A stretch of 58,149 nucleotides of DNA from Clostridia bacterium (GTDB taxonomy: Bacteria > Bacillota > Clostridia > Oscillospirales > Acutalibacteraceae): NCBI GenBank assembly GCA_024404115.1, contig JAKSQM010000009.1:1-58149 (forward strand), read 5' to 3'. Positions 1 to 58,149 of this stretch are shown here, one piece after another. The notes beneath the pieces are model-generated. The model saw only the letters and a program-made list of their open reading frames with translations. It was not told where the DNA came from and made no database searches. The translations under genes and the position numbers were made by a program. Position 1 is the first letter of the stretch. The number at the start of each line of letters is the position of its first letter.

Positions 1-79
1 ACCGCGCCCAGCTCACCGCCCACGCACCGCGCCCAGCTCACCGCCCACGCACCGCGCCCAGCTCACCGCCCACGCACCG
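1..79. repeat. GC-rich 25-bp tandem repeat (3 copies plus partial)
   Basis: Three exact head-to-tail copies of a 25-bp unit begin at 1, 26 and 51. Each unit starts ACCGCGCCCAGC and ends CCCACGC. A fourth, shortened copy runs into a CCCACACACACCC tract. The array is truncated by the window edge, so its full copy number is unknown. Its GC content is far above the AT-rich DNA that follows. No open frame or known element is evident. Confidence 0.85.
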
Positions 80-466
80 CCCACACACACCCTCCACGGG
101 GTTCATACCCGTGCAAATAAGGTGAAATAAATTCACAATATAATTTATACCATATTTTGTATTATCGTTGACTGCTGGTTGTCATACCCAATCTATGTTA
201 CAGTAAAATACACATGGTGGCAGCAGCTTATCCATTATCTTCTCTTTGGTTTCCTTTGCTATTGATTCAGCACAATAAAATAATTCCATCTCGCTCCTCT
301 GATTGCAGGGGGGCGAGATGTCTTATTCCATAAAATCCGCTTTTTTTCGCACATTTTTATTGTAAATACTTATAATTTATCGAAAAAATCCAAATAACTA
401 TTGCAAAATTTTTTGTTTTGTTATAAAATAAATTGCTATAATTTGTAAACAATAAAATAAGGTTTT
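80..466. other. Intergenic region upstream of pgk, no convincing gene
   Basis: This region is AT-rich apart from two hairpins. One is CACGGG/CCCGTG at about 95-113. The other is CATCTCGC (287-294) pairing with GCGAGATG (313-320). A 35-codon minus-strand frame (289 down to 182, starting MELFYCAES) lies behind a GAGGAG sequence 4 nt from its ATG. It is too short and has too little other support to be called a gene. Confidence 0.4.
413..442 (+). promoter_or_regulatory. Probable promoter of the pgk-tpiA-gpmI operon
   Basis: TATAAT at 437-442 is preceded by TGC, making an extended -10 (TGnTATAAT). TTGTTT at 413-418 is a weak -35 with an 18-bp spacer. The predicted start is about 40 nt upstream of the pgk start codon. 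Confidence 0.55.
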
Positions 467-484
467 ATGAAAGGACGAAGTCAA

Positions 485-1675
485 ATGAACGCACTTAATA
501 AAAAGACAGTTGAAGATCTTAGCGTAGCAGGCAAAAAAGTTCTCGTTCGCTGCGATTTCAATGTACCTCTTGCAGACGGCAAAATCACAAGCGATAAGAG
601 AATCGTTGCTTCTCTTCCCACAATCCAGTACCTTGTAAAGAACGGCGCAAAAGTTATTCTTTGCTCACATCTCGGCAGACCCAAGGGCGAGTTCAAACCC
701 GAATTTTCTCTTGCTCCTGTTGCAGTACGCCTTTCAGAGCTCCTCGGTCAGGAAGTTAAAATGGCTAAGGATGTTGTTGGCGAAAGCGCACAGGCACTTG
801 CTGCTGACCTTAAAGATGGCGAAGTTATGCTTATCGAAAACGTTCGTTTCCATAAAGAAGAAACAAAGAACGATCCCGAATTCTCAAAGAAGCTCGCTTC
901 TCTTGCAGAGCTTTATGTAAATGATGCATTCGGTTCAGCTCACAGAGCTCACAGCTCAACAACAGGCGTTGCAGATTATCTCCCTGCTGCTTGCGGTTAT
1001 CTTATTCAGAAAGAAATCGAGTTCATGGGCACAGCTCTTGCTAATCCCAAGAGACCTCTCGTTGCTATCCTCGGCGGCGCAAAGGTATCAGATAAAATCG
1101 GTGTTATCACAAACCTCCTTGAGAAATGTGATACAATCATCATCGGCGGCGGTATGGCTTATACATTCATGAAGGCTCTCGGTTACGAAATCGGCACATC
1201 TCTTCTTGAAGCAGACAGAGTTGAAGACGCAAAAGCTATGATGGAAACAGCAAAGGCAAAGGGCGTTAAGTTCCTTATCCCTGTTGACAACAAAGTTGGT
1301 AAAGAGTACGCTCCTGACACAGAAGCTATGGTTATCAACAGTGATGAAATCCCCGAAGGCTGGATGGGTCTTGACATCGGTCCTAAGACACAGGAGCTTT
1401 TTGCAGATGCTATCAAAGGCAGCGGCACAGTAATCTGGAACGGACCTATGGGCGTTTCTGAGTGGGAAAACTTCGCAGCTGGCACAATCGCAGTTGCAAC
1501 AGCAGTTGCAGAGTCAGGCGCAATCTCAATCATCGGCGGCGGCGATTCAGCAGCAGCAGTTCAGAAGCTTGGCTTCGCTGATAAGATGTCTCACATCTCA
1601 ACAGGCGGCGGCGCTTCTCTTGAATTCCTCGAGGGCAAAGAGCTTCCCGGTATCGCAGCTCTTAACGACAGATAA
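485..1675 (+). CDS. pgk: Phosphoglycerate kinase
   Basis: Transfers the acyl phosphate of 1,3-bisphosphoglycerate to ADP, making ATP and 3-phosphoglycerate in cytoplasmic glycolysis. The 396-residue product has the full family length. It shows the N-terminal RCDFNVPL motif, the SHLGRPKG substrate loop, GGAKVSDKI, and the C-terminal nucleotide-binding segments GPMGVSEWE and [13 protein letters not shown]. The ATG at 485 is chosen over the in-frame ATG at 467 because AAAGGA (470-475) sits 9 nt upstream of it. The upstream ATG has no Shine-Dalgarno sequence. The gene is the first of a three-gene glycolytic operon and lies 26 bp before tpiA. No gap gene is present in the window. Confidence 0.97.
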
Positions 1676-1701
1676 TTATATTTCTGAAAGGACTTGTAAA
1701 T

Positions 1702-2469
1702 ATGAACAAACAGCTTCGTAAAGCAATTATCGCAGGCAACTGGAAGATGAACAAAACTCCTGCTGAAACAACAGCTCTCATTAACGATATGAAGCCCCTC
1801 GTTGCAGATGCAGATTGTGAAGTAGTTCTTTGCGTTCCTTTTGTTGACATCCCCGCAGCAGTTGAGGCAGCAAAAGGCTCAAATATCAAAATCGGTGCAG
1901 AGAATGTTCATTTTAAAGACAGTGGCGCATTCACAGGCGAAATTTCAGCTGATATGCTCCTTGAGCTTGGCGTTGAATATGTTGTAATCGGTCATTCTGA
2001 AAGAAGAACTTACTTCGGCGAAACAGACCAGACAGTTAACCTCCGCACACTTAAAGCTCTTGAAAAAGGACTTAAACCAATCGTTTGCGTTGGTGAAACA
2101 CTTGAGCAGAGAGAGCTTGGCTACACAGAAACTCTCCTTAAATTCCAGACAAAGATGGCTCTTACAAATGTAACAGCTGACCAGCTCAAGAATGTAACAA
2201 TCGCTTATGAGCCTGTATGGGCAATCGGCACAGGCGTTACAGCAACAGCAGATCAGGCAGACGAGGGCAACGGCTTTGTCCGTGCAGCTATCGCAGAGGC
2301 ATATGGCGCAGATGCAGCTGAGGGCGTAACAGTTCAGTACGGCGGCTCAATGAACGCTAAAAATGCTGATGAGCTTGTAGCAAAAGTTAATGTTGACGGC
2401 GGTCTTATCGGTGGTGCTTCACTTAAAGCTCCCGATTTCGCAGCAATCGTTAAAGCAGCAAGCAAATAA
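1702..2469 (+). CDS. tpiA: Triosephosphate isomerase
   Basis: Interconverts dihydroxyacetone phosphate and glyceraldehyde 3-phosphate. The 255-residue TIM barrel carries all expected catalytic residues: N13 and K15 in GNWKMNK, H98 in IGHSERR, and E170 in YEPVWAIGTG. The phosphate-binding loop YGGSMNAKN lies near the C-terminus. GAAAGGA at 1686-1692 precedes the ATG at a normal distance. The gene sits between pgk and gpmI in the same direction and is probably co-transcribed with them. Confidence 0.97.
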   Translation: MNKQLRKAIIAGNWKMNKTPAETTALINDMKPLVADADCEVVLCVPFVDIPAAVEAAKGSNIKIGAENVHFKDSGAFTGEISADMLLELGVEYVVIGHSERRTYFGETDQTVNLRTLKALEKGLKPIVCVGETLEQRELGYTETLLKFQTKMALTNVTADQLKNVTIAYEPVWAIGTGVTATADQADEGNGFVRAAIAEAYGADAAEGVTVQYGGSMNAKNADELVAKVNVDGGLIGGASLKAPDFAAIVKAASK

Positions 2470-2484
2470 TTAAATAAAATTCCG

Positions 2485-2508
2485 CAGGCTCGTCATATGA
2501 CGAGTCTG
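2485..2508 (+). other. Intercistronic palindrome between tpiA and gpmI
   Basis: CAGGCTCGTCAT (2485-2496) is followed directly by ATGACGAGTCTG, a 12-bp inverted repeat with one G-U pair. No U-run follows it. It is more likely an mRNA-stabilising or processing hairpin inside the operon than a terminator. Confidence 0.6.
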
Positions 2509-2526
2509 TAAAATTAGGTGATAAAA

Positions 2527-4041
2527 ATGAAAAAACCTGTAGTTTTATGTATTATGGACGGCTTCGGCATCAACCCTGGCGCAGAGGGTAACGCAATTGA
2601 AGCTGCAAAAACTCCGAATCTTTCAAAGCTTTTTAAAGAGAATCCCTGCACTGCAATCGGTGCATCAGGTCTTGATGTAGGTCTCCCCGACGGTCAGATG
2701 GGCAACAGTGAGGTTGGTCATACAAATATCGGCGCAGGCAGAGTTGTATATCAGATGCTCGTTAAGATTTCAAAGTCAATTAAAGACGGCGACTTCTTTG
2801 AGATTGAAGCTCTTAAATCAGCTGTTGAAAATTGCAAAAAGAATGACACCGCTCTTCATCTTATCGGACTTCTTTCAGACGGTGGTGTTCACAGCCATAT
2901 TGAGCATCTTTTCGGACTTCTTGAAATGGCAAAGAAAGCAGACCTTAAAAAGGTTTATGTTCACTGCATTATGGACGGCAGAGATGTTTCTGTAACATCA
3001 GGTAAAGGCTTCGTTAAAGACCTTGAAGATAAAATGGCAGAGCTTGGTGTTGGTAAAATCGCATCAATTTCTGGCAGATATTACGCAATGGATAGAGACT
3101 TCGCTTGGGACAGAGTTGAAAAAGCATATTCAGCAATGGTTTATGGCGAAGGACTTCAGAACGAAAACGCAGTTGAGTCAATGGCTCTTTCTTATGAAAA
3201 CGGTGTAACAGATGAGTTCATCATCCCCACAGTTGTTGATAAGAACGGCACAGTTAAGGCTAATGACAGTGTTGTATTCTTCAACTTCCGCCCCGATAGA
3301 GCACGTCAGATTACAAGAACATTTGTTGACGAGAGCTTTGACGGCTTTGAGAGAAAGAACGGCTTCTTCCCCCTCAACTATGTTTGCATGACACAGTATG
3401 ACGAAACAATGCCCAACGTATCAGTTGCATTCCCTCCCGAAGAGCTTAAAATGACAATGGGCGAGTATGTTGCAAGCAAGGGCATGACACAGCTTCGTAT
3501 CGCTGAAACACAGAAGTATGCTCATGTAACATTCTTCTTCAACGGCGGCGAAGAGAAAACATTCGAGGGCGAGGACAGAATCCTTATTCAGTCTCCCGAT
3601 GTTCCCACATTCGATTTACAGCCCGAAATGAGCGCATATCCTGTTTGTGATGCTGTTTGCGAGCAGATTAAATCAGGCAAGTATGATATGGTTATCCTCA
3701 ACTTCGCTAACTGCGATATGGTTGGTCATACAGGCGTGTTTGAGGCAGCAGTTAAGGCTGTTGAAGCTGTTGACGAGTGCGTTGGCAAGGTTGTTGACGC
3801 AGCACTTTCAATGGGCGGCGCAGTTTGCATCACAGCTGACCACGGCAATGCAGACAGAATGATTGGTGATGACGGCAAGCCTTTCACACCTCATTCAACA
3901 AACCCCGTTCCTTTCTGCGTAGTTGGCTATGATTGCGCTCTTAAAGATACAGGCAGACTTGCAGATATTGCACCCACAATGCTCACAATTATGGGACTTC
4001 CCCAGCCAGCAGAAATGACAGGCGAAAGCCTTATTAAATAA
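2527..4041 (+). CDS. gpmI: 2,3-bisphosphoglycerate-independent phosphoglycerate mutase
   Basis: Converts 3-phosphoglycerate to 2-phosphoglycerate using two Mn ions and a phosphoserine intermediate. The 504-residue product matches the usual iPGM length. It has the N-terminal CIMDGFG metal site (D11), the nucleophile S61 in GNSEVGH, the HSHIEH and HCIMDGRDV motifs of the transferase domain, and the C-terminal TADHGNAD and PHSTNPVPF metal-binding motifs. The ATG at 2527 lies 7 nt after AGGTG. An in-frame GTG nine bases earlier is part of that Shine-Dalgarno region. The gene is last in the operon and a terminator follows 12 bp after the stop. Confidence 0.96.
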   Translation: MKKPVVLCIMDGFGINPGAEGNAIEAAKTPNLSKLFKENPCTAIGASGLDVGLPDGQMGNSEVGHTNIGAGRVVYQMLVKISKSIKDGDFFEIEALKSAVENCKKNDTALHLIGLLSDGGVHSHIEHLFGLLEMAKKADLKKVYVHCIMDGRDVSVTSGKGFVKDLEDKMAELGVGKIASISGRYYAMDRDFAWDRVEKAYSAMVYGEGLQNENAVESMALSYENGVTDEFIIPTVVDKNGTVKANDSVVFFNFRPDRARQITRTFVDESFDGFERKNGFFPLNYVCMTQYDETMPNVSVAFPPEELKMTMGEYVASKGMTQLRIAETQKYAHVTFFFNGGEEKTFEGEDRILIQSPDVPTFDLQPEMSAYPVCDAVCEQIKSGKYDMVILNFANCDMVGHTGVFEAAVKAVEAVDECVGKVVDAALSMGGAVCITADHGNADRMIGDDGKPFTPHSTNPVPFCVVGYDCALKDTGRLADIAPTMLTIMGLPQPAEMTGESLIK

Positions 4042-4053
4042 GATATAAAAGAT

Positions 4054-4085
4054 AAAGCACGACTCACCGAGCCGTGCTTTTTTTT
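4054..4085 (+). terminator. Rho-independent terminator of the glycolytic operon
   Basis: AAAGCACG-A-CTC and GAG-C-CGTGCTTT form a GC-rich stem with a 3-nt loop, followed by eight T residues. It lies just after gpmI. Confidence 0.92.
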
Positions 4086-4101
4086 AGTCTGATGATTGTT
4101 T

Positions 4102-4312
4102 GAATGGCAATCCACTTTTTAAATGAATATTGAATAATGAATAATTGATGGCGGGACACCCGCACCCGAATTGAAGTAATAAGTTGTAGTGAATAGTGAA
4201 GAGATGGATGGCACACCGTAGGGGCGAACTGCGTTCGCCAGCTTTGCATTACACAATTAAACGAAGAGTTTTATGGAATCACACCATAGTGTAGTAGCTT
4301 GCTGCTCCCGTA
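4102..4312. repeat. Mosaic of dispersed intergenic repeats (site 1)
   Basis: This gap between two convergent operons holds, in order: a fragment of the TGGCAATCCAC repeat (4105-4120), the GGCGGGACACCCGCACCC unit (about 4149-4167), the GAAGTAATAAGTTGTAGTG unit (4173-4207), the CGTAGGGGCGAACTG/GTTCGCC hairpin unit (4213-4259), and a diverged TAGCTTGCTGCTCCCG unit (4283-4312). The same units recur at six other intergenic sites in this window. No coding potential is seen. Confidence 0.85.
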
Positions 4313-4343
4313 TAAACAAGGCAATCCACAACCACCGCAAACC

Positions 4344-4381
4344 ATAAAAAACAAAAAGCACGGCTCAACGAACCGTGCTTT
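4344..4381 (-). terminator. Rho-independent terminator of the YfcC-family gene
   Basis: On the minus strand, AAAGCACGG and CCGTGCTTT pair around a short loop and are followed by a T-rich tract. The stem begins 13 bp after the stop codon of the carrier gene. Its sequence is close to that of the gpmI terminator. Confidence 0.9.
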
Positions 4382-4394
4382 ACTTTTACACTTT

Positions 4395-5900
4395 TTAATA
4401 CCCAATCTTAACAGCCAGCCAGATGAACCCTGCCATTGTGGCAAAAATCGGAATGAAAACTTTCCATGACCAGCGGATAAATTTTGTATAAGAAACATTG
4501 ATAAGACCAATGCTGAGGATGAGCATTGCACTTGTGGGGTAGAGGATGTTGCAGTAACCGTCGCCCATAGTGAATGCTAGTGTCAGCGACTGCCTTGTGA
4601 TGCCTAAAAGGTCAACAAGAGGAAGAATCAACGGCATAAGCAGGAATGCTTTTGCTGTGCCACTGCCAACAAAAAACTCAATAATAATAACAACAGCGGT
4701 TATCATCAGAAGCGATTGAGTGGGGGAGAAGCCTTTGATTGCCTCGTAAATATAATAAAGGATAGTGTCAATAATCATTCCCTTATTAAGAATGTATGTG
4801 ATGCCGAGAATGAAAAGAATCAGCGGTACGCAGGGGAGAATTGTCTTAACACCCTCCATAAATCCGTTAAGGAGCTTTTTGCCTTTAATGCCTGCAATGC
4901 TGCCTGCACGAAGTCCGCCAAAAGTGAAAAGCACAGCCATTGCAATAAGGGGAGTGTAGCTTACAATGCTTGCAATGTCGGGGTTGGGGATAAATCTCTG
5001 GGCAATGAAGCTGATAATTGTCAGCACAACAACGCCCGAAATGCTCATAACAAATGTTTTTGTTGCCTTGGGGAGCATAGGATTATCGAGAACTTTTTCG
5101 CTTTCCTCTGAAAGATATTTTTCTCTCAACGCTTTGTCTGTTTCATAGCAGAGAGATTTCTGCGGATTTTTCTCAATTTTCTTTGCGTATAAGAATAAGA
5201 AAGTGAAAAGTATCAGATATGTTGCAATAAAAACAAGCACTCTGAATCCAAGACCTGAGAAAAGGGGAAGCCCTGCCATCGACTGAATAAGCACAACGTT
5301 GAACGGGTTGAATGTTGCGGCGGCGTAGCCGAAAACAATCGCCATTGAGCTGAATCCAAGACCGACCAGCGAGTCCCACCCAAGAGCCAGCGATATGGCG
5401 CACGCCAACGGCACAAGGGTTACACATTCCTCAAGCATACCCATAACGGAGCTGAGGCACATACAAATTAAAATAATCAGTGCCATCAGCAGATATTTTT
5501 TGTCAGAGAATTTGTTGACCGTCTGTTGAAGAATATATTTTAAAACACCGCTTTTTTCAAGAATAAAAAATGTTCCGCCAACAAGAATGATAAATGCAAT
5601 AATGCCAATGCCGATTGCAGAATCTGATGTGGTGAAAACTTCAAGCGGAGCAATGAAAACTCGCCAGAAAGGATAGTTCACTTCGTCATCAGAAACCTCG
5701 TGATAAGAGCCTGCAATGATAGCACCGTTGGCATCCTTATCGTATGCGCCGTGGGGCACAACCCTTGTGAGCACCCCTGCAAAAATCATAATTGCAAGAA
5801 GCAGAGCAGTAATGCCAAACAGCGTTTTTTTGTTAAGCTGAATGCCCGAACTGTCAGACTTTTTTTCTTCCTGTTCGATAATTTCTTTGTTATCTTTCAT
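4395..5900 (-). CDS. YfcC-family membrane carrier
   Basis: A 501-residue polytopic membrane protein of the YfcC / C4-dicarboxylate anaerobic carrier-like group. The substrate is unknown. Family members are proposed to move carboxylates, amino acids or peptides. The N-terminus is charged and cytoplasmic, followed by about a dozen hydrophobic segments. Family-typical segments include TRVVPHGAYDKDANG in the first extracytoplasmic loop and GYAAATFNPFNVVLIQSMAG in the middle. The start is placed at the ATG at 5900, just after AGAGGCGAT. The longer frame to 5936 adds 12 residues with no ribosome-binding site. It is a single gene with its own promoter and terminator. Confidence 0.85.
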   Translation of the reverse strand: MKDNKEIIEQEEKKSDSSGIQLNKKTLFGITALLLAIMIFAGVLTRVVPHGAYDKDANGAIIAGSYHEVSDDEVNYPFWRVFIAPLEVFTTSDSAIGIGIIAFIILVGGTFFILEKSGVLKYILQQTVNKFSDKKYLLMALIILICMCLSSVMGMLEECVTLVPLACAISLALGWDSLVGLGFSSMAIVFGYAAATFNPFNVVLIQSMAGLPLFSGLGFRVLVFIATYLILFTFLFLYAKKIEKNPQKSLCYETDKALREKYLSEESEKVLDNPMLPKATKTFVMSISGVVVLTIISFIAQRFIPNPDIASIVSYTPLIAMAVLFTFGGLRAGSIAGIKGKKLLNGFMEGVKTILPCVPLILFILGITYILNKGMIIDTILYYIYEAIKGFSPTQSLLMITAVVIIIEFFVGSGTAKAFLLMPLILPLVDLLGITRQSLTLAFTMGDGYCNILYPTSAMLILSIGLINVSYTKFIRWSWKVFIPIFATMAGFIWLAVKIGY

Positions 5901-5927
5901 TTTATCGCCTCTTTTTTTGTTTTCACA

Positions 5928-5956
5928 ATTATACAATAATTTTAGCGTATTATCAA
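5928..5956 (-). promoter_or_regulatory. Sigma-A-type promoter of the YfcC-family gene
   Basis: On the minus strand, TTGATA (5951-5956) and TATAAT (5928-5933) are separated by exactly 17 bp. They lie about 30 bp upstream of the start codon. Confidence 0.75.
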
Positions 5957-6021
5957 TATAAAGCGTGAAAATATTTTCAATAAATATCTTTAAGAAAATT
6001 TAAAAAAATGGTGATAATTTC

Positions 6022-6067
6022 ACAACAAAAAACAGCTATAAGATTTCTGTTTCTCATAGCTGTTTTA
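6022..6067 (-). terminator. Rho-independent terminator of the His-tail membrane protein
   Basis: On the minus strand, AAAACAGCTAT and ATAGCTGTTTT form an 11-bp stem followed by TTTTGTTGTG. It lies about 20 bp downstream of the stop codon at 6086. Confidence 0.85.
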
Positions 6068-6085
6068 TTATTATGTTTTAATCAA

Positions 6086-7033
6086 TCAGCAATCGTCAAG
6101 AACATGACTTACAGGCTCAAACTCCTGCTCGTGCTTGTGATCGTGATCGTGTTTATTATTATGGTCGCCGTGAGGAAGCTCAGGCTTGTGGTCATGACCG
6201 CTGAAGAAATGCTCAAAAGGCTTGTGGAATGGCTTTGTTGGCGGCAGCTGAATAGGAATAACATTGCCGAAGAGGAACTTAACCGCCCAGAGAATAATCA
6301 TCACAACAAGAAGCGGAATAACGCAGGTTGTCAGCAGAAGAATTGCAACTGCATCAACGAATTTACTTGAAACTTCTTTTGCAGTGTCAACAGCACTTTT
6401 TGTGCTTGTCTGCACCTTTTCTTTAACGCCGTTAAGCTTCTGTGAAAGCCATGACTGGTTATCGTTCTGTGTTGCGGGAGCTGTGCTGAATTCATCGTAT
6501 TCTTCAACATCGCTTACCTGATTAACAGTGTCTTTGTTTGCGTCATAAATATAGTCGCTTACCTTCATGCTCAAAGGCACAACATTCACTAAAATCAAAG
6601 CAAGCACAGCAACTTTTATTCCCAGCACTTTAAGTGATGCTTTGTTGGAAACGAGGAAAAGAATCAGTATAGCGCAGGCGAGGGGAATCAGTATGCTGAA
6701 CGAAACATAGCCGAAACTTGTGAGAAGCACCTTTTCAAGCACAAGTGCGCCAATAACGATAATCAGATAAGATGAAATATCCATTATCTTGTCTGCAAGG
6801 GGAGTGGTGGAGTCCCCGGGGATAGCTGCAAGGGCGATAGCCGCCGTGTCTGCCGCAATGGTGATTGTTGTAACCGTTGCTTTTTTCTCGTCAATGGATT
6901 TTACAATCTGCTCATATCTTTCAGGGTTGGTGGATGTTTTTGTCAGCACGCTCACAGAGAAAAGTGCAATCAAAAGCAAAAGAATAACCGCAATAATTTT
7001 TTTAAAATACTGACTTGATCTAAATTTTTCCAT
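6086..7033 (-). CDS. Membrane protein of unknown function with histidine-rich C-terminal tail
   Basis: I do not recognise this 315-residue protein. It has an N-terminal hydrophobic anchor (about residues 13-30), a soluble stretch, three hydrophobic segments (about 85-160), a hydrophilic loop with an alanine/serine/lysine-rich amphipathic helix, and a last membrane segment (about 230-255). The final 50 residues carry 11 histidines, including HDHDHKH, which suggests a metal-binding tail. Whether the tail is cytoplasmic or outside cannot be decided by eye. GGAGTGA precedes the ATG. A consensus promoter and a terminator make this a single-gene transcript. Neighbouring genes give no clue to its function. 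Confidence 0.75.
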   Translation of the reverse strand: MEKFRSSQYFKKIIAVILLLLIALFSVSVLTKTSTNPERYEQIVKSIDEKKATVTTITIAADTAAIALAAIPGDSTTPLADKIMDISSYLIIVIGALVLEKVLLTSFGYVSFSILIPLACAILILFLVSNKASLKVLGIKVAVLALILVNVVPLSMKVSDYIYDANKDTVNQVSDVEEYDEFSTAPATQNDNQSWLSQKLNGVKEKVQTSTKSAVDTAKEVSSKFVDAVAILLLTTCVIPLLVVMIILWAVKFLFGNVIPIQLPPTKPFHKPFEHFFSGHDHKPELPHGDHNNKHDHDHKHEQEFEPVSHVLDDC

Positions 7034-7089
7034 ATGATTTTCACTCCCGATTTTTTATTAAATTTTTTAACACAATTGGTGTCAGTTTT

Positions 7090-7118
7090 ATTATAATAAA
7101 CAAAAATTTTTCCGTCAA
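7090..7118 (-). promoter_or_regulatory. Sigma-A-type promoter of the His-tail membrane protein
   Basis: On the minus strand, TTGACG (7113-7118) and TATAAT (7090-7095) are separated by 17 bp, about 57 bp before the start codon. Confidence 0.75.
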
Positions 7119-7183
7119 TTATTTCTTGAAAAATAAATTATTTTTTTAAAAAATTTTTCAGATTTTTTTATAAAAAAATTATT

Positions 7184-7894
7184 TTAAATTTCAATCTCTG
7201 CCACAACAGGGAAGTGGTCAGAAAGAATAATTTGTGGCACATCAAATGAATGAATTTTAATATCTCTGCTTGTAAAAATATAATCAATTTTTCTGTTGGG
7301 ATTATGAGCAACAAATGTGAAGAACGGCTTGCCGAAAGGCTCCGCAGTGTCGTTCATTCTCTTCTTGATTTCGTCAAGAATGGGGTTGTCTGGTCTTGCA
7401 TTAAGGTCGCCCATAAAAATGCACTTTTCATCAAGAACAGTGTCGCAGAAAGTTTCAATTGCATTTACCTGCTCATCATCGTTAAGACCAAAGTGAGTTA
7501 TAAGAAAAGTTGCCTGCGGCTCGGTGTCTGTAACCATTTTTAATATACATCTTGTTTCATACCAGTAGCTTCCTGTGGGATTTTCGGGGTCGGGAATAGG
7601 AATAACCGAAAATCCCTTAACAGGCAGGCGGGTCAGCACTGCGTTGCCAAAGGGATTTTTGCCGTCGTCAAGCTCTGTTGCCTTTGCAAAGAAATAGTTG
7701 TAGCCAATCTTTTCCCCAAGGATTTTTGCCTGCTCTGTGTATTCCTCTAACTCACCCTCACCGTGAACCTCATTAAGACCGATAACATCAGCGTCAAGGC
7801 TCTTAATTGCCTCTGCAAATGCGTCAAAATCAATCTTTTCTTTTCTGTAATCTTCGCAATGATAAATGTTGTAAGATGCAACTTTAATTTTCAT
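7184..7894 (-). CDS. Endonuclease/exonuclease/phosphatase-family hydrolase
   Basis: A 236-residue single-domain protein with the DNase-I-like fold. The expected active-site motifs appear in order: N9 in SYNIYH, E42 in LNEVH, H in THFGLNDDE, D and N in GDLNARPDN, and the terminal SDHFPV Asp-His pair. The family cleaves phosphodiester or phosphomonoester bonds in nucleic acids, inositol phosphates or lipids. The substrate cannot be told from sequence. There is no signal peptide, so a cytoplasmic role is likely. AGGAGG precedes the ATG. It lies downstream of the aldolase on the same strand but is separated from it by a strong terminator. Confidence 0.85.
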   Translation of the reverse strand: MKIKVASYNIYHCEDYRKEKIDFDAFAEAIKSLDADVIGLNEVHGEGELEEYTEQAKILGEKIGYNYFFAKATELDDGKNPFGNAVLTRLPVKGFSVIPIPDPENPTGSYWYETRCILKMVTDTEPQATFLITHFGLNDDEQVNAIETFCDTVLDEKCIFMGDLNARPDNPILDEIKKRMNDTAEPFGKPFFTFVAHNPNRKIDYIFTSRDIKIHSFDVPQIILSDHFPVVAEIEI

Positions 7895-7903
7895 AAATCC
7901 TCC

Positions 7904-7956
7904 TAAATAAAAAAGTATGGATTACAAAAATTTCTGTTATGAATCCATACTTTTTT
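7904..7956 (-). terminator. Rho-independent terminator of the aldolase gene
   Basis: AAAAAAGTATGGATT (7909-7923) and AATCCATACTTTTTT (7942-7956) form a 15-bp perfect stem. On the minus strand it ends in a T-run. It lies 22 bp after the aldolase stop. Confidence 0.9.
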
Positions 7957-7977
7957 GCGCCAAAAAATTTTTAATTT

Positions 7978-9189
7978 TTACTCAGCTTTTTTTGAATATT
8001 TTGTAACATAAATTGTGCGCATCAGGTTGCAGTCAAGTGCGCTGAGAGTCTTGCCGGCGTTAAAGAAAGTTGCGCCAAACTGAGTCTGACATTCCTTTGA
8101 AAGAACAAGCTCAACTGCTTCAAGATCGCTCTTCTTTTTGCCTGTGCAAATTGCACCGAGACCCTTAATAAGAATAACATTTTTGCCCCTTGATGCAATG
8201 GCAATCTGTCTTGCGCAGTTTCTTGAACCGTTCCACGGAACATTCTTAATTTTAACGCCTGCAATCTGAGCAAAGTCATCAAGTCTTGGCTTGATAGGTG
8301 CGCCAAGCACGCTGTAGCCAACAACATTTATTTCTGTGCAGTGCTTAATGCAGGTAACGTCTGTGTTGCGGTAAAGCTCTGCGTGAACCATAGCTGTTCT
8401 GGGGAGGTCGCTCTCTGCGTCTGTTTCATAGCTCTTGATGTCAACAGTGAAGCTCTTGCCGTTTTTGTATGTAACAGTGAATTTGTCGCCGTTTCTTTCG
8501 CTCTCACCAAAATCTGTAACATATTTGGGAAACTGACCAACGCCGTTTGCACGAATGAACGAGTTAATCATTTCTTTGCGTGAAAATTCAGATGCACCGC
8601 TGAAAATTCTGTATGATTTGTGGATGATTTCTTTGCAAAGTGTTTCAAGAGTTTCTGCAATAATAAATGCGTCCTCAATTGAATCGCCAAGGCATACTGC
8701 ACCGTGATGCTCCATAAGAAAAGCCTTTGAATTTTCAAAGTCAATATAAACCTGCTCAAGAGCTTTTCTGAGCTTGCCTGTTGAGGGCATACCGTAATCT
8801 GCAACGGGAACATAATCGCCGAGAATCTCACGGTATTTTTCGGGAACATTTGAAATGGGCTTGCCTGTTGCGCCAACAACAGATGCACGAACCTGATGTG
8901 TGTGGATGATAAAGTTTACATTTGCACGGTGCTTGTAAGCGTCTGCATGAATGCCTTTTTCGCTTGACGGTTTAATGTCGCCGTCATAGCTGCAATCTGC
9001 AATGTTTACAACAACAAGCTCTTCGGGCTTCAGTGTGTCATAAGGCTTGCCGCTGGGGGTGATGACAAACTGTGTGTCAGAAATTCTTGCGCTTACGTTG
9101 CCCCATGTGCGGGCAATAAGTCCGTTTTCTAAAAGTCGTTTACCGGCTTCAACAACCAGCTCACGGGCTTCTTTTTCTGTGTATGCCAT
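7978..9189 (-). CDS. Tandem class II aldolase-domain protein (active plus degenerate half)
   Basis: A 403-residue protein, about twice the length of a single class II aldolase/adducin domain. The first half (residues 1-200) has the full FucA/AraD-type active site: E77 in PSSEKGIHADAY, zinc ligands H96 and H98 in IIHTHQ, and H162 in EHHGAVCLG. The second half (about 255-395) can be aligned by eye (VHAELYRNTDVTCIKHCTEINVVGYS-like segment), but HTH has become KHC and HHGAV has become KGLGAI, so its metal site is lost. The expected reaction is retro-aldol cleavage of a ketose 1-phosphate, such as fuculose or rhamnulose phosphate, or a related pentulose epimerisation. It is divergent from a sugar kinase with similar promoters, which supports a shared sugar pathway. 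Confidence 0.85.
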   Translation of the reverse strand: MAYTEKEARELVVEAGKRLLENGLIARTWGNVSARISDTQFVITPSGKPYDTLKPEELVVVNIADCSYDGDIKPSSEKGIHADAYKHRANVNFIIHTHQVRASVVGATGKPISNVPEKYREILGDYVPVADYGMPSTGKLRKALEQVYIDFENSKAFLMEHHGAVCLGDSIEDAFIIAETLETLCKEIIHKSYRIFSGASEFSRKEMINSFIRANGVGQFPKYVTDFGESERNGDKFTVTYKNGKSFTVDIKSYETDAESDLPRTAMVHAELYRNTDVTCIKHCTEINVVGYSVLGAPIKPRLDDFAQIAGVKIKNVPWNGSRNCARQIAIASRGKNVILIKGLGAICTGKKKSDLEAVELVLSKECQTQFGATFFNAGKTLSALDCNLMRTIYVTKYSKKAE

Positions 9190-9234
9190 TGATTCATCTC
9201 TCCAATCAATTTATTGAAAATTTATATCAGTTTA

Positions 9235-9262
9235 ATTATATCATAATCTTAAAAAAAGTAAA
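9235..9262 (-). promoter_or_regulatory. Promoter of the aldolase gene
   Basis: On the minus strand, TTTACT (9257-9262) and TATAAT (9235-9240) lie 16 bp apart. TGA precedes the -10, giving an extended -10 (TATGATATAAT). The element resembles the kinase promoter on the other strand. Confidence 0.6.
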
Positions 9263-9304
9263 TATTTAAAATAAAAAAAGTCCCAAAGATTGGAACATAG
9301 CTTC

Positions 9305-9360
9305 TTTACTTTAAGATTTTTGTATGATATAATATTTTTGACACAAACCTGCTCAGCAGG
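9305..9360 (+). promoter_or_regulatory. Promoter of the FGGY kinase with downstream palindrome
   Basis: TTTACT (9305-9310) and TATAAT (9328-9333) have a 17-bp spacer, and the -10 is extended (TATGATATAAT). At 9348-9360, close after the predicted start site, is the perfect palindrome CCTGCT-C-AGCAGG. It could be an operator. Confidence 0.6.
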
Positions 9361-9390
9361 ATTTTATAAAATTTTTCGGGGGTTATTTTT

Positions 9391-10986
9391 ATGGGTACAT
9401 ATGTTATAGCATACGATGTTGGCACAACAGGACTTAAAACCTGTCTTTTTGAAATTGACAAAACTATCAGACCTGTTACAAATGCCTATGCTTCCTACAA
9501 CCTTTACATGGTTGAAAACGGCGGCGCAGAGCAGGACGGCGACGAATGGTGGGAGGCAATGTGCTCCAGCACCAAAGAGATTTTTACAAAAACAGATGTA
9601 ACACCTGACCAGATTGCAGGTATCTCTTTCTGCTCACAGATGCAGGCTCTCGTTCTTGTTGATAAAGACGGCAACGCAGTCCGCAGACCTATGAGCTATA
9701 TGGATCAGCGTGCTAAAGAAGAGCTTAAAAAATATATGGCATACGGAATTCAGATTGCAGGCGCAAATATTATTCCGCTTCTTAAATCAATTGCAGTTAC
9801 AGGCGCAGTTTCATGCAGCGTTAAAGACCCCGTTTATAAATACAAATGGGTTGAAAATCACGAACCCGAAGTTTTTGCCCGTGCATATAAATGGCTTGAT
9901 GTTAAGGATTATCTTATCTGCCGCTGCACAGACGAATTCAAAATGACAAGAGACTCCGCTTTCGCAACTCTTCTTTATGATACAAGAAAGGGCAAAGAGG
10001 GCTGGAGCAAATCGATCGCAAATATTTTCAAGGTTAATATGGATCACCTGCCCGAAATCATCGAGTCAACCGATATTGCAGGTAATGTTACAGCAAAGGC
10101 TGCCGCAGAGCTTGGACTTAAAGAGGGCACACCTGTTTTCGGCGGCGGCGGAGACGCTTCACTTATCGGTGTTGGCGCAGGCAGCGGCGCAATTGGCGAT
10201 ACACACATCTATTCTGGTACATCAGGTTGGGTTGGCACTGTTGTTGGCAAACAGCTTGTTGACACTTCCGCAATGATTGCCGCAATCGTTGGCGCAGACC
10301 CCGACAGCTTCAATTACTTTGCAGAGATGGAAACAGCAGGCAAATGCCTTGAGTGGGTAAGAGATCACCTTTGCCTTGATGAAATCGGTATGTTCATCGA
10401 AAAGAAAAATATCACCGAGGGCACAGAGGCAGAATACACAAGCCTTTATGACTATATGTCAGAGGTTATTGATAAAGTTCCCGCAGGCTCAAACGGAGTT
10501 ATCTTTACACCGTGGCTTCACGGCAACCGTTGCCCCTTTGAAGACCCCAATGCCGCAGGTATGTTCTTCAACATCAATATCGACACTGGCAAGTCAGAAA
10601 TGCTTCGCTCTGTTATTGAGGGCGTATGCTTCCACCAGAGATGGATGCTTGAAGCTGAGGCAAAGAAAGTTAAGACTTCTGATGTTATCCGCTTTGTTGG
10701 CGGTGGCGCACTTTCAAAGGTAACATGTCAGATTCTTGCCGATGTTACAGGCAGAACAATCGAAACAGTCAACCGTCCGCAGGATGTTGGCTCTGTTGGT
10801 GCGGCGGCTATTATGGGTATCGGTCTTGGCGTTATTGAGAATATCAGCAAGGTTAAGGACTATGTTCCCGCTGTTAAATCATATAAGCCCAACCCTGCAA
10901 ATAAGGCTGTTTACGATAAAAACTTTGAAGTTTTCAAAACTCTTTATAAGAATAATAAAGAGAGCTTCAAGGCTCTCAACGGCTGA
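9391..10986 (+). CDS. FGGY-family carbohydrate kinase
   Basis: A 531-residue cytoplasmic sugar kinase of the xylulokinase/fuculokinase superfamily that phosphorylates a ketose or polyol with ATP. The N-terminal phosphate-binding loop reads YDVGTTGLKTCLF. The QMQALVLVD region and the catalytic D255 in FGGGGDASLIGVGAG follow. The second nucleotide-binding loop reads GGGALSKVTCQILADV. The substrate is not fixed by sequence. Pairing with a class II aldolase suggests that its ketose phosphate feeds the aldolase. GGGGGT precedes the ATG, which gives a product beginning at the conserved domain. A terminator follows 17 bp after the stop. Confidence 0.88.
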   Translation: MGTYVIAYDVGTTGLKTCLFEIDKTIRPVTNAYASYNLYMVENGGAEQDGDEWWEAMCSSTKEIFTKTDVTPDQIAGISFCSQMQALVLVDKDGNAVRRPMSYMDQRAKEELKKYMAYGIQIAGANIIPLLKSIAVTGAVSCSVKDPVYKYKWVENHEPEVFARAYKWLDVKDYLICRCTDEFKMTRDSAFATLLYDTRKGKEGWSKSIANIFKVNMDHLPEIIESTDIAGNVTAKAAAELGLKEGTPVFGGGGDASLIGVGAGSGAIGDTHIYSGTSGWVGTVVGKQLVDTSAMIAAIVGADPDSFNYFAEMETAGKCLEWVRDHLCLDEIGMFIEKKNITEGTEAEYTSLYDYMSEVIDKVPAGSNGVIFTPWLHGNRCPFEDPNAAGMFFNINIDTGKSEMLRSVIEGVCFHQRWMLEAEAKKVKTSDVIRFVGGGALSKVTCQILADVTGRTIETVNRPQDVGSVGAAAIMGIGLGVIENISKVKDYVPAVKSYKPNPANKAVYDKNFEVFKTLYKNNKESFKALNG

Positions 10987-11002
10987 TTTTAATTAAAAAA
11001 CT

Positions 11003-11056
11003 GCACTCTGATTTATGGCTTTTTTCGCTGTAATTCAGAGTGCTTTTTGTTTTTTA
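11003..11056 (+). terminator. Rho-independent terminator of the kinase gene
   Basis: GCACTCTGA (11003-11011) pairs with TCAGAGTGC (11035-11043), followed by TTTTTGTTTTTTATT. Confidence 0.88.
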
Positions 11057-11196
11057 TTCCGTGATATTTTTTTACAGAATTTACAGTATTTAGCATAAAT
11101 TTGTTAATTTGAAATAAAAGCCATTAAAATGCAGAAAATTTCTAAAAAAACATTGGATTTTTGTTCAAAAAAACAATAAAAATAAGCCCCCAACTA

Positions 11197-11225
11197 TTGC
11201 ATTTTTTGCGTGGATATTATATAAT
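11197..11225 (+). promoter_or_regulatory. Sigma-A-type promoter of the giant repeat-protein operon
   Basis: TTGCAT (11197-11202) and TATAAT (11220-11225) are separated by 17 bp. They lie 50 bp before the start codon, which follows GGAGGA at 11262-11267. Confidence 0.75.
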
Positions 11226-11274
11226 TGAGTACGACTATAATTAGGCAAAATTTCTAAGGATGGAGGAATGACTA

Positions 11275-14200
11275 ATGAAAAGATCATTAAAGGTATTGTC
11301 CCTTATCTTCACAATTGTGTTGTTGATAGGAACAATATCTGTCGGAATGTCAGCATATGCTGTTTCCGATGACGTTATAGGCGATTACGATTTTGAAATC
11401 ACCAATGTTTATAAAGACATTGACTGGTCAAACGTAGGCGTCTATAAGGGCGAAACTCATGTACATACAGTACGAAGCGATGCCGATACCGAAATTGACG
11501 ATATGATTCTTGAATACTATCGTTTAGGTTTCGATGCATTAGCTCTTACTGACCATGGTACCATCAACTACGGCTGGACTAACGATCAGTCCCGTATCGC
11601 AATTTTTGAGTACCAGTACTTTGTACATGGACCAACAGACGAGCTTAGTGAAGCTCAGTACAAATCTGTTATCACTGGTACAAGAGAAAGAAGTATCAAC
11701 TCTGGCAAGGGTATGATGGAGATTCCTCTCGGTATCGAGCTTAACGGTATGTCAACCATTAAGTGCCATATTAACGGATTTTATGCTGACGCTGACCACG
11801 GCGGAATTGGTATGGCTGAAGACTGGCCTCTTAACGCAGTTGTTAAAAACTACAATGCAGGCGGCTTCACACACATCAACCACGTCGGTGAATGGTCAGA
11901 GGGTAACGATGACGCTTCAGTTTACTCAGCATCATGGCTCACAAAATTCGCCTCAATTTATGAGAATTACTGCCCCAACCGTGGTGGTAGAGGTTCAGCT
12001 GCTCAGACAGCATGGATGAGTTCTCATAAGGGCGAAGCAGGTTGTATCGGTATGGAGCTTGTTAACACAGCAGATAGCCGTACTCACAACGACCGTCGTT
12101 TCGTTTACGATGAAATCCTTATGCGTCTTGCTCCTAAGGGCATCAACGTTTTCGGTTTCTGCGAAGATGACGCTCATGAGTATTCAGACTGCGACAGAAA
12201 CGCACAGTTCTTCCTTATTAACAAAGATAAGGATGTATCAATTAACGAAGCAAAATACAATGCTTCAAACAAAACTTCTGGTGAAAACAGTGCATACAAA
12301 AATGATAATAATGACCCAATAGATAAGGTTCAGAATTATTACAGAGATGCAATGTTCTATGGTGAGTTCATCACTTCATCAAAGAATGCTAAAAACAGCT
12401 ACGAGCTTGGTAACGGCTTCTCAGCAAGCGGTCCATATCCCACTGTTTCAAACATTCAGATTATTGATGAAAAGAACCAGATCGCAGTTACTTTTAAGGA
12501 TGCTACCAAAATTCGTATGGTTGCAGACGGCGAAGTTATTGAAACTGTAAGAACTTCCACATCAAGTCAGACAGTTATTTTCGACCTTAACAGAAACGAA
12601 GCAAAAATCAACAGCTATGTTCGTATCTATTTAACAGGCGCAGGAGGAATTACATTCCTTCAGCCATTCCTTGTTAAAAAGGTAGAATCAACTAAAACAA
12701 CAGTTCAGTTCCTTACTCCCACAACAGATACAGAAGTTGTTGTTAAGGATTCAACTGGTGCAATTGTAAGCGACAGCTACAAGTATGAGAACTTCTATTA
12801 TGTTCTTCCCGCTGGCAATTACACATACACAGCTTCAAGACGAGGCTTCGAAACAAAAGAGAATGTTCCATTCACTGTTACTGAAGGTGATTCTCAGAAG
12901 ATTCCTGTAGAGCTTGAAGAAAAGCATGACGTTTCATACGCTTACTTCTATGCTCCCGAAACAATTTATCTTGACCCAAGCGATAATCAGACTTTCGCTA
13001 AGTATATCGACAGAGAAAATGCAGTAAACGGTGCTCTTCATAATGAAGCTCAGACAGCTGGTAACATTTTCTTCTATCGTGAAGGTGCAACAGACCTTGA
13101 GCTTCAGTATGATGTTATCGAGGGTAAGCTTCTTGAAAGCAATAGCGTTAAGGTTACATCAACAAAAGCAAGCGCAACAACACTTGCCACACAGGTTACT
13201 GCTGGTAAGGTTACATCACGCGTTGCAAGCAACGAGCATGTTCTTATTAAATGGACAATGAAATATACATATAATGATATACCTTACGAGGCATATACAT
13301 ATTCTTATGTATATTCAGTTCCATCAGATAACAACTCAATCCTTGCTGCAGGTGGTTTTGCAAAAACAAAGAAAAACATTACAACGTGGGCACATTCAAC
13401 AATGTATGTTGCTGCATCACTGTATGTAACAGGTATTCAGAAGCTTGTAACGGTTGGTTCAGACAGTAATGTTAGTTACAAATATGCTCCAAATACAGGC
13501 TATACATTTGGTGGAGAAGATACCAATCCTATAATCAGTGGTACTGGTATGCGTTTCAAATCAAACGATTCAAGCGGTGGTTCAGCAGAGGCTGAGGTAA
13601 ATAACACCGATAACGCTTATATCTATGCCGATAGAAGCCGTATCAATAACTGGTCAGAAATTCCTTATTTCGCAGTTGGCCTTGACCTTAACGCTGCTGT
13701 TGAAGTTAACGATAAGAACAACGCTTCTGACGCTGCTGTAAGACTTGGCTTTGACTCATCTATCAATGATGTAAAGAATAATGTGGCTGCAAAGAGAAGC
13801 AACCTTCTTTACGCTCTTGAGTTCTCAAGCCAGACCAACTTTGCAGAAATAGTTGACTATAATATTTCTGACGGTGCTAATTATAACACAAGAAGATCAG
13901 GCACACAGTCAAACAGCCTTGCAGGTATTGGTACAAAACGCCTTTATCTTTCAGATAATGATGTTTCATACAAGAAGCTTGTTTATCCTCTTCCCGCAGC
14001 ATCTGCTCAGGAATCAGTAATCCCGATTTCAGCATATGTTATCGGTTATAAGGAAGGTCGTTCAGACCATACAGCTCTTGAGGTTAATGTAACAGTTGTT
14101 AACATTAACAAGGACTCACTGAGAAAGCAGTTTAACGATACAGTTAAAGAAAGCTTCCAGAGAAACTGGTTCGCATCAGACGCTGACTGGGACACATATC

Positions 14201-17200
14201 AGGCAACAGTTGTTAAGGCAGCTAAGCTCCTTGGTAACCCCGTTGCAGAGGCTGAAGAGCTTGAAACAGCCGTACAGGATCTTCAGGACATCGTAGATAA
14301 CTTTGTTCTTAAAACAGGTACAATGGTTGTTAAGCATTACTGGGCTAAGGGCGGTAATACCGGTCTTATCTATTCAGAAGCACCTGTTGTTTATGAATAC
14401 AGTAATGACCTTTCAGCTAACGCAGCCGCAATCTCAGGCTACACATATGCAAATAAATTTGAGTGCTATTCAGAAGGTCAAATGATTGAAGAAGGCACAA
14501 CAGACTTCGACCTTGCATTTGCAGAAAGACCCAACTATGAGTGGAGATTCTATTATACTCCCAACGAGTATAATGTAACTTACGATACAATGGGCGCAGG
14601 TGCAATCAGCAGCTATGCTGCAAAAGCATCTTACGGTCAGAGCTACACTGTTTCAAGTGAAACTCCTCAGAAGACTGGTTATACATTCGATGGCTGGTAC
14701 CTTGATAATACTCAGAAGACATACTCAGCAGGTGCAACATTCAATTGGAACTATGCTGGCGATGGCGAATTCAAGGCACAGTGGACATCAAATAAATATA
14801 CCGTTTCTTATGATTTCAATGGCGGCAGCAGTGTTTCAATCCCCGATGATTACAAAACAGTATCATTCGGCGAAACATATTCAGTAATTTCAGCTGTTCC
14901 CACAAAGGCTGGTTATGCATTCGCAGGCTGGCAGCTTAACGGCGGTAATGTTTATACTTCAGGTTCAAATGTATTCTGGGATATAGCCGCTAATTCAACA
15001 TTCGTTGCTCAGTGGGAAGTTGCAGAATTCAAAGTAACATTTGATAAAGTTGCAGCAGACGCATCACTTTCATTCGACGAAAAGACCGTTATGTTTGATG
15101 TACCTTACGGAACACTTCCTGAGGCAACAAGAAACGGTTACACAGTTGAGTGGTATGCAGACCCAAGCTATGCAACAGGCACAAAAGTAACAGCAAGCAC
15201 AAATGTTGCAATCAATGCTAACCATACTCTTTATGCAAAGTGGACTCCCATTGATTACACAATCACTTATAACCTTAACGGTGGTGCTGTTGCAGGTAAT
15301 AACCCCACAACATACAACATCGAATCAGGCGCAATCGCACTTAAAGCTCCTACAAGAGCAGGTTATAAATTCATCGGCTGGACCAGCCCTGACTTCGCAG
15401 GCATGAAGACCAGCTACACAATCCCCGCAGGCTCAACTGGCGCAAAGACTTTCACAGCTAACTGGGAACTCAGCGGTTATACAATTAACTATGACCTTGA
15501 CGGTGGTCAGAACAACGCAAACAACCCTTCATCTTATAAAGTTTCTGATACTGTTACACTTTCAGCTCCCACAAAGAAAGGCTATCGCTTCCTTGGTTGG
15601 ACTGGCGACAACGGCACAGTTCCTGAGGCAACAGTAACAATCGCTGCTGGCTCAACAGGTGAGAAGAGCTACAAAGCAAACTGGGAAATTGAAACCTACA
15701 CAATCACTTACGATTATGACGGTGCAACAACAACTCCCACAAATCCCTCATCATATACTGTAAACACAGCAACATTCACTCTTAATAACCCCACAAAATT
15801 CGGTTATACATTCAGTGGATGGACTTGTAACAATGATGCTCTCAGCGGCAAGAATGTTACAATCACAAAGGGCGCTGTAACAGGCAACCTTACATTCAAA
15901 GCAATCTGGGCAGAGAATGGTGCTCACACCGTTACTTACGTTCTTAACGGCGGTAGCGTTGAAGGCTCTAACCCCGCATCCTATAAGGATGGTCAGACAT
16001 TCTCAATTGTTAACCCCACAAGAAATGGTTACACATTCGCAGGTTGGGTTAAGACAATTGGCTCAGCAAGCGAAGCTGCAACAAAATCTGCAAAGATTCT
16101 TGCAACTGATGCAGAAGACATCACATTCACCGCAACATGGACTAAAGTTGATTACACAATCAGCTATAATCTTAACGGCGGCAGAATCGCATCTGCTCAG
16201 ACAAATCCCACAAGCTACAACGCAGAGTCAGCAGCAATCACACTTGTTGCTCCTGTAAAAGCAGGTTACACATTCAACGGCTGGACTGGCACAGGCCTTT
16301 CATCAGCAACAAAGGTTGTAACAATCGAAACAGGCTCAACAGGCAACAGAAGCTATGCTGCTTCATGGAAAGCAAACGAATACACAATCACCTATAACCT
16401 TAACGGTGGTGCAGACGCAGGCTTCAGAAAGAGCTACACATCAGCAACAACTGCAACAATCGGCGCTCCTGTAAGAGCTGGTTACACATTCACAGGCTGG
16501 TCAGTAGCATTCACAAACTTCACATGGAACAGCGGCACAATTTCATCTGACGGCAAATTCGCATCAAAGAGCAATTCCTTCTATTCAGACGGTATCGTTC
16601 TCAGAAGCGGCAACACTTATAATCTCACAGGTTCAGTTTCAGGCGTTAAGATGTATGCTTTCGATAAGAGCGGCGCTCTCCTCGGCACATACACAACAAG
16701 CATCACTCCCTCTAAGGATTGCGTTGTTTACATCGTAGCTGATAATCAGAGCTCAGCAGATTCACTTAGAACAACTAAGCTTGAACTTGCAGGCGCAACT
16801 CCCGCAAGCTTTGCACTTACAGCTGAAACAGCCGATAGCTTCGGTAACGCAGGTAACATGGAAATGACCGCTAACTGGTCAGATGATACCTACACAATCA
16901 CTTATGTTTACGATTCAACATTAAGCTGGGGCGTTGACAGCGAAGGCAAACCTCTTGCTGACCCCAACCCCACAACTTATAAGTATTCAAGCAGTGATAT
17001 TCTCCTCAAGAACCCCTCAAAGACTGGTTACACATTCACAGGTTGGGAATACAACGGAGTTGTTTCTCCTGCAACAGTAATTAAGTCAGGTTCAACAGGC
17101 AACAGAACTTACACCGCTGTAATCGCAAGAACAGAGTACAATATCACTTATACTGGTATTGACGGTGCAACAGTTTCTGGCAACCCCGCAACATATAATG

Positions 17201-20200
17201 TTGACAGCAGCGATATTACACTCAATAACCCCACAAAGACAGGTTATGTATTTGAAGGCTGGGTAGGCACAGGTGTCAGCACAGCATCAAAGAGTGTTAA
17301 GATTGCAAAGGGTTCAACAGGCGATAGAACCCTCATCGCAACATGGACTCCCGTTGCTTACGCAATTTCTTATAACGGAATTGAAGGCGCAACAGTTTCT
17401 AACCCCAACAGCTATACAATCGAAACAGATACATTCACCCTTAATAATCCCACAAAGGCTGGTGCAGTGTTCACAGGCTGGGAAGATGAAACAGGCGCAA
17501 CTCTTGCAAATGTTACAATCAATAAGGGCACAACAGGCAACAAGTCATACACAGCTGTTTGGTCTTACACAGACTACACAATCACATATGACCTTGCAGG
17601 CGGTACAGAAGCAACTAACCCCACAGCTTATAAGGTAACAAGTGCAGATATTTCACTTAATGCTCCTACAAAAGCAGGTTATACCTTCACAGGCTGGACT
17701 GGTACTGGTCTTGACGCTAAGACAACAAGTGTTGTTATTAAGTCAGGTTCAACCGGTAACAGAAATTACACTGCTAACTGGCAGGCAATTAACTACACAA
17801 TCTCTTATGACCTTGCAGGCGGTCAGGTTGCACAGAATGCTAACCCCACTTCCTACAATATTGAGTCAGCAACAATCACCCTTGTAAATCCTGTTAAGGC
17901 AGGCTTTAAGTTCGCAGGCTGGACTGGTACTGGTTTCAAAGAGCCCACAATGGAAGTTACAATTCCTCACGGCTCAAAAGATAACAGAGCTTACACAGCA
18001 ACATGGGTTGAGGATGGTTACACAATCACATACACTGGTCTTGAAGGCGCAACATTAAGCAGTGAAAACAAGACATTCTACACTGTAGCAACTAACGATT
18101 TCACTCTTAATAACCCCGAAAAGAGAGGCTATACATTTGAAGGCTGGTCAGGTACTGGTATCTCTGGCTCAGGTATTTCAAAGACAGTTACAGTTCTCAA
18201 GGGTTCAACAGGCAACCGTTCATACAAAGCAAACTGGAGCCTTGATGAATATACAATCACATATGACTTCGCAGGCGGCTCAGAGGGCGGTATCAAGAAC
18301 CCCAGAAGCTATAATGTAAACTCAGCTCCCTTCTCACTTTATGCACCTGTTAAGACAGGCTACAATTTCGTAGGTTGGGAAAGTGATTATTACGATGGCA
18401 CACTTGCAACTGTTACAATCGACCCCAACGAAACAGTAGGCGATAAGAACTTCGTAGCTGTATGGTCAACAGGTAACTACACAATCACACTTGATACTGA
18501 CGGCGGTACATTACCCTCAGGTCAGGCATCAACAATTAACTATAACTACGATACAGCAACATTCACAATCAAGAATCCCACAAAGGCTGGTTATGATTTC
18601 GCAGGTTGGACTGGTACAGGTCTTACAACCAAGACTGAAACACTTATAATCAGCAAGGGTTCAACAGGCGACAGAGCATACAAGGCAGTATGGATTTCAA
18701 GCAGCCAGAACAACATTACATACAACCTTAACGGTGGTGTTGTTGAAGGCAGCAAGAACCCAGAATCATATGTAACAAACTCTGGTTCAATCATTTTGAC
18801 CAACCCCACAAAGGAAGGTTACAAATTCAGCAAGTGGGTTGTTGAACAGGAAAGCACAACAGGTATTGTTGAGCTTCTCAACAGCGGCAAGTCAGCTACA
18901 ATCAACACATCATTCGGCGGCTCAGCTTATATCTCAGCAAGCTGGACTCCCACATCTTACAGAATCACATATAACCTTAACGGTGGTACAAACTCAAGCA
19001 CTAACCCCAAGACATATAATATTGAAAGTGCATTCACACTGAGTAATCCCACAAGAACAGGTTATACTTTCAAGGGATGGACTGGTACAGACCTTGATGA
19101 ATCTAAACCCACAACTAACGTTTCTGTTGCTAACAAGACTGGTAACAGAACATACACAGCACATTGGGGCGAGGCTGAGTACACAATCACTTACAACTAT
19201 AACGGTGGTTCAACAGCAGAGCCTAACCCAACAAGCTTCAATGTTCTTACACCTTCATTCACACTTAACAATCCTGTTAAGGCAGGTTACACATTCACAG
19301 GCTGGACTGGTTCAAACGGCACAACACCTCAGAAGACTGTTACAGTAATAGCAGGTTCATCAGGAGCTAAGAGCTACACCGCTAACTTTGCAATTGAAAC
19401 TTACACAATTACTTACTTCGGTGTTGACAAAGATCCTCAGACCTACACTGTTGAAAGTGCAGACATCACTATTGCAAATCCCACAAAGGCTGGTTACGAA
19501 TTTATGGGATGGGAGCATAAGGATGCAATCGATCCTGAAAAGGATATAGTTGTTCGCCATGGCTCAACAGGCGATAAGGAATTCACAGCAATCTGGAAAG
19601 AAGCAGAGTACACAATCACTTATGTACTTAATGGCGGTGAAGTTTCAGGCGTTAACCCCGAAACATACACAATTGAGTCATCAAAGATTACTCTTCTTAA
19701 TCCTACAAAGTCTGGTTATGAATTCTTAGGCTGGGATACTTCAGACGGCAAGACAAATCAGCTTCTCGTTGAAATCCCCAAGGGCTCAACTGGCAACAAG
19801 ACATTCACTGCAAAGTGGGACATCGCACCTTATAAGATCAGCTATCAGGGAATCCCTGCAGATATAGTTGGATCTCTCAAGCTTCCCACAGCTTATACAG
19901 CAGATGCAAGCGTTACAATTAAGAATCCTGTAATGCCTGGTTATACATTTGCTGGCTGGACTGGTACAGGACTTAAAGAAGCTACAAAGGATCTTGTAAT
20001 TCCTGCTGGTTCATCAGGCAACAGAATTTATAAAGCAACATGGACAATGGACGATTACACAATCACAGTTGACTATAACGGCGGTACCGCAACAACAACT
20101 GTTCCTGTAACATACACTGTTGACAGTGCAGATATTGACCTTGGAATCCCCGTAAAAGAAGGCTACACATTCACAGGATGGACTGGATCAAATAGCACAA

Positions 20201-21156
20201 CACCTGAAAAGGATGTAACTATCAAGACTGGTTCTGTTGGTGATAAGTACTTCAAAGCAAACTGGGTTGAAGGCTCAGCAGGCGATATGCATAAGTTCTA
20301 CTTCAAGGGCTATGATAATGCTAAGCTTTATGTAACCGAAAAAGTTGAAAATGGCGTTAAGACTCATTATGATTACATTGAGGTTCCTGTTGGAACACCT
20401 GTAATTCTTGATCCTGCAAGCATCGACACAACAGTTGGTTATAAGATTACTGGCTGGGATATCGACCTTAAGGATCCTCAGTATGTAAATAGTTATGAGG
20501 ATGTTATTGTTCACGCAAAATGCAGCTATGGTGATGAAACATACACTGTTGTTGCTAACGGAACAGAACCTTTAACAAAGACCTGCTCTCAGTATGAAAA
20601 GGTAACAGTTACAACTGACTATTCACAGGGTAACAGCTTGTTCAGCTACTGGGTAGAGGCTAAGGTTGGTCCAGATGGCAGCATGCAGCCCGGCGCAATC
20701 GTAAGCTATTACAGAAATTACACATTCTATGCACATGCAGATATTGTTCTTATGGCTGTTTACGGCGCAAGCTCAGGCGATGTAAGAGCTACAACAAGAG
20801 TTACAAAGATTGAGAATTATGATCCTAACTATGACTGGATCACAATCAATACCGAAAGAAGTATTGCTACAGAGTTGACACTTGTTCAGCACGGTGCACT
20901 CTTCACAACAGAGGCATCATCTGGCACAGATAGCGGACTTGTTATTGGCGGCAGCAAGGTTTATAAAGCAGTTGCTAAGACAAAGAATCTTGCTGGTAAC
21001 TGGGCAGTTTCAATCCCGAACCCATACTCATTCGGCACAGGCAAAACTTTCTATATCCGTTCATTCGTTACAGTTGCAGATGAAAACGGTGTTAAGACAA
21101 CTAAATACGGTGAAATCAAGACATATGTAAACAATGAGGATATAACACCCAACTAA
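11275..21156 (+). CDS. Giant secreted PHP-domain protein with about 24 InlB-type B repeats
   Basis: A 3293-residue exported protein. Residues 1-29 form a Sec signal peptide ending MSAYA. Residues 57-305 form a PHP-type metallophosphoesterase domain with all metal-binding motifs: H62 and H64 in THVHT, D93 and H94 in LTDHG, E155 in LGIELNG, H200 and H203 in FTHINHVG, D299 and H301 in EDDAHEY. A mixed beta region follows, then a helical FIVAR-like stretch near 1015-1070. About 24 InlB/Listeria-Bacteroides B repeats (Y-T-I-T-Y-x-x-x-G-G ... GY-x-F-x-GW ... A-x-W) fill 1098-2997, and a C-terminal domain of about 300 residues ends the protein. No LPxTG, dockerin, S-layer or choline-binding anchor is seen. 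An adhesin or surface phosphoesterase role is inferred. It is the first gene of a three-gene unit. Confidence 0.9.
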   Translation: MKRSLKVLSLIFTIVLLIGTISVGMSAYAVSDDVIGDYDFEITNVYKDIDWSNVGVYKGETHVHTVRSDADTEIDDMILEYYRLGFDALALTDHGTINYGWTNDQSRIAIFEYQYFVHGPTDELSEAQYKSVITGTRERSINSGKGMMEIPLGIELNGMSTIKCHINGFYADADHGGIGMAEDWPLNAVVKNYNAGGFTHINHVGEWSEGNDDASVYSASWLTKFASIYENYCPNRGGRGSAAQTAWMSSHKGEAGCIGMELVNTADSRTHNDRRFVYDEILMRLAPKGINVFGFCEDDAHEYSDCDRNAQFFLINKDKDVSINEAKYNASNKTSGENSAYKNDNNDPIDKVQNYYRDAMFYGEFITSSKNAKNSYELGNGFSASGPYPTVSNIQIIDEKNQIAVTFKDATKIRMVADGEVIETVRTSTSSQTVIFDLNRNEAKINSYVRIYLTGAGGITFLQPFLVKKVESTKTTVQFLTPTTDTEVVVKDSTGAIVSDSYKYENFYYVLPAGNYTYTASRRGFETKENVPFTVTEGDSQKIPVELEEKHDVSYAYFYAPETIYLDPSDNQTFAKYIDRENAVNGALHNEAQTAGNIFFYREGATDLELQYDVIEGKLLESNSVKVTSTKASATTLATQVTAGKVTSRVASNEHVLIKWTMKYTYNDIPYEAYTYSYVYSVPSDNNSILAAGGFAKTKKNITTWAHSTMYVAASLYVTGIQKLVTVGSDSNVSYKYAPNTGYTFGGEDTNPIISGTGMRFKSNDSSGGSAEAEVNNTDNAYIYADRSRINNWSEIPYFAVGLDLNAAVEVNDKNNASDAAVRLGFDSSINDVKNNVAAKRSNLLYALEFSSQTNFAEIVDYNISDGANYNTRRSGTQSNSLAGIGTKRLYLSDNDVSYKKLVYPLPAASAQESVIPISAYVIGYKEGRSDHTALEVNVTVVNINKDSLRKQFNDTVKESFQRNWFASDADWDTYQATVVKAAKLLGNPVAEAEELETAVQDLQDIVDNFVLKTGTMVVKHYWAKGGNTGLIYSEAPVVYEYSNDLSANAAAISGYTYANKFECYSEGQMIEEGTTDFDLAFAERPNYEWRFYYTPNEYNVTYDTMGAGAISSYAAKASYGQSYTVSSETPQKTGYTFDGWYLDNTQKTYSAGATFNWNYAGDGEFKAQWTSNKYTVSYDFNGGSSVSIPDDYKTVSFGETYSVISAVPTKAGYAFAGWQLNGGNVYTSGSNVFWDIAANSTFVAQWEVAEFKVTFDKVAADASLSFDEKTVMFDVPYGTLPEATRNGYTVEWYADPSYATGTKVTASTNVAINANHTLYAKWTPIDYTITYNLNGGAVAGNNPTTYNIESGAIALKAPTRAGYKFIGWTSPDFAGMKTSYTIPAGSTGAKTFTANWELSGYTINYDLDGGQNNANNPSSYKVSDTVTLSAPTKKGYRFLGWTGDNGTVPEATVTIAAGSTGEKSYKANWEIETYTITYDYDGATTTPTNPSSYTVNTATFTLNNPTKFGYTFSGWTCNNDALSGKNVTITKGAVTGNLTFKAIWAENGAHTVTYVLNGGSVEGSNPASYKDGQTFSIVNPTRNGYTFAGWVKTIGSASEAATKSAKILATDAEDITFTATWTKVDYTISYNLNGGRIASAQTNPTSYNAESAAITLVAPVKAGYTFNGWTGTGLSSATKVVTIETGSTGNRSYAASWKANEYTITYNLNGGADAGFRKSYTSATTATIGAPVRAGYTFTGWSVAFTNFTWNSGTISSDGKFASKSNSFYSDGIVLRSGNTYNLTGSVSGVKMYAFDKSGALLGTYTTSITPSKDCVVYIVADNQSSADSLRTTKLELAGATPASFALTAETADSFGNAGNMEMTANWSDDTYTITYVYDSTLSWGVDSEGKPLADPNPTTYKYSSSDILLKNPSKTGYTFTGWEYNGVVSPATVIKSGSTGNRTYTAVIARTEYNITYTGIDGATVSGNPATYNVDSSDITLNNPTKTGYVFEGWVGTGVSTASKSVKIAKGSTGDRTLIATWTPVAYAISYNGIEGATVSNPNSYTIETDTFTLNNPTKAGAVFTGWEDETGATLANVTINKGTTGNKSYTAVWSYTDYTITYDLAGGTEATNPTAYKVTSADISLNAPTKAGYTFTGWTGTGLDAKTTSVVIKSGSTGNRNYTANWQAINYTISYDLAGGQVAQNANPTSYNIESATITLVNPVKAGFKFAGWTGTGFKEPTMEVTIPHGSKDNRAYTATWVEDGYTITYTGLEGATLSSENKTFYTVATNDFTLNNPEKRGYTFEGWSGTGISGSGISKTVTVLKGSTGNRSYKANWSLDEYTITYDFAGGSEGGIKNPRSYNVNSAPFSLYAPVKTGYNFVGWESDYYDGTLATVTIDPNETVGDKNFVAVWSTGNYTITLDTDGGTLPSGQASTINYNYDTATFTIKNPTKAGYDFAGWTGTGLTTKTETLIISKGSTGDRAYKAVWISSSQNNITYNLNGGVVEGSKNPESYVTNSGSIILTNPTKEGYKFSKWVVEQESTTGIVELLNSGKSATINTSFGGSAYISASWTPTSYRITYNLNGGTNSSTNPKTYNIESAFTLSNPTRTGYTFKGWTGTDLDESKPTTNVSVANKTGNRTYTAHWGEAEYTITYNYNGGSTAEPNPTSFNVLTPSFTLNNPVKAGYTFTGWTGSNGTTPQKTVTVIAGSSGAKSYTANFAIETYTITYFGVDKDPQTYTVESADITIANPTKAGYEFMGWEHKDAIDPEKDIVVRHGSTGDKEFTAIWKEAEYTITYVLNGGEVSGVNPETYTIESSKITLLNPTKSGYEFLGWDTSDGKTNQLLVEIPKGSTGNKTFTAKWDIAPYKISYQGIPADIVGSLKLPTAYTADASVTIKNPVMPGYTFAGWTGTGLKEATKDLVIPAGSSGNRIYKATWTMDDYTITVDYNGGTATTTVPVTYTVDSADIDLGIPVKEGYTFTGWTGSNSTTPEKDVTIKTGSVGDKYFKANWVEGSAGDMHKFYFKGYDNAKLYVTEKVENGVKTHYDYIEVPVGTPVILDPASIDTTVGYKITGWDIDLKDPQYVNSYEDVIVHAKCSYGDETYTVVANGTEPLTKTCSQYEKVTVTTDYSQGNSLFSYWVEAKVGPDGSMQPGAIVSYYRNYTFYAHADIVLMAVYGASSGDVRATTRVTKIENYDPNYDWITINTERSIATELTLVQHGALFTTEASSGTDSGLVIGGSKVYKAVAKTKNLAGNWAVSIPNPYSFGTGKTFYIRSFVTVADENGVKTTKYGEIKTYVNNEDITPN
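14566..20265 (+). repeat. Block of about 24 B-repeat coding units
   Basis: Within the giant gene, about 24 units of roughly 65-80 codons repeat in tandem, covering residues 1098-2997. Short exact words such as GGCTGGACTGGTAC recur many times, so recombination between units is plausible. Units vary most between the GG and the next aromatic residue. One unit (from about 16496) is interrupted by an inserted segment of roughly 100 codons. Confidence 0.85.
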
Positions 21157-21175
21157 AGGAAGGAGCATATAATAA

Positions 21176-21391
21176 ATGATATATGAAAAACCAGCAATCA
21201 GATTTCAAAAATTTCATACAGATCCCTTCCTCGATCAGAATGTATTAAGTAGTACTCCTACTGATATGGGCGGCGACATTTTTGGCGGCGACGATGATAA
21301 TGACGATTGGGAGTTCGAGCCAACAGCTTATGGCTTCAACGGTACAATCTCATTAGGTCCCGACGGTGTCGGCGGCTGGTTTAACGGCTAA
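21176..21391 (+). CDS. Small acidic YEKP protein of unknown function
   Basis: A 71-residue protein, too short for family assignment by eye. It starts MIYEKPAIRFQKF, then a serine/threonine-rich linker, GGDIFGGDDDNDDWEFEP, and a glycine-rich C-terminus ending GVGGWFNG. It has no signal peptide, no membrane segment and no cysteine. The YEKP start resembles leader motifs of some ribosomally made peptides (YxxP in lasso-type leaders), but no maturation enzyme or recognition domain is nearby. The strong GGAAGGAG (21158-21165) 10 nt before the ATG, the 19-bp gap from the giant gene, and typical codon use support translation. A Ca-binding, chaperone-like or precursor-peptide role is only a guess. 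Confidence 0.7.
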   Translation: MIYEKPAIRFQKFHTDPFLDQNVLSSTPTDMGGDIFGGDDDNDDWEFEPTAYGFNGTISLGPDGVGGWFNG

Positions 21392-21402
21392 TTAATAATG
21401 AA

Positions 21403-21430
21403 GACGGCAGTCTGTTTTCAGGCTGCCGTC
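21403..21430 (+). other. Intercistronic hairpin without U-run
   Basis: GACGGCAG (21403-21410) pairs with CTGCCGTC (21423-21430), but no T-run follows. It may attenuate transcription or stabilise mRNA between the 71-residue gene and the CPBP gene. This would let the first two genes be expressed more strongly than the third. Confidence 0.6.
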
Positions 21431-21459
21431 GTTCAGTAACAAAAAGGAAGGTATTTAAT

Positions 21460-22422
21460 TTGGAAGAACAGTTACGCACCGAAACAAGAAATATGGTCGA
21501 TATTTTTATTGGTCTTATGCTTGTGCGTGTTTATGAATACTTCTTTTACAAAAATCATATGATTCCTACGCTGTCTTTCATTTCTTATGGCGTAGGTCTT
21601 CTGTTTATTTTTTTATTTAACCGCAAGCATTGTTGGTCGCTGAGCGATTACGGCATCCGTGGCTCAATGAACAGCACCTTTTACGAAGTAATTACTCCTG
21701 CGCTTATATGGATTGGCTCTGCGGCGTTAATTATCGTTCCAGAATTCATTTATTGCCGTGCAACAGGCGCAGAAAAACCGTATTTTGATTTTGTGTGCTT
21801 TAATCAGCAGGTTAATTACATCCTTTCAAAAGCGGATGCAACCATACTTATTTCGTGGACGCTTATTGGCGCAATAGTGTGCCTTTTGCGTGCTTTGTTC
21901 CTTGAGTTCTATTTCAGAGGTCTGTGCTTCGGCGTATTAAGAAAGAAAACAAACTTCTATGCCTGCAACATATTAACTTCATTGTTTTATGCGCTGTGGT
22001 TTATGATTGTTCCTGTGAGAGCGTTCATCTTTTCTTCAGCGGAATATAAACCGAAAGTTATCGGCTTGATGGCAATTTTCTTTGTTGCGCAGTTCCTGTT
22101 TGCTTACAGGCAGGGATATGTAAGGCTTGTTTGCAACACAATCTGGCCCTGCGTGATTTCAACATTTGCATATAATTTCTTCACTTTCAATTTCATCCTT
22201 AACGGTATTGGTGGCGAGAAATTTAGTAGATTTGCAGATTATATCCGCTGGGCGGTTATCAACCTTATTGCACTTCTTTTTACCTTCCTCTATTGTAAGA
22301 TGATGAAAAAGAAGTTCCCGCCACCAAAGCCAACACCTGAAGAGGAACAGCTTCTCAGAGAGATGTATGACGATTCCTTCGGCGAGGAATATGAAATTAC
22401 CGCAGAACAGAATAAAGATTAA
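21460..22422 (+). CDS. CPBP-family membrane protein with degenerate protease motifs
   Basis: A 320-residue protein with about eight membrane segments and an acidic, proline-containing cytoplasmic tail. The region around residues 140-255 resembles the CPBP (CaaX protease and bacteriocin-processing) intramembrane protease fold. The motifs are damaged. Motif 1, normally EExxxR, reads L148-E149-FYF-R153. Motif 2, normally FxxxH, reads F176-YAL-W180. The third motif lacks its histidine (TFAYN). It is therefore probably inactive as a protease and may act as a binding or immunity-type protein. The start is TTG at 21460, set by AAAGGAAGG 8 nt upstream. It follows the 71-residue gene and closes the operon. 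Confidence 0.7.
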   Translation: MEEQLRTETRNMVDIFIGLMLVRVYEYFFYKNHMIPTLSFISYGVGLLFIFLFNRKHCWSLSDYGIRGSMNSTFYEVITPALIWIGSAALIIVPEFIYCRATGAEKPYFDFVCFNQQVNYILSKADATILISWTLIGAIVCLLRALFLEFYFRGLCFGVLRKKTNFYACNILTSLFYALWFMIVPVRAFIFSSAEYKPKVIGLMAIFFVAQFLFAYRQGYVRLVCNTIWPCVISTFAYNFFTFNFILNGIGGEKFSRFADYIRWAVINLIALLFTFLYCKMMKKKFPPPKPTPEEEQLLREMYDDSFGEEYEITAEQNKD

Positions 22423-22470
22423 AAAATAGGCTGTGCTGTAAGTGCAGACCGAAAAACAGAATAAAAATAA

Positions 22471-22530
22471 AAGGGATTTAAGGTTAACCGAAACTCAGGT
22501 TCAAATCTTAAATCCCTTGTTTTATTATAA
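22471..22530. terminator. Bidirectional terminator between CPBP gene and copper ATPase
   Basis: AAGGGATTTAAG (22471-22482) pairs with CTTAAATCCCTT (22507-22518). T-rich tracts lie on both sides, so it can end both convergent transcripts. A second, outer inverted repeat (GTGCAGACCGAAAA near 22442 with TTTTCGGTCTGCGC near 22551) encloses it. Confidence 0.85.
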
Positions 22531-22595
22531 ATCAATAAATAAAATCTGCTTTTCGGTCTGCGCTAAAGGCGACAGCCCCTTTTTTGCTTTATTCA

Positions 22596-22799
22596 TTATT
22601 CAACTACTTCATATCCTGCGTCTGTAACAGCCTTTTTAAGCACATCATAGTCAACATCATTAAGAAGCTCAACTGTTGCTGTTTTTGCTTCAAGGTCAAC
22701 CTCAACCGCCTTTACTCCGTCAACGCCCTCAAGTGCTTTCTGCACGTGAGCCTTGCAGTGCTGGCACATCATGCCCTCAACCTTTAAAACTTTTACCAT
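22596..22799 (-). CDS. Possible standalone CopZ copper chaperone from an internal start
   Basis: Inside copA, in the same frame, AAAGGAG (22808-22814, minus strand) lies 8 nt before an ATG at 22799. Starting there gives a 67-residue protein, MVKVLKVEGMMCQHCKAH and onward, that is a complete HMA fold with the size and MxCxxC site of CopZ. Either copA and copZ were once separate and lost the stop between them, or both the fusion and the free chaperone are made from one gene. The free product is inference. Confidence 0.5.
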   Translation of the reverse strand: MVKVLKVEGMMCQHCKAHVQKALEGVDGVKAVEVDLEAKTATVELLNDVDYDVLKKAVTDAGYEVVE

Positions 22800-25118
22800 A
22801 TCAATCTCTCCTTTTTCAACAATCTCTGTTTTTTCGTTTGTTTCAATATTGTCTGCCTTGAATTTTCTGAGCCTTAATGCGTTCAGCACCACACAAAGCG
22901 AGCTTAAACTCATCGCCAATGACCCAATCATGGGGCTTAAAAGAATTCCAAAAACAGGGTAAAACACACCTGCCGCCAGCGGAATCCCAAGCGCATTATA
23001 AAAGAATGCCCAGAAAAGATTCATCTTAATATTTTTCATAACCGAGCGGCTGAGCTTGATTGCCGTAACCGCATCGCCGAGGGAGCTTTTCATAAGCACC
23101 ACATCAGCCGATTCAATGGCAATGTCCGTGCCTTTGCCGATTGCAATGCCCACATCCGCTCTTGTTAGGGCAGGTGCATCGTTTATGCCGTCGCCAATCA
23201 TAGCCGTCTTTTTGCCCTGTTCCTGCAATTTGCGGATTTCCCGCTCCTTGTCCGCTGGCATCACATCAGAAATAACATTCTGTATGCCCGCTTCTTTGCC
23301 AATCGCCTGTGCAGAAAGAGAGTTGTCGCCTGTGAGAAGCACCGTGTCAATGCCCATTTTACTAAAATCAGAAACCGCCTTAATGCTCGTTTCCTTAATG
23401 GTGTCCGCAACGGCAATTATGCCAAGAAGCTCGTTGCCCTTTGCAAAAATCAGCGGAGTTTTACCGCTTGATGCAAGGTTTTTCACCACATCAGCTTTGT
23501 CAAAATAAATGCCGTTTTCTTCAATATATTTTTCGTTGCCGCCAAGAATAACACAGCCGTCAACCGTGCCTTTTACACCTCGACCGCTGACCGATTCAAA
23601 ATCATCCACCGCCAAAAGCTTTAAATTACGCTCTTTCGCCTTGCTGATAACAGCTTTCCCAAGCGGATGCTCGCTTTTGCTTTCAAGTGAGCCTGCAAGG
23701 GTGAGCAGCTTATTTTCGCTTACCTTAAATGGAATAATATCCGTAACGGACGGCTCACCGTTTGTTACCGTACCTGTTTTGTCAAGCACAACAGTGTTGA
23801 TTGAATGAAGCGTTTCAAGGCTGGTGGCAGATTTCACAAGAATCCCTAACTCCGCCGCCTTGCCAGTGCCTGCCATAATGGCAACAGGCGTTGCAAGTCC
23901 CAGTGCGCAGGGGCAGGAAATCACAAGCACCGAAACAGCGCAGTTGAGTGCAAATTCAAAGCCCTTCCCTGCAACGAGCCAAGCAATCAGCGTAATCACC
24001 GCTATGCCCATAACCACAGGCACAAAAACACCGCTGATTTTGTCCGCAAGCCGTGCAATTGGAGCCTTTGAGCTGCCAGCCTCGTCAACCATTCTGATTA
24101 TCTGCGAAAGGGTGGTGTCGTCGCCCACCTTGCTTGCCTTGAATGTAAAGCTTCCGCTTTTGTTGATTGTGGCAGAAATCACCGTGTCGCCCTGCTTCTT
24201 GCTCACAGGGATGCTCTCGCCAGTAATTGCGCTCTGGTCAACATATCCGCTGCCCGAAATCACTTCGCCGTCAACAGGCACGCTCTCACCGGGGCGGATA
24301 ATCACCACATCACCAACTGCAATTTCTTCTGTTGCAACAGAAATTTCCTTGCCGTTTCTTAGAATGTTTGCCCTTTTTGGCGCAAGTGCCACAAGCTTTT
24401 CCAGCGTTTCAGAGGTCTTTGCCTTTGAGCGTGTTTCAAGGAATTTGCCCACCGAAACAAGTGTCAGAATCATTGCGCCCGATTCAAAATACAGCGAATG
24501 TGCGTATCTGTGAAGCAGGTGCATATCGCCCGTTTTCACCGCCTGCATCATTCTGTATATGGCAAAAATCCCGTAAAGCACCGATGCCGAAGAGCCAAGT
24601 GCCACAAGCGAATCCATATTCGGCACACGCTTTGTCAACGCCTTGAATCCCGAAATAAAGAATTTTTTATTTAAAATCAGCACGGGAATTGTAATTAAAA
24701 ACTGCGTGAATGCTGAAATCAGCGCATTTTCTTCGCCTTTGAAAAAAGAGGGGAGGGGAAGTCCCAACATCCCGCCCATAGCAATATACATCAGCGGAAT
24801 AAGAAGCGTGATTGAAAAAATCAATCGCCATTTCATATTTTCGCTGTTTTTTTCTTCTGTTTGTCGGTGGCTGTCCCACTGCATTTTGGATTTTGAATCC
24901 TTCACCGCTTCATCCTCTGCGTGGTAGCCGATTGCGTTTACACTCTCTTTGATTTGCTCCGCTGTCAGCTTCGTTTCATCAAAAACAACCACCATTCTGC
25001 CCGTCAGCAGGTTTACATCAACACTTTCTGTGCCCTCAAGCCTTGCCACTGTCTTTGTAACATTCGCCTGGCAGGCGGCGCAGGTCATACCGCTTACTGT
25101 GAATTTTTTATTTGTCAT
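22596..25118 (-). CDS. copA: Copper-translocating P-type ATPase with fused C-terminal CopZ-like domain
   Basis: An 840-residue Cu(I) exporter that pumps copper out of the cytoplasm with ATP. An N-terminal HMA domain has C13 and C16 in GMTCAAC. Membrane segments surround the CPC site (402-404). Other motifs are TGES (299-302), phosphorylated D446 in DKTGT, SEHPLGKA (HP at 484-485) and GDGINDAPA (642-650). After the last membrane helix and a linker, residues 774-840 form a complete second HMA domain with GMMCQHC, which is unusual. Most CopA proteins have HMA domains only at the N-terminus and use a separate CopZ chaperone. GGGGTGA precedes the ATG. A consensus promoter lies upstream. No CsoR or CopY regulator gene is adjacent. 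Confidence 0.95.
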   Translation of the reverse strand: MTNKKFTVSGMTCAACQANVTKTVARLEGTESVDVNLLTGRMVVVFDETKLTAEQIKESVNAIGYHAEDEAVKDSKSKMQWDSHRQTEEKNSENMKWRLIFSITLLIPLMYIAMGGMLGLPLPSFFKGEENALISAFTQFLITIPVLILNKKFFISGFKALTKRVPNMDSLVALGSSASVLYGIFAIYRMMQAVKTGDMHLLHRYAHSLYFESGAMILTLVSVGKFLETRSKAKTSETLEKLVALAPKRANILRNGKEISVATEEIAVGDVVIIRPGESVPVDGEVISGSGYVDQSAITGESIPVSKKQGDTVISATINKSGSFTFKASKVGDDTTLSQIIRMVDEAGSSKAPIARLADKISGVFVPVVMGIAVITLIAWLVAGKGFEFALNCAVSVLVISCPCALGLATPVAIMAGTGKAAELGILVKSATSLETLHSINTVVLDKTGTVTNGEPSVTDIIPFKVSENKLLTLAGSLESKSEHPLGKAVISKAKERNLKLLAVDDFESVSGRGVKGTVDGCVILGGNEKYIEENGIYFDKADVVKNLASSGKTPLIFAKGNELLGIIAVADTIKETSIKAVSDFSKMGIDTVLLTGDNSLSAQAIGKEAGIQNVISDVMPADKEREIRKLQEQGKKTAMIGDGINDAPALTRADVGIAIGKGTDIAIESADVVLMKSSLGDAVTAIKLSRSVMKNIKMNLFWAFFYNALGIPLAAGVFYPVFGILLSPMIGSLAMSLSSLCVVLNALRLRKFKADNIETNEKTEIVEKGEIDMVKVLKVEGMMCQHCKAHVQKALEGVDGVKAVEVDLEAKTATVELLNDVDYDVLKKAVTDAGYEVVE

Positions 25119-25149
25119 ATTTCACCCCATTAGATATTTTTTTAACAAT

Positions 25150-25178
25150 ATTTTAACTTTTATTTTTGCCTGTGTCAA
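25150..25178 (-). promoter_or_regulatory. Sigma-A-type promoter of copA
   Basis: On the minus strand, TTGACA (25173-25178) and TAAAAT (25150-25155) are separated by 17 bp. No clear CopY- or CsoR-type operator is visible. Confidence 0.7.
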
Positions 25179-25197
25179 TGAATTTTTTCTATATATT

Positions 25198-25227
25198 GTA
25201 ATATTCCCCGACGAAACCACATATATT
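25198..25227 (+). promoter_or_regulatory. Possible sigma-E-type sporulation promoter
   Basis: GTAATATT (25198-25205) and CATATATT (25220-25227) are 14 bp apart. This is close to the Bacillus sigma-E pattern of KMATATT, a 14-15 bp spacer, and CATACAMT. It lies about 34 bp before the start of a spore-type gene. Confidence 0.45.
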
Positions 25228-25260
25228 TGTGTAAAGATAATAAGTGAAAAAGGTGATATT

Positions 25261-26781
25261 ATGGCTTTGGAATATAATAGTAACAGCATTTCAAAAGCAG
25301 AAAAAGTCTTTGAAGGCTCATGCGAGCAGGCGATAGATTGGGAGGTCAACCTGCCCGATTATTGCGCCGATATTCTCAGAATCCTCAAATGCACAGTAAC
25401 ACCCTGCGTGGTTTCTTCAAAAATTTCCGGCGACCGAGCCTGTGCAGACGGCAACGCAATTATAAGAATCGTCTATTGCGACGAGGAAGATAACATCTGC
25501 TCCGTGGAGCAAAGTATGCCATTCTCAAAATTTGTTGAAACAGGCTCCGATATTGAAGGTGCGCTTTATGTAACCGCCAAGCCCGAGTATGTGAATTGCC
25601 GTGCTGTCAGCCGCAGAAAGGCGGAGGTTCACGGCACAGTGCGCTTTGCTTTCAGAATAAACAAGGTTATGCGAAAAGATTTCATCTGCTCAGTTGAATC
25701 TGACGGCATACAGACAAAAGGCGGCACAGTTGATTACGCAAGCGTTTCTGCCTGCGATTGCAAGCAATTTCCCATAAGCGAAACCGCCGAGCTTCCAAGG
25801 GATTACCTGCCTGCGCAAAAATTCATCAATTGCTCCGCTGTGGCAATTCTCAACGAAGCAAAAATCATCAAGGGCAAGCTTCTTTTAAAAGGCGAAATCA
25901 ACGCAGAAATCATCTATTGCACCGATAAAAATAAGGGCGAGTGCGTGAAATTTGACTATTCAATCCCCGTCAATCAGGTGGTGGATGTTGCAGGTGTCAG
26001 TGATGACGGCTTTGCAGATGTGAGCCTTGCAATCACCAGCTGCGATATTTCTCCAAGGGAGGATGCCGACGGCGAACAGCGATTGTTTGACATCAACCTT
26101 GTTGCCTGCGCCAAAATCAAAGCCTACATAAAAAAGGACAGCGAGTTTATTTCTGATGCCTATAGCACAACTGGCGAGCTTGTGGCAGATTATGAAAATA
26201 TCGAATTTTACCGTCATGCACAGAGCGTCAACGATACATTCACCTGCACAAATAAATTCGATTTTTCGTCAGTTTCCGCTCAAAAAATGCAGGCAATGTG
26301 GTTCGGCTCGCCCGAAATCAAAGTGGGGGAGGGCAATCAGGAAAAGCTCTGCGGCAAAGTCCCAGTGAATTTCATTCTCACCGATGCTGACGGCAAGCAG
26401 ATTTTCTGCGAAAGGGAGTTCGATTTTGAATACCGATTAAGAGGAGACGGCTATATGCTCTCTGAGCCCAGCATTTCCCTTAGCGGATACACCCCCACCG
26501 CCATCAATAACGGCACCGCAGATGTGAAAGCGGAGTTTGTCATCTACGCCAATACATTCTCAAAAGAGCAGAAAAAGGTTATGGCATCTGCCCGCATTGA
26601 TGAGGAAAGCGGCGGCAAAAAGAACACAACAGGCGTTGTGATTTACTTCCCCGATGATAACGAGAGCCTGTGGGATATTGCACGCAAATACGGCACAACG
26701 GAGCAGGCGATCAAAAAAGAGAACGGCATAACAGGCGACAATGTAACCGTTAATGAACCAATTGTTGTTCCGTGTTCATAA
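25261..26781 (+). CDS. DUF3794 (SPOCS) and LysM domain protein, probable spore envelope protein
   Basis: A 506-residue protein. Most of its length (about 30-450) is beta-rich with repeated DUF3794/SPOCS-type segments, marked by NLPDYCADILRILKC near the N-terminus. The C-terminus (about 458-505) is a LysM domain (SLWDIARKYGTTEQAIKKENG). LysM binds peptidoglycan, and DUF3794-LysM proteins are conserved in spore-forming Clostridia and linked to spore coat/cortex assembly. The ATG at 25261 follows AAGGTGAT. A frame open to 24949 has no start signal and overlaps copA antisense. There is no signal peptide, as expected for a mother-cell coat protein. Confidence 0.8.
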   Translation: MALEYNSNSISKAEKVFEGSCEQAIDWEVNLPDYCADILRILKCTVTPCVVSSKISGDRACADGNAIIRIVYCDEEDNICSVEQSMPFSKFVETGSDIEGALYVTAKPEYVNCRAVSRRKAEVHGTVRFAFRINKVMRKDFICSVESDGIQTKGGTVDYASVSACDCKQFPISETAELPRDYLPAQKFINCSAVAILNEAKIIKGKLLLKGEINAEIIYCTDKNKGECVKFDYSIPVNQVVDVAGVSDDGFADVSLAITSCDISPREDADGEQRLFDINLVACAKIKAYIKKDSEFISDAYSTTGELVADYENIEFYRHAQSVNDTFTCTNKFDFSSVSAQKMQAMWFGSPEIKVGEGNQEKLCGKVPVNFILTDADGKQIFCEREFDFEYRLRGDGYMLSEPSISLSGYTPTAINNGTADVKAEFVIYANTFSKEQKKVMASARIDEESGGKKNTTGVVIYFPDDNESLWDIARKYGTTEQAIKKENGITGDNVTVNEPIVVPCS

Positions 26782-26844
26782 ACCTTTGCCAAAAGTTCTC
26801 TGTTTAGACATATTTTGTTCACAACTTTATGGTAGAATATAACT

Positions 26845-26945
26845 AAAGAAACAGTTCTGAGCCATTTCCTTCAATTGCATTGCTTTTTTATCTCCTTAAT
26901 CGGAACTGTTTAAATGCGGCGGTGGGCAATAGCCTGTCGCCGCTA
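26845..26945 (+). ncRNA. Possible structured noncoding RNA
   Basis: AAACAGTTC (from about 26849) can pair with GAACTGTTT (to about 26912) around a pyrimidine-rich loop of about 45 nt. It is followed by a stable hairpin GCGGCG-GT-GGGC-AATA-GCCT-GT-CGCCGC (26916-26943). The stretch is not part of the dispersed repeats. Large-loop stem architecture and words such as CTGAGCC are reminiscent of 6S RNA. The length is short and I cannot confirm a family. Confidence 0.25.
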
Positions 26946-26956
26946 ATCAATTATCG

Positions 26957-27295
26957 GGTATCGTCATTGCGAGCGAAGCGTGGCAATCCACTTTTACTGA
27001 ACGCACCGAGCATTTCCGTCGCCTCTTGACAGGGGAGATGTCATCGCAGATGACAGAGGGGTAGAGCTTGAAGTAATAAGTTGTAGTGAATAGTGAAGAG
27101 ATGGCACATCGTAGGGGCGAACTGTGTTCGCCAGCTTTTTATTACAACAATTTATGCTCTTTTTGGGGCTTACTGCTCCAAATTTACACTATGCTTTGAA
27201 TCAAAATTGTAGGTGATGGCGTCCTCGACATCCCGTGAACCGAGTTTTCGGTTCAAATGAATAATGAATAATTGTGGGCGGGACACCCGCACCCA
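26957..27295. repeat. Mosaic of dispersed intergenic repeats (site 2)
   Basis: Units in order: TCATTGCGAGCGAAGCGTGG type (26961-26995), the CTTGACAGGGGAGATGTCAT type (27017-27063), GAAGTAATAAGTTGTAGTG (27070-27103), CGTAGGGGCGAACTG hairpin (27107-27152), GATGGCGTCCTCGACATCCC (27206-27236), and GGCGGGACACCCGCACCC (about 27275-27294). With the possible RNA, it fills the 604-bp gap before the next gene. There are no open frames. Confidence 0.85.
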
Positions 27296-27318
27296 AAACA
27301 AAAATTATCCTCAACCAC

Positions 27319-27347
27319 TTGACTATTCCATTTTTTACTGTTATAAT
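27319..27347 (+). promoter_or_regulatory. Consensus promoter of the small membrane protein gene
   Basis: TTGACT (27319-27324) and TATAAT (27342-27347) have a 17-bp spacer. TGT before the -10 makes it extended. Confidence 0.8.
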
Positions 27348-27385
27348 ATCCTAAAGTCCGTATTTGTCGAAGATGGGGTGTTAGT

Positions 27386-27673
27386 ATGAAAGATAGATTT
27401 CACTTTCCAAAAGACGAAATGCCCAAAATTACTTTGCCTTGGCTGATTATAGGAATTTCCTCAATGATAATGTTTATGGTGTTCCTTGTTGCCATGTATT
27501 TTAATTTCCACACTGCGTGGTTCTTCTGCATCTGGATGTGGCTCATTGCAGGCTCACTTATTTTTGACGGAATAAGCAAGCGCAAGGCGAGCAAGCCAAT
27601 CGGCAACCTTAGCCTGATTATGGGTGTGGTTGCATTTATCGCAGGCATATTGATTGTGAATATGCAAAAATAA
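27386..27673 (+). CDS. Small three-helix membrane protein, function unknown
   Basis: A 95-residue protein with three hydrophobic segments (about 17-39, 43-63 and 74-92) and a short basic loop (SKRKASKP). I do not recognise a family. GGGGTG precedes the ATG and a consensus promoter lies about 40 bp upstream, so it is very likely expressed. It stands alone between a repeat-rich gap and a tRNA pair. Confidence 0.7.
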   Translation: MKDRFHFPKDEMPKITLPWLIIGISSMIMFMVFLVAMYFNFHTAWFFCIWMWLIAGSLIFDGISKRKASKPIGNLSLIMGVVAFIAGILIVNMQK

Positions 27674-27765
27674 TGTGTTTTAGTGGCGCAAAACAGCGAT
27701 TTGTACCTAAAAAATACTAAAAATAAAAAAATTTGAAAAAATTTCAAATTTTTTTAAAAAAAGTA

Positions 27766-27793
27766 TTGACAAATCCGTAGAATGTGTTATAAT
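27766..27793 (+). promoter_or_regulatory. Consensus promoter of the tRNA-Met/tRNA-Glu unit
   Basis: TTGACA (27766-27771) and TATAAT (27788-27793) are a perfect consensus pair with a 16-bp spacer, 25 bp before tRNA-Met. Confidence 0.9.
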
Positions 27794-27817
27794 GAACAAG
27801 CTTCGTTGATACAGCAC

Positions 27818-27894
27818 GGCGGCATAGCTCAGTTGGCTAGAGCACTCGGTTCATACCCGGGGTGTCGTAGGTTCAAGTCCCACTGCCGCTACCA
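27818..27894 (+). tRNA. tRNA-Met (anticodon CAT, elongator type)
   Basis: A 77-nt cloverleaf with acceptor stem GGCGGCA/TGCCGCT, D arm, anticodon stem CTCGG/CCGGG around CAT (27852-27854), T loop TTCAAGT and encoded CCA. The anticodon stem lacks the three G-C pairs of initiators. The T stem GTAGG/CCCAC has an A-C mismatch at its central pair. Confidence 0.93.
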
Positions 27895-27900
27895 ACAGGC

Positions 27901-27975
27901 GGCCCGGTGGTCAAGCGGTCAAGACACCGCCCTTTCACGGCGGTAACACGAGTTCGATTCTCGTCCGGGTCACCA
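27901..27975 (+). tRNA. tRNA-Glu (anticodon TTC)
   Basis: A 75-nt cloverleaf with acceptor GGCCCGG/CCGGGTC, anticodon stem CCGCC/GGCGG around TTC (27934-27936), T arm ACGAG-TTCGATT-CTCGT and encoded CCA. It lies 6 bp after tRNA-Met in the same transcript. Confidence 0.95.
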
Positions 27976-27983
27976 CGAAGCAT

Positions 27984-28017
27984 AAAGGATGAGTTCATCT
28001 CATCCTTTATTTTTTTG
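27984..28017 (+). terminator. Terminator of the tRNA-Met/tRNA-Glu unit
   Basis: AAAGGATGAG and CTCATCCTTT form a 10-bp stem with a TTCAT loop, followed by ATTTTTTTG. Confidence 0.92.
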
Positions 28018-28059
28018 TCTATTTTCCGTCATTTCCGCATATGCTTTAGCGGTGATGAT

Positions 28060-28878
28060 ATGAACAACATTTTTAAATCCGTAATTTTCGGCATAATCGA
28101 GGGCATAACCGAATGGCTGCCCGTCAGCAGCACAGGGCATCTTATAATCGCAGAGAGCTTTCTGCACTTTGACGGCACTTCACCGCAGTTTTACCCAGCG
28201 TATTCCGTCATAATCCAGCTTGGCGCAGTGCTTTCTGTCGCCGTGATGTTCTTTAAGCGGATTTTCCCTCTCACAAAGGGCACAGAGGGCATTTCACTGC
28301 AAAAGAGCATAATTACATTCGATTTAAAAATCGCCCTTGGTTGCATTCCTGCGGCTGTTGCAGGTCTGTTTCTTGATGAAATCATCGAAAAGCGGTTTTA
28401 TTCCTGTAAAACTGTGGCAATGGGCTTGATAATTTACGGAGTTTTATTTATAATAGTTGAGAGGTTCAAAAAGGATTCCAATTCAAAAATCACCACCGCA
28501 GAGGAAATTGACTTCCTCACCGCCTTAAAAGTGGGAATTTTTCAGATTTTATCCCTTATCCCTGGCACATCACGCTCAGGCTCAACAGTGATGGGCGGAA
28601 TGATTTCGGGTATGAGCCGTTTCGCCGCCGCCGAGTATTCGTTTTTTATGGCAATTCCCATAATGGCAGGCGCATCTTTGGTGAAAGCGGTGGATTTCGG
28701 CTTCAATTTCACTTTTGAAGAGTGCGTAATCCTCTTCGTCGGCTTTGCCACAAGCTTTGTTGTGTCGGTTTTCACCGTCAGCAGGCTGATGAATTTTGTG
28801 AAAAGCAAAACATTCACATCATTCGGTGTTTACAGAATCCTCCTCGGCGCAGTTCTTTTGATATTTGATTTTCAGTGA
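28060..28878 (+). CDS. uppP: Undecaprenyl-diphosphatase
   Basis: A 272-residue integral membrane enzyme that dephosphorylates undecaprenyl pyrophosphate. This recycles the lipid carrier for peptidoglycan and teichoic acid and is linked to bacitracin resistance. The signature motifs EGITEWLPVSSTGHLI (near residues 13-28) and PGTSRSGSTVMGGM (about residues 168-181) are intact, and about eight membrane helices are present. The ATG at 28060 is preceded by GGTGAT with short spacing. The open frame upstream runs through the tRNA-Glu and is not coding. The gene overlaps closely with the downstream phosphatase gene, so they are probably co-transcribed. Confidence 0.93.
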   Translation: MNNIFKSVIFGIIEGITEWLPVSSTGHLIIAESFLHFDGTSPQFYPAYSVIIQLGAVLSVAVMFFKRIFPLTKGTEGISLQKSIITFDLKIALGCIPAAVAGLFLDEIIEKRFYSCKTVAMGLIIYGVLFIIVERFKKDSNSKITTAEEIDFLTALKVGIFQILSLIPGTSRSGSTVMGGMISGMSRFAAAEYSFFMAIPIMAGASLVKAVDFGFNFTFEECVILFVGFATSFVVSVFTVSRLMNFVKSKTFTSFGVYRILLGAVLLIFDFQ

Positions 28879-28886
28879 GGTGCTTT

Positions 28887-29606
28887 ATGAGCGTTGCAAA
28901 AAGACTTTCTCTTGAAAATATAATAAATTGCCGTGATTTGGGCGGCTATCCCTGTGCAGGGGGAGCAGTAACCCAGTTTGGCAGATTTCTCCGTTGCGGA
29001 ATGCCCAAAACTCCCACACAGGATGATATTGTGAAGCTTATGCGGTATGGTGTTTCCACCGTCATTGATTTAAGAGGGGACTACGAGTGCGAAAATATGC
29101 CCTCTGTTTTTAAATACCTTGATAGCGTAGATTACCACCATGTGCGCATTTTCGAGGTCAATGCCGCTGTTAGTGAAGAGTATTCGGGCAAAATCGGCAG
29201 TGCATATATTTACAGTATTGAAAATCATAAGTCAGAGTACGCACGAATGCTGAAGATTATTGCCGACGCAAAGGCAGGCTGTGTGCTTTTCAATTGCTAT
29301 TTTGGCAAGGATAGAACAGGCATAACAGCGGCAATTCTTATGAGTATCGCAGGCGCAGCCCTTGAGGATATTGTGGCAGATTATCAGGTGTCCCACACAT
29401 ATATAATGCCCTTTGTTGAGCGTGCCAGAGCCACACACGATGAATCTATGTGGGAAACTAACGACGAAAATTTCAAAAGTAATGCAGAAACAATGGCGGC
29501 ATTTTTGAATTTTGTCAATAAAAAGTATGGCTCATTGATGGGTTATGTGAAGTCAATCGGCGTCAGTGATGAAACAATTGAAAAAATTAGAAAAAGATTT
29601 TTCTAA
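28887..29606 (+). CDS. Tyrosine-protein phosphatase-like protein
   Basis: A 239-residue protein of the bacterial dual-specificity/tyrosine phosphatase group (Y_phosphatase3-like). The N-terminal NCRDLGGYP motif and the P-loop C137-YFGKD-R143-TG are both present, so the CX5R active site is intact. The usual histidine before the cysteine is asparagine. D67 in DLRGD is a further family feature. Possible substrates are phosphotyrosine proteins or phosphoinositides. The ATG at 28887 follows GAGGTG. The start lies 8 bp after the uppP stop. Confidence 0.85.
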   Translation: MSVAKRLSLENIINCRDLGGYPCAGGAVTQFGRFLRCGMPKTPTQDDIVKLMRYGVSTVIDLRGDYECENMPSVFKYLDSVDYHHVRIFEVNAAVSEEYSGKIGSAYIYSIENHKSEYARMLKIIADAKAGCVLFNCYFGKDRTGITAAILMSIAGAALEDIVADYQVSHTYIMPFVERARATHDESMWETNDENFKSNAETMAAFLNFVNKKYGSLMGYVKSIGVSDETIEKIRKRFF

Positions 29607-29611
29607 AAACC

Positions 29612-29640
29612 TTGACAAATGGAGAAAGGTGATTTATAAT
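29612..29640 (+). promoter_or_regulatory. Consensus promoter of tRNA-Pro
   Basis: TTGACA (29612-29617) and TATAAT (29635-29640) are separated by 17 bp, 31 bp before the tRNA. Confidence 0.9.
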
Positions 29641-29671
29641 TAACTGGTTGATAAAACAACTCACAATTTAA

Positions 29672-29747
29672 CGGGGTGTAGCGCAGCTGGTAGCGCGCCT
29701 GCTTTGGGAGCAGGATGCCGGGGGTTCAAGTCCCTTCACTCCGACCA
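29672..29747 (+). tRNA. tRNA-Pro (anticodon TGG)
   Basis: A 76-nt cloverleaf with acceptor CGGGGTG/CACTCCG, anticodon stem CCTGC/GCAGG around TGG (29705-29707), T loop TTCAAGT and encoded CCA. Its last 17 bases before CCA completion are duplicated 195 bp downstream. Confidence 0.95.
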
Positions 29748-29786
29748 AAAAATAACGGATACCTTTTGGTATTCGTTATTTTTTTA
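29748..29786 (+). terminator. Terminator of tRNA-Pro
   Basis: AATAACGGATACC pairs with GGTATTCGTTATT (one G-T pair) around TTTT, followed by T residues. Confidence 0.88.
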
Positions 29787-29790
29787 TACG

Positions 29791-29941
29791 AATAGGGACT
29801 TGAACCCTATGAGGGTGAGCAGCGTGAAGAAAACAGTCCAGTGAACTGTTTTTAGCTGCGAAGCTTTCTGCGGGTACTGTTGTGTAGCAACGGTCGCAGA
29901 AAGTGTGCTTTGCGAAGCAAAGATGTCCCTTCACTCCGACC
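29791..29941. mobile_element. Small tRNA-Pro-derived element with duplicated 3' end
   Basis: Just after the tRNA-Pro terminator, 29794-29807 is the exact reverse complement of 14 bases of the tRNA T arm (29722-29735 region). Two hairpins follow: AAAACAGT/ACTGTTTT, and CTTTCTGCG/CGCAGAAAG with loop-proximal pairing. At 29925-29941 the 17-bp sequence GTCCCTTCACTCCGACC repeats 29730-29746 in direct orientation. There is no coding sequence. The layout fits a small non-autonomous insertion at the tRNA 3' end or the remnant of an integrated element. Confidence 0.5.
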
Positions 29942-30003
29942 TTCAAACATGGACTCGAAGCCATATAGGACAACAAAAATCTGCAACTCAATCAAAAATA
30001 ATC

Positions 30004-30032
30004 TTTGCACATCCCAAAATTTATGATATTAT
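30004..30032 (+). promoter_or_regulatory. Probable promoter of the deacetylase gene
   Basis: TTTGCA (30004-30009) and TATTAT (30027-30032) are separated by 17 bp. Confidence 0.55.
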
Positions 30033-30063
30033 TAAATCATATCATTTTATTGGAGTTGATTTT

Positions 30064-30888
30064 ATGCAGATGAGATTAAAAGACGGAAAAAGAAAGGTGC
30101 TCACATTCAGCTATGATGACGGTAATGCGCCCGACATTCGCCTTATAAAAATCTTTAATAAATACGGACTTAAAGGCACATTTAATATATGCTCGGGTCT
30201 TCTTGAAGACAGCGATGAAGTAAGAGAAAATCCCGTTGGAAAACTTACAAGGGGAGAGGTCAGCGAATACTTTAAAAATTCACCCCATGAGGCGGCAGTT
30301 CATACCCTGACGCATCCGTGGCTTGAATCCCTTAAACCGCAGGAAGTTATTTATGAAACCGTGCAGGACAGAATAAATCTTGAAGAATTAACAGGCACGC
30401 CCGTCAGAGGAATGGCATACCCCTTTGGCTGCTTCACAGATGAGCAGACAACAATCCTCAGAAGCTGCGGAATAGTTTATTCGAGAACGCCAAAATCAAC
30501 GCACAAATTTGTTTTCCCGTCAGATTGGCTTCGCCTTGACCCCACCTGCCACCATAATGACGAAAAGCTCTTTGAACTTGCGGAGGACTTTGCCGAAAAA
30601 GAGCCACGCTGGGATATCTGCAATATGTTCTATGTTTGGGGTCATACTTTTGAGTTTGACAAGGACGATAACTGGGAAAGAATTGAAAAGCTTGCCGAAT
30701 ATCTTTCGGGCAGAGATGACATCTGGTACGCAACAAATATCGAAATATATGATTATGTCAAGGCTTACGATAACCTCATCACTTCGTATGACGGAAGAAT
30801 AATACATAACCCCTCCGCCGTTGATGTGTGGGTGAAAACATTCGGCGAAACCGTCAAAATCGAAGCAGGCAAAACTGTGAGATTATAA
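30064..30888 (+). CDS. Polysaccharide deacetylase-family protein
   Basis: A 274-residue NodB-fold deacetylase, expected to remove acetyl groups from N- or O-acetylated sugars. Motif 1 is SYDDG (D18/D19). Motif 2 is H80-TLT-H84 (HxxxH metal ligands). Downstream segments include RGMAYPFG and FYVWGHTFEF. No signal peptide is present, which is unusual for cell-wall deacetylases, so it may act on imported sugars. The ATG at 30064 follows TTGGAGTTGAT. The longer frame upstream reads through the tRNA-Pro element. It is probably co-transcribed with the DUF4886 gene 13 bp downstream. Confidence 0.85.
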   Translation: MQMRLKDGKRKVLTFSYDDGNAPDIRLIKIFNKYGLKGTFNICSGLLEDSDEVRENPVGKLTRGEVSEYFKNSPHEAAVHTLTHPWLESLKPQEVIYETVQDRINLEELTGTPVRGMAYPFGCFTDEQTTILRSCGIVYSRTPKSTHKFVFPSDWLRLDPTCHHNDEKLFELAEDFAEKEPRWDICNMFYVWGHTFEFDKDDNWERIEKLAEYLSGRDDIWYATNIEIYDYVKAYDNLITSYDGRIIHNPSAVDVWVKTFGETVKIEAGKTVRL

Positions 30889-30901
30889 AAGGAGTTCTTT
30901 T

Positions 30902-31615
30902 ATGAAAATATTATGTATCGGCAACAGCTTTTCGCAGGATGCAACAACATATTTACGCCGTGTGGCGGCGGAGCAGGGCATAGAAATCTATGCCGAAAAC
31001 CTCTATATCGGCGGCTGCTCCCTTGAACAGCACTACAACAATCTTTTGTCTGACGCAAAGGCATATGAGCTGGAGCTTGACGGCAAGGGCACCAATCAAA
31101 AGGTTGCAATCGCAGAATCCCTCGAAAAAGAAAAGTGGGATGTTGTAACCATCCAGCAGGCGAGCCATTTTTCAGCATATTATGATACATATCAGCCGTT
31201 TGCCACAGAAATAGTGAAGTTTATCCGTCAGAAATTGCCCGAAGCAAAGGTGTATGTTCATCAGACATGGGCATACGAGGATGGCTCACAGCGGCTTGCA
31301 GAGAACGGCTTTGCCACACGCAAAGAAATGTTTGCGAAGCTGAAAGAAAGCTATTGCAGGCTGGCAGGGGAGTGCGCTGTTGACGGAGTTATCCCCTCAG
31401 GCGAAGTGTTTGAGCGTATGGCTGAAAAGGGCATGAAGTGCCACCGAGATACATTCCATGCCACATACGGCGCAGGCAGATACGCACTTGCCCTCACATG
31501 GATAAAGGCACTGACCGCCAACGATATAAGCGAAAACACTTTCACCGACACAGCCGAACCTGTTTCCGCAGAGGATATTACAAAAATAAAACAATCGGTC
31601 AATGAAGTGCTTTGA
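30902..31615 (+). CDS. DUF4886 protein, SGNH hydrolase-like
   Basis: A 237-residue protein beginning MKILCIGNSFSQD, which matches the GNSF block of DUF4886/SGNH-type hydrolases. IQQAS and VYVHQTWAYED are further conserved-looking blocks, and DTFHATYGAGRYALAL near the C-terminus supplies the Asp/His region. Such proteins are suspected esterases acting on acylated sugars. No signal peptide is present. AAAGGAG precedes the ATG. Pairing with a polysaccharide deacetylase suggests joint removal of ester or acetyl groups from a glycan. Confidence 0.75.
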   Translation: MKILCIGNSFSQDATTYLRRVAAEQGIEIYAENLYIGGCSLEQHYNNLLSDAKAYELELDGKGTNQKVAIAESLEKEKWDVVTIQQASHFSAYYDTYQPFATEIVKFIRQKLPEAKVYVHQTWAYEDGSQRLAENGFATRKEMFAKLKESYCRLAGECAVDGVIPSGEVFERMAEKGMKCHRDTFHATYGAGRYALALTWIKALTANDISENTFTDTAEPVSAEDITKIKQSVNEVL

Positions 31616-31628
31616 ACAGCATAATCAC

Positions 31629-31965
31629 ACCGTAGGGGAGTAGCTGCTTCCGTTAATCAGGTGCCCCAACTGGGGAGCTGTCAGCGAAGCTGACTGAGGG
31701 GGTTATCTTTAAGTAATAAGTTGTAGTGAATAGTGAAGAAGTGGAGGTACATCGTAGGGGCGAACTTCGTTCGCCAGCTTTGTATTGCAATAATTTAACG
31801 GTTATTTTTGGGCTTACTGCTTCCAAAATTGCTATGCACTTTGAATAATATTTGTAGGTGATGGCGTCCTCGACATCCCGTTCTGAATGTCAGAACAAAT
31901 ATAAATTTGAACGGAAAACTGTCGGAATCGTCATTGCGAGCGTAGCGTGGCAATCCACTTTTACA
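31629..31965. repeat. Mosaic of dispersed intergenic repeats (site 3)
   Basis: Units in order: CGTAGGGGAGTAGCTGCTTC (from 31629), GGGGAGCTGTCAGCGAAGCT unit (31658-31706), AAGTAATAAGTTGTAGTG (31710-31743), CGTAGGGGCGAACTT hairpin (31750-31798), GATGGCGTCCTCGACATCCC with its trailing TATAAATTTGAACG (31851-31922), and TCATTGCGAGCGTAGCGTGG (31927-31962). No gene is seen in this 528-bp gap. Confidence 0.85.
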
Positions 31966-32046
31966 TTAAGCGCATATACAACAACCCCTCCAAGCTTTAT
32001 GAATAATTCATAGCATCTGAAAATAAAAAACTGAATGTAAATCCAA

Positions 32047-32076
32047 AATCCTTGCCAAATCGGCAGGGATTTTTTT
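32047..32076 (+). terminator. Terminator upstream of the glycosidase operon
   Basis: AATCCTTGCC and GGCAGGGATT form a 10-bp stem around AAATC, followed by TTTTTT. It isolates the operon promoter from readthrough of the repeat region. Confidence 0.85.
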
Positions 32077-32083
32077 ATTCCCC

Positions 32084-32112
32084 TTGATTTATATTCCACT
32101 TTGCTTTATTAT
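32084..32112 (+). promoter_or_regulatory. Promoter of the glycosidase operon
   Basis: TTGATT (32084-32089) and TATTAT (32107-32112) have a 17-bp spacer. The TTTGCTTTATTAT block around the -10 is also found in the promoter of the subtilase gene at 55.7 kb. Confidence 0.6.
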
Positions 32113-32143
32113 TATAGGTAAAGATTGAAACGGAGGTTTCTAT

Positions 32144-34513
32144 ATGGAAAAATATGCAAGATTTAATTATCAGCCCTGCCTGCCTTTAGGTAAAGACGGC
32201 AGACGAGTTACAGCTTCAAAAGAGCATATGGCTCTTGCCCGTGAAGCCGCTGGGGAGGGCATGGTACTTCTTAAAAACATAAATAACGCTCTGCCCCTTG
32301 CAAAAGGCGAAAAAATTGCCCTTTTCGGCAAAGCCACTATTGAATACATCAAAGGCGGCGGCGGAAGCGGTGATGTTCATTGCCCCTATGTCCGCAATAT
32401 TTTTGATGGTTTCCTTGAAAAGGAGCAGGAGGGCAAGGTTGAAATTTATCGCCCACTTGTTGATTTTTACAAGGAATATGTTAAAGAGGGTCAGAAAAAT
32501 GTTCTCACTCAAAAGCAGATTGACGACATCTGGAGCGTTGTAAACGCAATGGATTTCTGTCAGAAGCGTGATGACATGACCTATGACACATTTGCCGCAA
32601 TGCACGTTCCCGAAGCAGAGGTTTCTTACGATATGATTAAATCCGCTTCTGAGTTTGCAGACACAGCCATTATTACCCTCAGCCGTTTCTCTGCTGAGGG
32701 TGTTGACAGACGCACACACGGCGGCGATTATTATATCTCTGACCTTGAAAAAGGCATTATCGATAACGCAACAAAACTTTTCAAAAAGGTTGTTGTTGTG
32801 CTCAATTCAGGTGCAGTGCTCGATTGTGAGCCTATTGCCGAAAATGACGGCGTTCAGGCTATCCTCTTTGGCTGGCAGGGCGGTATGGAGGGCGGTATGG
32901 CTATTGCCGACATCCTTTGCGGTGATGTGAACCCCTCTGGCAAAATGGCAGATACTATCACAAAAAGCTACGATTTTTACCCCGGCAAGGATGATTTTAA
33001 TAAATGCTTCGAGTATGTTGACTACAGCGAAGATATTTATGTTGGCTACCGCTATTTTGAAACCCTCAAAAAAGACGCTGTCCGCTATCCTTTCGGCTTC
33101 GGTCTTTCATATACAAAATTTGAGCTTAGCGGTGCTGTTTGCGGTGAAGCAGACGGCAAAATCACCGTTGCAGTTAATGTTAAAAATATCGGTGATGTTG
33201 CAGGTAAAGAGGTTGTTGAGCTTTATTACAGCGCACCCGACGGCAAATTAGGCAAGCCAGCAATTGAGCTTGGTGCGTTTAAAAAGACAAAGCTCCTCGC
33301 TCCCAACGAAACAGAGCTTGTAGCTCTCAGCTTCAATGTAAACGATATGGCAAGCTTCGACGATTTAGGCAAAATTCAGAAGTCAGCCTATGTGCTTGAA
33401 AAGGGCGCATATAAATTCTACCTCGGCACTTCTGTAAGAGATAATAAAAAGCTCCCATTTGAATTAGAAATAAAAGAGGACACAGTTACCGAACAGCTCA
33501 CACAGTATTGCCGTCCATTTAATCTCGCAAAACGACTTACTTCATCAGGCGAATATGAGGCTCTTCCCACAGGTGAGAGCAGTTATTACTATGGCGAAAA
33601 CACCCTTGCAGATGTTACCGCACCAAAAGAAGAGGTTAAATTCACAGAGGTTGGCGAAACAATCACAATGGACGAGTTTGTTCGTCAGTTCACAGATGAT
33701 GAGCTTATGAATTTTGTAGGCGGTCAGCCACCAACGGGCGTTGCAAACACAGGTTGCTTTGGCGGACTTAAACGCCTTGGTGTTCCTGCTGTTCCCACTG
33801 CGGACGGCCCCGCTGGCTTGCGTCTGAATGTTGAAACAGGCATCCCCACCACAGGTTGGCCCTGCTCAACTCTCCTTGCCTGCAGCTGGAATCCCGACAT
33901 CGCATATAAGGTTGGCGCAGCCGCTGCGGCAGAAATCAGAGAAAACAATATCGGCATCTGGCTTGCACCTGCACTTAATATCCACAGAGATCCACTTTGC
34001 GGCAGAAACTTCGAGTACCTTTCAGAAGACCCCATTATTGCAGGCAAAATCACCGCCGCAGAAATCAGAGGTATTCAGTCACAGAAGGTTGCCGTTTCAA
34101 TGAAGCATTTCGCCTGTAACAATAAAGAGGCAAACCGCTTCGCCTGCGACTCAAGACTTTCTGAAAGAGCATTGAGAGAGATTTACCTCAAAGGCTTTGA
34201 AATCTGCGTTAAAGAGGCAAATCCGTGGACAGTTATGTCCTCATACAATCTTATTAACGGTCAGCACACTTCTGAAAGCTGGGAGCTTCTCACAGGTATT
34301 CTTCGCAACGAATGGGGCTTCAAAGGCATGGTAACAACCGATTGGGGCGTAAAAAATGACCCTGTTAAAGAGGTTAAGGCTGGCAACGATATGAAAATGC
34401 ACATTGGCTACCCCGAGGATTTGAAAAAGGGCATTGAGGATGGCAGAATCAACCGTGCCGACCTTGAAGCCTGCGTTAAGAGAATCCTTTCATCTTTCAT
34501 GAACCTTGCATAA
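32144..34513 (+). CDS. Glycoside hydrolase family 3 enzyme, domain-permuted (beta-glucosidase type)
   Basis: A 789-residue protein with reversed domain order. The GH3 C-terminal-type domain comes first (AREAAGEGMVLLKN near residue 30), then a fibronectin-like domain. The catalytic TIM barrel forms the last third, with PTADGPAGLR, LAPALNIHRDPLCGRNFEY, SMKHFACNN and the nucleophile D733 in VTTDWG. The same order is known in Ruminococcus and Butyrivibrio beta-glucosidases. It probably cleaves terminal beta-glucosides or related beta-linkages. No signal peptide is present, so it should act in the cytoplasm. CGGAGG precedes the ATG. It is first of four closely spaced genes. Confidence 0.92.
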   Translation: MEKYARFNYQPCLPLGKDGRRVTASKEHMALAREAAGEGMVLLKNINNALPLAKGEKIALFGKATIEYIKGGGGSGDVHCPYVRNIFDGFLEKEQEGKVEIYRPLVDFYKEYVKEGQKNVLTQKQIDDIWSVVNAMDFCQKRDDMTYDTFAAMHVPEAEVSYDMIKSASEFADTAIITLSRFSAEGVDRRTHGGDYYISDLEKGIIDNATKLFKKVVVVLNSGAVLDCEPIAENDGVQAILFGWQGGMEGGMAIADILCGDVNPSGKMADTITKSYDFYPGKDDFNKCFEYVDYSEDIYVGYRYFETLKKDAVRYPFGFGLSYTKFELSGAVCGEADGKITVAVNVKNIGDVAGKEVVELYYSAPDGKLGKPAIELGAFKKTKLLAPNETELVALSFNVNDMASFDDLGKIQKSAYVLEKGAYKFYLGTSVRDNKKLPFELEIKEDTVTEQLTQYCRPFNLAKRLTSSGEYEALPTGESSYYYGENTLADVTAPKEEVKFTEVGETITMDEFVRQFTDDELMNFVGGQPPTGVANTGCFGGLKRLGVPAVPTADGPAGLRLNVETGIPTTGWPCSTLLACSWNPDIAYKVGAAAAAEIRENNIGIWLAPALNIHRDPLCGRNFEYLSEDPIIAGKITAAEIRGIQSQKVAVSMKHFACNNKEANRFACDSRLSERALREIYLKGFEICVKEANPWTVMSSYNLINGQHTSESWELLTGILRNEWGFKGMVTTDWGVKNDPVKEVKAGNDMKMHIGYPEDLKKGIEDGRINRADLEACVKRILSSFMNLA

Positions 34514-34523
34514 GGAGGACAAT

Positions 34524-37496
34524 ATGGCAGACAGATATTATAGAATGCTTTCAAGCCTGCATATTGGCTGTGAAGCACCGAGGGCATATTTTGTTCCCTT
34601 TGCGGACGAAAAAAGTGCCTCAACAGACAGAGAAAATTCATCTCTTTTAACTCTCCTTAACGGTCAGTGGGATTTCAGCTTTTTTGAAAATGTTGAAGAG
34701 CTTGAAATCGAGGACGAAAACTTCACCTCAACAGTTATCTGTAAAGATAAAATTGATGTGCCGTCATGCTGGCAGTTGTATCTTAATAGAGGCTACGATG
34801 TTCCAAACTACATCAATCAGGATTATCCCTATCCCGTTGACCCGCCCAATCTTCCCGATGTAATTCCCTGCGGATTTTACAGAAAAAAGATTGATTTCAA
34901 TAAAAAGAATGGCAAGAAATATTTCATCAATTTTGAGGGTGTCGCTCCCTGCTTCTATTTGTGGGTGAACGGTCAGTTTGTTGGCTACAGTCAGGTCAGC
35001 CACTGCACCAGCGAAATGGATATAACATCCGCACTTAAAGATGGCGAAAATACCTTTGAAATTCTCGTTGTGAAATTCTGCCACGGCTCATATATGGAGG
35101 ATCAGGATTTCTTCCGCCTTTCGGGCATTTTCAGAGATGTCTATATCCTTGAGCGAAGCGAAAATTATATCAAAGATATTTTTGTTGACTACAATGTTTC
35201 AGATGATTTCACCTCTGCCGCTCTTTCAGTTAAAAACGAAATTGTCGGCGCAGGTGAGTTGCAGTATAAGCTCTTTGCCCCCTGCGGATGCCTTGTTGAA
35301 GAGGGCAGTGCAGAGAAAGATTTTACTATCACTGTTAATAATCCAGTTTTGTGGAATAGCGAAAATCCACAGCTTTATACGCTTCTTGTTTCATTTGGCG
35401 GTGAATATATTTCCTTGCCGCTTGCAGTGAAAAGAATCGAAATAAAAAATAAAACGCTCCTTTTAAACGGTCAAAAAATCAAGCTCCGTGGCATTAACCG
35501 CCACGACAGCCACCCCGAAACAGGCTATGTTATCCCTGTGGAGCATATGAAAAATGACCTGCTTCTTTTAAAGCGGGCAAATGTAAACACTATCAGAACA
35601 TCACATTACCCCAATGACCCACGCTTCCTTACAATGTGCGACGAGCTTGGCTTTATGATTATTGACGAAGCCGACCTTGAATGCCACGGTATGGGTTATA
35701 ACTATGGCGATTGGTACTGGGATTACTGGGCATTCCTCTGCGATAACGAGGATTGGAAGGATGCCTGTGTGGATAGAGCCGCCCGCCTTTTTGAGCGTGA
35801 TAAAAACCACGGCTGTGTTATCATGTGGTCTTTAGGCAATGAATCTGGCTGTGGCAGAAACCACCGCCATATGGCAAACTACATAAGAAATCGCCTGCCA
35901 AAGGCTATTATTCACTATGAAAACGCTCATCTTGAATATCAGGCTCGCCTTAACAAGGATTTCACCGATATTTCAGATGTTGAAAGCCGTATGTACGCTT
36001 CCCTTGATTATCTTGAAAAATACCTCAATGACCCCGAAAACGAGAAGCCTTTCTTCTATTGCGAATATGTTGCCGCATGGAGCACAGGCGATATTCCAAA
36101 TCACTGGGATAAGTTTGAGGATTACGATAATTATTGCGGCGGCTGTGTGTGGGAGCTTACCGACCACGCAGTGAATATCGGCACAAAAGAAAATCCCAAA
36201 TATCGCTACGGCGGCGACTTTGGCGATTACCCCAACGATAAGGTTTATTGCGTTGACGGACTTGTTTATCCCGACAGAACACCCCGCCCAGGCTACCACG
36301 ATATGAAAATCACATATCAGCCGTTCAGTGTAAAATACGAAAACGGCAAAATCACCGTTAAAAATAAGCGTTATTTCACTTCTCTTTCAGATTTCTACAT
36401 TGATTGGGCAGTTGAAATAAACGGCAAAAAGACCACGGGTGGTATAATCACCGATACTGACATTGCCCCCCGTGCAGAGAAAGAATACACCATTTTTACT
36501 TCTCTTGAAGCAAAAGACCTTACCACTCTCATCCTTTCGTTTAAGCAAAAAGAAAACACCCTTTGGGCAGAGAAAGATTACGAAGCAGGTCATGTTCAGT
36601 TCATTCTTTCAGACAGTGCCGTTTCTGTTGAAAGCGGTGAAAAATCCTCACTTTCACTTGATGAAACACGCACCAAAATCAACATCACCTGTGGCAAAAC
36701 CAAATATGTTTTTGATAAAATCACAGGCAGAGTTGTATCAATCAATAATGGCACAGAACTTCTCAGTGAACCAATAACATTTAATATCGACAGAGCATAT
36801 CACCCCTCCAACGGATGCCAGTCTGATTGGAAAAGGGCAAGATATGAGCACGCATATCAGAAAACATACAGCACCGAGCTTGTTGAATTTTCAGAAGCAA
36901 AGGCAATTATTCACACAAAAATCTCTTTTGCCGCCGCCGCAATGCCACCTGCTTTGTGGGCAGATGTAATTTATACATTCACCTCAGACGGCAAAATGAA
37001 TGTTTCTGTTAAGGCAAATGTAACAGAGCGTGCCCCTGCACTTCCTCGCTTCGGTCTTAATATCGTAATGCCGAAATCCTTTGAAAATATGAAATATTTA
37101 GGCTACGGACCTGTTGAAACCTACAGCGACCGCTTCAGAAGTCAGATGATTTCAGAATACGAAACAACCGTAACCGATAATTTTGAGCATTATGTTGTGC
37201 CTACAGAATGTTCCGCCCACTATAAAACAAAAACCGCATCTGTTACAGATTCACAGGGCAGAGGCTTCCTCTTTGCAGATACTTCCAAAGACGGCTTCCT
37301 CTTTAACGCAAAGCATTATGACGATAAACAGCTTCTTGAAACCGCTCACGATGACGAGCTGAAAGAGCAGGATAAAACAATCGTTTCACTTGATTACAAA
37401 ATGCACGCAGATTGCCCATATTATGAAGAAACAGAGCCGTGGCGACTTTTTAATGAGAAAGAGTTCAGCTTCTCATTTGATATAATTCCTCAGTAA
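34524..37496 (+). CDS. lacZ: Glycoside hydrolase family 2 beta-galactosidase
   Basis: A 990-residue LacZ-type enzyme hydrolysing terminal beta-galactosides. The N-terminal jelly-roll domain, immunoglobulin-like domain and TIM barrel are in the usual order. GINRHDSHPETG, the acid/base E440 in WSLGNESGCG and the nucleophile E514 in FFYCEYVAA are all visible. The C-terminal half carries a beta-galactosidase small-chain-like domain. AAGGAGG lies 5 nt before the ATG at 34524. An ATG at 34506 overlaps the GH3 stop and has no such signal. It lies 10 bp after GH3 and 11 bp before the metallophosphoesterase. No export signal is present. Confidence 0.93.
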   Translation: MADRYYRMLSSLHIGCEAPRAYFVPFADEKSASTDRENSSLLTLLNGQWDFSFFENVEELEIEDENFTSTVICKDKIDVPSCWQLYLNRGYDVPNYINQDYPYPVDPPNLPDVIPCGFYRKKIDFNKKNGKKYFINFEGVAPCFYLWVNGQFVGYSQVSHCTSEMDITSALKDGENTFEILVVKFCHGSYMEDQDFFRLSGIFRDVYILERSENYIKDIFVDYNVSDDFTSAALSVKNEIVGAGELQYKLFAPCGCLVEEGSAEKDFTITVNNPVLWNSENPQLYTLLVSFGGEYISLPLAVKRIEIKNKTLLLNGQKIKLRGINRHDSHPETGYVIPVEHMKNDLLLLKRANVNTIRTSHYPNDPRFLTMCDELGFMIIDEADLECHGMGYNYGDWYWDYWAFLCDNEDWKDACVDRAARLFERDKNHGCVIMWSLGNESGCGRNHRHMANYIRNRLPKAIIHYENAHLEYQARLNKDFTDISDVESRMYASLDYLEKYLNDPENEKPFFYCEYVAAWSTGDIPNHWDKFEDYDNYCGGCVWELTDHAVNIGTKENPKYRYGGDFGDYPNDKVYCVDGLVYPDRTPRPGYHDMKITYQPFSVKYENGKITVKNKRYFTSLSDFYIDWAVEINGKKTTGGIITDTDIAPRAEKEYTIFTSLEAKDLTTLILSFKQKENTLWAEKDYEAGHVQFILSDSAVSVESGEKSSLSLDETRTKINITCGKTKYVFDKITGRVVSINNGTELLSEPITFNIDRAYHPSNGCQSDWKRARYEHAYQKTYSTELVEFSEAKAIIHTKISFAAAAMPPALWADVIYTFTSDGKMNVSVKANVTERAPALPRFGLNIVMPKSFENMKYLGYGPVETYSDRFRSQMISEYETTVTDNFEHYVVPTECSAHYKTKTASVTDSQGRGFLFADTSKDGFLFNAKHYDDKQLLETAHDDELKEQDKTIVSLDYKMHADCPYYEETEPWRLFNEKEFSFSFDIIPQ

Positions 37497-37507
37497 AGGT
37501 GAAAATT

Positions 37508-38662
37508 ATGCAGAAAGAAATGAAAATACAGTTCCCCGAAAGCGGAAAAATCACAATTATGCAGGTCAGCGACCCGCAGGATTTACACAATGTCCGCCAT
37601 GTAATGTGCCGTATGCTCAATAAGGCATACGACACGGTGAAGCCCGATATGGTTGTTTTCACAGGCGATAACATCCTCGGCAACCATCTTGATGACCCCA
37701 TGCTTGGCTTTATGCAAAACACCGATATGCGTGTTACCGCCAAAAGAATGGATAAGGCATTGAGCCACATCCTTGACCCCCTTGATAAAAGAAAAATCCC
37801 ATATTGTATGCACTATGGCAACCATGACGATATGAACGGCTTTACAAAGCAGGAGCAGGCAGAGTATTATCTCAAGCACCCATATTTCTTCGGTCTTAAT
37901 TCAGAGGATAACGGACTTGATTGCGATACATACAATGTGCCGATTTATGACAGCAAGGGCGAAAAAATCGCATTCAACCTTTGGATGATTGACTCCGCAG
38001 GCTCAGATAAATTTGGAAAGTCTGCCTATTCAGGCGTTTCAAAAGAAACAATTCAGTGGTATAAAGCAAAAAGCAACGAGCTTAAAGAGCAGAATGGCGG
38101 CGAGGCAGTAAAATCGCTTATGTTCCAGCATATTCCTGTTAAAGAATGTGAATCGCTCTTTATTCCCTGCGATAAAAATGACCCCGATGCAGTTGAGCAT
38201 CACGGCGAATATTATAAGCTTGACCCCGAAAAAGCAACAGGCTACGCAAAAGAATTTTCATGCACCTGCGAAATGGAAACAGGCGAGCTTGAAGCAGTGA
38301 AAGAGCAGGGCGATGTGCTTGCAATGGTTTTCGGTCATGACCACCAAAACTGCTTTGACACTGTTGTTGACGGTGTAAGGCTCATTCAGTCCCCCGGTGC
38401 ATCATTCAGATGTGAGGGATTCAAAACATCAAGAGCCATTCGTGTTTTTGAAATTGACGAAAAAGACCCTGAAAACTTCAACACCTATGTTCTCAATCTT
38501 TACGATATTTTAGGCGATAACCCCCTCACAGACGCTATGTATGTTATGAGCGCAGACGAAACAGAAAAAATCCGCAACTCTATCTGGATTGGCTCTACTG
38601 TCCTTGGTGCAGCCGCCGTTGGCTTCGGCATCAAAAGCCTTGTTAAAAAACTTAAAAAGTAA
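37508..38662 (+). CDS. Metallophosphoesterase with C-terminal membrane anchor
   Basis: A 384-residue calcineurin-like phosphoesterase. Metal-binding motifs in order are SDPQD (D22, replacing the common SDxH), FTGDN, YGNHDD, QHIP and GHDHQN. A hydrophobic helix near residues 355-372 followed by LVKKLKK suggests tail anchoring in the membrane with the enzyme in the cytoplasm. The substrate is unknown. Its place inside a run of glycosidases suggests dephosphorylation of a phosphorylated sugar or glycan. AAAGGTG precedes the ATG at 37508. It overlaps neither neighbour but the gaps are 11 and 15 bp. Confidence 0.82.
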   Translation: MQKEMKIQFPESGKITIMQVSDPQDLHNVRHVMCRMLNKAYDTVKPDMVVFTGDNILGNHLDDPMLGFMQNTDMRVTAKRMDKALSHILDPLDKRKIPYCMHYGNHDDMNGFTKQEQAEYYLKHPYFFGLNSEDNGLDCDTYNVPIYDSKGEKIAFNLWMIDSAGSDKFGKSAYSGVSKETIQWYKAKSNELKEQNGGEAVKSLMFQHIPVKECESLFIPCDKNDPDAVEHHGEYYKLDPEKATGYAKEFSCTCEMETGELEAVKEQGDVLAMVFGHDHQNCFDTVVDGVRLIQSPGASFRCEGFKTSRAIRVFEIDEKDPENFNTYVLNLYDILGDNPLTDAMYVMSADETEKIRNSIWIGSTVLGAAAVGFGIKSLVKKLKK

Positions 38663-38677
38663 TGAAAGGATAATATT

Positions 38678-40849
38678 ATGAGCATTTTTTATGATGAAAA
38701 AAATCGCCTTTTCAGGCTTGACACCAGCAAAACTTCATATGTTATCGGAATTTATCAGGAAAATTACCTTCTGAATTTCTACTACGGCAAAAAAATCTCT
38801 GATATGCACTTCGAGAATTTCTGCAAGCGTAACCCCTCTGCATCATTCTCACTTGCAAACCCTGTTATTGGCGAGAACGGCTTCACTCCCGACACCGCTC
38901 CCATAGAGTACGGCTGTAACGGTGCGGCGGATTTCAGAATCAGCGCACTTGCTGTCAGAAATTATAACGGCGATAATGTTACCGATATAAGATACCTTTC
39001 ACATAGAATTTTTAAGGGCAAAAAGTCAATTCCGCAGATGCCCACAACATACGCAAATTCAGATGATGAAGCTGAAACCCTCGAAATTGACGCAATCGAC
39101 AGCGTAACAGGCGCACTTGTAACTTTGAGCTACACCGTTTTTGAAAATCACCCTGTTATGACAAAGAGCGTTAAAATCAAAAATACATCAGATAAAACAA
39201 TGTTTGTTGAGCGAGCATTCAGCGGATGCTACGATTTCAACTCAATGGATTTTGATATGCTCACCCTTTGGGGCAGACATGATAAAGAGCGTAATCTCTG
39301 CCGCCGCCCCCTTGCTCACGGAGTGCAGGGCATTGAAAGCAAGCGTGGCGTTTCGGGTCATTCACAAAACCCATTTGTTGCTTTTGCAAAGGCAGGTGCA
39401 ACAGAGGATTATGGTGAGGTTTATGCCTTTAACCTTGTTTATTCGGGCAACTTCTCCGCTCTTGCAGAGTGCGACCATAACTGCTCCACAAGATTTATTA
39501 TGGGTATCAATCCAAGTGATTTTGAGTGGACTCTTGCACCTAACGAAGAGTTTTACACCCCCGAGGTTGTGTCTGTTTATACTCCCGACGGTATCGGCGA
39601 AATGAGCCGAATTTTCCACCGCTTCTATAACAACAACCTTGTGCGTGGCAAATATAAAACAGAAAAACGCCCGCTTCTTATTAACAGCTGGGAAGCCGCA
39701 TATTTTGATTTTGATAAAGAAAAGCTTGTTGCATTTGCTCACGAAGCAAAGAAGCTCGGTGTTGAAATGCTTGTTATGGATGACGGCTGGTTCGGCAAGA
39801 GAAATGACGACACCAACAGCCTTGGCGACTGGTTCGTTAATGAAGAGAAACTTATTGGCGGACTTAAACCTCTCATTGACGGTGTAAATGCCGAGGGTCT
39901 TAAATTCGGCATATGGTATGAACCCGAAATGATTTCACCCGATTCAGAGCTTTTCAGAGCGCACCCCGACTGGCATGTTCATGTTGATAACCGCACACCC
40001 ATGCTTGGCAGACATCAGTATGTTCTCGATGTTTCAAGAGAGGATGTGAGAGAAAATATCTGGAATCAGATGTATAAAGTGCTCAGCGAAAACAAAATCG
40101 ACTATGTTAAGTGGGATTTCAACCGCAATATTTCAGATGCAGGCTCTGCACTGCTTCCACCCGAGCGTAAAAAAGAGTTTTTCCACCGTTTCATTCTTGG
40201 CACATATGACCTTATGAATCGCCTTGTTACCACATTCCCCGACATTCTCTTTGAGGGATGTTCAGGCGGCGGCGGACGCTTTGACCCTGCAATGCTCAGC
40301 TTCTCACCGCAGATTTGGACAAGTGATAACACCGACCCAATTCAGCGTCTTTATATCCAGTTCGGCACATCAATGTGCTACCCAGCATCAACACAGGGCG
40401 CACACGTTTCCGCCTGCGAAAGAACAGGCTACGAAACAAAGGGCAATGTTGCAATGTGGGGCACATTCGGCTACGAGCTTGACCCAATAAAGCTCAAAGA
40501 AGAGGATAAAGAAATCATCAAACAGCAGATAGCCGATTATCATAAATATTACTGGCTTATAAGAAAGGGCGACCTTTACAGAATTATAAGTCCCTTTGAT
40601 GACAGCTATTATGCCGCATGGCAGATTGTTGCCGAGGATAAGCAGAGCTTCCTCTTTACATTCGTTTGTATGCGCCGCTGCTCGCACAGAACCTGCTTTA
40701 TTAAGTTTAAGGGTCTTGACCCCAATAAAATGTATAAATGCAGTCTTGATGGCGAGAGCTATTCAGGTGAGTTCCTTATGAATGTAGGTATGAACTTCAC
40801 CGAAATGGCAAATAGAGACGGCAAAAGCTTCACAGTTTATTTTGAATAA
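38678..40849 (+). CDS. Glycoside hydrolase family 36 alpha-galactosidase
   Basis: A 723-residue enzyme that removes alpha-1,6-galactose from raffinose-type oligosaccharides and galactomannan fragments. It has an N-terminal beta-supersandwich and a central TIM barrel with MDDGWFGKR, the nucleophile D480 in VKWDFNRNI, CSGGGGRFD, and the acid/base D550 in SDNTDPIQR. A C-terminal beta domain follows. Length and motifs match AgaA/RafA-type clostridial enzymes. There is no signal peptide. GAAAGGAT precedes the ATG. It is the last gene of the operon and a terminator follows within 6 bp. Confidence 0.94.
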   Translation: MSIFYDEKNRLFRLDTSKTSYVIGIYQENYLLNFYYGKKISDMHFENFCKRNPSASFSLANPVIGENGFTPDTAPIEYGCNGAADFRISALAVRNYNGDNVTDIRYLSHRIFKGKKSIPQMPTTYANSDDEAETLEIDAIDSVTGALVTLSYTVFENHPVMTKSVKIKNTSDKTMFVERAFSGCYDFNSMDFDMLTLWGRHDKERNLCRRPLAHGVQGIESKRGVSGHSQNPFVAFAKAGATEDYGEVYAFNLVYSGNFSALAECDHNCSTRFIMGINPSDFEWTLAPNEEFYTPEVVSVYTPDGIGEMSRIFHRFYNNNLVRGKYKTEKRPLLINSWEAAYFDFDKEKLVAFAHEAKKLGVEMLVMDDGWFGKRNDDTNSLGDWFVNEEKLIGGLKPLIDGVNAEGLKFGIWYEPEMISPDSELFRAHPDWHVHVDNRTPMLGRHQYVLDVSREDVRENIWNQMYKVLSENKIDYVKWDFNRNISDAGSALLPPERKKEFFHRFILGTYDLMNRLVTTFPDILFEGCSGGGGRFDPAMLSFSPQIWTSDNTDPIQRLYIQFGTSMCYPASTQGAHVSACERTGYETKGNVAMWGTFGYELDPIKLKEEDKEIIKQQIADYHKYYWLIRKGDLYRIISPFDDSYYAAWQIVAEDKQSFLFTFVCMRRCSHRTCFIKFKGLDPNKMYKCSLDGESYSGEFLMNVGMNFTEMANRDGKSFTVYFE

Positions 40850-40854
40850 TATAA

Positions 40855-40889
40855 AAAAGGATTTCAGCTCACCCTGAAATCCTTTTCTT
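40855..40889 (+). terminator. Terminator of the glycosidase operon
   Basis: AAAAGGATTTCAG pairs with CTGAAATCCTTTT around a short loop, followed by CTTTGT. Confidence 0.88.
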
Positions 40890-40946
40890 TGTATAAAATC
40901 AACTTGTTTAAATTTTGCACAGATTTGCTTGATTTGTATCATAAAT

Positions 40947-41291
40947 ATCGTAGGTGAGTAGCTTGCTGCTCCCGTTAATCAGGCGCCCCATCGGGGAGCT
41001 GTCAGCGAAGCTGACTGAGGGGGTAGAACTTGAAGTAATAAGTTGTAGTGAATAGTGAAGAGATTTCACCATACATCGTAGGGGCGAACTGTGTTCGCCA
41101 GTTTTTTATTACAACAATTTAATGCTCAATTTCAAATTTGCTCTTCCCGAATTTGCAGTATGCTTCGATTTACGTCTGTAGAGGATGGCGTCCTCGACAT
41201 CCCGTTCTGAATACCAGCACAAATATAAATTTGAACGAAAAGTACAGGTATTGTCATTGCGAACCTCCGCAGGAGGTGTGGCAATCCACGC
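40947..41291. repeat. Mosaic of dispersed intergenic repeats (site 4)
   Basis: Units in order: CGTAGGTGAGTAGCTTGCTG (40947-40980), GGGGAGCTGTCAGCGAAGCT (40982-41026), GAAGTAATAAGTTGTAGTG (41031-41063), CGTAGGGGCGAACTG hairpin (41074-41120), GATGGCGTCCTCGACATCCC (41176-41240), and a TCATTGCGAAC...GGCAATCCAC variant (41250-41291). The order matches site 3 closely. No gene is seen. Confidence 0.85.
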
Positions 41292-41314
41292 TAAAATAAC
41301 GGCAACAACCCATC

Positions 41315-42181
41315 TCAATACCCCTTATTACTCTTATAAACCCTCACATAATCAATGAGAAATTCCTTTGGATAAACGCCGTTGTCCATCCCCGAAAAGT
41401 CGCAGTTGGTGTAAATCCCCAAAAACATACACATTCTGTAGTCGGGTGAATCCTTCGTTTCGGCAATTTTATGCCCGTCAATATAAAATTTTATCCCTTT
41501 CGGTGTCCAATCCATGCCATAAATATGAAAAGCCTCGCTGTAGTTTCCGTGCATTTCAATATCCTTGCGGAAGCTCTTGATTTTGCTGTCTGTCCACGGG
41601 TGAACCTTTGGCGAAAAAGTGTTGATGCTCTCAAAAAGATTTTCAAGAATGTCAATTTCACCTGTCTGAACAGAGCCGCTGCCGTCGGGTAGCGCATCGT
41701 CCTGCGTGCCGATAAGCCACCACGCAATGTGTCCGCCTTCTTTGATGTCGGGGAGCTTTGCACGCATTTCAAAATAGCCGTATTTCGTGGCGAATCCCTC
41801 AAAAGGCTCAACCTCAGTTCTGTTGAATTCGCCTGCACCTGGGTGAAGCAGGTTCTTTTCAAATGTCTGAATACAGCTTGCACGCATAATGGTGTGCCAC
41901 CCGTATTGCGGACTGCTTTCGTCAATATAAAGGTTCAGAATTCCGTCATCAATTTTGTATTTTGCCACGCAGCCCTCGGGAGTGTCTGTAGCGTGAGGGA
42001 AATATTGGGGCAGCCACTTTTCGCTGTCAAGCTCATTGCCGTCAAATTCCTCGTCAAAAACTATGGTGTACCCCTTTTTCTCAATGGGGTTGGCATCCTT
42101 TTCAATGTAGCCGAAACGGCAGGGGAGAAGCACCGTCAGCACAACAAGCATAAAAGAAATAAATTTATCATAAAAACTCAA
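41315..42181 (-). CDS. Glycoside hydrolase family 16 enzyme, secreted
   Basis: A 288-residue beta-glucanase-fold enzyme for beta-1,3/1,4-linked glucans or galactans. The N-terminal hydrophobic stretch (about 6-22) is a signal peptide or membrane anchor. The catalytic ExDxxE motif reads GEIDILENL, and the fold-typical segments FDEEFDGNELDSEKW, YGYFEMRAKLP and HIYGMDWTPKGIKFYIDG are present. The start is TTG at 42181, with GGAGGG 6 nt upstream. The next ATG is ten codons inside the signal peptide. Facing the glycosidase operon, it could release oligosaccharides outside for import and cleavage. It is transcribed alone. Confidence 0.9.
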   Translation of the reverse strand: MSFYDKFISFMLVVLTVLLPCRFGYIEKDANPIEKKGYTIVFDEEFDGNELDSEKWLPQYFPHATDTPEGCVAKYKIDDGILNLYIDESSPQYGWHTIMRASCIQTFEKNLLHPGAGEFNRTEVEPFEGFATKYGYFEMRAKLPDIKEGGHIAWWLIGTQDDALPDGSGSVQTGEIDILENLFESINTFSPKVHPWTDSKIKSFRKDIEMHGNYSEAFHIYGMDWTPKGIKFYIDGHKIAETKDSPDYRMCMFLGIYTNCDFSGMDNGVYPKEFLIDYVRVYKSNKGY

Positions 42182-42210
42182 AATAATCCCTCCATATATT
42201 CGTTAGCCTA

Positions 42211-42238
42211 ATTGTATCACACCAGAGAAAAAATTCAA
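42211..42238 (-). promoter_or_regulatory. Promoter of the GH16 gene
   Basis: On the minus strand, TTGAAT (42233-42238) and TACAAT (42211-42216) are 16 bp apart with an extended -10 (TGATACAAT). Confidence 0.65.
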
Positions 42239-42306
42239 AGTGAAAAAATGTCAAGCCGTGGCAGTCCATTCTTAAATTATGTACAAATTCACTTGATTTG
42301 TATCGT

Positions 42307-42880
42307 AAACATCGTAGGGGCGAACTGTGTTCGCCCGCTTTTTATTACAGCAATGATTTACGGCGGAATACCACCCACCGTAGAGGAGTAGCTTGCTCCT
42401 CCCGTTAATCTGGCGCCCCGCTGGGGAGCTGTCAGCGAAGCTGACTGAGGGGGTAGAACGATAGAAAGTAGATAAAAGATAATACATAACAGATAATAGA
42501 TGAAAGTTGAAACGGGCTGTATAATGTAGGGGATGGCGTCCTCGACATCCCGTTCTGAATGTCAGCACAAAGTCAAATTTGAACGGAAAATTATCGGTAA
42601 TTCACTCTTAAATTCTGCACAAATCCACTCTATTTGTAGCAAAAAGGCACGATAACACCGTAGGGGAGGGGCTTGCTCCTCCCGAAAAAATTAAGAAAAT
42701 ATCGCACAAATCCAACTAAATCGCACAATAAAACGGCTCCCTTGTGTAAAGGGAGCTGGATTTTTGCTGTGCAAAAAGACTGAGGGATTGTCCTCTAACT
42801 ATTTGCAGGAAGCAAAATTTGAACGAAAAACTGTCGGCATTGTCATTGCGAGGCTTCGTAGAAGCCGTGGCAATCTACTC
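42307..42880. repeat. Mosaic of dispersed intergenic repeats (site 5)
   Basis: Units: CGTAGGGGCGAACTG hairpin (42307-42355), GAGTAGCTTGCTCCTCCCG (42379-42410), GGGGAGCTGTCAGCGAAGCT (42411-42456), GATGGCGTCCTCGACATCCC (42526-42590), GGAGGGGCTTGCTCCTCCCG (42655-42690), a longer unit with GGCTCCCTTGTGTAAAGGGA (42731-42806), and a TCATTGCGAGGCTTCGTAGA variant (42838-42880). About 42613-42853 is nearly identical to 53141-53374. This is the largest gene-free stretch, ending at the CRISPR array. Confidence 0.85.
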
Positions 42881-43058
42881 TAACGCACCCACCCACCGAA
42901 AAAATGAACCGTGGAAAATCAGAAAGAATCTCTGTAAAAATTAGTCAACCACAAGATTTTTGAATATTTTTGCCCTTATAATCAGCTGTTCTTTGTCAAA
43001 ATTCATTGCATTGACTAAATTATTATAAATGGTGTTTAAATAATCAGAAAAATGATGC

Positions 43059-43087
43059 TTGACAAGTCCATATTTCGTGTGTATAAT
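43059..43087 (+). promoter_or_regulatory. Consensus promoter in the CRISPR leader
   Basis: TTGACA (43059-43064) and TATAAT (43082-43087) have a 17-bp spacer. The first CRISPR repeat starts 23 bp after the -10, so the array should be transcribed rightward. Confidence 0.8.
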
Positions 43088-43110
43088 AAAAATGTCAACT
43101 AAATGTTGTT

Positions 43111-43395
43111 CTACCTTACCTATATGAGGAATTGAAACTCTGTTGAGCCATCTGCCCACATGATAACTTTAACCTCTACCTTACCTATATGAGGAATTGA
43201 AACGAAAGTGCCCCTCTTCATCAATCCATCCACTTCTTGCTACCTTACCTATATGAGGAATTGAAACATACTTTCACCTCCTCTTATAAAAAAATATATA
43301 TTCTACCTTACCTGTATGAGGAATTGAAACACGTTATTGCTAAATCCATATAAATCGCTCCCTTTTTTTCTACCTTACCTATATGAGGACTTGAC
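43111..43395 (+). CRISPR. Small CRISPR array, 5 repeats and 4 spacers, no cas genes
   Basis: A 28-bp repeat starting CTACCTTACCTATATGAGG and ending AATTGAAAC occurs at 43111, 43176, 43240 and 43303. The last of these has one change (CTGTATG). A degenerate terminal copy lies at 43370-43395. Spacers are 37, 36, 35 and 39 nt and unrelated to each other. The ATTGAAAC end is typical of type I-B and some type III repeats. A consensus promoter lies to the left and the degenerate repeat and a terminator to the right, so the leader is on the left. The nearest genes are GH16 and glycosyltransferases, so no cas genes lie in the window. Confidence 0.92.
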
Positions 43396-43422
43396 CGCTC
43401 CCAAAGGGCGGTTGCTTTTTTT
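43395..43422 (+). terminator. Terminator after the CRISPR array
   Basis: CCGCTCC and GGGCGG pair around CAAA directly after the last degenerate repeat, followed by TTGCTTTTTTT. It would define the 3' end of the pre-crRNA. Confidence 0.75.
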
Positions 43423-43430
43423 AAAACCAA

Positions 43431-43482
43431 AACTCCAATGATTTACTTCTATACCGTAAGTCATTGGAGTCTTTCTTTTTCT
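43431..43482 (+). terminator. Second terminator-like hairpin
   Basis: ACTCCAATGATTTAC pairs with GTAAGTCATTGGAGT (one G-T pair) and is followed by CTTTCTTTTTC. With the previous hairpin it separates the CRISPR transcript from the teichoic-acid cluster. Confidence 0.7.
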
Positions 43483-43496
43483 GTGAAATAATTTTA

Positions 43497-43525
43497 TTGA
43501 TTTTTTTATGTGCTTGTGCTACAAT
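43497..43525 (+). promoter_or_regulatory. Promoter of the teichoic-acid-type cluster
   Basis: TTGATT (43497-43502) and TACAAT (43520-43525) have a 17-bp spacer and an extended -10 (TGCTACAAT). The predicted transcript has an untranslated leader of about 110 nt. Confidence 0.65.
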
Positions 43526-43642
43526 GTATCAGTATCATAATGGAATAATAAGGCAACCTTTCTGTTTTTTGAAAAAATGGCAGGATTTATCGCCAATTTG
43601 TTCCAAAAGAGCAATAATACATATCAGAACAGAGGAATAAAA

Positions 43643-44344
43643 ATGATTTCTGTAGTTATTGCCGCCTATAACGGCAAACAATATATAACCCAACAGCTCC
43701 AGTCGGTTCTCTGCCAGCTGGGTGCAGATGATGAGGTTATCATTTCAGACGATTTCCCCGAGGGCAACACTTACCCCGAAATTGAGGAGCTTTTAAAAGC
43801 GGACAAGCGTCTTGTTTATGTTGAGGGTCCACGAAAAGGCGTTATCAAAAACTTTGAAAATGCAATAAAACATTCAAAAGGCGATTACATCTTTTTGTGC
43901 GATCAGGATGATGTGTGGCTTGACGGCAAAGTGTCTGCCGTGATGGAAGAATTCAACAACGGCGCACTTGTGGTTATGCACGATGCTTTTGTTACAGATG
44001 ACGAGCTTAATGTAACCGAAAATTCTTTCTTTGCTTCCAATGGATGTCAGCGTGGAATTTTGAAAAACATTATCAAAAATTCGTATATCGGCTCTTGTAT
44101 GGCGTTCAGCGCAAAGCTCAAGCCTTACATTCTGCCTTTCCCCGAAAATCTTCCTATGCACGACCAATGGATAGGTCTTGTAGGCGAAAAAACAGGCAGA
44201 GTCAGCTTTATAAATAAACAGTATAATTATTACCGCCGCCATGAGGGAGCGGTAACAGGCGGCAAAACGTCTTTTTCACAAAAAGTTAAATGGCGAATAT
44301 CAATTATAAAAGCCATTATGGGAAAGCAGGTTGATTTGAAATGA
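43643..44344 (+). CDS. Glycosyltransferase family 2 (first)
   Basis: A 233-residue GT-A fold transferase. It has the family start ISVVIAAYNGKQYI, the nucleotide-binding ISDD, the DXD-type motif CDQDDVW (about residues 94-100) and a C-terminal NYYRRHEGAVTGG stretch typical of rhamnosyl- or galactofuranosyl-type transferases. The sugar is unknown. AGAGGA precedes the ATG at 43643. An ATG at 43577 in the same frame has no ribosome-binding site. The stop overlaps the next start (ATGA), so the two transferases are translationally coupled. It probably decorates or links the exported polymer. Confidence 0.85.
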   Translation: MISVVIAAYNGKQYITQQLQSVLCQLGADDEVIISDDFPEGNTYPEIEELLKADKRLVYVEGPRKGVIKNFENAIKHSKGDYIFLCDQDDVWLDGKVSAVMEEFNNGALVVMHDAFVTDDELNVTENSFFASNGCQRGILKNIIKNSYIGSCMAFSAKLKPYILPFPENLPMHDQWIGLVGEKTGRVSFINKQYNYYRRHEGAVTGGKTSFSQKVKWRISIIKAIMGKQVDLK

Positions 44345-45111
44345 ATCCTAAAGTAACAGGATGTATCGTAACCTACAACAATATGAAGTCCATTAAAAAA
44401 ACAATCGACACCGTGCTTGAATTCACAAACCCCGACGATTTCAGACTTTATGTTGTTGATAACGGCTCATCTGACGGAACTCCCGAATTTATAAGAGAGA
44501 ATTATCCCGAGGTTTGCCTTATTGAAACAAACACAAACAACGGCTTCGGCTCAGGTCATAACATAGTTTTGCCGATGCTCACATCACAGTATCATATTGT
44601 TATTAACCCCGATATTGTGATTAAAGATGAAGCCATAAACAACATAGTTGAATTTATGGATAACAACCCAGAAATTGGCGTTGTTTCTCCAAAAATCTGT
44701 TTCCCCGATGGCAGAGAGCAGATTTTAGGCAAGCGTAATCCGCACCTTAAATATCTTGTTGCCAGCCGATTGAGAAAAGAAAAAGACGGCGAAGTGTCAA
44801 AGCTTCTTAAAGAATATGCGATGCTTGACTGCGACCTTTCTGAGGTTACAGATATTGAAAACACAACTGGCTGCTTTATCGTTTTCAGAACAGAAATTTT
44901 CAAAGCTCTCAAAGGCTTTGATTCAAAATATTTTATGTATTTTGAGGATGCCGATATTGCACGCAGAGCACGCAAAATTACAAGAGTTGTTTATTATCCC
45001 CATGCTACAATTTATCACGTATGGGAAAGGGAGAGCAAGCGCAACTTCAAGCTGATGCTTGTTCATATAAAATCAATGTTCAGATATTTCTTTAAATGGA
45101 AAACCATATGA
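44341..45111 (+). CDS. Glycosyltransferase family 2 (second), rhamnosyltransferase-like
   Basis: A 256-residue GT2 enzyme with GCIVTYNNMKSI at the N-terminus, VVDNGSSDGTPEF, NNGFGSGHN and the metal-binding region INPDI. The C-terminal FDSKYFMYFEDADIARRA block is typical of WbbL/RfbF-type rhamnosyltransferases. It overlaps the previous gene by 4 nt and lies 9 bp before the exporter permease. It probably adds an early sugar on the lipid-linked polymer. Confidence 0.87.
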   Translation: MNPKVTGCIVTYNNMKSIKKTIDTVLEFTNPDDFRLYVVDNGSSDGTPEFIRENYPEVCLIETNTNNGFGSGHNIVLPMLTSQYHIVINPDIVIKDEAINNIVEFMDNNPEIGVVSPKICFPDGREQILGKRNPHLKYLVASRLRKEKDGEVSKLLKEYAMLDCDLSEVTDIENTTGCFIVFRTEIFKALKGFDSKYFMYFEDADIARRARKITRVVYYPHATIYHVWERESKRNFKLMLVHIKSMFRYFFKWKTI

Positions 45112-45120
45112 GGTGAAAAT

Positions 45121-45993
45121 ATGAGCGAGAAAGTTATAGAAAAAAAAGAAAAAATATCTCTCAAGCAGTATTTTAAAAATGCTTATAAATACCGCTACCT
45201 TATGCAGGAGATAATAAGAAAAAATGTTAAGCTTCAATACAGAGATTCATTTTTGGGTATGCTGTGGACTTTCCTCCAGCCCCTTTTCACAATGATTGTT
45301 CTTGTATTCATCTTCGGCAACATTTTCGGTAAGTCAAACACAGGCGTTGTCTGCTACCCTGTATATCTTCTTACAGGCCGTCTGCTCTTTGAGTTTTACA
45401 CTCAGTCAACAAAGCGAGCTATGAGGTCAATCCGCAACAGTGCATCTGTTCTTAAAAAGGTATATGTTCCAAAATATATCTATCCTCTTTCAAATGTACT
45501 TTCAAATTTCGTTACATTTGCAATTTCATTAACAGTTCTTATTGTTGTTATGGGATATTTCCTTATTAAAAACGCTATGGCTGGCGGCACAATTTACCCC
45601 GATCTTCACCTTTCATGGTATATTATTTTCAGCGTAGTTCCAATTCTTATTCTCTGCGTTTTCTGCCTCGGTGTTGGTCTTATCCTTTCAGTTCTCAATG
45701 TTTTCTTTAAGGATATTGAATATATCTATGATGTTGTCTGCACAATGCTTTTCTATGCAACACCTATTATGTATAGACTTGAAACACTTAAAATCGGTGC
45801 AGGCGCAGTTGGCACAATTCTGAAGCTCAACCCGCTTTACAGTATAATCGAAATGTTCCGCTGCTGTGTTCTTTATTGCAGAATGTGGGACTGGAATCAT
45901 TTCTATTATGCAATCGGAGCATCAGTTGTTGTGCTTCTTATCGGCATCTGGGCATTCTATAAGAATCAGGATAAATTCATTCTTCATATTTAA
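45121..45993 (+). CDS. ABC-2 type polysaccharide/teichoic acid export permease
   Basis: A 290-residue membrane protein of the Wzm/TagG type, which moves lipid-linked teichoic acid or O-antigen-like polymer across the membrane. It has the conserved N-terminal amphipathic region (KNVKLQYRDSFLGMLWTFLQP) and about six membrane helices. KDIEYIYDVV and TPIMYRLE are typical of the family. GAGGTG precedes the ATG. Its ATPase partner starts 12 bp downstream. Confidence 0.92.
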   Translation: MSEKVIEKKEKISLKQYFKNAYKYRYLMQEIIRKNVKLQYRDSFLGMLWTFLQPLFTMIVLVFIFGNIFGKSNTGVVCYPVYLLTGRLLFEFYTQSTKRAMRSIRNSASVLKKVYVPKYIYPLSNVLSNFVTFAISLTVLIVVMGYFLIKNAMAGGTIYPDLHLSWYIIFSVVPILILCVFCLGVGLILSVLNVFFKDIEYIYDVVCTMLFYATPIMYRLETLKIGAGAVGTILKLNPLYSIIEMFRCCVLYCRMWDWNHFYYAIGASVVVLLIGIWAFYKNQDKFILHI

Positions 45994-46005
45994 GGAGGGG
46001 AGAGT

Positions 46006-46755
46006 ATGGCAGGTCCAGCAGTAGAAGTTAAAAATGTCAGCATACTTTTCAATCTTAATAAAGAAAAAGTTGACAATATTAAAGAGTATTTTGTAAAGCT
46101 TGTTACAAGAAAGCTTATGTTCACAGAGTTTTGGGCTCTCAAGGATATTTCTTTCACCGTTGAAAAAGGTGAAAGACTTGGCATCCTCGGCTTTAACGGA
46201 GCTGGTAAAAGTACACTTTTAAAAACAGTTGCAGGTGTTCTGAAGCCTACAAAGGGCACTGTTAAGGTGCAGGGCATTATCGCTCCTCTGCTTGAGTTAG
46301 GCGCAGGCTTTGACAGCAACTATTCGGGCAAAGAAAATATTTTCCTTTATGGCGCAACAATGGGATATTCAAGAAAATATATCGAAAGCAAGTATGACGA
46401 AATTGTTGAATTTTCTGAGCTTAAAGATTTCATTGATGTTCCCATCAAAAACTATTCATCGGGTATGCGTGCCCGCCTTGGTTTTGCAATTGCAACAGCC
46501 GTTGAACCAGAGGTTCTTATTCTTGACGAGGTTCTTTCTGTTGGCGATGCAAAATTCAGAAACAAGAGTGAAGCAAAGGTAAAATCAATGATTGCAAAGG
46601 GCGTAACAGTTCTCTTTGTTTCACACAACACTGATCAGGTCAGACGACTTTGCGACAAAGCCATTATTCTTGATAAAGGCACAATCATTGCCAATGGCGA
46701 GGTTAACGAGGTCTGCGATATTTACGACAAATTAGTCGGAAACGGAAAGAAATGA
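46006..46755 (+). CDS. ABC transporter ATP-binding subunit for teichoic acid/polysaccharide export
   Basis: A 249-residue Wzt/TagH-type ATPase. Walker A reads GFNGAGKST, the signature is YSSGM, Walker B is VLILDEV, and the switch histidine lies in FVSHNTDQ. It ends soon after the nucleotide-binding domain, with no C-terminal carbohydrate-binding domain. This agrees with export that does not depend on recognising a capped chain end. A strong GGAGGGGAG precedes the ATG. Confidence 0.93.
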   Translation: MAGPAVEVKNVSILFNLNKEKVDNIKEYFVKLVTRKLMFTEFWALKDISFTVEKGERLGILGFNGAGKSTLLKTVAGVLKPTKGTVKVQGIIAPLLELGAGFDSNYSGKENIFLYGATMGYSRKYIESKYDEIVEFSELKDFIDVPIKNYSSGMRARLGFAIATAVEPEVLILDEVLSVGDAKFRNKSEAKVKSMIAKGVTVLFVSHNTDQVRRLCDKAIILDKGTIIANGEVNEVCDIYDKLVGNGKK

Positions 46756-46765
46756 GGTAATATTT

Positions 46766-47482
46766 ATGGTAATAGCAGCAGTTTTTGCAGGTGGCAAAGG
46801 AAGCAGAATGGGCAACACCGAAACACCCAAGCAGTATATGATGCTTGGCAAGAAGCCTATTATTGTTCACACAATTGAAAAGTTCTATATTAACTCAAAA
46901 ATTGATAAGGTAATCGTTCTCAGCCCCGCAATCTGGGTTGAGCAGACCAAAGACCTTGTAAAGAAATACATCGGCGATACAGAAAAGGTATCTGTTATCT
47001 GCGGCGGCGGCACAAGAAACGATACTCTTATGTGCGCACTTGAATATGTTAAAGAAAATTACGGTCTTAACGAAGACGATATTATCCTCACACATGATGC
47101 TGTCCGTCCTTTTGTAACTCACAGAATCATTGACGAAAATATCTCATGCACACTTGAAACAGGTGCTTGCGACACTGTTATCTGCGCAACAGATACAATC
47201 GTTGAGAGCCTTGACGGCAAAACAATCAGTGCAATCCCCGAAAGAAAGCTTATGTATCAGGGTCAGACTCCACAGAGCTTCAAAATCAAAAAGCTTTATG
47301 AAATCTGCAAATCTCTCACAGATGAAGAGAAAGAAATCCTCACAGATGCCTGCAAGATTTATACACTTAAAGGCGAGCCTGTAAGCCTTGTTCAGGGCGA
47401 GGTTTTCAATATTAAAATAACTTATCCCTATGACCTTAAAATAGCAAACGCTTTATTAGAAGGTGGTAAGAAAAATGATTAA
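46766..47482 (+). CDS. tarI: D-ribitol-5-phosphate cytidylyltransferase (IspD/TarI family)
   Basis: A 238-residue nucleotidyltransferase of the IspD/TarI fold, making CDP-ribitol from CTP and ribitol 5-phosphate. The N-terminal AAVFAGGKGSRMGN signature loop, GGGTRNDTLM, THDAVRPFV and the C-terminal FNIKITYPYDLKIA are visible. IspD proper is similar. The adjacent TarJ-type reductase and polymer export genes favour TarI. GAGGTAA precedes the ATG. Its end overlaps tarJ by 8 bp. Confidence 0.85.
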   Translation: MVIAAVFAGGKGSRMGNTETPKQYMMLGKKPIIVHTIEKFYINSKIDKVIVLSPAIWVEQTKDLVKKYIGDTEKVSVICGGGTRNDTLMCALEYVKENYGLNEDDIILTHDAVRPFVTHRIIDENISCTLETGACDTVICATDTIVESLDGKTISAIPERKLMYQGQTPQSFKIKKLYEICKSLTDEEKEILTDACKIYTLKGEPVSLVQGEVFNIKITYPYDLKIANALLEGGKKND

Positions 47483-48500
47483 CGCAGTATATCGTTTAAC
47501 AGCTCCCCGACTTCTTGATGTATGTTATCAGGATATAGCTATCAATGACGGCAAGGTAATTATCAGACCCTTGAAGCTCTCAATCTGCAAGGCAGACCAG
47601 CGTTATTATCAGGGCACAAGAAGCCGTGAGGTTCTTTCTAAAAAGCTTCCTATGGCTCTTATCCACGAATGTGTTGCAGAGGTTGTTTTTGACCCAACAG
47701 GCACATTCAAGGCAGGGGACAAGGTTGTTCCAATCCCCAACATCCCCACAAAGGATGATGATATTATTGCCGAAAACTACCGTTATTCCAGCTTTTTCAG
47801 AGGAAGCGGATATGACGGATTTATGCAGGATTATATTGCCTGCGACCCCGAAAGACTTGTTGAAATTCCCGACGGTGTAAACCTCACAGTTGCCGCTTTC
47901 ACAGAGATTATCAGCGTTGGTGTTCACGCAATTTCAAGATTTGAAAAATTCTCTCACGCAAGAAGAGATAAAATCGGCGTATGGGGCGATGGCAATGTTG
48001 GCTTCATTATTGCACTTCTTCTCCATTATATCTATCCCGAATCAAAAATCTATGTAATGGGTACTGTTCACGAAAAGCTCTCATATTTCACATTTGCAGA
48101 GGGCACATATCATGTTGACGATTTGCCCAAGGATTTTGTTATCGACCACGCATTTGAGTGCGTTGGCGGTGCAGGCTCAAGAAGCGCAGTTAATCAGATT
48201 ATCGACTATATCAACCCCGAGGGAACAATCTCTCTTATGGGCGTTTCAGAGAATTTTGTTGACATCAACACAAGAATGATTCTCGAAAAAGGTCTTAGAG
48301 TTTATGGCTCAAGCCGAAGCGGCAGAGAAGATTTTGTCCGCACCGTTGAGCTTCTTCATCAGTATCCCGAGCTTTCACGCTATTTTGAAAATATCGTTGG
48401 CGATGAAATCCCCGTTCACACAATCGAAGATATTCACGAAGCATTCAGACGAGATTATAGCCGTAACTTCGGCAAAACCGTTATGGAATGGAAAAAGTAA
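47475..48500 (+). CDS. tarJ: Ribulose-5-phosphate reductase (TarJ-type alcohol dehydrogenase)
   Basis: A 341-residue medium-chain dehydrogenase that reduces ribulose 5-phosphate to ribitol 5-phosphate for TarI. The N-terminal SICKADQRYYQG and LIHECVAEV segments match TarJ, with C and H/E in the zinc positions. The Rossmann loop reads GVWGDGNVGF. The ATG at 47475 is preceded by AGGTGG. The GTG at 47463 is inside that signal region. It is translationally coupled to tarI by overlap. Confidence 0.88.
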   Translation: MINAVYRLTAPRLLDVCYQDIAINDGKVIIRPLKLSICKADQRYYQGTRSREVLSKKLPMALIHECVAEVVFDPTGTFKAGDKVVPIPNIPTKDDDIIAENYRYSSFFRGSGYDGFMQDYIACDPERLVEIPDGVNLTVAAFTEIISVGVHAISRFEKFSHARRDKIGVWGDGNVGFIIALLLHYIYPESKIYVMGTVHEKLSYFTFAEGTYHVDDLPKDFVIDHAFECVGGAGSRSAVNQIIDYINPEGTISLMGVSENFVDINTRMILEKGLRVYGSSRSGREDFVRTVELLHQYPELSRYFENIVGDEIPVHTIEDIHEAFRRDYSRNFGKTVMEWKK

Positions 48501-48514
48501 GCGGAGGATTCTCG

Positions 48515-49636
48515 GTGAAAAGAGTTTTCTATCTGTTATATGCGGCATTTTTCAATATCTGCCGCATATTCCCTGTGAAAAAAAACAGGGTAACATTTCT
48601 CTCCCCGCATAGAGAGAATTTCACAGACAGCTTAGGTGCTGTGCTGAAAGAAACAAAAAGCAGGGGAGGATATGATATTGTTGAAATATCCTCTTCTGAT
48701 TTAAGCCTTAACGGCATTTCATCAATAATAAAAGTTATAAGGTTTTTCACTGTCAAAGCCTATCTGCTGGCAACATCAAAATATGTTTTTCTTAACGATA
48801 ATTTTATGCCTATGAGCAGTCTGAAATTCAGTAAAGAAGCAGTTGTTGTTCAGCTTTGGCACGCAGAGGGTGTGTTCAAAAAATTCGGGCTTCACATTCC
48901 TCAGCCTGAGGATGTCCGCAAAAGAGAAATTGCAGGCGCACAGAAATTGAGCTTCGTTGTCTGCTCATCTGAAAGCGTTGTACCTTTCTATGCCGAGGCT
49001 TTCGGTGTGGATAAAGAAAAGGTGCTGCCCCTTGGCGCACCTCGTGCAGACCGCTTTTTAAACTGCAAGGATTATAGCGAATACAAAGAGAAAATCTATG
49101 ACCGCTACCCTCAGTGCAAAGGCAAAAAGTTAGTGCTTTATGCTCCAACTTTCAGAGATGACGAAAGGGAAGACAAGAAGCTTCTTTCTTCCGTTGATAC
49201 CGAAGCGTTTAACTGCCGCTTAGGGGACGATTACGCTCTTCTCATAAGGCTTCATCCGCAGATTCACCGCTGTGAAGAAAAGCTCACAGGTGCAATTGAT
49301 GTTACAGATTATGAGGATGTTGGTGAGCTTACCATGGGCTGTGATGCCATGGTAACAGACTATTCCTCTGTTTGTATGGACGCTGCCTTAATCGGCAAAC
49401 CGCTTTATTTCTATGCCTTTGATTTAGAGAAATATAATACCGACCGTAGCTTTTATTTTGATTACGAAACATATGTCCCGGGTCCCGTTGCAAAGGATTT
49501 TAACACTCTCATCACTATGATAGAGAGAAATGAAGCTGATTCTTTCAAAGAGAAAATGAACGCTTTTCGTGCCTTTAATTTCGGAGAGCCTGACGGCAAA
49601 GCCACCGTGAAAGTGGCAGATGAATTTTTGAAATAA
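48515..49636 (+). CDS. CDP-glycerol/CDP-ribitol polyol-phosphate transferase (TagF/TarL-like)
   Basis: A 373-residue GT-B fold polymerase of the CDP-glycerol glycerophosphotransferase family, which builds the poly(polyol phosphate) chain from CDP-polyols. Key blocks are VQLWHAEGVFKKFG (about residues 116-129), LYAPTFRDDE, LIRLHPQIH and the nucleotide-binding DVTDYEDVGELTMGCDAMVTDYSS-type region, seen here as VTDYSSVCMDAAL. The start is GTG at 48515, with GGAGGA 6 nt upstream. The in-frame ATG at 48488 lies inside tarJ without a signal. With TarI and TarJ upstream, ribitol phosphate is the likely unit. Confidence 0.87.
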   Translation: MKRVFYLLYAAFFNICRIFPVKKNRVTFLSPHRENFTDSLGAVLKETKSRGGYDIVEISSSDLSLNGISSIIKVIRFFTVKAYLLATSKYVFLNDNFMPMSSLKFSKEAVVVQLWHAEGVFKKFGLHIPQPEDVRKREIAGAQKLSFVVCSSESVVPFYAEAFGVDKEKVLPLGAPRADRFLNCKDYSEYKEKIYDRYPQCKGKKLVLYAPTFRDDEREDKKLLSSVDTEAFNCRLGDDYALLIRLHPQIHRCEEKLTGAIDVTDYEDVGELTMGCDAMVTDYSSVCMDAALIGKPLYFYAFDLEKYNTDRSFYFDYETYVPGPVAKDFNTLITMIERNEADSFKEKMNAFRAFNFGEPDGKATVKVADEFLK

Positions 49637-49681
49637 CCGATGTTTCATCGGCTTTGGAATGATTTATCATTTCTTTATAAA
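49637..49681 (+). promoter_or_regulatory. Short palindrome and probable promoter of the GH38 gene
   Basis: CCGATG-TTT-CATCGG (49637-49651) is a small hairpin without a T-run. TTGGAA (49654-49659) and TATAAA (49676-49681) are 16 bp apart. The -10 lies 25 bp before the start codon. Confidence 0.4.
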
Positions 49682-49706
49682 CATAAACAAAAAAGGAGTT
49701 GAAAAA

Positions 49707-52700
49707 ATGTCTGAAAACGAGAAAAAAGTAGTACCGTCAACCGAAGGTATGGAAGCACATATTGACACTTGGCGTGGACTTATCAAAAACAAGCAGAGAG
49801 GTATTTTCGCCTTTGACGAGCTTGCAGAAATTAAATTAAAGACATTAAAAAAGAGAATCTACACAGATTTTGAAAACACCGCACCTTGGAAAATGCGTGA
49901 GTGCATTTATAAGGACATCGGTGATTATGAATATTTATATGAAGGCTGGAAAGACCTTGAGGTTGGCGGCTACTGGGGCGGCAACGGCATCAGCTCTTTC
50001 TTCAAAAATCAGATTGTAATTCCCGAAAAATTTGCAGGCAAAAAGGTAACACTTTATGTTTATTTCGGCGGCGACTCACTTGTTTCTGTCAACGGTGTTC
50101 CTTTCCAGGGTCTTGACCCATTCCGTAACGCAGTTGTTCTTACAAATTGCGCAAAGGCTGGCGAAGTTTTCGATATCGACATCGAGTCATATTTCGTATG
50201 GCATTCAAATGAATCAGAGCTTAAAAAGCTTGAATGTTCATTTATTGCCACAACAGATGATGAAATCAACGAGATTTACTGGGATATTAAGGCTGTTTAT
50301 AACGCACTCTTTATGCCTGGTATGGGCAACGACTACGCTTCACTTATCCGTGAGTCCCTCAAAGAAGCATTCTGCTATGTTGACTTTGATGACCCCGATT
50401 TTGAAAGCTTCAAGTCAAAGCTCCGCATCTGCAAAAAGGTACTTTACGATAGAGTTTATAACAACCCCAACTATAAGTGCATGGGCAAGCTTGACCTTAT
50501 CGGTAACTCTCACCTTGATATGGTTTATATGTGGGCATATAAAGAGTTTGTCCGCAAGGTAGGCAGAACTCACGCAACAATGCTTCGTCTTATGGAGCAG
50601 TACCCCGACTTCATTTTCTCACAGAGTCAGGCTGGTATGTATGAAGAAATGCGTGTTCATTATCCCAACCTCTTCGAGCAGGTTCAGCAGAGAGTTAAAG
50701 AGGGCAGATGGGAATACATCGGCGGTATGTGGGTTGAGCCCGATTGTAACATCATTTCAGGTGAATCCTTCGTTCGTCAGTTCCTCCACGGTGTAAGATA
50801 TGCTGAAAAATGGTTTGGCGTAACACCCAAGACCTGCTGGCTTCCCGACGTTTTCGGCAACAGCTATTGTATGCCACAGATTATGAAAAAAGCAGGCATG
50901 GAATATTTCGTAACTCATAAAATGGGTATCTGGAACGATACAAATCCATGGCTCTATAACTCATTCTGGTGGGAAGGCCCCGACGGAACAAAAGTATTCG
51001 CAGCCGTTCCTCCCACACATTTCATCGGTTCAATGGAACCCGATTCACTTAAAACTAACTGGATTAAATATTCAGAGAAAGAAACAATCGGCGAGTCAAT
51101 GTACTGCTACGGCTGGGGCGACGGTGGCGGCGGAGTTGACAACGAAATGCTTGAATATGTTAAGCGTTATAAGAACTTCCCAGGTCTTCCCGAAACACAG
51201 GCTTGCAAGATTGAGGATTCTCTTGAGAGCATGAAGCAGAAAGCTATCAAAGCTGGCGATAAAGTTACAACATGGAAAGATGAGCTTTATCTTGAAGAGC
51301 ATCGTGGCGTTCACACCACAAAGGCAGCTCTTAAAAAGGCAAACCGCTATTGCGAAAACCTTTTCAGAGAAGCTGAAATGTATGCAACAATCGCAGAAAG
51401 CTATGGCTACACATATCCCACAGAGGAGCTTGCTCTTGCATGGAGAAAGATTCTCACAAATCAGTTCCACGATTCACTTCCAGGAACACATATTACAGAA
51501 GTTTTCGGCAAGCTCATGAGCATCTATGACGAAGTTATCGCAACAGGCGAAAAGGTAAGAGATGAAGCTCTTAAAGTTATCGCAAAGAATATCGGCTTTG
51601 ATGCAAAAATCGGCAAGCCTTTCGCTCTCTTCAATTCATTGAGCGTTCCTTCAACATCAAAGGTTGAGCTTGATTTCCAGAATGTCGATGTTTATGACGA
51701 AAAGGGCAACAAAGTTCCCGTTCAGGCATATACAAAGCTCAACGGCGAAAAGAAGCTTATGTTCATCGCAAAGGATGTTCCCGCTGTTGGTTATAAGGTA
51801 TATTACACTGTACCTGCTGAAAGCGAAGCAAAGTTTGACGAAAGCAACGGCAAGATGATTGAAAACGACCACTTCCGCCTTGTTCTTAACGATAACGCAA
51901 CTCTTGTTTCAATTTATGATAAGAAAAATGAGCGTGAAGTTCTCTCGGCTGGCGGCAAGGGCAACGATTTCAGACTCTTTGAGGATATGCCAGGCGGATA
52001 TGACGCATGGGACATCGTTGCAACTTATGTTGACCGTGAGTATGAACTTAAAGACGGCGTTGTTAAAGACATCGTAACAGGCGATGTTTATACAATGATT
52101 TCAATCGAGAAAGAAGTTCTCAAGTCAGTTATTCATCAGAATATCATCATCTATAATGACCTTGACAGAATCGATTTCGATACTCATATCAGCTGGCATG
52201 AGGATCAGAAGCTCCTTAAAGTATTCTTTGATGTTGACCTTCAGACAAAGAATTACACAAGAGATATTGCATACGCAACAATGGAGTGCTGCTCATACAG
52301 ATATAATCCCTATGACAAGGCAAAGTTTGAGGTTAATGCTCATAACTGGATTGATATGTCAGATGAAGATTACGGTGTATCACTTCTCAACGATTGCAAG
52401 TACGGTCATGAGGTGAACGAGCATAAGATGATTCTTACACTTCTTAAAGCTCCCATTAAGCCCGACCCCACATCAGACAGAGGCGACCACTACTTCACAT
52501 ATTCAATCTATCCTCATAAGGATAGCTGGAAGAGAGCAGACACACTCACAAGAGGTCTTGAAATCAATCATCCTCTTGTATGCACAGCTCTTGAGGGCGA
52601 GTCAAACGGTGAAGCAACAGGCTCATTCATCAGCCTTGATTGCGATAATATCACCCTTGAAGCAGTTAAGAAGTGCGAGGAAGAAGAAGCATATATCGTT

Positions 52701-52880
52701 CGTATGGTTGAAAAGACTGGCAGAACAACAAAAGCAACCCTCACTCTCTTCAAAGACATCACCTATGCAGCAGAGTGCGACCTTATTGAGCGTAATGACG
52801 AGCCAATCGACTTTGACGGCAATAAGATTCACTTCACCGCAAAACCCTTTGAAATCAGAAACTTCAAAATCAAATTCTAA
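49707..52880 (+). CDS. Glycoside hydrolase family 38 alpha-mannosidase
   Basis: A 1057-residue enzyme removing alpha-mannose from N-glycans or mannan fragments. The N-terminal accessory domain is followed by the catalytic barrel with the zinc motif GNSHLDMVYMW (H269, D271), the nucleophile D381 in WLPDVFGNSYCMPQI, and DELYLEEHRGVHTT. The three-helix bundle with NQFHDSLPGTHI and the C-terminal beta domains complete the fold. There is no signal peptide. AAAGGAG precedes the ATG at 49707. The frame open to 49659 has no start signal. It has its own terminator and stands downstream of the teichoic-acid genes. Confidence 0.93.
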   Translation: MSENEKKVVPSTEGMEAHIDTWRGLIKNKQRGIFAFDELAEIKLKTLKKRIYTDFENTAPWKMRECIYKDIGDYEYLYEGWKDLEVGGYWGGNGISSFFKNQIVIPEKFAGKKVTLYVYFGGDSLVSVNGVPFQGLDPFRNAVVLTNCAKAGEVFDIDIESYFVWHSNESELKKLECSFIATTDDEINEIYWDIKAVYNALFMPGMGNDYASLIRESLKEAFCYVDFDDPDFESFKSKLRICKKVLYDRVYNNPNYKCMGKLDLIGNSHLDMVYMWAYKEFVRKVGRTHATMLRLMEQYPDFIFSQSQAGMYEEMRVHYPNLFEQVQQRVKEGRWEYIGGMWVEPDCNIISGESFVRQFLHGVRYAEKWFGVTPKTCWLPDVFGNSYCMPQIMKKAGMEYFVTHKMGIWNDTNPWLYNSFWWEGPDGTKVFAAVPPTHFIGSMEPDSLKTNWIKYSEKETIGESMYCYGWGDGGGGVDNEMLEYVKRYKNFPGLPETQACKIEDSLESMKQKAIKAGDKVTTWKDELYLEEHRGVHTTKAALKKANRYCENLFREAEMYATIAESYGYTYPTEELALAWRKILTNQFHDSLPGTHITEVFGKLMSIYDEVIATGEKVRDEALKVIAKNIGFDAKIGKPFALFNSLSVPSTSKVELDFQNVDVYDEKGNKVPVQAYTKLNGEKKLMFIAKDVPAVGYKVYYTVPAESEAKFDESNGKMIENDHFRLVLNDNATLVSIYDKKNEREVLSAGGKGNDFRLFEDMPGGYDAWDIVATYVDREYELKDGVVKDIVTGDVYTMISIEKEVLKSVIHQNIIIYNDLDRIDFDTHISWHEDQKLLKVFFDVDLQTKNYTRDIAYATMECCSYRYNPYDKAKFEVNAHNWIDMSDEDYGVSLLNDCKYGHEVNEHKMILTLLKAPIKPDPTSDRGDHYFTYSIYPHKDSWKRADTLTRGLEINHPLVCTALEGESNGEATGSFISLDCDNITLEAVKKCEEEEAYIVRMVEKTGRTTKATLTLFKDITYAAECDLIERNDEPIDFDGNKIHFTAKPFEIRNFKIKF

Positions 52881-52885
52881 AAAAT

Positions 52886-52920
52886 ATGGCTATGAGAGCA
52901 ATCTTATAGCCATTTTTTTG
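52886..52920 (+). terminator. Terminator of the GH38 gene
   Basis: ATGGCTAT (52886-52893) pairs with ATAGCCAT (52906-52913), followed by TTTTTTG. Confidence 0.9.
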
Positions 52921-52949
52921 CACTGAACTAAAGCATTGTCATTACACAC

Positions 52950-53570
52950 CGTAGGGGAGTGGCTTGCTATCCCGTTATTCTGGCGCCCCATTGGGGAGCT
53001 GTCAGCGAAGCTGACTGAGGGGGTTATCTACCTTTTTTCAGAAAGCTCCCAAACTTGCAATATACTTTGATTTACATCCCGTTCTGAATACCGCACAAAG
53101 TCAAATTTGAACGAAAAATTGTCGGCAATCAATTCTCAAATTCTGCACAAATCCACTCTATTTGTGGCAAAAAGGCACGGTAACACCGTAGGGGAGGCTT
53201 GCTCTTCCCGAAAAAATTAAGAAAATATCGTACAAATCCATCTGAAACGCACAATAAAACGGCTCCCTTGTGTAAAGGGAGCTGGATTTTTGCTGTGCAA
53301 AAAGACTGAGGGATTGTCCTCTAACTATTTGCAGTAAGCAAAATATGAACGAAAAATATCGGTATCGTCATTGCGAGCGTGGCAATCTACGCTAAAAGTC
53401 AGCACCAATCTTCCCGTCGCCCCTTGACAGGGGAGATGTCATCGCAGATGACAGAGGTGCAGAATTGTAGAAAATAGATAAAAGATAATACATAATAGAT
53501 AATAGTGAAAAATTAGCACCGTAGGGGCTGCCGTCCTCGACATCCCGTTCTGAATGTCATCACAAAGATA
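52950..53570. repeat. Mosaic of dispersed intergenic repeats (site 6)
   Basis: Units: CGTAGGGGAGTGGCTTGCTA (52950-52978), GGGGAGCTGTCAGCGAAGCT (52981-53027), a truncated ATCCCGTTCTGAAT unit (53076-53120), CGTAGGGGAGGCTTGCTC (53183-53212), the GGCTCCCTTGTGTAAAGGGA unit (53258-53333), a shortened TCATTGCGAGCGTGGCAATC unit (53365-53385), CTTGACAGGGGAGATGTCAT (53413-53458), and CCGTCCTCGACATCCCG (53521-53570). About 53141-53374 duplicates 42613-42853. No gene is seen in this 790-bp gap. Confidence 0.85.
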
Positions 53571-53621
53571 AATCTGTGCGAAGCTTTGTCGTCATTACAA
53601 CCCTGCACCGCATCACACCAA

Positions 53622-53653
53622 CAAAAAATGGGCTCTGAAAAATCAGAACCCAT
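53622..53653 (-). terminator. Terminator of the ceramidase-like gene
   Basis: On the minus strand, ATGGGTTCTGA and TCAGAGCCCAT form an 11-bp stem around TTTT, followed by TTTTTTG. Confidence 0.9.
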
Positions 53654-53670
53654 TTTATTTTTACTCTTTT

Positions 53671-55563
53671 TTATTCTCCAAAGAATGCTCTATATCCCTT
53701 TACCAATGCTGAGCCTGCGTTTCTGCTGGTTTCCATAAGCTCTTCGTTGTTTGCTCGCTCATAGACACCGCCCTTTGATGCAAGGAGCGATTTTGTGAGG
53801 AAATTCTGCGCACAATCTGTATCGGGCATTACATAGCCGATTTCATCATTGGCAATGCCCATTGCAAGGATGCGTTTATCACTGCCAACGGCTGATTTTG
53901 CGTAATTTTCAAGTGTATCGTATTCCCACTTTTCGCCTGTCCATGAGTTTTCGCCCTGCCACAGAACGTCGCCATCTGCCGCACCGAATGTAATTGCAGG
54001 TGAAACCTCACCGGGAAGCATAAGCATTACAACATCTTCGCCAATCTGAACATAGCCGATTTCTGTAACAATGCCATAGCCTGTTTCAGCTTCGGGGAGC
54101 TTCACTGTGTTGTAGCCAAAAACTGCGCCAGCGGCGGCGATATACATAATGCCGTAATCAAGCGGAATAACTGTTTCTGCCATCTTCACATTATAAACAG
54201 GTTTAACCACATTTGATTTATCAATTGAGTCAATGATGAAATGAGTGAGTGTGTAGCCGACAGCTCTCATATCAAAATATTCTTCCTCGCCCCAGTCCTT
54301 ATCGTTTCGTGGGAAGCGTTCAGAAGCGTATTTTTCGCCGTAGCGTTCAACCCAATCCTCATATGAAAGAGCTTTTTCCTTTGCCCAGTCGTAGCCAGCT
54401 TTTGTGTAGTTGCCCCTTATGCCGATTGCCGCCTGTGAGCCTTGAATGAACATAAACTGATAGCCAGCCTCTGCCATGGATTCCCACATATAATGGGGAA
54501 TATCTGCGCAAACCTTGCCCGATGACCTGCCTGCAAATGTGGGGTGGAAGCCTGCGTTTGAGAGGATCGTCTTTTTACCGCTTACAGATTCAAAATACCA
54601 GCAGGCAATGAATTTCTGGCAAGCCGCACCACTGCCTAATTTATCTCTGATAACATCATCTTTCGGGTCCTCATTATATGATTTGTCTTTCATATAATTG
54701 TCTATGTTTTCTGTTTCGTAATAATAAAGCGTGCCGTCCTCAAGTCCGTCATAAGCATCTGTTGCCGCTTTTGCCGCCTTGTTGCAGATTGTTTTAAGCA
54801 GCTCAGGTTCAATGCTTCTAACCTGCTGAGCGAAGAAATGATTAAACATTGCGGTGAAAAATACAGTGTCAAGGCTCATGCCCAAGCCCTCAACAACAGT
54901 GTGTGCGTGGGTTGAGTTAAGCTCAAATGCAACAATATCATCTGGTGCAATGCCTTTTTTCTGAAGTGCAAGGCTGACCGCTTTTCTCACTTCTCTGACA
55001 TTAGCGTTTGCAATGCCGATATTGTCAACACTGCCGATGATTATAACATCCTCAACGCCGTTTTTGTTTGCGTCATCACCAGCGGAAAGTATAGCAAGAT
55101 AAATACGCTCGTCATCATAAATCTTGTTTACAGTTGAGCCGAAATATCCGCCGAAGAAGTGCAGACCTTTAAGGTTCATGCCGTTTTCGTCTGCCTTGCC
55201 GTCAGCATTAAGTCGCCATTTTGTGGGGATAATGCTCTCAGTTGCGTAGCCTAATTTCCAGCCGCTGCCCTGTCTTTCGCCGTCTGTGCCCTCATAAAAA
55301 TATTCGTGAGTGGTGTTTTTGTATTCCTCAACAGTGGGGAAAGCATCTTTTTTAAATGAATCCGCTTTAAGAAGTGAGCCCTCAACTGTTTTGATAATAA
55401 CATCTGCCACAACATCCCATATTTTATCAAATATGTGTGCAAAGGTCAGCGAATAGTCCTTTGCCTTTTCGCTTGCAGCATTTGCAGGGAATGACACGCT
55501 GAATATCATCACCATTGCAAGCACAAGCGCAACGATTTTTTTAATAAATGGCTTTCTTTTCAT
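53671..55563 (-). CDS. Secreted neutral/alkaline ceramidase-like protein
   Basis: A 630-residue protein with a Sec signal peptide (about 1-29, ending PANA). The body resembles the neutral ceramidase-type fold. FGGYFGST lies near the N-terminus, FELNSTHAHTVV carries the zinc-binding HxH, and a late block reads GIANDEIGYVMPDTDC, like the GxxNxxxGY region of ceramidases. Ceramidases cleave the amide bond of ceramide, but several Clostridia encode distant relatives whose substrate is unknown. The ATG at 55563 follows AAGGAGG. The longer frame to 55602 has no signal. It is divergent from the subtilase gene and has its own terminator. Confidence 0.75.
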   Translation of the reverse strand: MKRKPFIKKIVALVLAMVMIFSVSFPANAASEKAKDYSLTFAHIFDKIWDVVADVIIKTVEGSLLKADSFKKDAFPTVEEYKNTTHEYFYEGTDGERQGSGWKLGYATESIIPTKWRLNADGKADENGMNLKGLHFFGGYFGSTVNKIYDDERIYLAILSAGDDANKNGVEDVIIIGSVDNIGIANANVREVRKAVSLALQKKGIAPDDIVAFELNSTHAHTVVEGLGMSLDTVFFTAMFNHFFAQQVRSIEPELLKTICNKAAKAATDAYDGLEDGTLYYYETENIDNYMKDKSYNEDPKDDVIRDKLGSGAACQKFIACWYFESVSGKKTILSNAGFHPTFAGRSSGKVCADIPHYMWESMAEAGYQFMFIQGSQAAIGIRGNYTKAGYDWAKEKALSYEDWVERYGEKYASERFPRNDKDWGEEEYFDMRAVGYTLTHFIIDSIDKSNVVKPVYNVKMAETVIPLDYGIMYIAAAGAVFGYNTVKLPEAETGYGIVTEIGYVQIGEDVVMLMLPGEVSPAITFGAADGDVLWQGENSWTGEKWEYDTLENYAKSAVGSDKRILAMGIANDEIGYVMPDTDCAQNFLTKSLLASKGGVYERANNEELMETSRNAGSALVKGYRAFFGE

Positions 55564-55699
55564 AAGAAACCTCCTTGAATTTATGATAACAGAGTAACAC
55601 AAAACAGCCGAAAAAACAACAATCTAAGCCATTGCCTAAATTAGAAAATAAACGCTTTAATTTATCTATTTTGACGAAAAATTTCTTGCGATATGCTGA

Positions 55700-55728
55700 T
55701 TGACTAAAGACCGATTTTGCTTTATTAT
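55700..55728 (+). promoter_or_regulatory. Promoter of the subtilase gene
   Basis: TTGACT (55700-55705) and TATTAT (55723-55728) have a 17-bp spacer. The surrounding TTTGCTTTATTAT matches the glycosidase operon promoter at 32.1 kb. Confidence 0.6.
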
Positions 55729-55755
55729 AATAATAAGTCAAACGAGGTGATTAAA

Positions 55756-57558
55756 ATGAAAAAATATCTGAAGCTAACACTTTCATTTATGGTTATGCTG
55801 TCAGTGATTATTACCCCAAACGGAGCTTTGGTGAAATCGGCGACCGTTGCACCAAAAGCCACCGCAACAATTTCTGAAACAAAAACTGAACCCGAAACCA
55901 AGACGCAGAGTGTTGTAACTGTCAATAGCTCCAACGCACAGACCCTTTGCGATAAAACAGAACCATTCTATGAGCCAAAGGCAGAGAGCATTACTCCCGT
56001 CAGCCAAAAACTGGCGTATATCAACGATGCTGTTACTGTATTTTTCAATGACGGCGCAACTGACGAAGAGAAGCAGGCGGTTATCGGCTCTGTAGGCGGT
56101 GAAATCGTTGGCGAAGCAGAGTTTATGAATCAGTACGAAATCAAAATTCAGCACTCGGAGCTTGAAGAAATCACCGCACTTTGCGATAATCTTATGGAAA
56201 ACGAAAGCGTTGAATTTGCAACCTGTACTACCATGACAGATGTTGAGCCTCAGTCAATCCCCGATGACCCGTGGAACGGCACCCCCGATTGGAGCGACAA
56301 ATCCCTCAACCGCTCTTACAGCTCCTCAAACTGGTGGATTAAAGCCATTGATGCCGACAAAGCGTGGGATTATCAGGATAAAATGTCCCACATCAAAATC
56401 GGTATTGTTGACAGCGGTTTTGATATTGAGCATGAGGATTTGCAGGGCAAAATCACATTCCCCACAAAATTCTTTGCAAAGCATAATATGCCCGATGACC
56501 ACGGCACCCATGTTGCTGGCATAATTGCCGCCAATCAGAATAACGGCATAGGCATAACAGGCATTGTTGATGATTGCGAGCTTGTCTGCGTTGACTGGCA
56601 CGCACAGAAAGAGCAGGGTCAGCACTGGATTTCTGACCTCAGAATTATGTCTGGTTTTATAAGCGTTGTCCGTGCAGGGGCAAAGGTTGTGAATTTCTCA
56701 CTTGGCAGTTCGTCAGACATCCCCAATGGCACAACCGACAGATACAAAATCATCAAAGATATTGAGGCAAAATACACATCATATATTATGGCAAAGCTTT
56801 TGCAGGCAGGCTATGATTTTATCTGCTGTCAGAGCGCAGGCAACGGCGTTGATATGAAAGACGGCTCGTCATTTGCAGTTGACGCAAGCAACAACGGCAA
56901 TTTCTGCACAATCACAAAAGAGAACGCAGTTAAATTTGTAATCGGTGTTAAACCGCAGGATATTCTTGACAGAATTATTGTTGTTGCATCTGCGGCATTT
57001 GATGGCTATGGCAAATATAAGCAGTCATATTTCTCAAATGGCGGTGAGCAGGTGTCAATCTGCGCCCCTGGCTCACGAATTTACAGCCTTACATATGACG
57101 AAGAAACTGAATATTCAGATTATTCATATAAGAGCGGAACATCAATGGCAGCACCTGTTGTAACAGGTGTTACGGCTCTTGTGTGGAGCATCAACCCCGA
57201 TCTTACAGGCGCACAGGTTAAGCATTTTGTCTGCGATATAGAGAACACCAAAATTATGGTTGCCGACAGTGATGATGAAACGCACCTGCCTGTTGGCGAA
57301 ATTCCAATGGTCAATGCACAGCTTGCCGTTGAAGCGGCATTGAGAGCAATTGACGACCCCGATATTCTTGCAAAGGATGCAGAAAATCAGCCAGCAGACC
57401 CCGAACAGCTCCCCGCAGAAATCGAAACAACTTCAACACAGACAGAAGAATTGAAAAACGCAACCCCCGCACCGCAGGCTGAAAAGAAAGATATAAGGAA
57501 AGCCCTAAACGGCATAAAAAGAATAGGTAACCTCTTCACCGTCCAGTGGAAAAAATAA
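55756..57558 (+). CDS. Secreted subtilisin-like serine protease (S8 family)
   Basis: A 600-residue protease. A signal peptide (about 1-28) and an inhibitor I9-like propeptide (about 90-155, VFFNDGATDEEKQAVIGSV) precede the catalytic domain. The triad is D219 in IGIVDSGFD, H249 in DDHGTHVAG and S463 in SGTSMAAPV. A proline/threonine/glutamate-rich linker leads to a basic C-terminus, with no sortase motif. It should be exported and self-activated. GAGGTGAT precedes the ATG at 55756. The frame open to 55717 contains the promoter and is not coding. It has its own promoter and terminator. Confidence 0.92.
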   Translation: MKKYLKLTLSFMVMLSVIITPNGALVKSATVAPKATATISETKTEPETKTQSVVTVNSSNAQTLCDKTEPFYEPKAESITPVSQKLAYINDAVTVFFNDGATDEEKQAVIGSVGGEIVGEAEFMNQYEIKIQHSELEEITALCDNLMENESVEFATCTTMTDVEPQSIPDDPWNGTPDWSDKSLNRSYSSSNWWIKAIDADKAWDYQDKMSHIKIGIVDSGFDIEHEDLQGKITFPTKFFAKHNMPDDHGTHVAGIIAANQNNGIGITGIVDDCELVCVDWHAQKEQGQHWISDLRIMSGFISVVRAGAKVVNFSLGSSSDIPNGTTDRYKIIKDIEAKYTSYIMAKLLQAGYDFICCQSAGNGVDMKDGSSFAVDASNNGNFCTITKENAVKFVIGVKPQDILDRIIVVASAAFDGYGKYKQSYFSNGGEQVSICAPGSRIYSLTYDEETEYSDYSYKSGTSMAAPVVTGVTALVWSINPDLTGAQVKHFVCDIENTKIMVADSDDETHLPVGEIPMVNAQLAVEAALRAIDDPDILAKDAENQPADPEQLPAEIETTSTQTEELKNATPAPQAEKKDIRKALNGIKRIGNLFTVQWKK

Positions 57559-57564
57559 AACGCC

Positions 57565-57595
57565 CCCTCCTTGCAAAAGGAGGGATTTTCTTTTC
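57565..57595 (+). terminator. Terminator of the subtilase gene
   Basis: CCCTCCTT and AAGGAGGG form an 8-bp stem around GCAA, followed by ATTTTCTTTTC. Confidence 0.88.
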
Positions 57596-57624
57596 AAATT
57601 TGCAATATGCTTTGATTTATAATT

Positions 57625-58095
57625 GTAGGGGATGGCGTCCTCGACATCCCGCTCTGAATGTTAGTACAAATATAAATTTGAGCAAGAAATTGTCGGTATC
57701 GTCATTGCGAGGCTTCATAGAAGCCGTGGCAGTCCATTCTTAAATTTTGCACAAATTCACTTATTTTGTAGTATAAACAGCACAGCACATCGTAGGGGCG
57801 AACTGTGTTCGCCAGCTTTGCATTGCAACAATTTAATGCTCAATCTCAAACTTGCTTTTCCAGAATTGGTAATATGCTTTGATTCATAATTGTAGGAGAT
57901 GGCGTCCTCGACATCCCGCTCTTAATGTCAGCACAAATGTAAATTTGAACGAAAAAATTGTCGATAATCTATTCTTAAATTATGCACAAATTCTCTCGAT
58001 TTGTAGCTAAAAAGCACGATAACACCGTAGGGGAGGGGCTTGCTCCTCCCGAATTTATTTGCACCGAGCTAAAGTTTTGTCATTGCGAGCGAACG
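57625..58095. repeat. Mosaic of dispersed intergenic repeats (site 7)
   Basis: Units: GATGGCGTCCTCGACATCCC (57625-57690), TCATTGCGAGGCTTCATAGA variant (57698-57735), CGTAGGGGCGAACTG hairpin (57788-57833), a second GATGGCGTCCTCGACATCCC (57892-57950), CGTAGGGGAGGGGCTTGCTC (58022-58052), and a truncated TCATTGCGAGCGAACG (58078-58095). No gene is seen between the subtilase terminator and the window end. Confidence 0.85.
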
Positions 58096-58133
58096 AAAGT
58101 GGTATAATAAAATTGGACAGATAAAAAATGACA

Positions 58134-58141
58134 AAAGGAGG
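58134..58141 (+). promoter_or_regulatory. Ribosome-binding site of a gene beyond the window
   Basis: AAAGGAGG ends 8 bases before the window edge. TATAAT at 58103-58108 could be the -10 of its promoter. Both suggest a rightward gene starting just outside. Confidence 0.45.
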
Positions 58142-58149
58142 CAAAAAGA

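Follow-up and report, generated by a model that had tools for sequence, protein, structure and literature searches.

A predicted exported PHP metallohydrolase on an InlB-repeat stalk, with two co-retained downstream genes, in gut Clostridia

The CehA/McbA family name covers carbamate hydrolases, and CehA and McbA themselves act on non-phosphoester bonds (carbamate, amide or ester). CPBP-family proteins can serve in bacteriocin immunity or processing; SpdC lacks catalytic residues, and the clients of the Spd proteins bear YSIRK signals. SpdA, SpdB and SpdC, which belong to the CPBP/Abi family, are reported to take part in the display of surface proteins by S. aureus (PMC5854430), and the catalytic motifs of CPBP proteins are EExxxR and HxxxN (PMC11980579). 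Among PHP enzymes, the phosphodiesterase Sb-PDE of Sphingobium sp. TCM1 has been purified, carries a cleaved signal peptide and, according to its authors, is possibly extracellular (PMC5460133).

Here we describe a locus of an uncultured member of the Clostridia, contained in a 58,149-nt stretch of DNA (contig JAKSQM010000009.1, hereafter ‘the window’), in which an ORF on the forward strand (11275–21156, ATG start) encodes a protein of 3293 amino acids, hereafter ‘the giant’. Its sequence supports an anatomy in which a signal-peptided PHP head with a full predicted metal site is carried on an InlB-repeat stalk with no recognised anchor. Residues 1–30 (11275..11364, +), MKRSLKVLSLIFTIVLLIGTISVGMSAYA, form a putative Sec-type signal peptide, judged by eye as was its cleavage site, which bears out the export signal proposed in an earlier note on this DNA; this region shares 41–48% identity with four PHP relatives, and 36–40% with two further surface proteins of the same genome, at their N-termini. 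The head (residues 31–380; 11365..12414, +) is assigned to the CehA/McbA-like PHP metallohydrolases on the strength of PF02811, a sub-threshold NF038032 match, a profile match and ligand conservation. It is followed by two small regions (residues 381–480 and 481–560; 12415..12954, +) present in all 8 long PHP relatives compared, the second of which has a weak, sub-threshold likeness to CarboxypepD_reg (Pfam, E 0.014), and by an APETIYL-type linker region (residues 561–1085; 12955..14529, +) that is also present in long relatives. The C-terminal region (residues 3068–3293; 20476..21153, +) is common to the giants that share the three-gene arrangement described below, and has weak matches in three more large secreted proteins encoded by the same genome.

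Between linker and C-terminus lie 23–24 InlB B-repeats of ∼75 residues each (14569..20259, +, at E ≤ 1e-5). Flg_new (InlB B-repeat, PF09479) matches the giant over its cut-off (E 6e-163, 529.6 bits) in 24 stretches (maximum E 1), and 23 GW repeat marks, 18 of whose 22 spacings measure 69–79 residues, occur beyond residue 1000, in keeping with the figure of about 24 repeats given previously. Most repeats are 60–82% identical in DNA to the reference copies (60% being the identity floor of the tool), with a short stretch of up to 90%; this divergence of the copies rules out an assembly artefact or stutter. No LPxTG-type sorting end was found at the C-terminus, which is polar and is preceded only by an internal IPISAY, and Pfam lists no SLH or wall-binding domain in the giant, in agreement with the lack of a cell-wall anchor reported earlier; the genome itself encodes three sortases. 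It also encodes a third InlB giant (L224:2027-13543, 3838 aa), which matches parts of the linker (residues 924–1103 at 27% identity, E 1e-14; residues 560–610 at E 0.004 only), has no listed PHP match and is not followed directly by a small or CPBP gene.

Relatives of the head were collected by a genome scan that yielded 60 loci, 55 of which held 60 head-matching ORFs (the ORF call gave none at L117, L130, L133, L138 and L141); five of these ORFs were removed (three contained unread bases, one was a short match and one a duplicate), and the 55 left were aligned with the giant in 56 rows. H62, D69, D93, H94, E155, H165, H203 and D299 are kept in 56/56 aligned sequences, H64 in 55/56 and H301 in 52/56. 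Eight of these residues had been named as PHP metal ligands in the earlier note; H200, also on that list, is a histidine in just 12 of the 56 heads and is no ligand of the family, and the invariant D69 and H165 had been overlooked. The nine-ligand set that results (H62, H64, D69, H94, E155, H165, H203, D299 and H301), assigned by alignment and motif order rather than by structure, is present in the window and in 51/56 aligned sequences, and fits the nine-ligand trinuclear site described for PHP enzymes (PMC5460133). The predicted PHP-type metal site of the giant is real, and is fuller than had been stated.

Comparison with family models and solved structures points the same way. PF02811 matches residues 61–111, with a score that is under its 26.4-bit cut-off for the whole protein (24.6 bits) and over it for the isolated 408-aa N-terminus (28.3 bits); at E ≤ 1e-3 it is found in 50/56 aligned sequences. 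The 56-row family profile retrieves the solved PHP chains 9etk (E 1e-10), 2anu, 7ug9 and 3e38 (E ∼2e-5) from the PDB, and the GHFNA and NHPG motifs of 3e38 align with the H165 and H203 regions of the head; D299 and H301 gave no convincing alignment to any solved chain, and a PDB search with the head as a single sequence gave no match.

Which bond such a site would cleave is a separate matter. At E ≤ 1e-3 no other NCBI model matches as many heads as NF038032 (CehA/McbA), which is found in 56/56; this raises the possibility that the head, like CehA and McbA, hydrolyses a carbamate, amide or ester rather than a phosphoester. The window giant, however, scores 31.1 bits against the curated NF038032 cut-off of 80 and is therefore not filed as a member, while a nucleoside bisphosphate phosphatase model matches 49/56 and an RNase model 44/56 heads at E ≤ 1e-3; in addition, the exported PHP enzyme Sb-PDE is, by its published account, a phosphodiesterase. 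A hydrolase of some other bond is also disfavoured, by a biased count, by the genes found near the relatives: metallophosphoesterase-like ORFs make up 18 of 293 within 3.5 kb of the PHP genes and 5 of 265 farther away at the same loci (Fisher p 0.017, which is too optimistic because the three queries were picked for their recurrence near PHP genes and the loci are related), and occur at 12/55 loci. N-terminal pieces of the queries matched, in Pfam, the purple acid phosphatase N-domain (E 4e-15) and Metallophos (E 2e-4), the third giving no match. At L126, L131 and L150, from related genomes, two such genes precede the PHP gene and one follows it in a same-strand run of purple acid phosphatase-like, phosphoesterase-like, PHP and metallophosphoesterase-like genes. 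No run of this kind occurs at the giant's own locus, such neighbours belonging to short forms, and we treat the neighbourhood as a weak lead to function. Taken together, we consider action on another bond somewhat unlikely.

By its sequence, the predicted head is one of a large CehA/McbA-like group in gut Clostridia whose members range from 436 to 3415 aa. At E ≤ 1e-6 the head is found in 26 of 98 genomes (the giant's own and 97 relatives), including 18/18 of the genus, and most relatives begin, by eye, like signal peptides. Complete head-bearing forms comprise short proteins of 436–584 aa, forms with dockerin-like ends of 626–686 and 1759–1840 aa, and giants of 3293–3415 aa. The 1759-aa paralogue is termed dockerin-like because its Dockerin_1 score, 17.5 bits, lies below the 22.9-bit cut-off, the remaining dockerin-like forms being judged by eye; in the giant's own genome three cohesin matches are listed, one of them over cut-off. 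PHP-InlB giants of 3410 aa, each with 29 GW marks, occur in other taxa (L100:9610-19842 and L103:9881-20113), with none of the partner genes described below within ∼840 nt downstream. All 60 scanned loci come from metagenome-assembled or uncultured Clostridia, for many of which goat, deer, sheep, horse or buffalo is named, and neither a plasmid collection nor one viral-contig scan contained head relatives.

The history of the head differs from that of the rest of the protein. Over residues 31–510, identity between the giant and the same genome's dockerin-like paralogue is 55–69% in the window genome and 64–78% in G005, as against 44–49% between the giants of the window genome and G005 and 44–56% between those of G017 and G005. 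This pattern reverses near residue 511 in G005 and near residue 870 in the window genome, and the two dockerin-like forms remain more alike (58, 53, 46 and 36%) than either is to its own genome's giant. Trees of eight rows (unrooted, the tested groups having been named after an 18-row tree was viewed) agree: for residues 115–510, a single clade of the four giants that share the three-gene arrangement is rejected (p-AU 4e-9), as is one of the three dockerin-like forms (p 1e-55), whereas for residues 600–1105 the same four giants fall on one side (100/100) and the dockerin-like forms group at 75/80. The UBA1425 giant, which is one of the L100/L103 pair and lacks the arrangement, sides with the dockerin-like forms in the tail tree, and its branch in the head tree is long. 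A purely vertical history of the head is rejected by this conflict; the simplest reading is that the head was exchanged between giant and dockerin-like loci at least once, independent duplication with tail replacement being an alternative that we do not favour as the simplest. One head activity would then be presented in two ways, on the giant and on the dockerin-like paralogue, and the exchange hints that selection keeps the head alike, not the stalk.

The metal site survives this exchange, which bears on whether the head is an enzyme at all. InlB repeats are typical of adhesins, and five short members of the family have an altered ligand (H301 in four, H64 in one), so that the head could be pictured as a catalytically idle binding module, an adhesin tip whose metal site is kept for structure. 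Such a role is quite improbable in view of the complete nine-ligand site in every long form of the alignment, its persistence through head exchange and the omega of 0.16 between close giants.

Directly behind the giant lie two genes on the same strand. The first (21176–21391, +), 19 nt past the giant's stop and preceded by a GGAAGGAG-type ribosome site, encodes a 71-aa small protein of YxKP type, and the second (21460–22422, +; TTG start) a 320-aa CPBP/Rce1-like membrane protein (PF02517, 28.3 bits, cut-off 22.4). The order giant 3' end, small YxKP gene (56–71 aa) and CPBP gene is kept in 5/5 genomes of the genus that carry this giant; the small gene starts 11–19 nt after the giant, and the gap from it to the CPBP gene is 62–77 nt. 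Close CPBP orthologues (E < 1e-170) occur in 5 of the 98 genomes (G000, G005, G009, G013 and G017, own included), the next best match having an E of 2e-15, and strong small-protein matches (E < 1e-27) occur in the same five, with an additional, weaker match in G017 (1.5e-5). Among 398 sampled family genomes (135 genera, with just part of this genus included), 3 encode close CPBP proteins (E ≤ 1e-30), all of this genus, and none of the other 395 does. The head of the G009 giant is on a separate contig, and the first residues of the G017 giant lie beyond the contig end; these pieces were not joined.

The surroundings of the trio vary. Upstream of the giant is a FGGY kinase gene in the window (Pfam), and a YdjC/ChbG-like gene, recognised by eye, in G005 and G013 and beside the head piece of G009; the genes downstream differ between the window, G017 and G005/G013. 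The trio is thus retained in at least two genomic settings. Where measurable, all three genes are under purifying selection, with omega (NG86, in which several dS values near 2–3 are unreliable) of 0.16–0.25 for the head (3 pairs), 0.075–0.21 for the small gene (4 of 10 pairs with finite dS) and 0.04–0.11 for the CPBP gene (2 of 6). Because the sample comprises five genomes of one genus, three of them close relatives, with many assemblies incomplete, one might suppose that three functionally unrelated genes are adjacent by chance; the retention of the trio in different settings and the occurrence of its CPBP and small proteins in the same 5 of 98 genomes make this very improbable. Elsewhere in the window, 22596–25118 is a P-type metal ATPase ORF with two HMA stretches and, by eye, a second CXXC-type domain at the C-terminal end, and 467–4041 is a glycolytic run (phosphoglycerate kinase, triosephosphate isomerase and phosphoglycerate mutase; Pfam).

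Two other orthologues of the CPBP protein also exceed the PF02517 cut-off of 22.4 bits, at 24.0 and 27.1, and a PDB search with the CPBP profile found no chain. EExxxR and HxxxN are absent from 5/5 orthologues, which read LExxxR and [TN]xxxN, and the four orthologues aligned (alignment A1) have no histidine at the expected place of the middle motif. Lacking these motifs, the trio protein is unlikely to be a standard glutamic protease. The first glutamate has also been lost in the genus's other CPBP-like proteins, which stand in a different gene setting and partly keep the histidines, so the loss is not special to the trio and is partly older. These other genes were dropped as members of the unit, most of them adjoining another conserved gene.

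The small protein belongs to a wider set. A DNA pattern for M-x-Y-x-K-P-E-x, with the second base of the last codon fixed as T, matched at 15 places in 10 of the 98 genomes, as against 1 for a reversed control pattern; the window's own small protein, with A for E, falls outside this count. Nine of the 15 immediately follow a long ORF, at −4 to 16 nt, namely four trio copies, those behind three proteins of the giant's own genome, G008:C1 and G007:C146; of the remainder, four precede a 232–235-aa protein, another sits among unread bases where its contig ends, and one is apparently unrelated. Both non-trio long proteins scanned, from the nine that precede YxKPE peptides, contain LRR repeats. The three own-genome surface proteins (L049:7576-11583, L050:7804-11298 and L051:2686-4722) have the identical end ..PSFMSVLMSILNAVMALVQAIIALF, and 14 nt behind each is a 58-aa MKYEKPEV peptide that is nearly the same in all three; the one surface protein scanned has BspA-type LRR. 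In four genomes of the genus, RiPP-like cassettes lie behind large secreted proteins (L198, L199, L200 and L201, for example L200:3068-6520), with peptides that end SIG[SN]DLIIG and a 232–235-aa protein without Pfam match (one scanned).

All four of these YxKPE clusters have PqqD matches, an ABC exporter and an S24-like peptidase (the last two from Pfam in one and by eye in the rest), and their peptides share the start motif of the small protein. The small protein might then be a precursor of RiPP type, with the CPBP protein providing for its immunity or export and the giant being a co-controlled secreted product, not a client; PqqD, present in 17 of 18 genus genomes and twice in the giant's own, could act on the small protein from elsewhere. 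No YxKPE peptide was seen, by eye, among the ORFs listed at the two own-genome PqqD loci (L217 and L218). Against a RiPP pathway, the window has no PqqD, exporter, modifying enzyme or other maturation gene beside the trio, the small protein ends ..WFN[GL] and not ..SIG[SN]DLIIG like the PqqD-linked peptides, and most YxKPE peptides directly follow a long ORF; we regard it as unlikely. We think it doubtful, if a shade less so, that YxKP proteins and motif-less CPBP proteins form a dedicated display system in which a RiPP-leader-like peptide guides, modifies or anchors the giant by way of a CPBP scaffold.

The broader reading that we prefer, and to which we give close to an even chance, is that the giant is a Sec-exported surface metallophosphoesterase with dedicated display partners, the small and CPBP proteins. 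The Sec pathway would export the giant, the head would hydrolyse extracellular phosphoesters, most likely phosphodiesters, and the B-repeats would serve as a stalk that holds the head off the wall; the two partners would have a part in exporting, positioning or retaining the giant, and would stand in for a sortase motif or dockerin. The two downstream genes, which the earlier note had passed over, are accordingly named here as a candidate answer to the question of how the giant is retained. Such a surface phosphoesterase would work in a setting rich in phosphate-containing glycans, teichoic acids and nucleotides. A role of the partners in placing or holding the giant would amount to sortase-independent display in uncultured gut Clostridia, with a class of small proteins whose genes come directly after those of surface proteins, and, should the YxKPE peptides behind other large surface-protein genes of the genus act likewise, sortase-motif-free handling of surface proteins would be wider still.

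Among described systems, Sb-PDE comes close to the giant, by its published description, in having a PHP site and a Sec-type signal peptide; it is a 441-aa precursor that gives a 413-residue catalytic protein with about two zinc per enzyme (PMC5460133). In contrast to the giant it is free-standing and has no stalk, and it is not known to have a small-protein or CPBP partner. PDB 3e38, a two-domain PHP-like protein whose HxH start also aligns, has 343 aa and no repeats, and scores weakly (E 2e-5). The CehA/McbA model NF038032 is matched by every aligned head, but the window giant is far below its cut-off. Internalin-type proteins share the Flg_new repeats, but the giant has an enzyme head, no leucine-rich Pfam match and no LPxTG. 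SpdA, SpdB and SpdC are likewise CPBP-family proteins tied to surface proteins, but they occupy separate loci with distinct locus tags (PMC5854430). The myxosortase MrtX is a CPBP-family sorter of surface proteins, yet has EExxxR and HxxxN, neither of which occurs in the trio CPBP protein, and the giant lacks a hydrophobic C-terminal tag of the kind described with MrtX (PMC11980579). Among the papers searched, none combines an InlB B-repeat with a PHP domain, one has a PHP domain together with a dockerin, in a transcriptome table, and the matches listed include no description of the trio or of the head exchange. The novelty that the earlier note had implied for an exported PHP enzyme is not supported, in view of the published Sb-PDE and the many signal-peptide-like starts among the 55 relatives; since Sb-PDE is published and the head comes from a large group, its ‘new surface enzyme’ is partly right. 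Exported PHP enzymes are known, and what is new is the InlB stalk, the partners and the sharing of the head.
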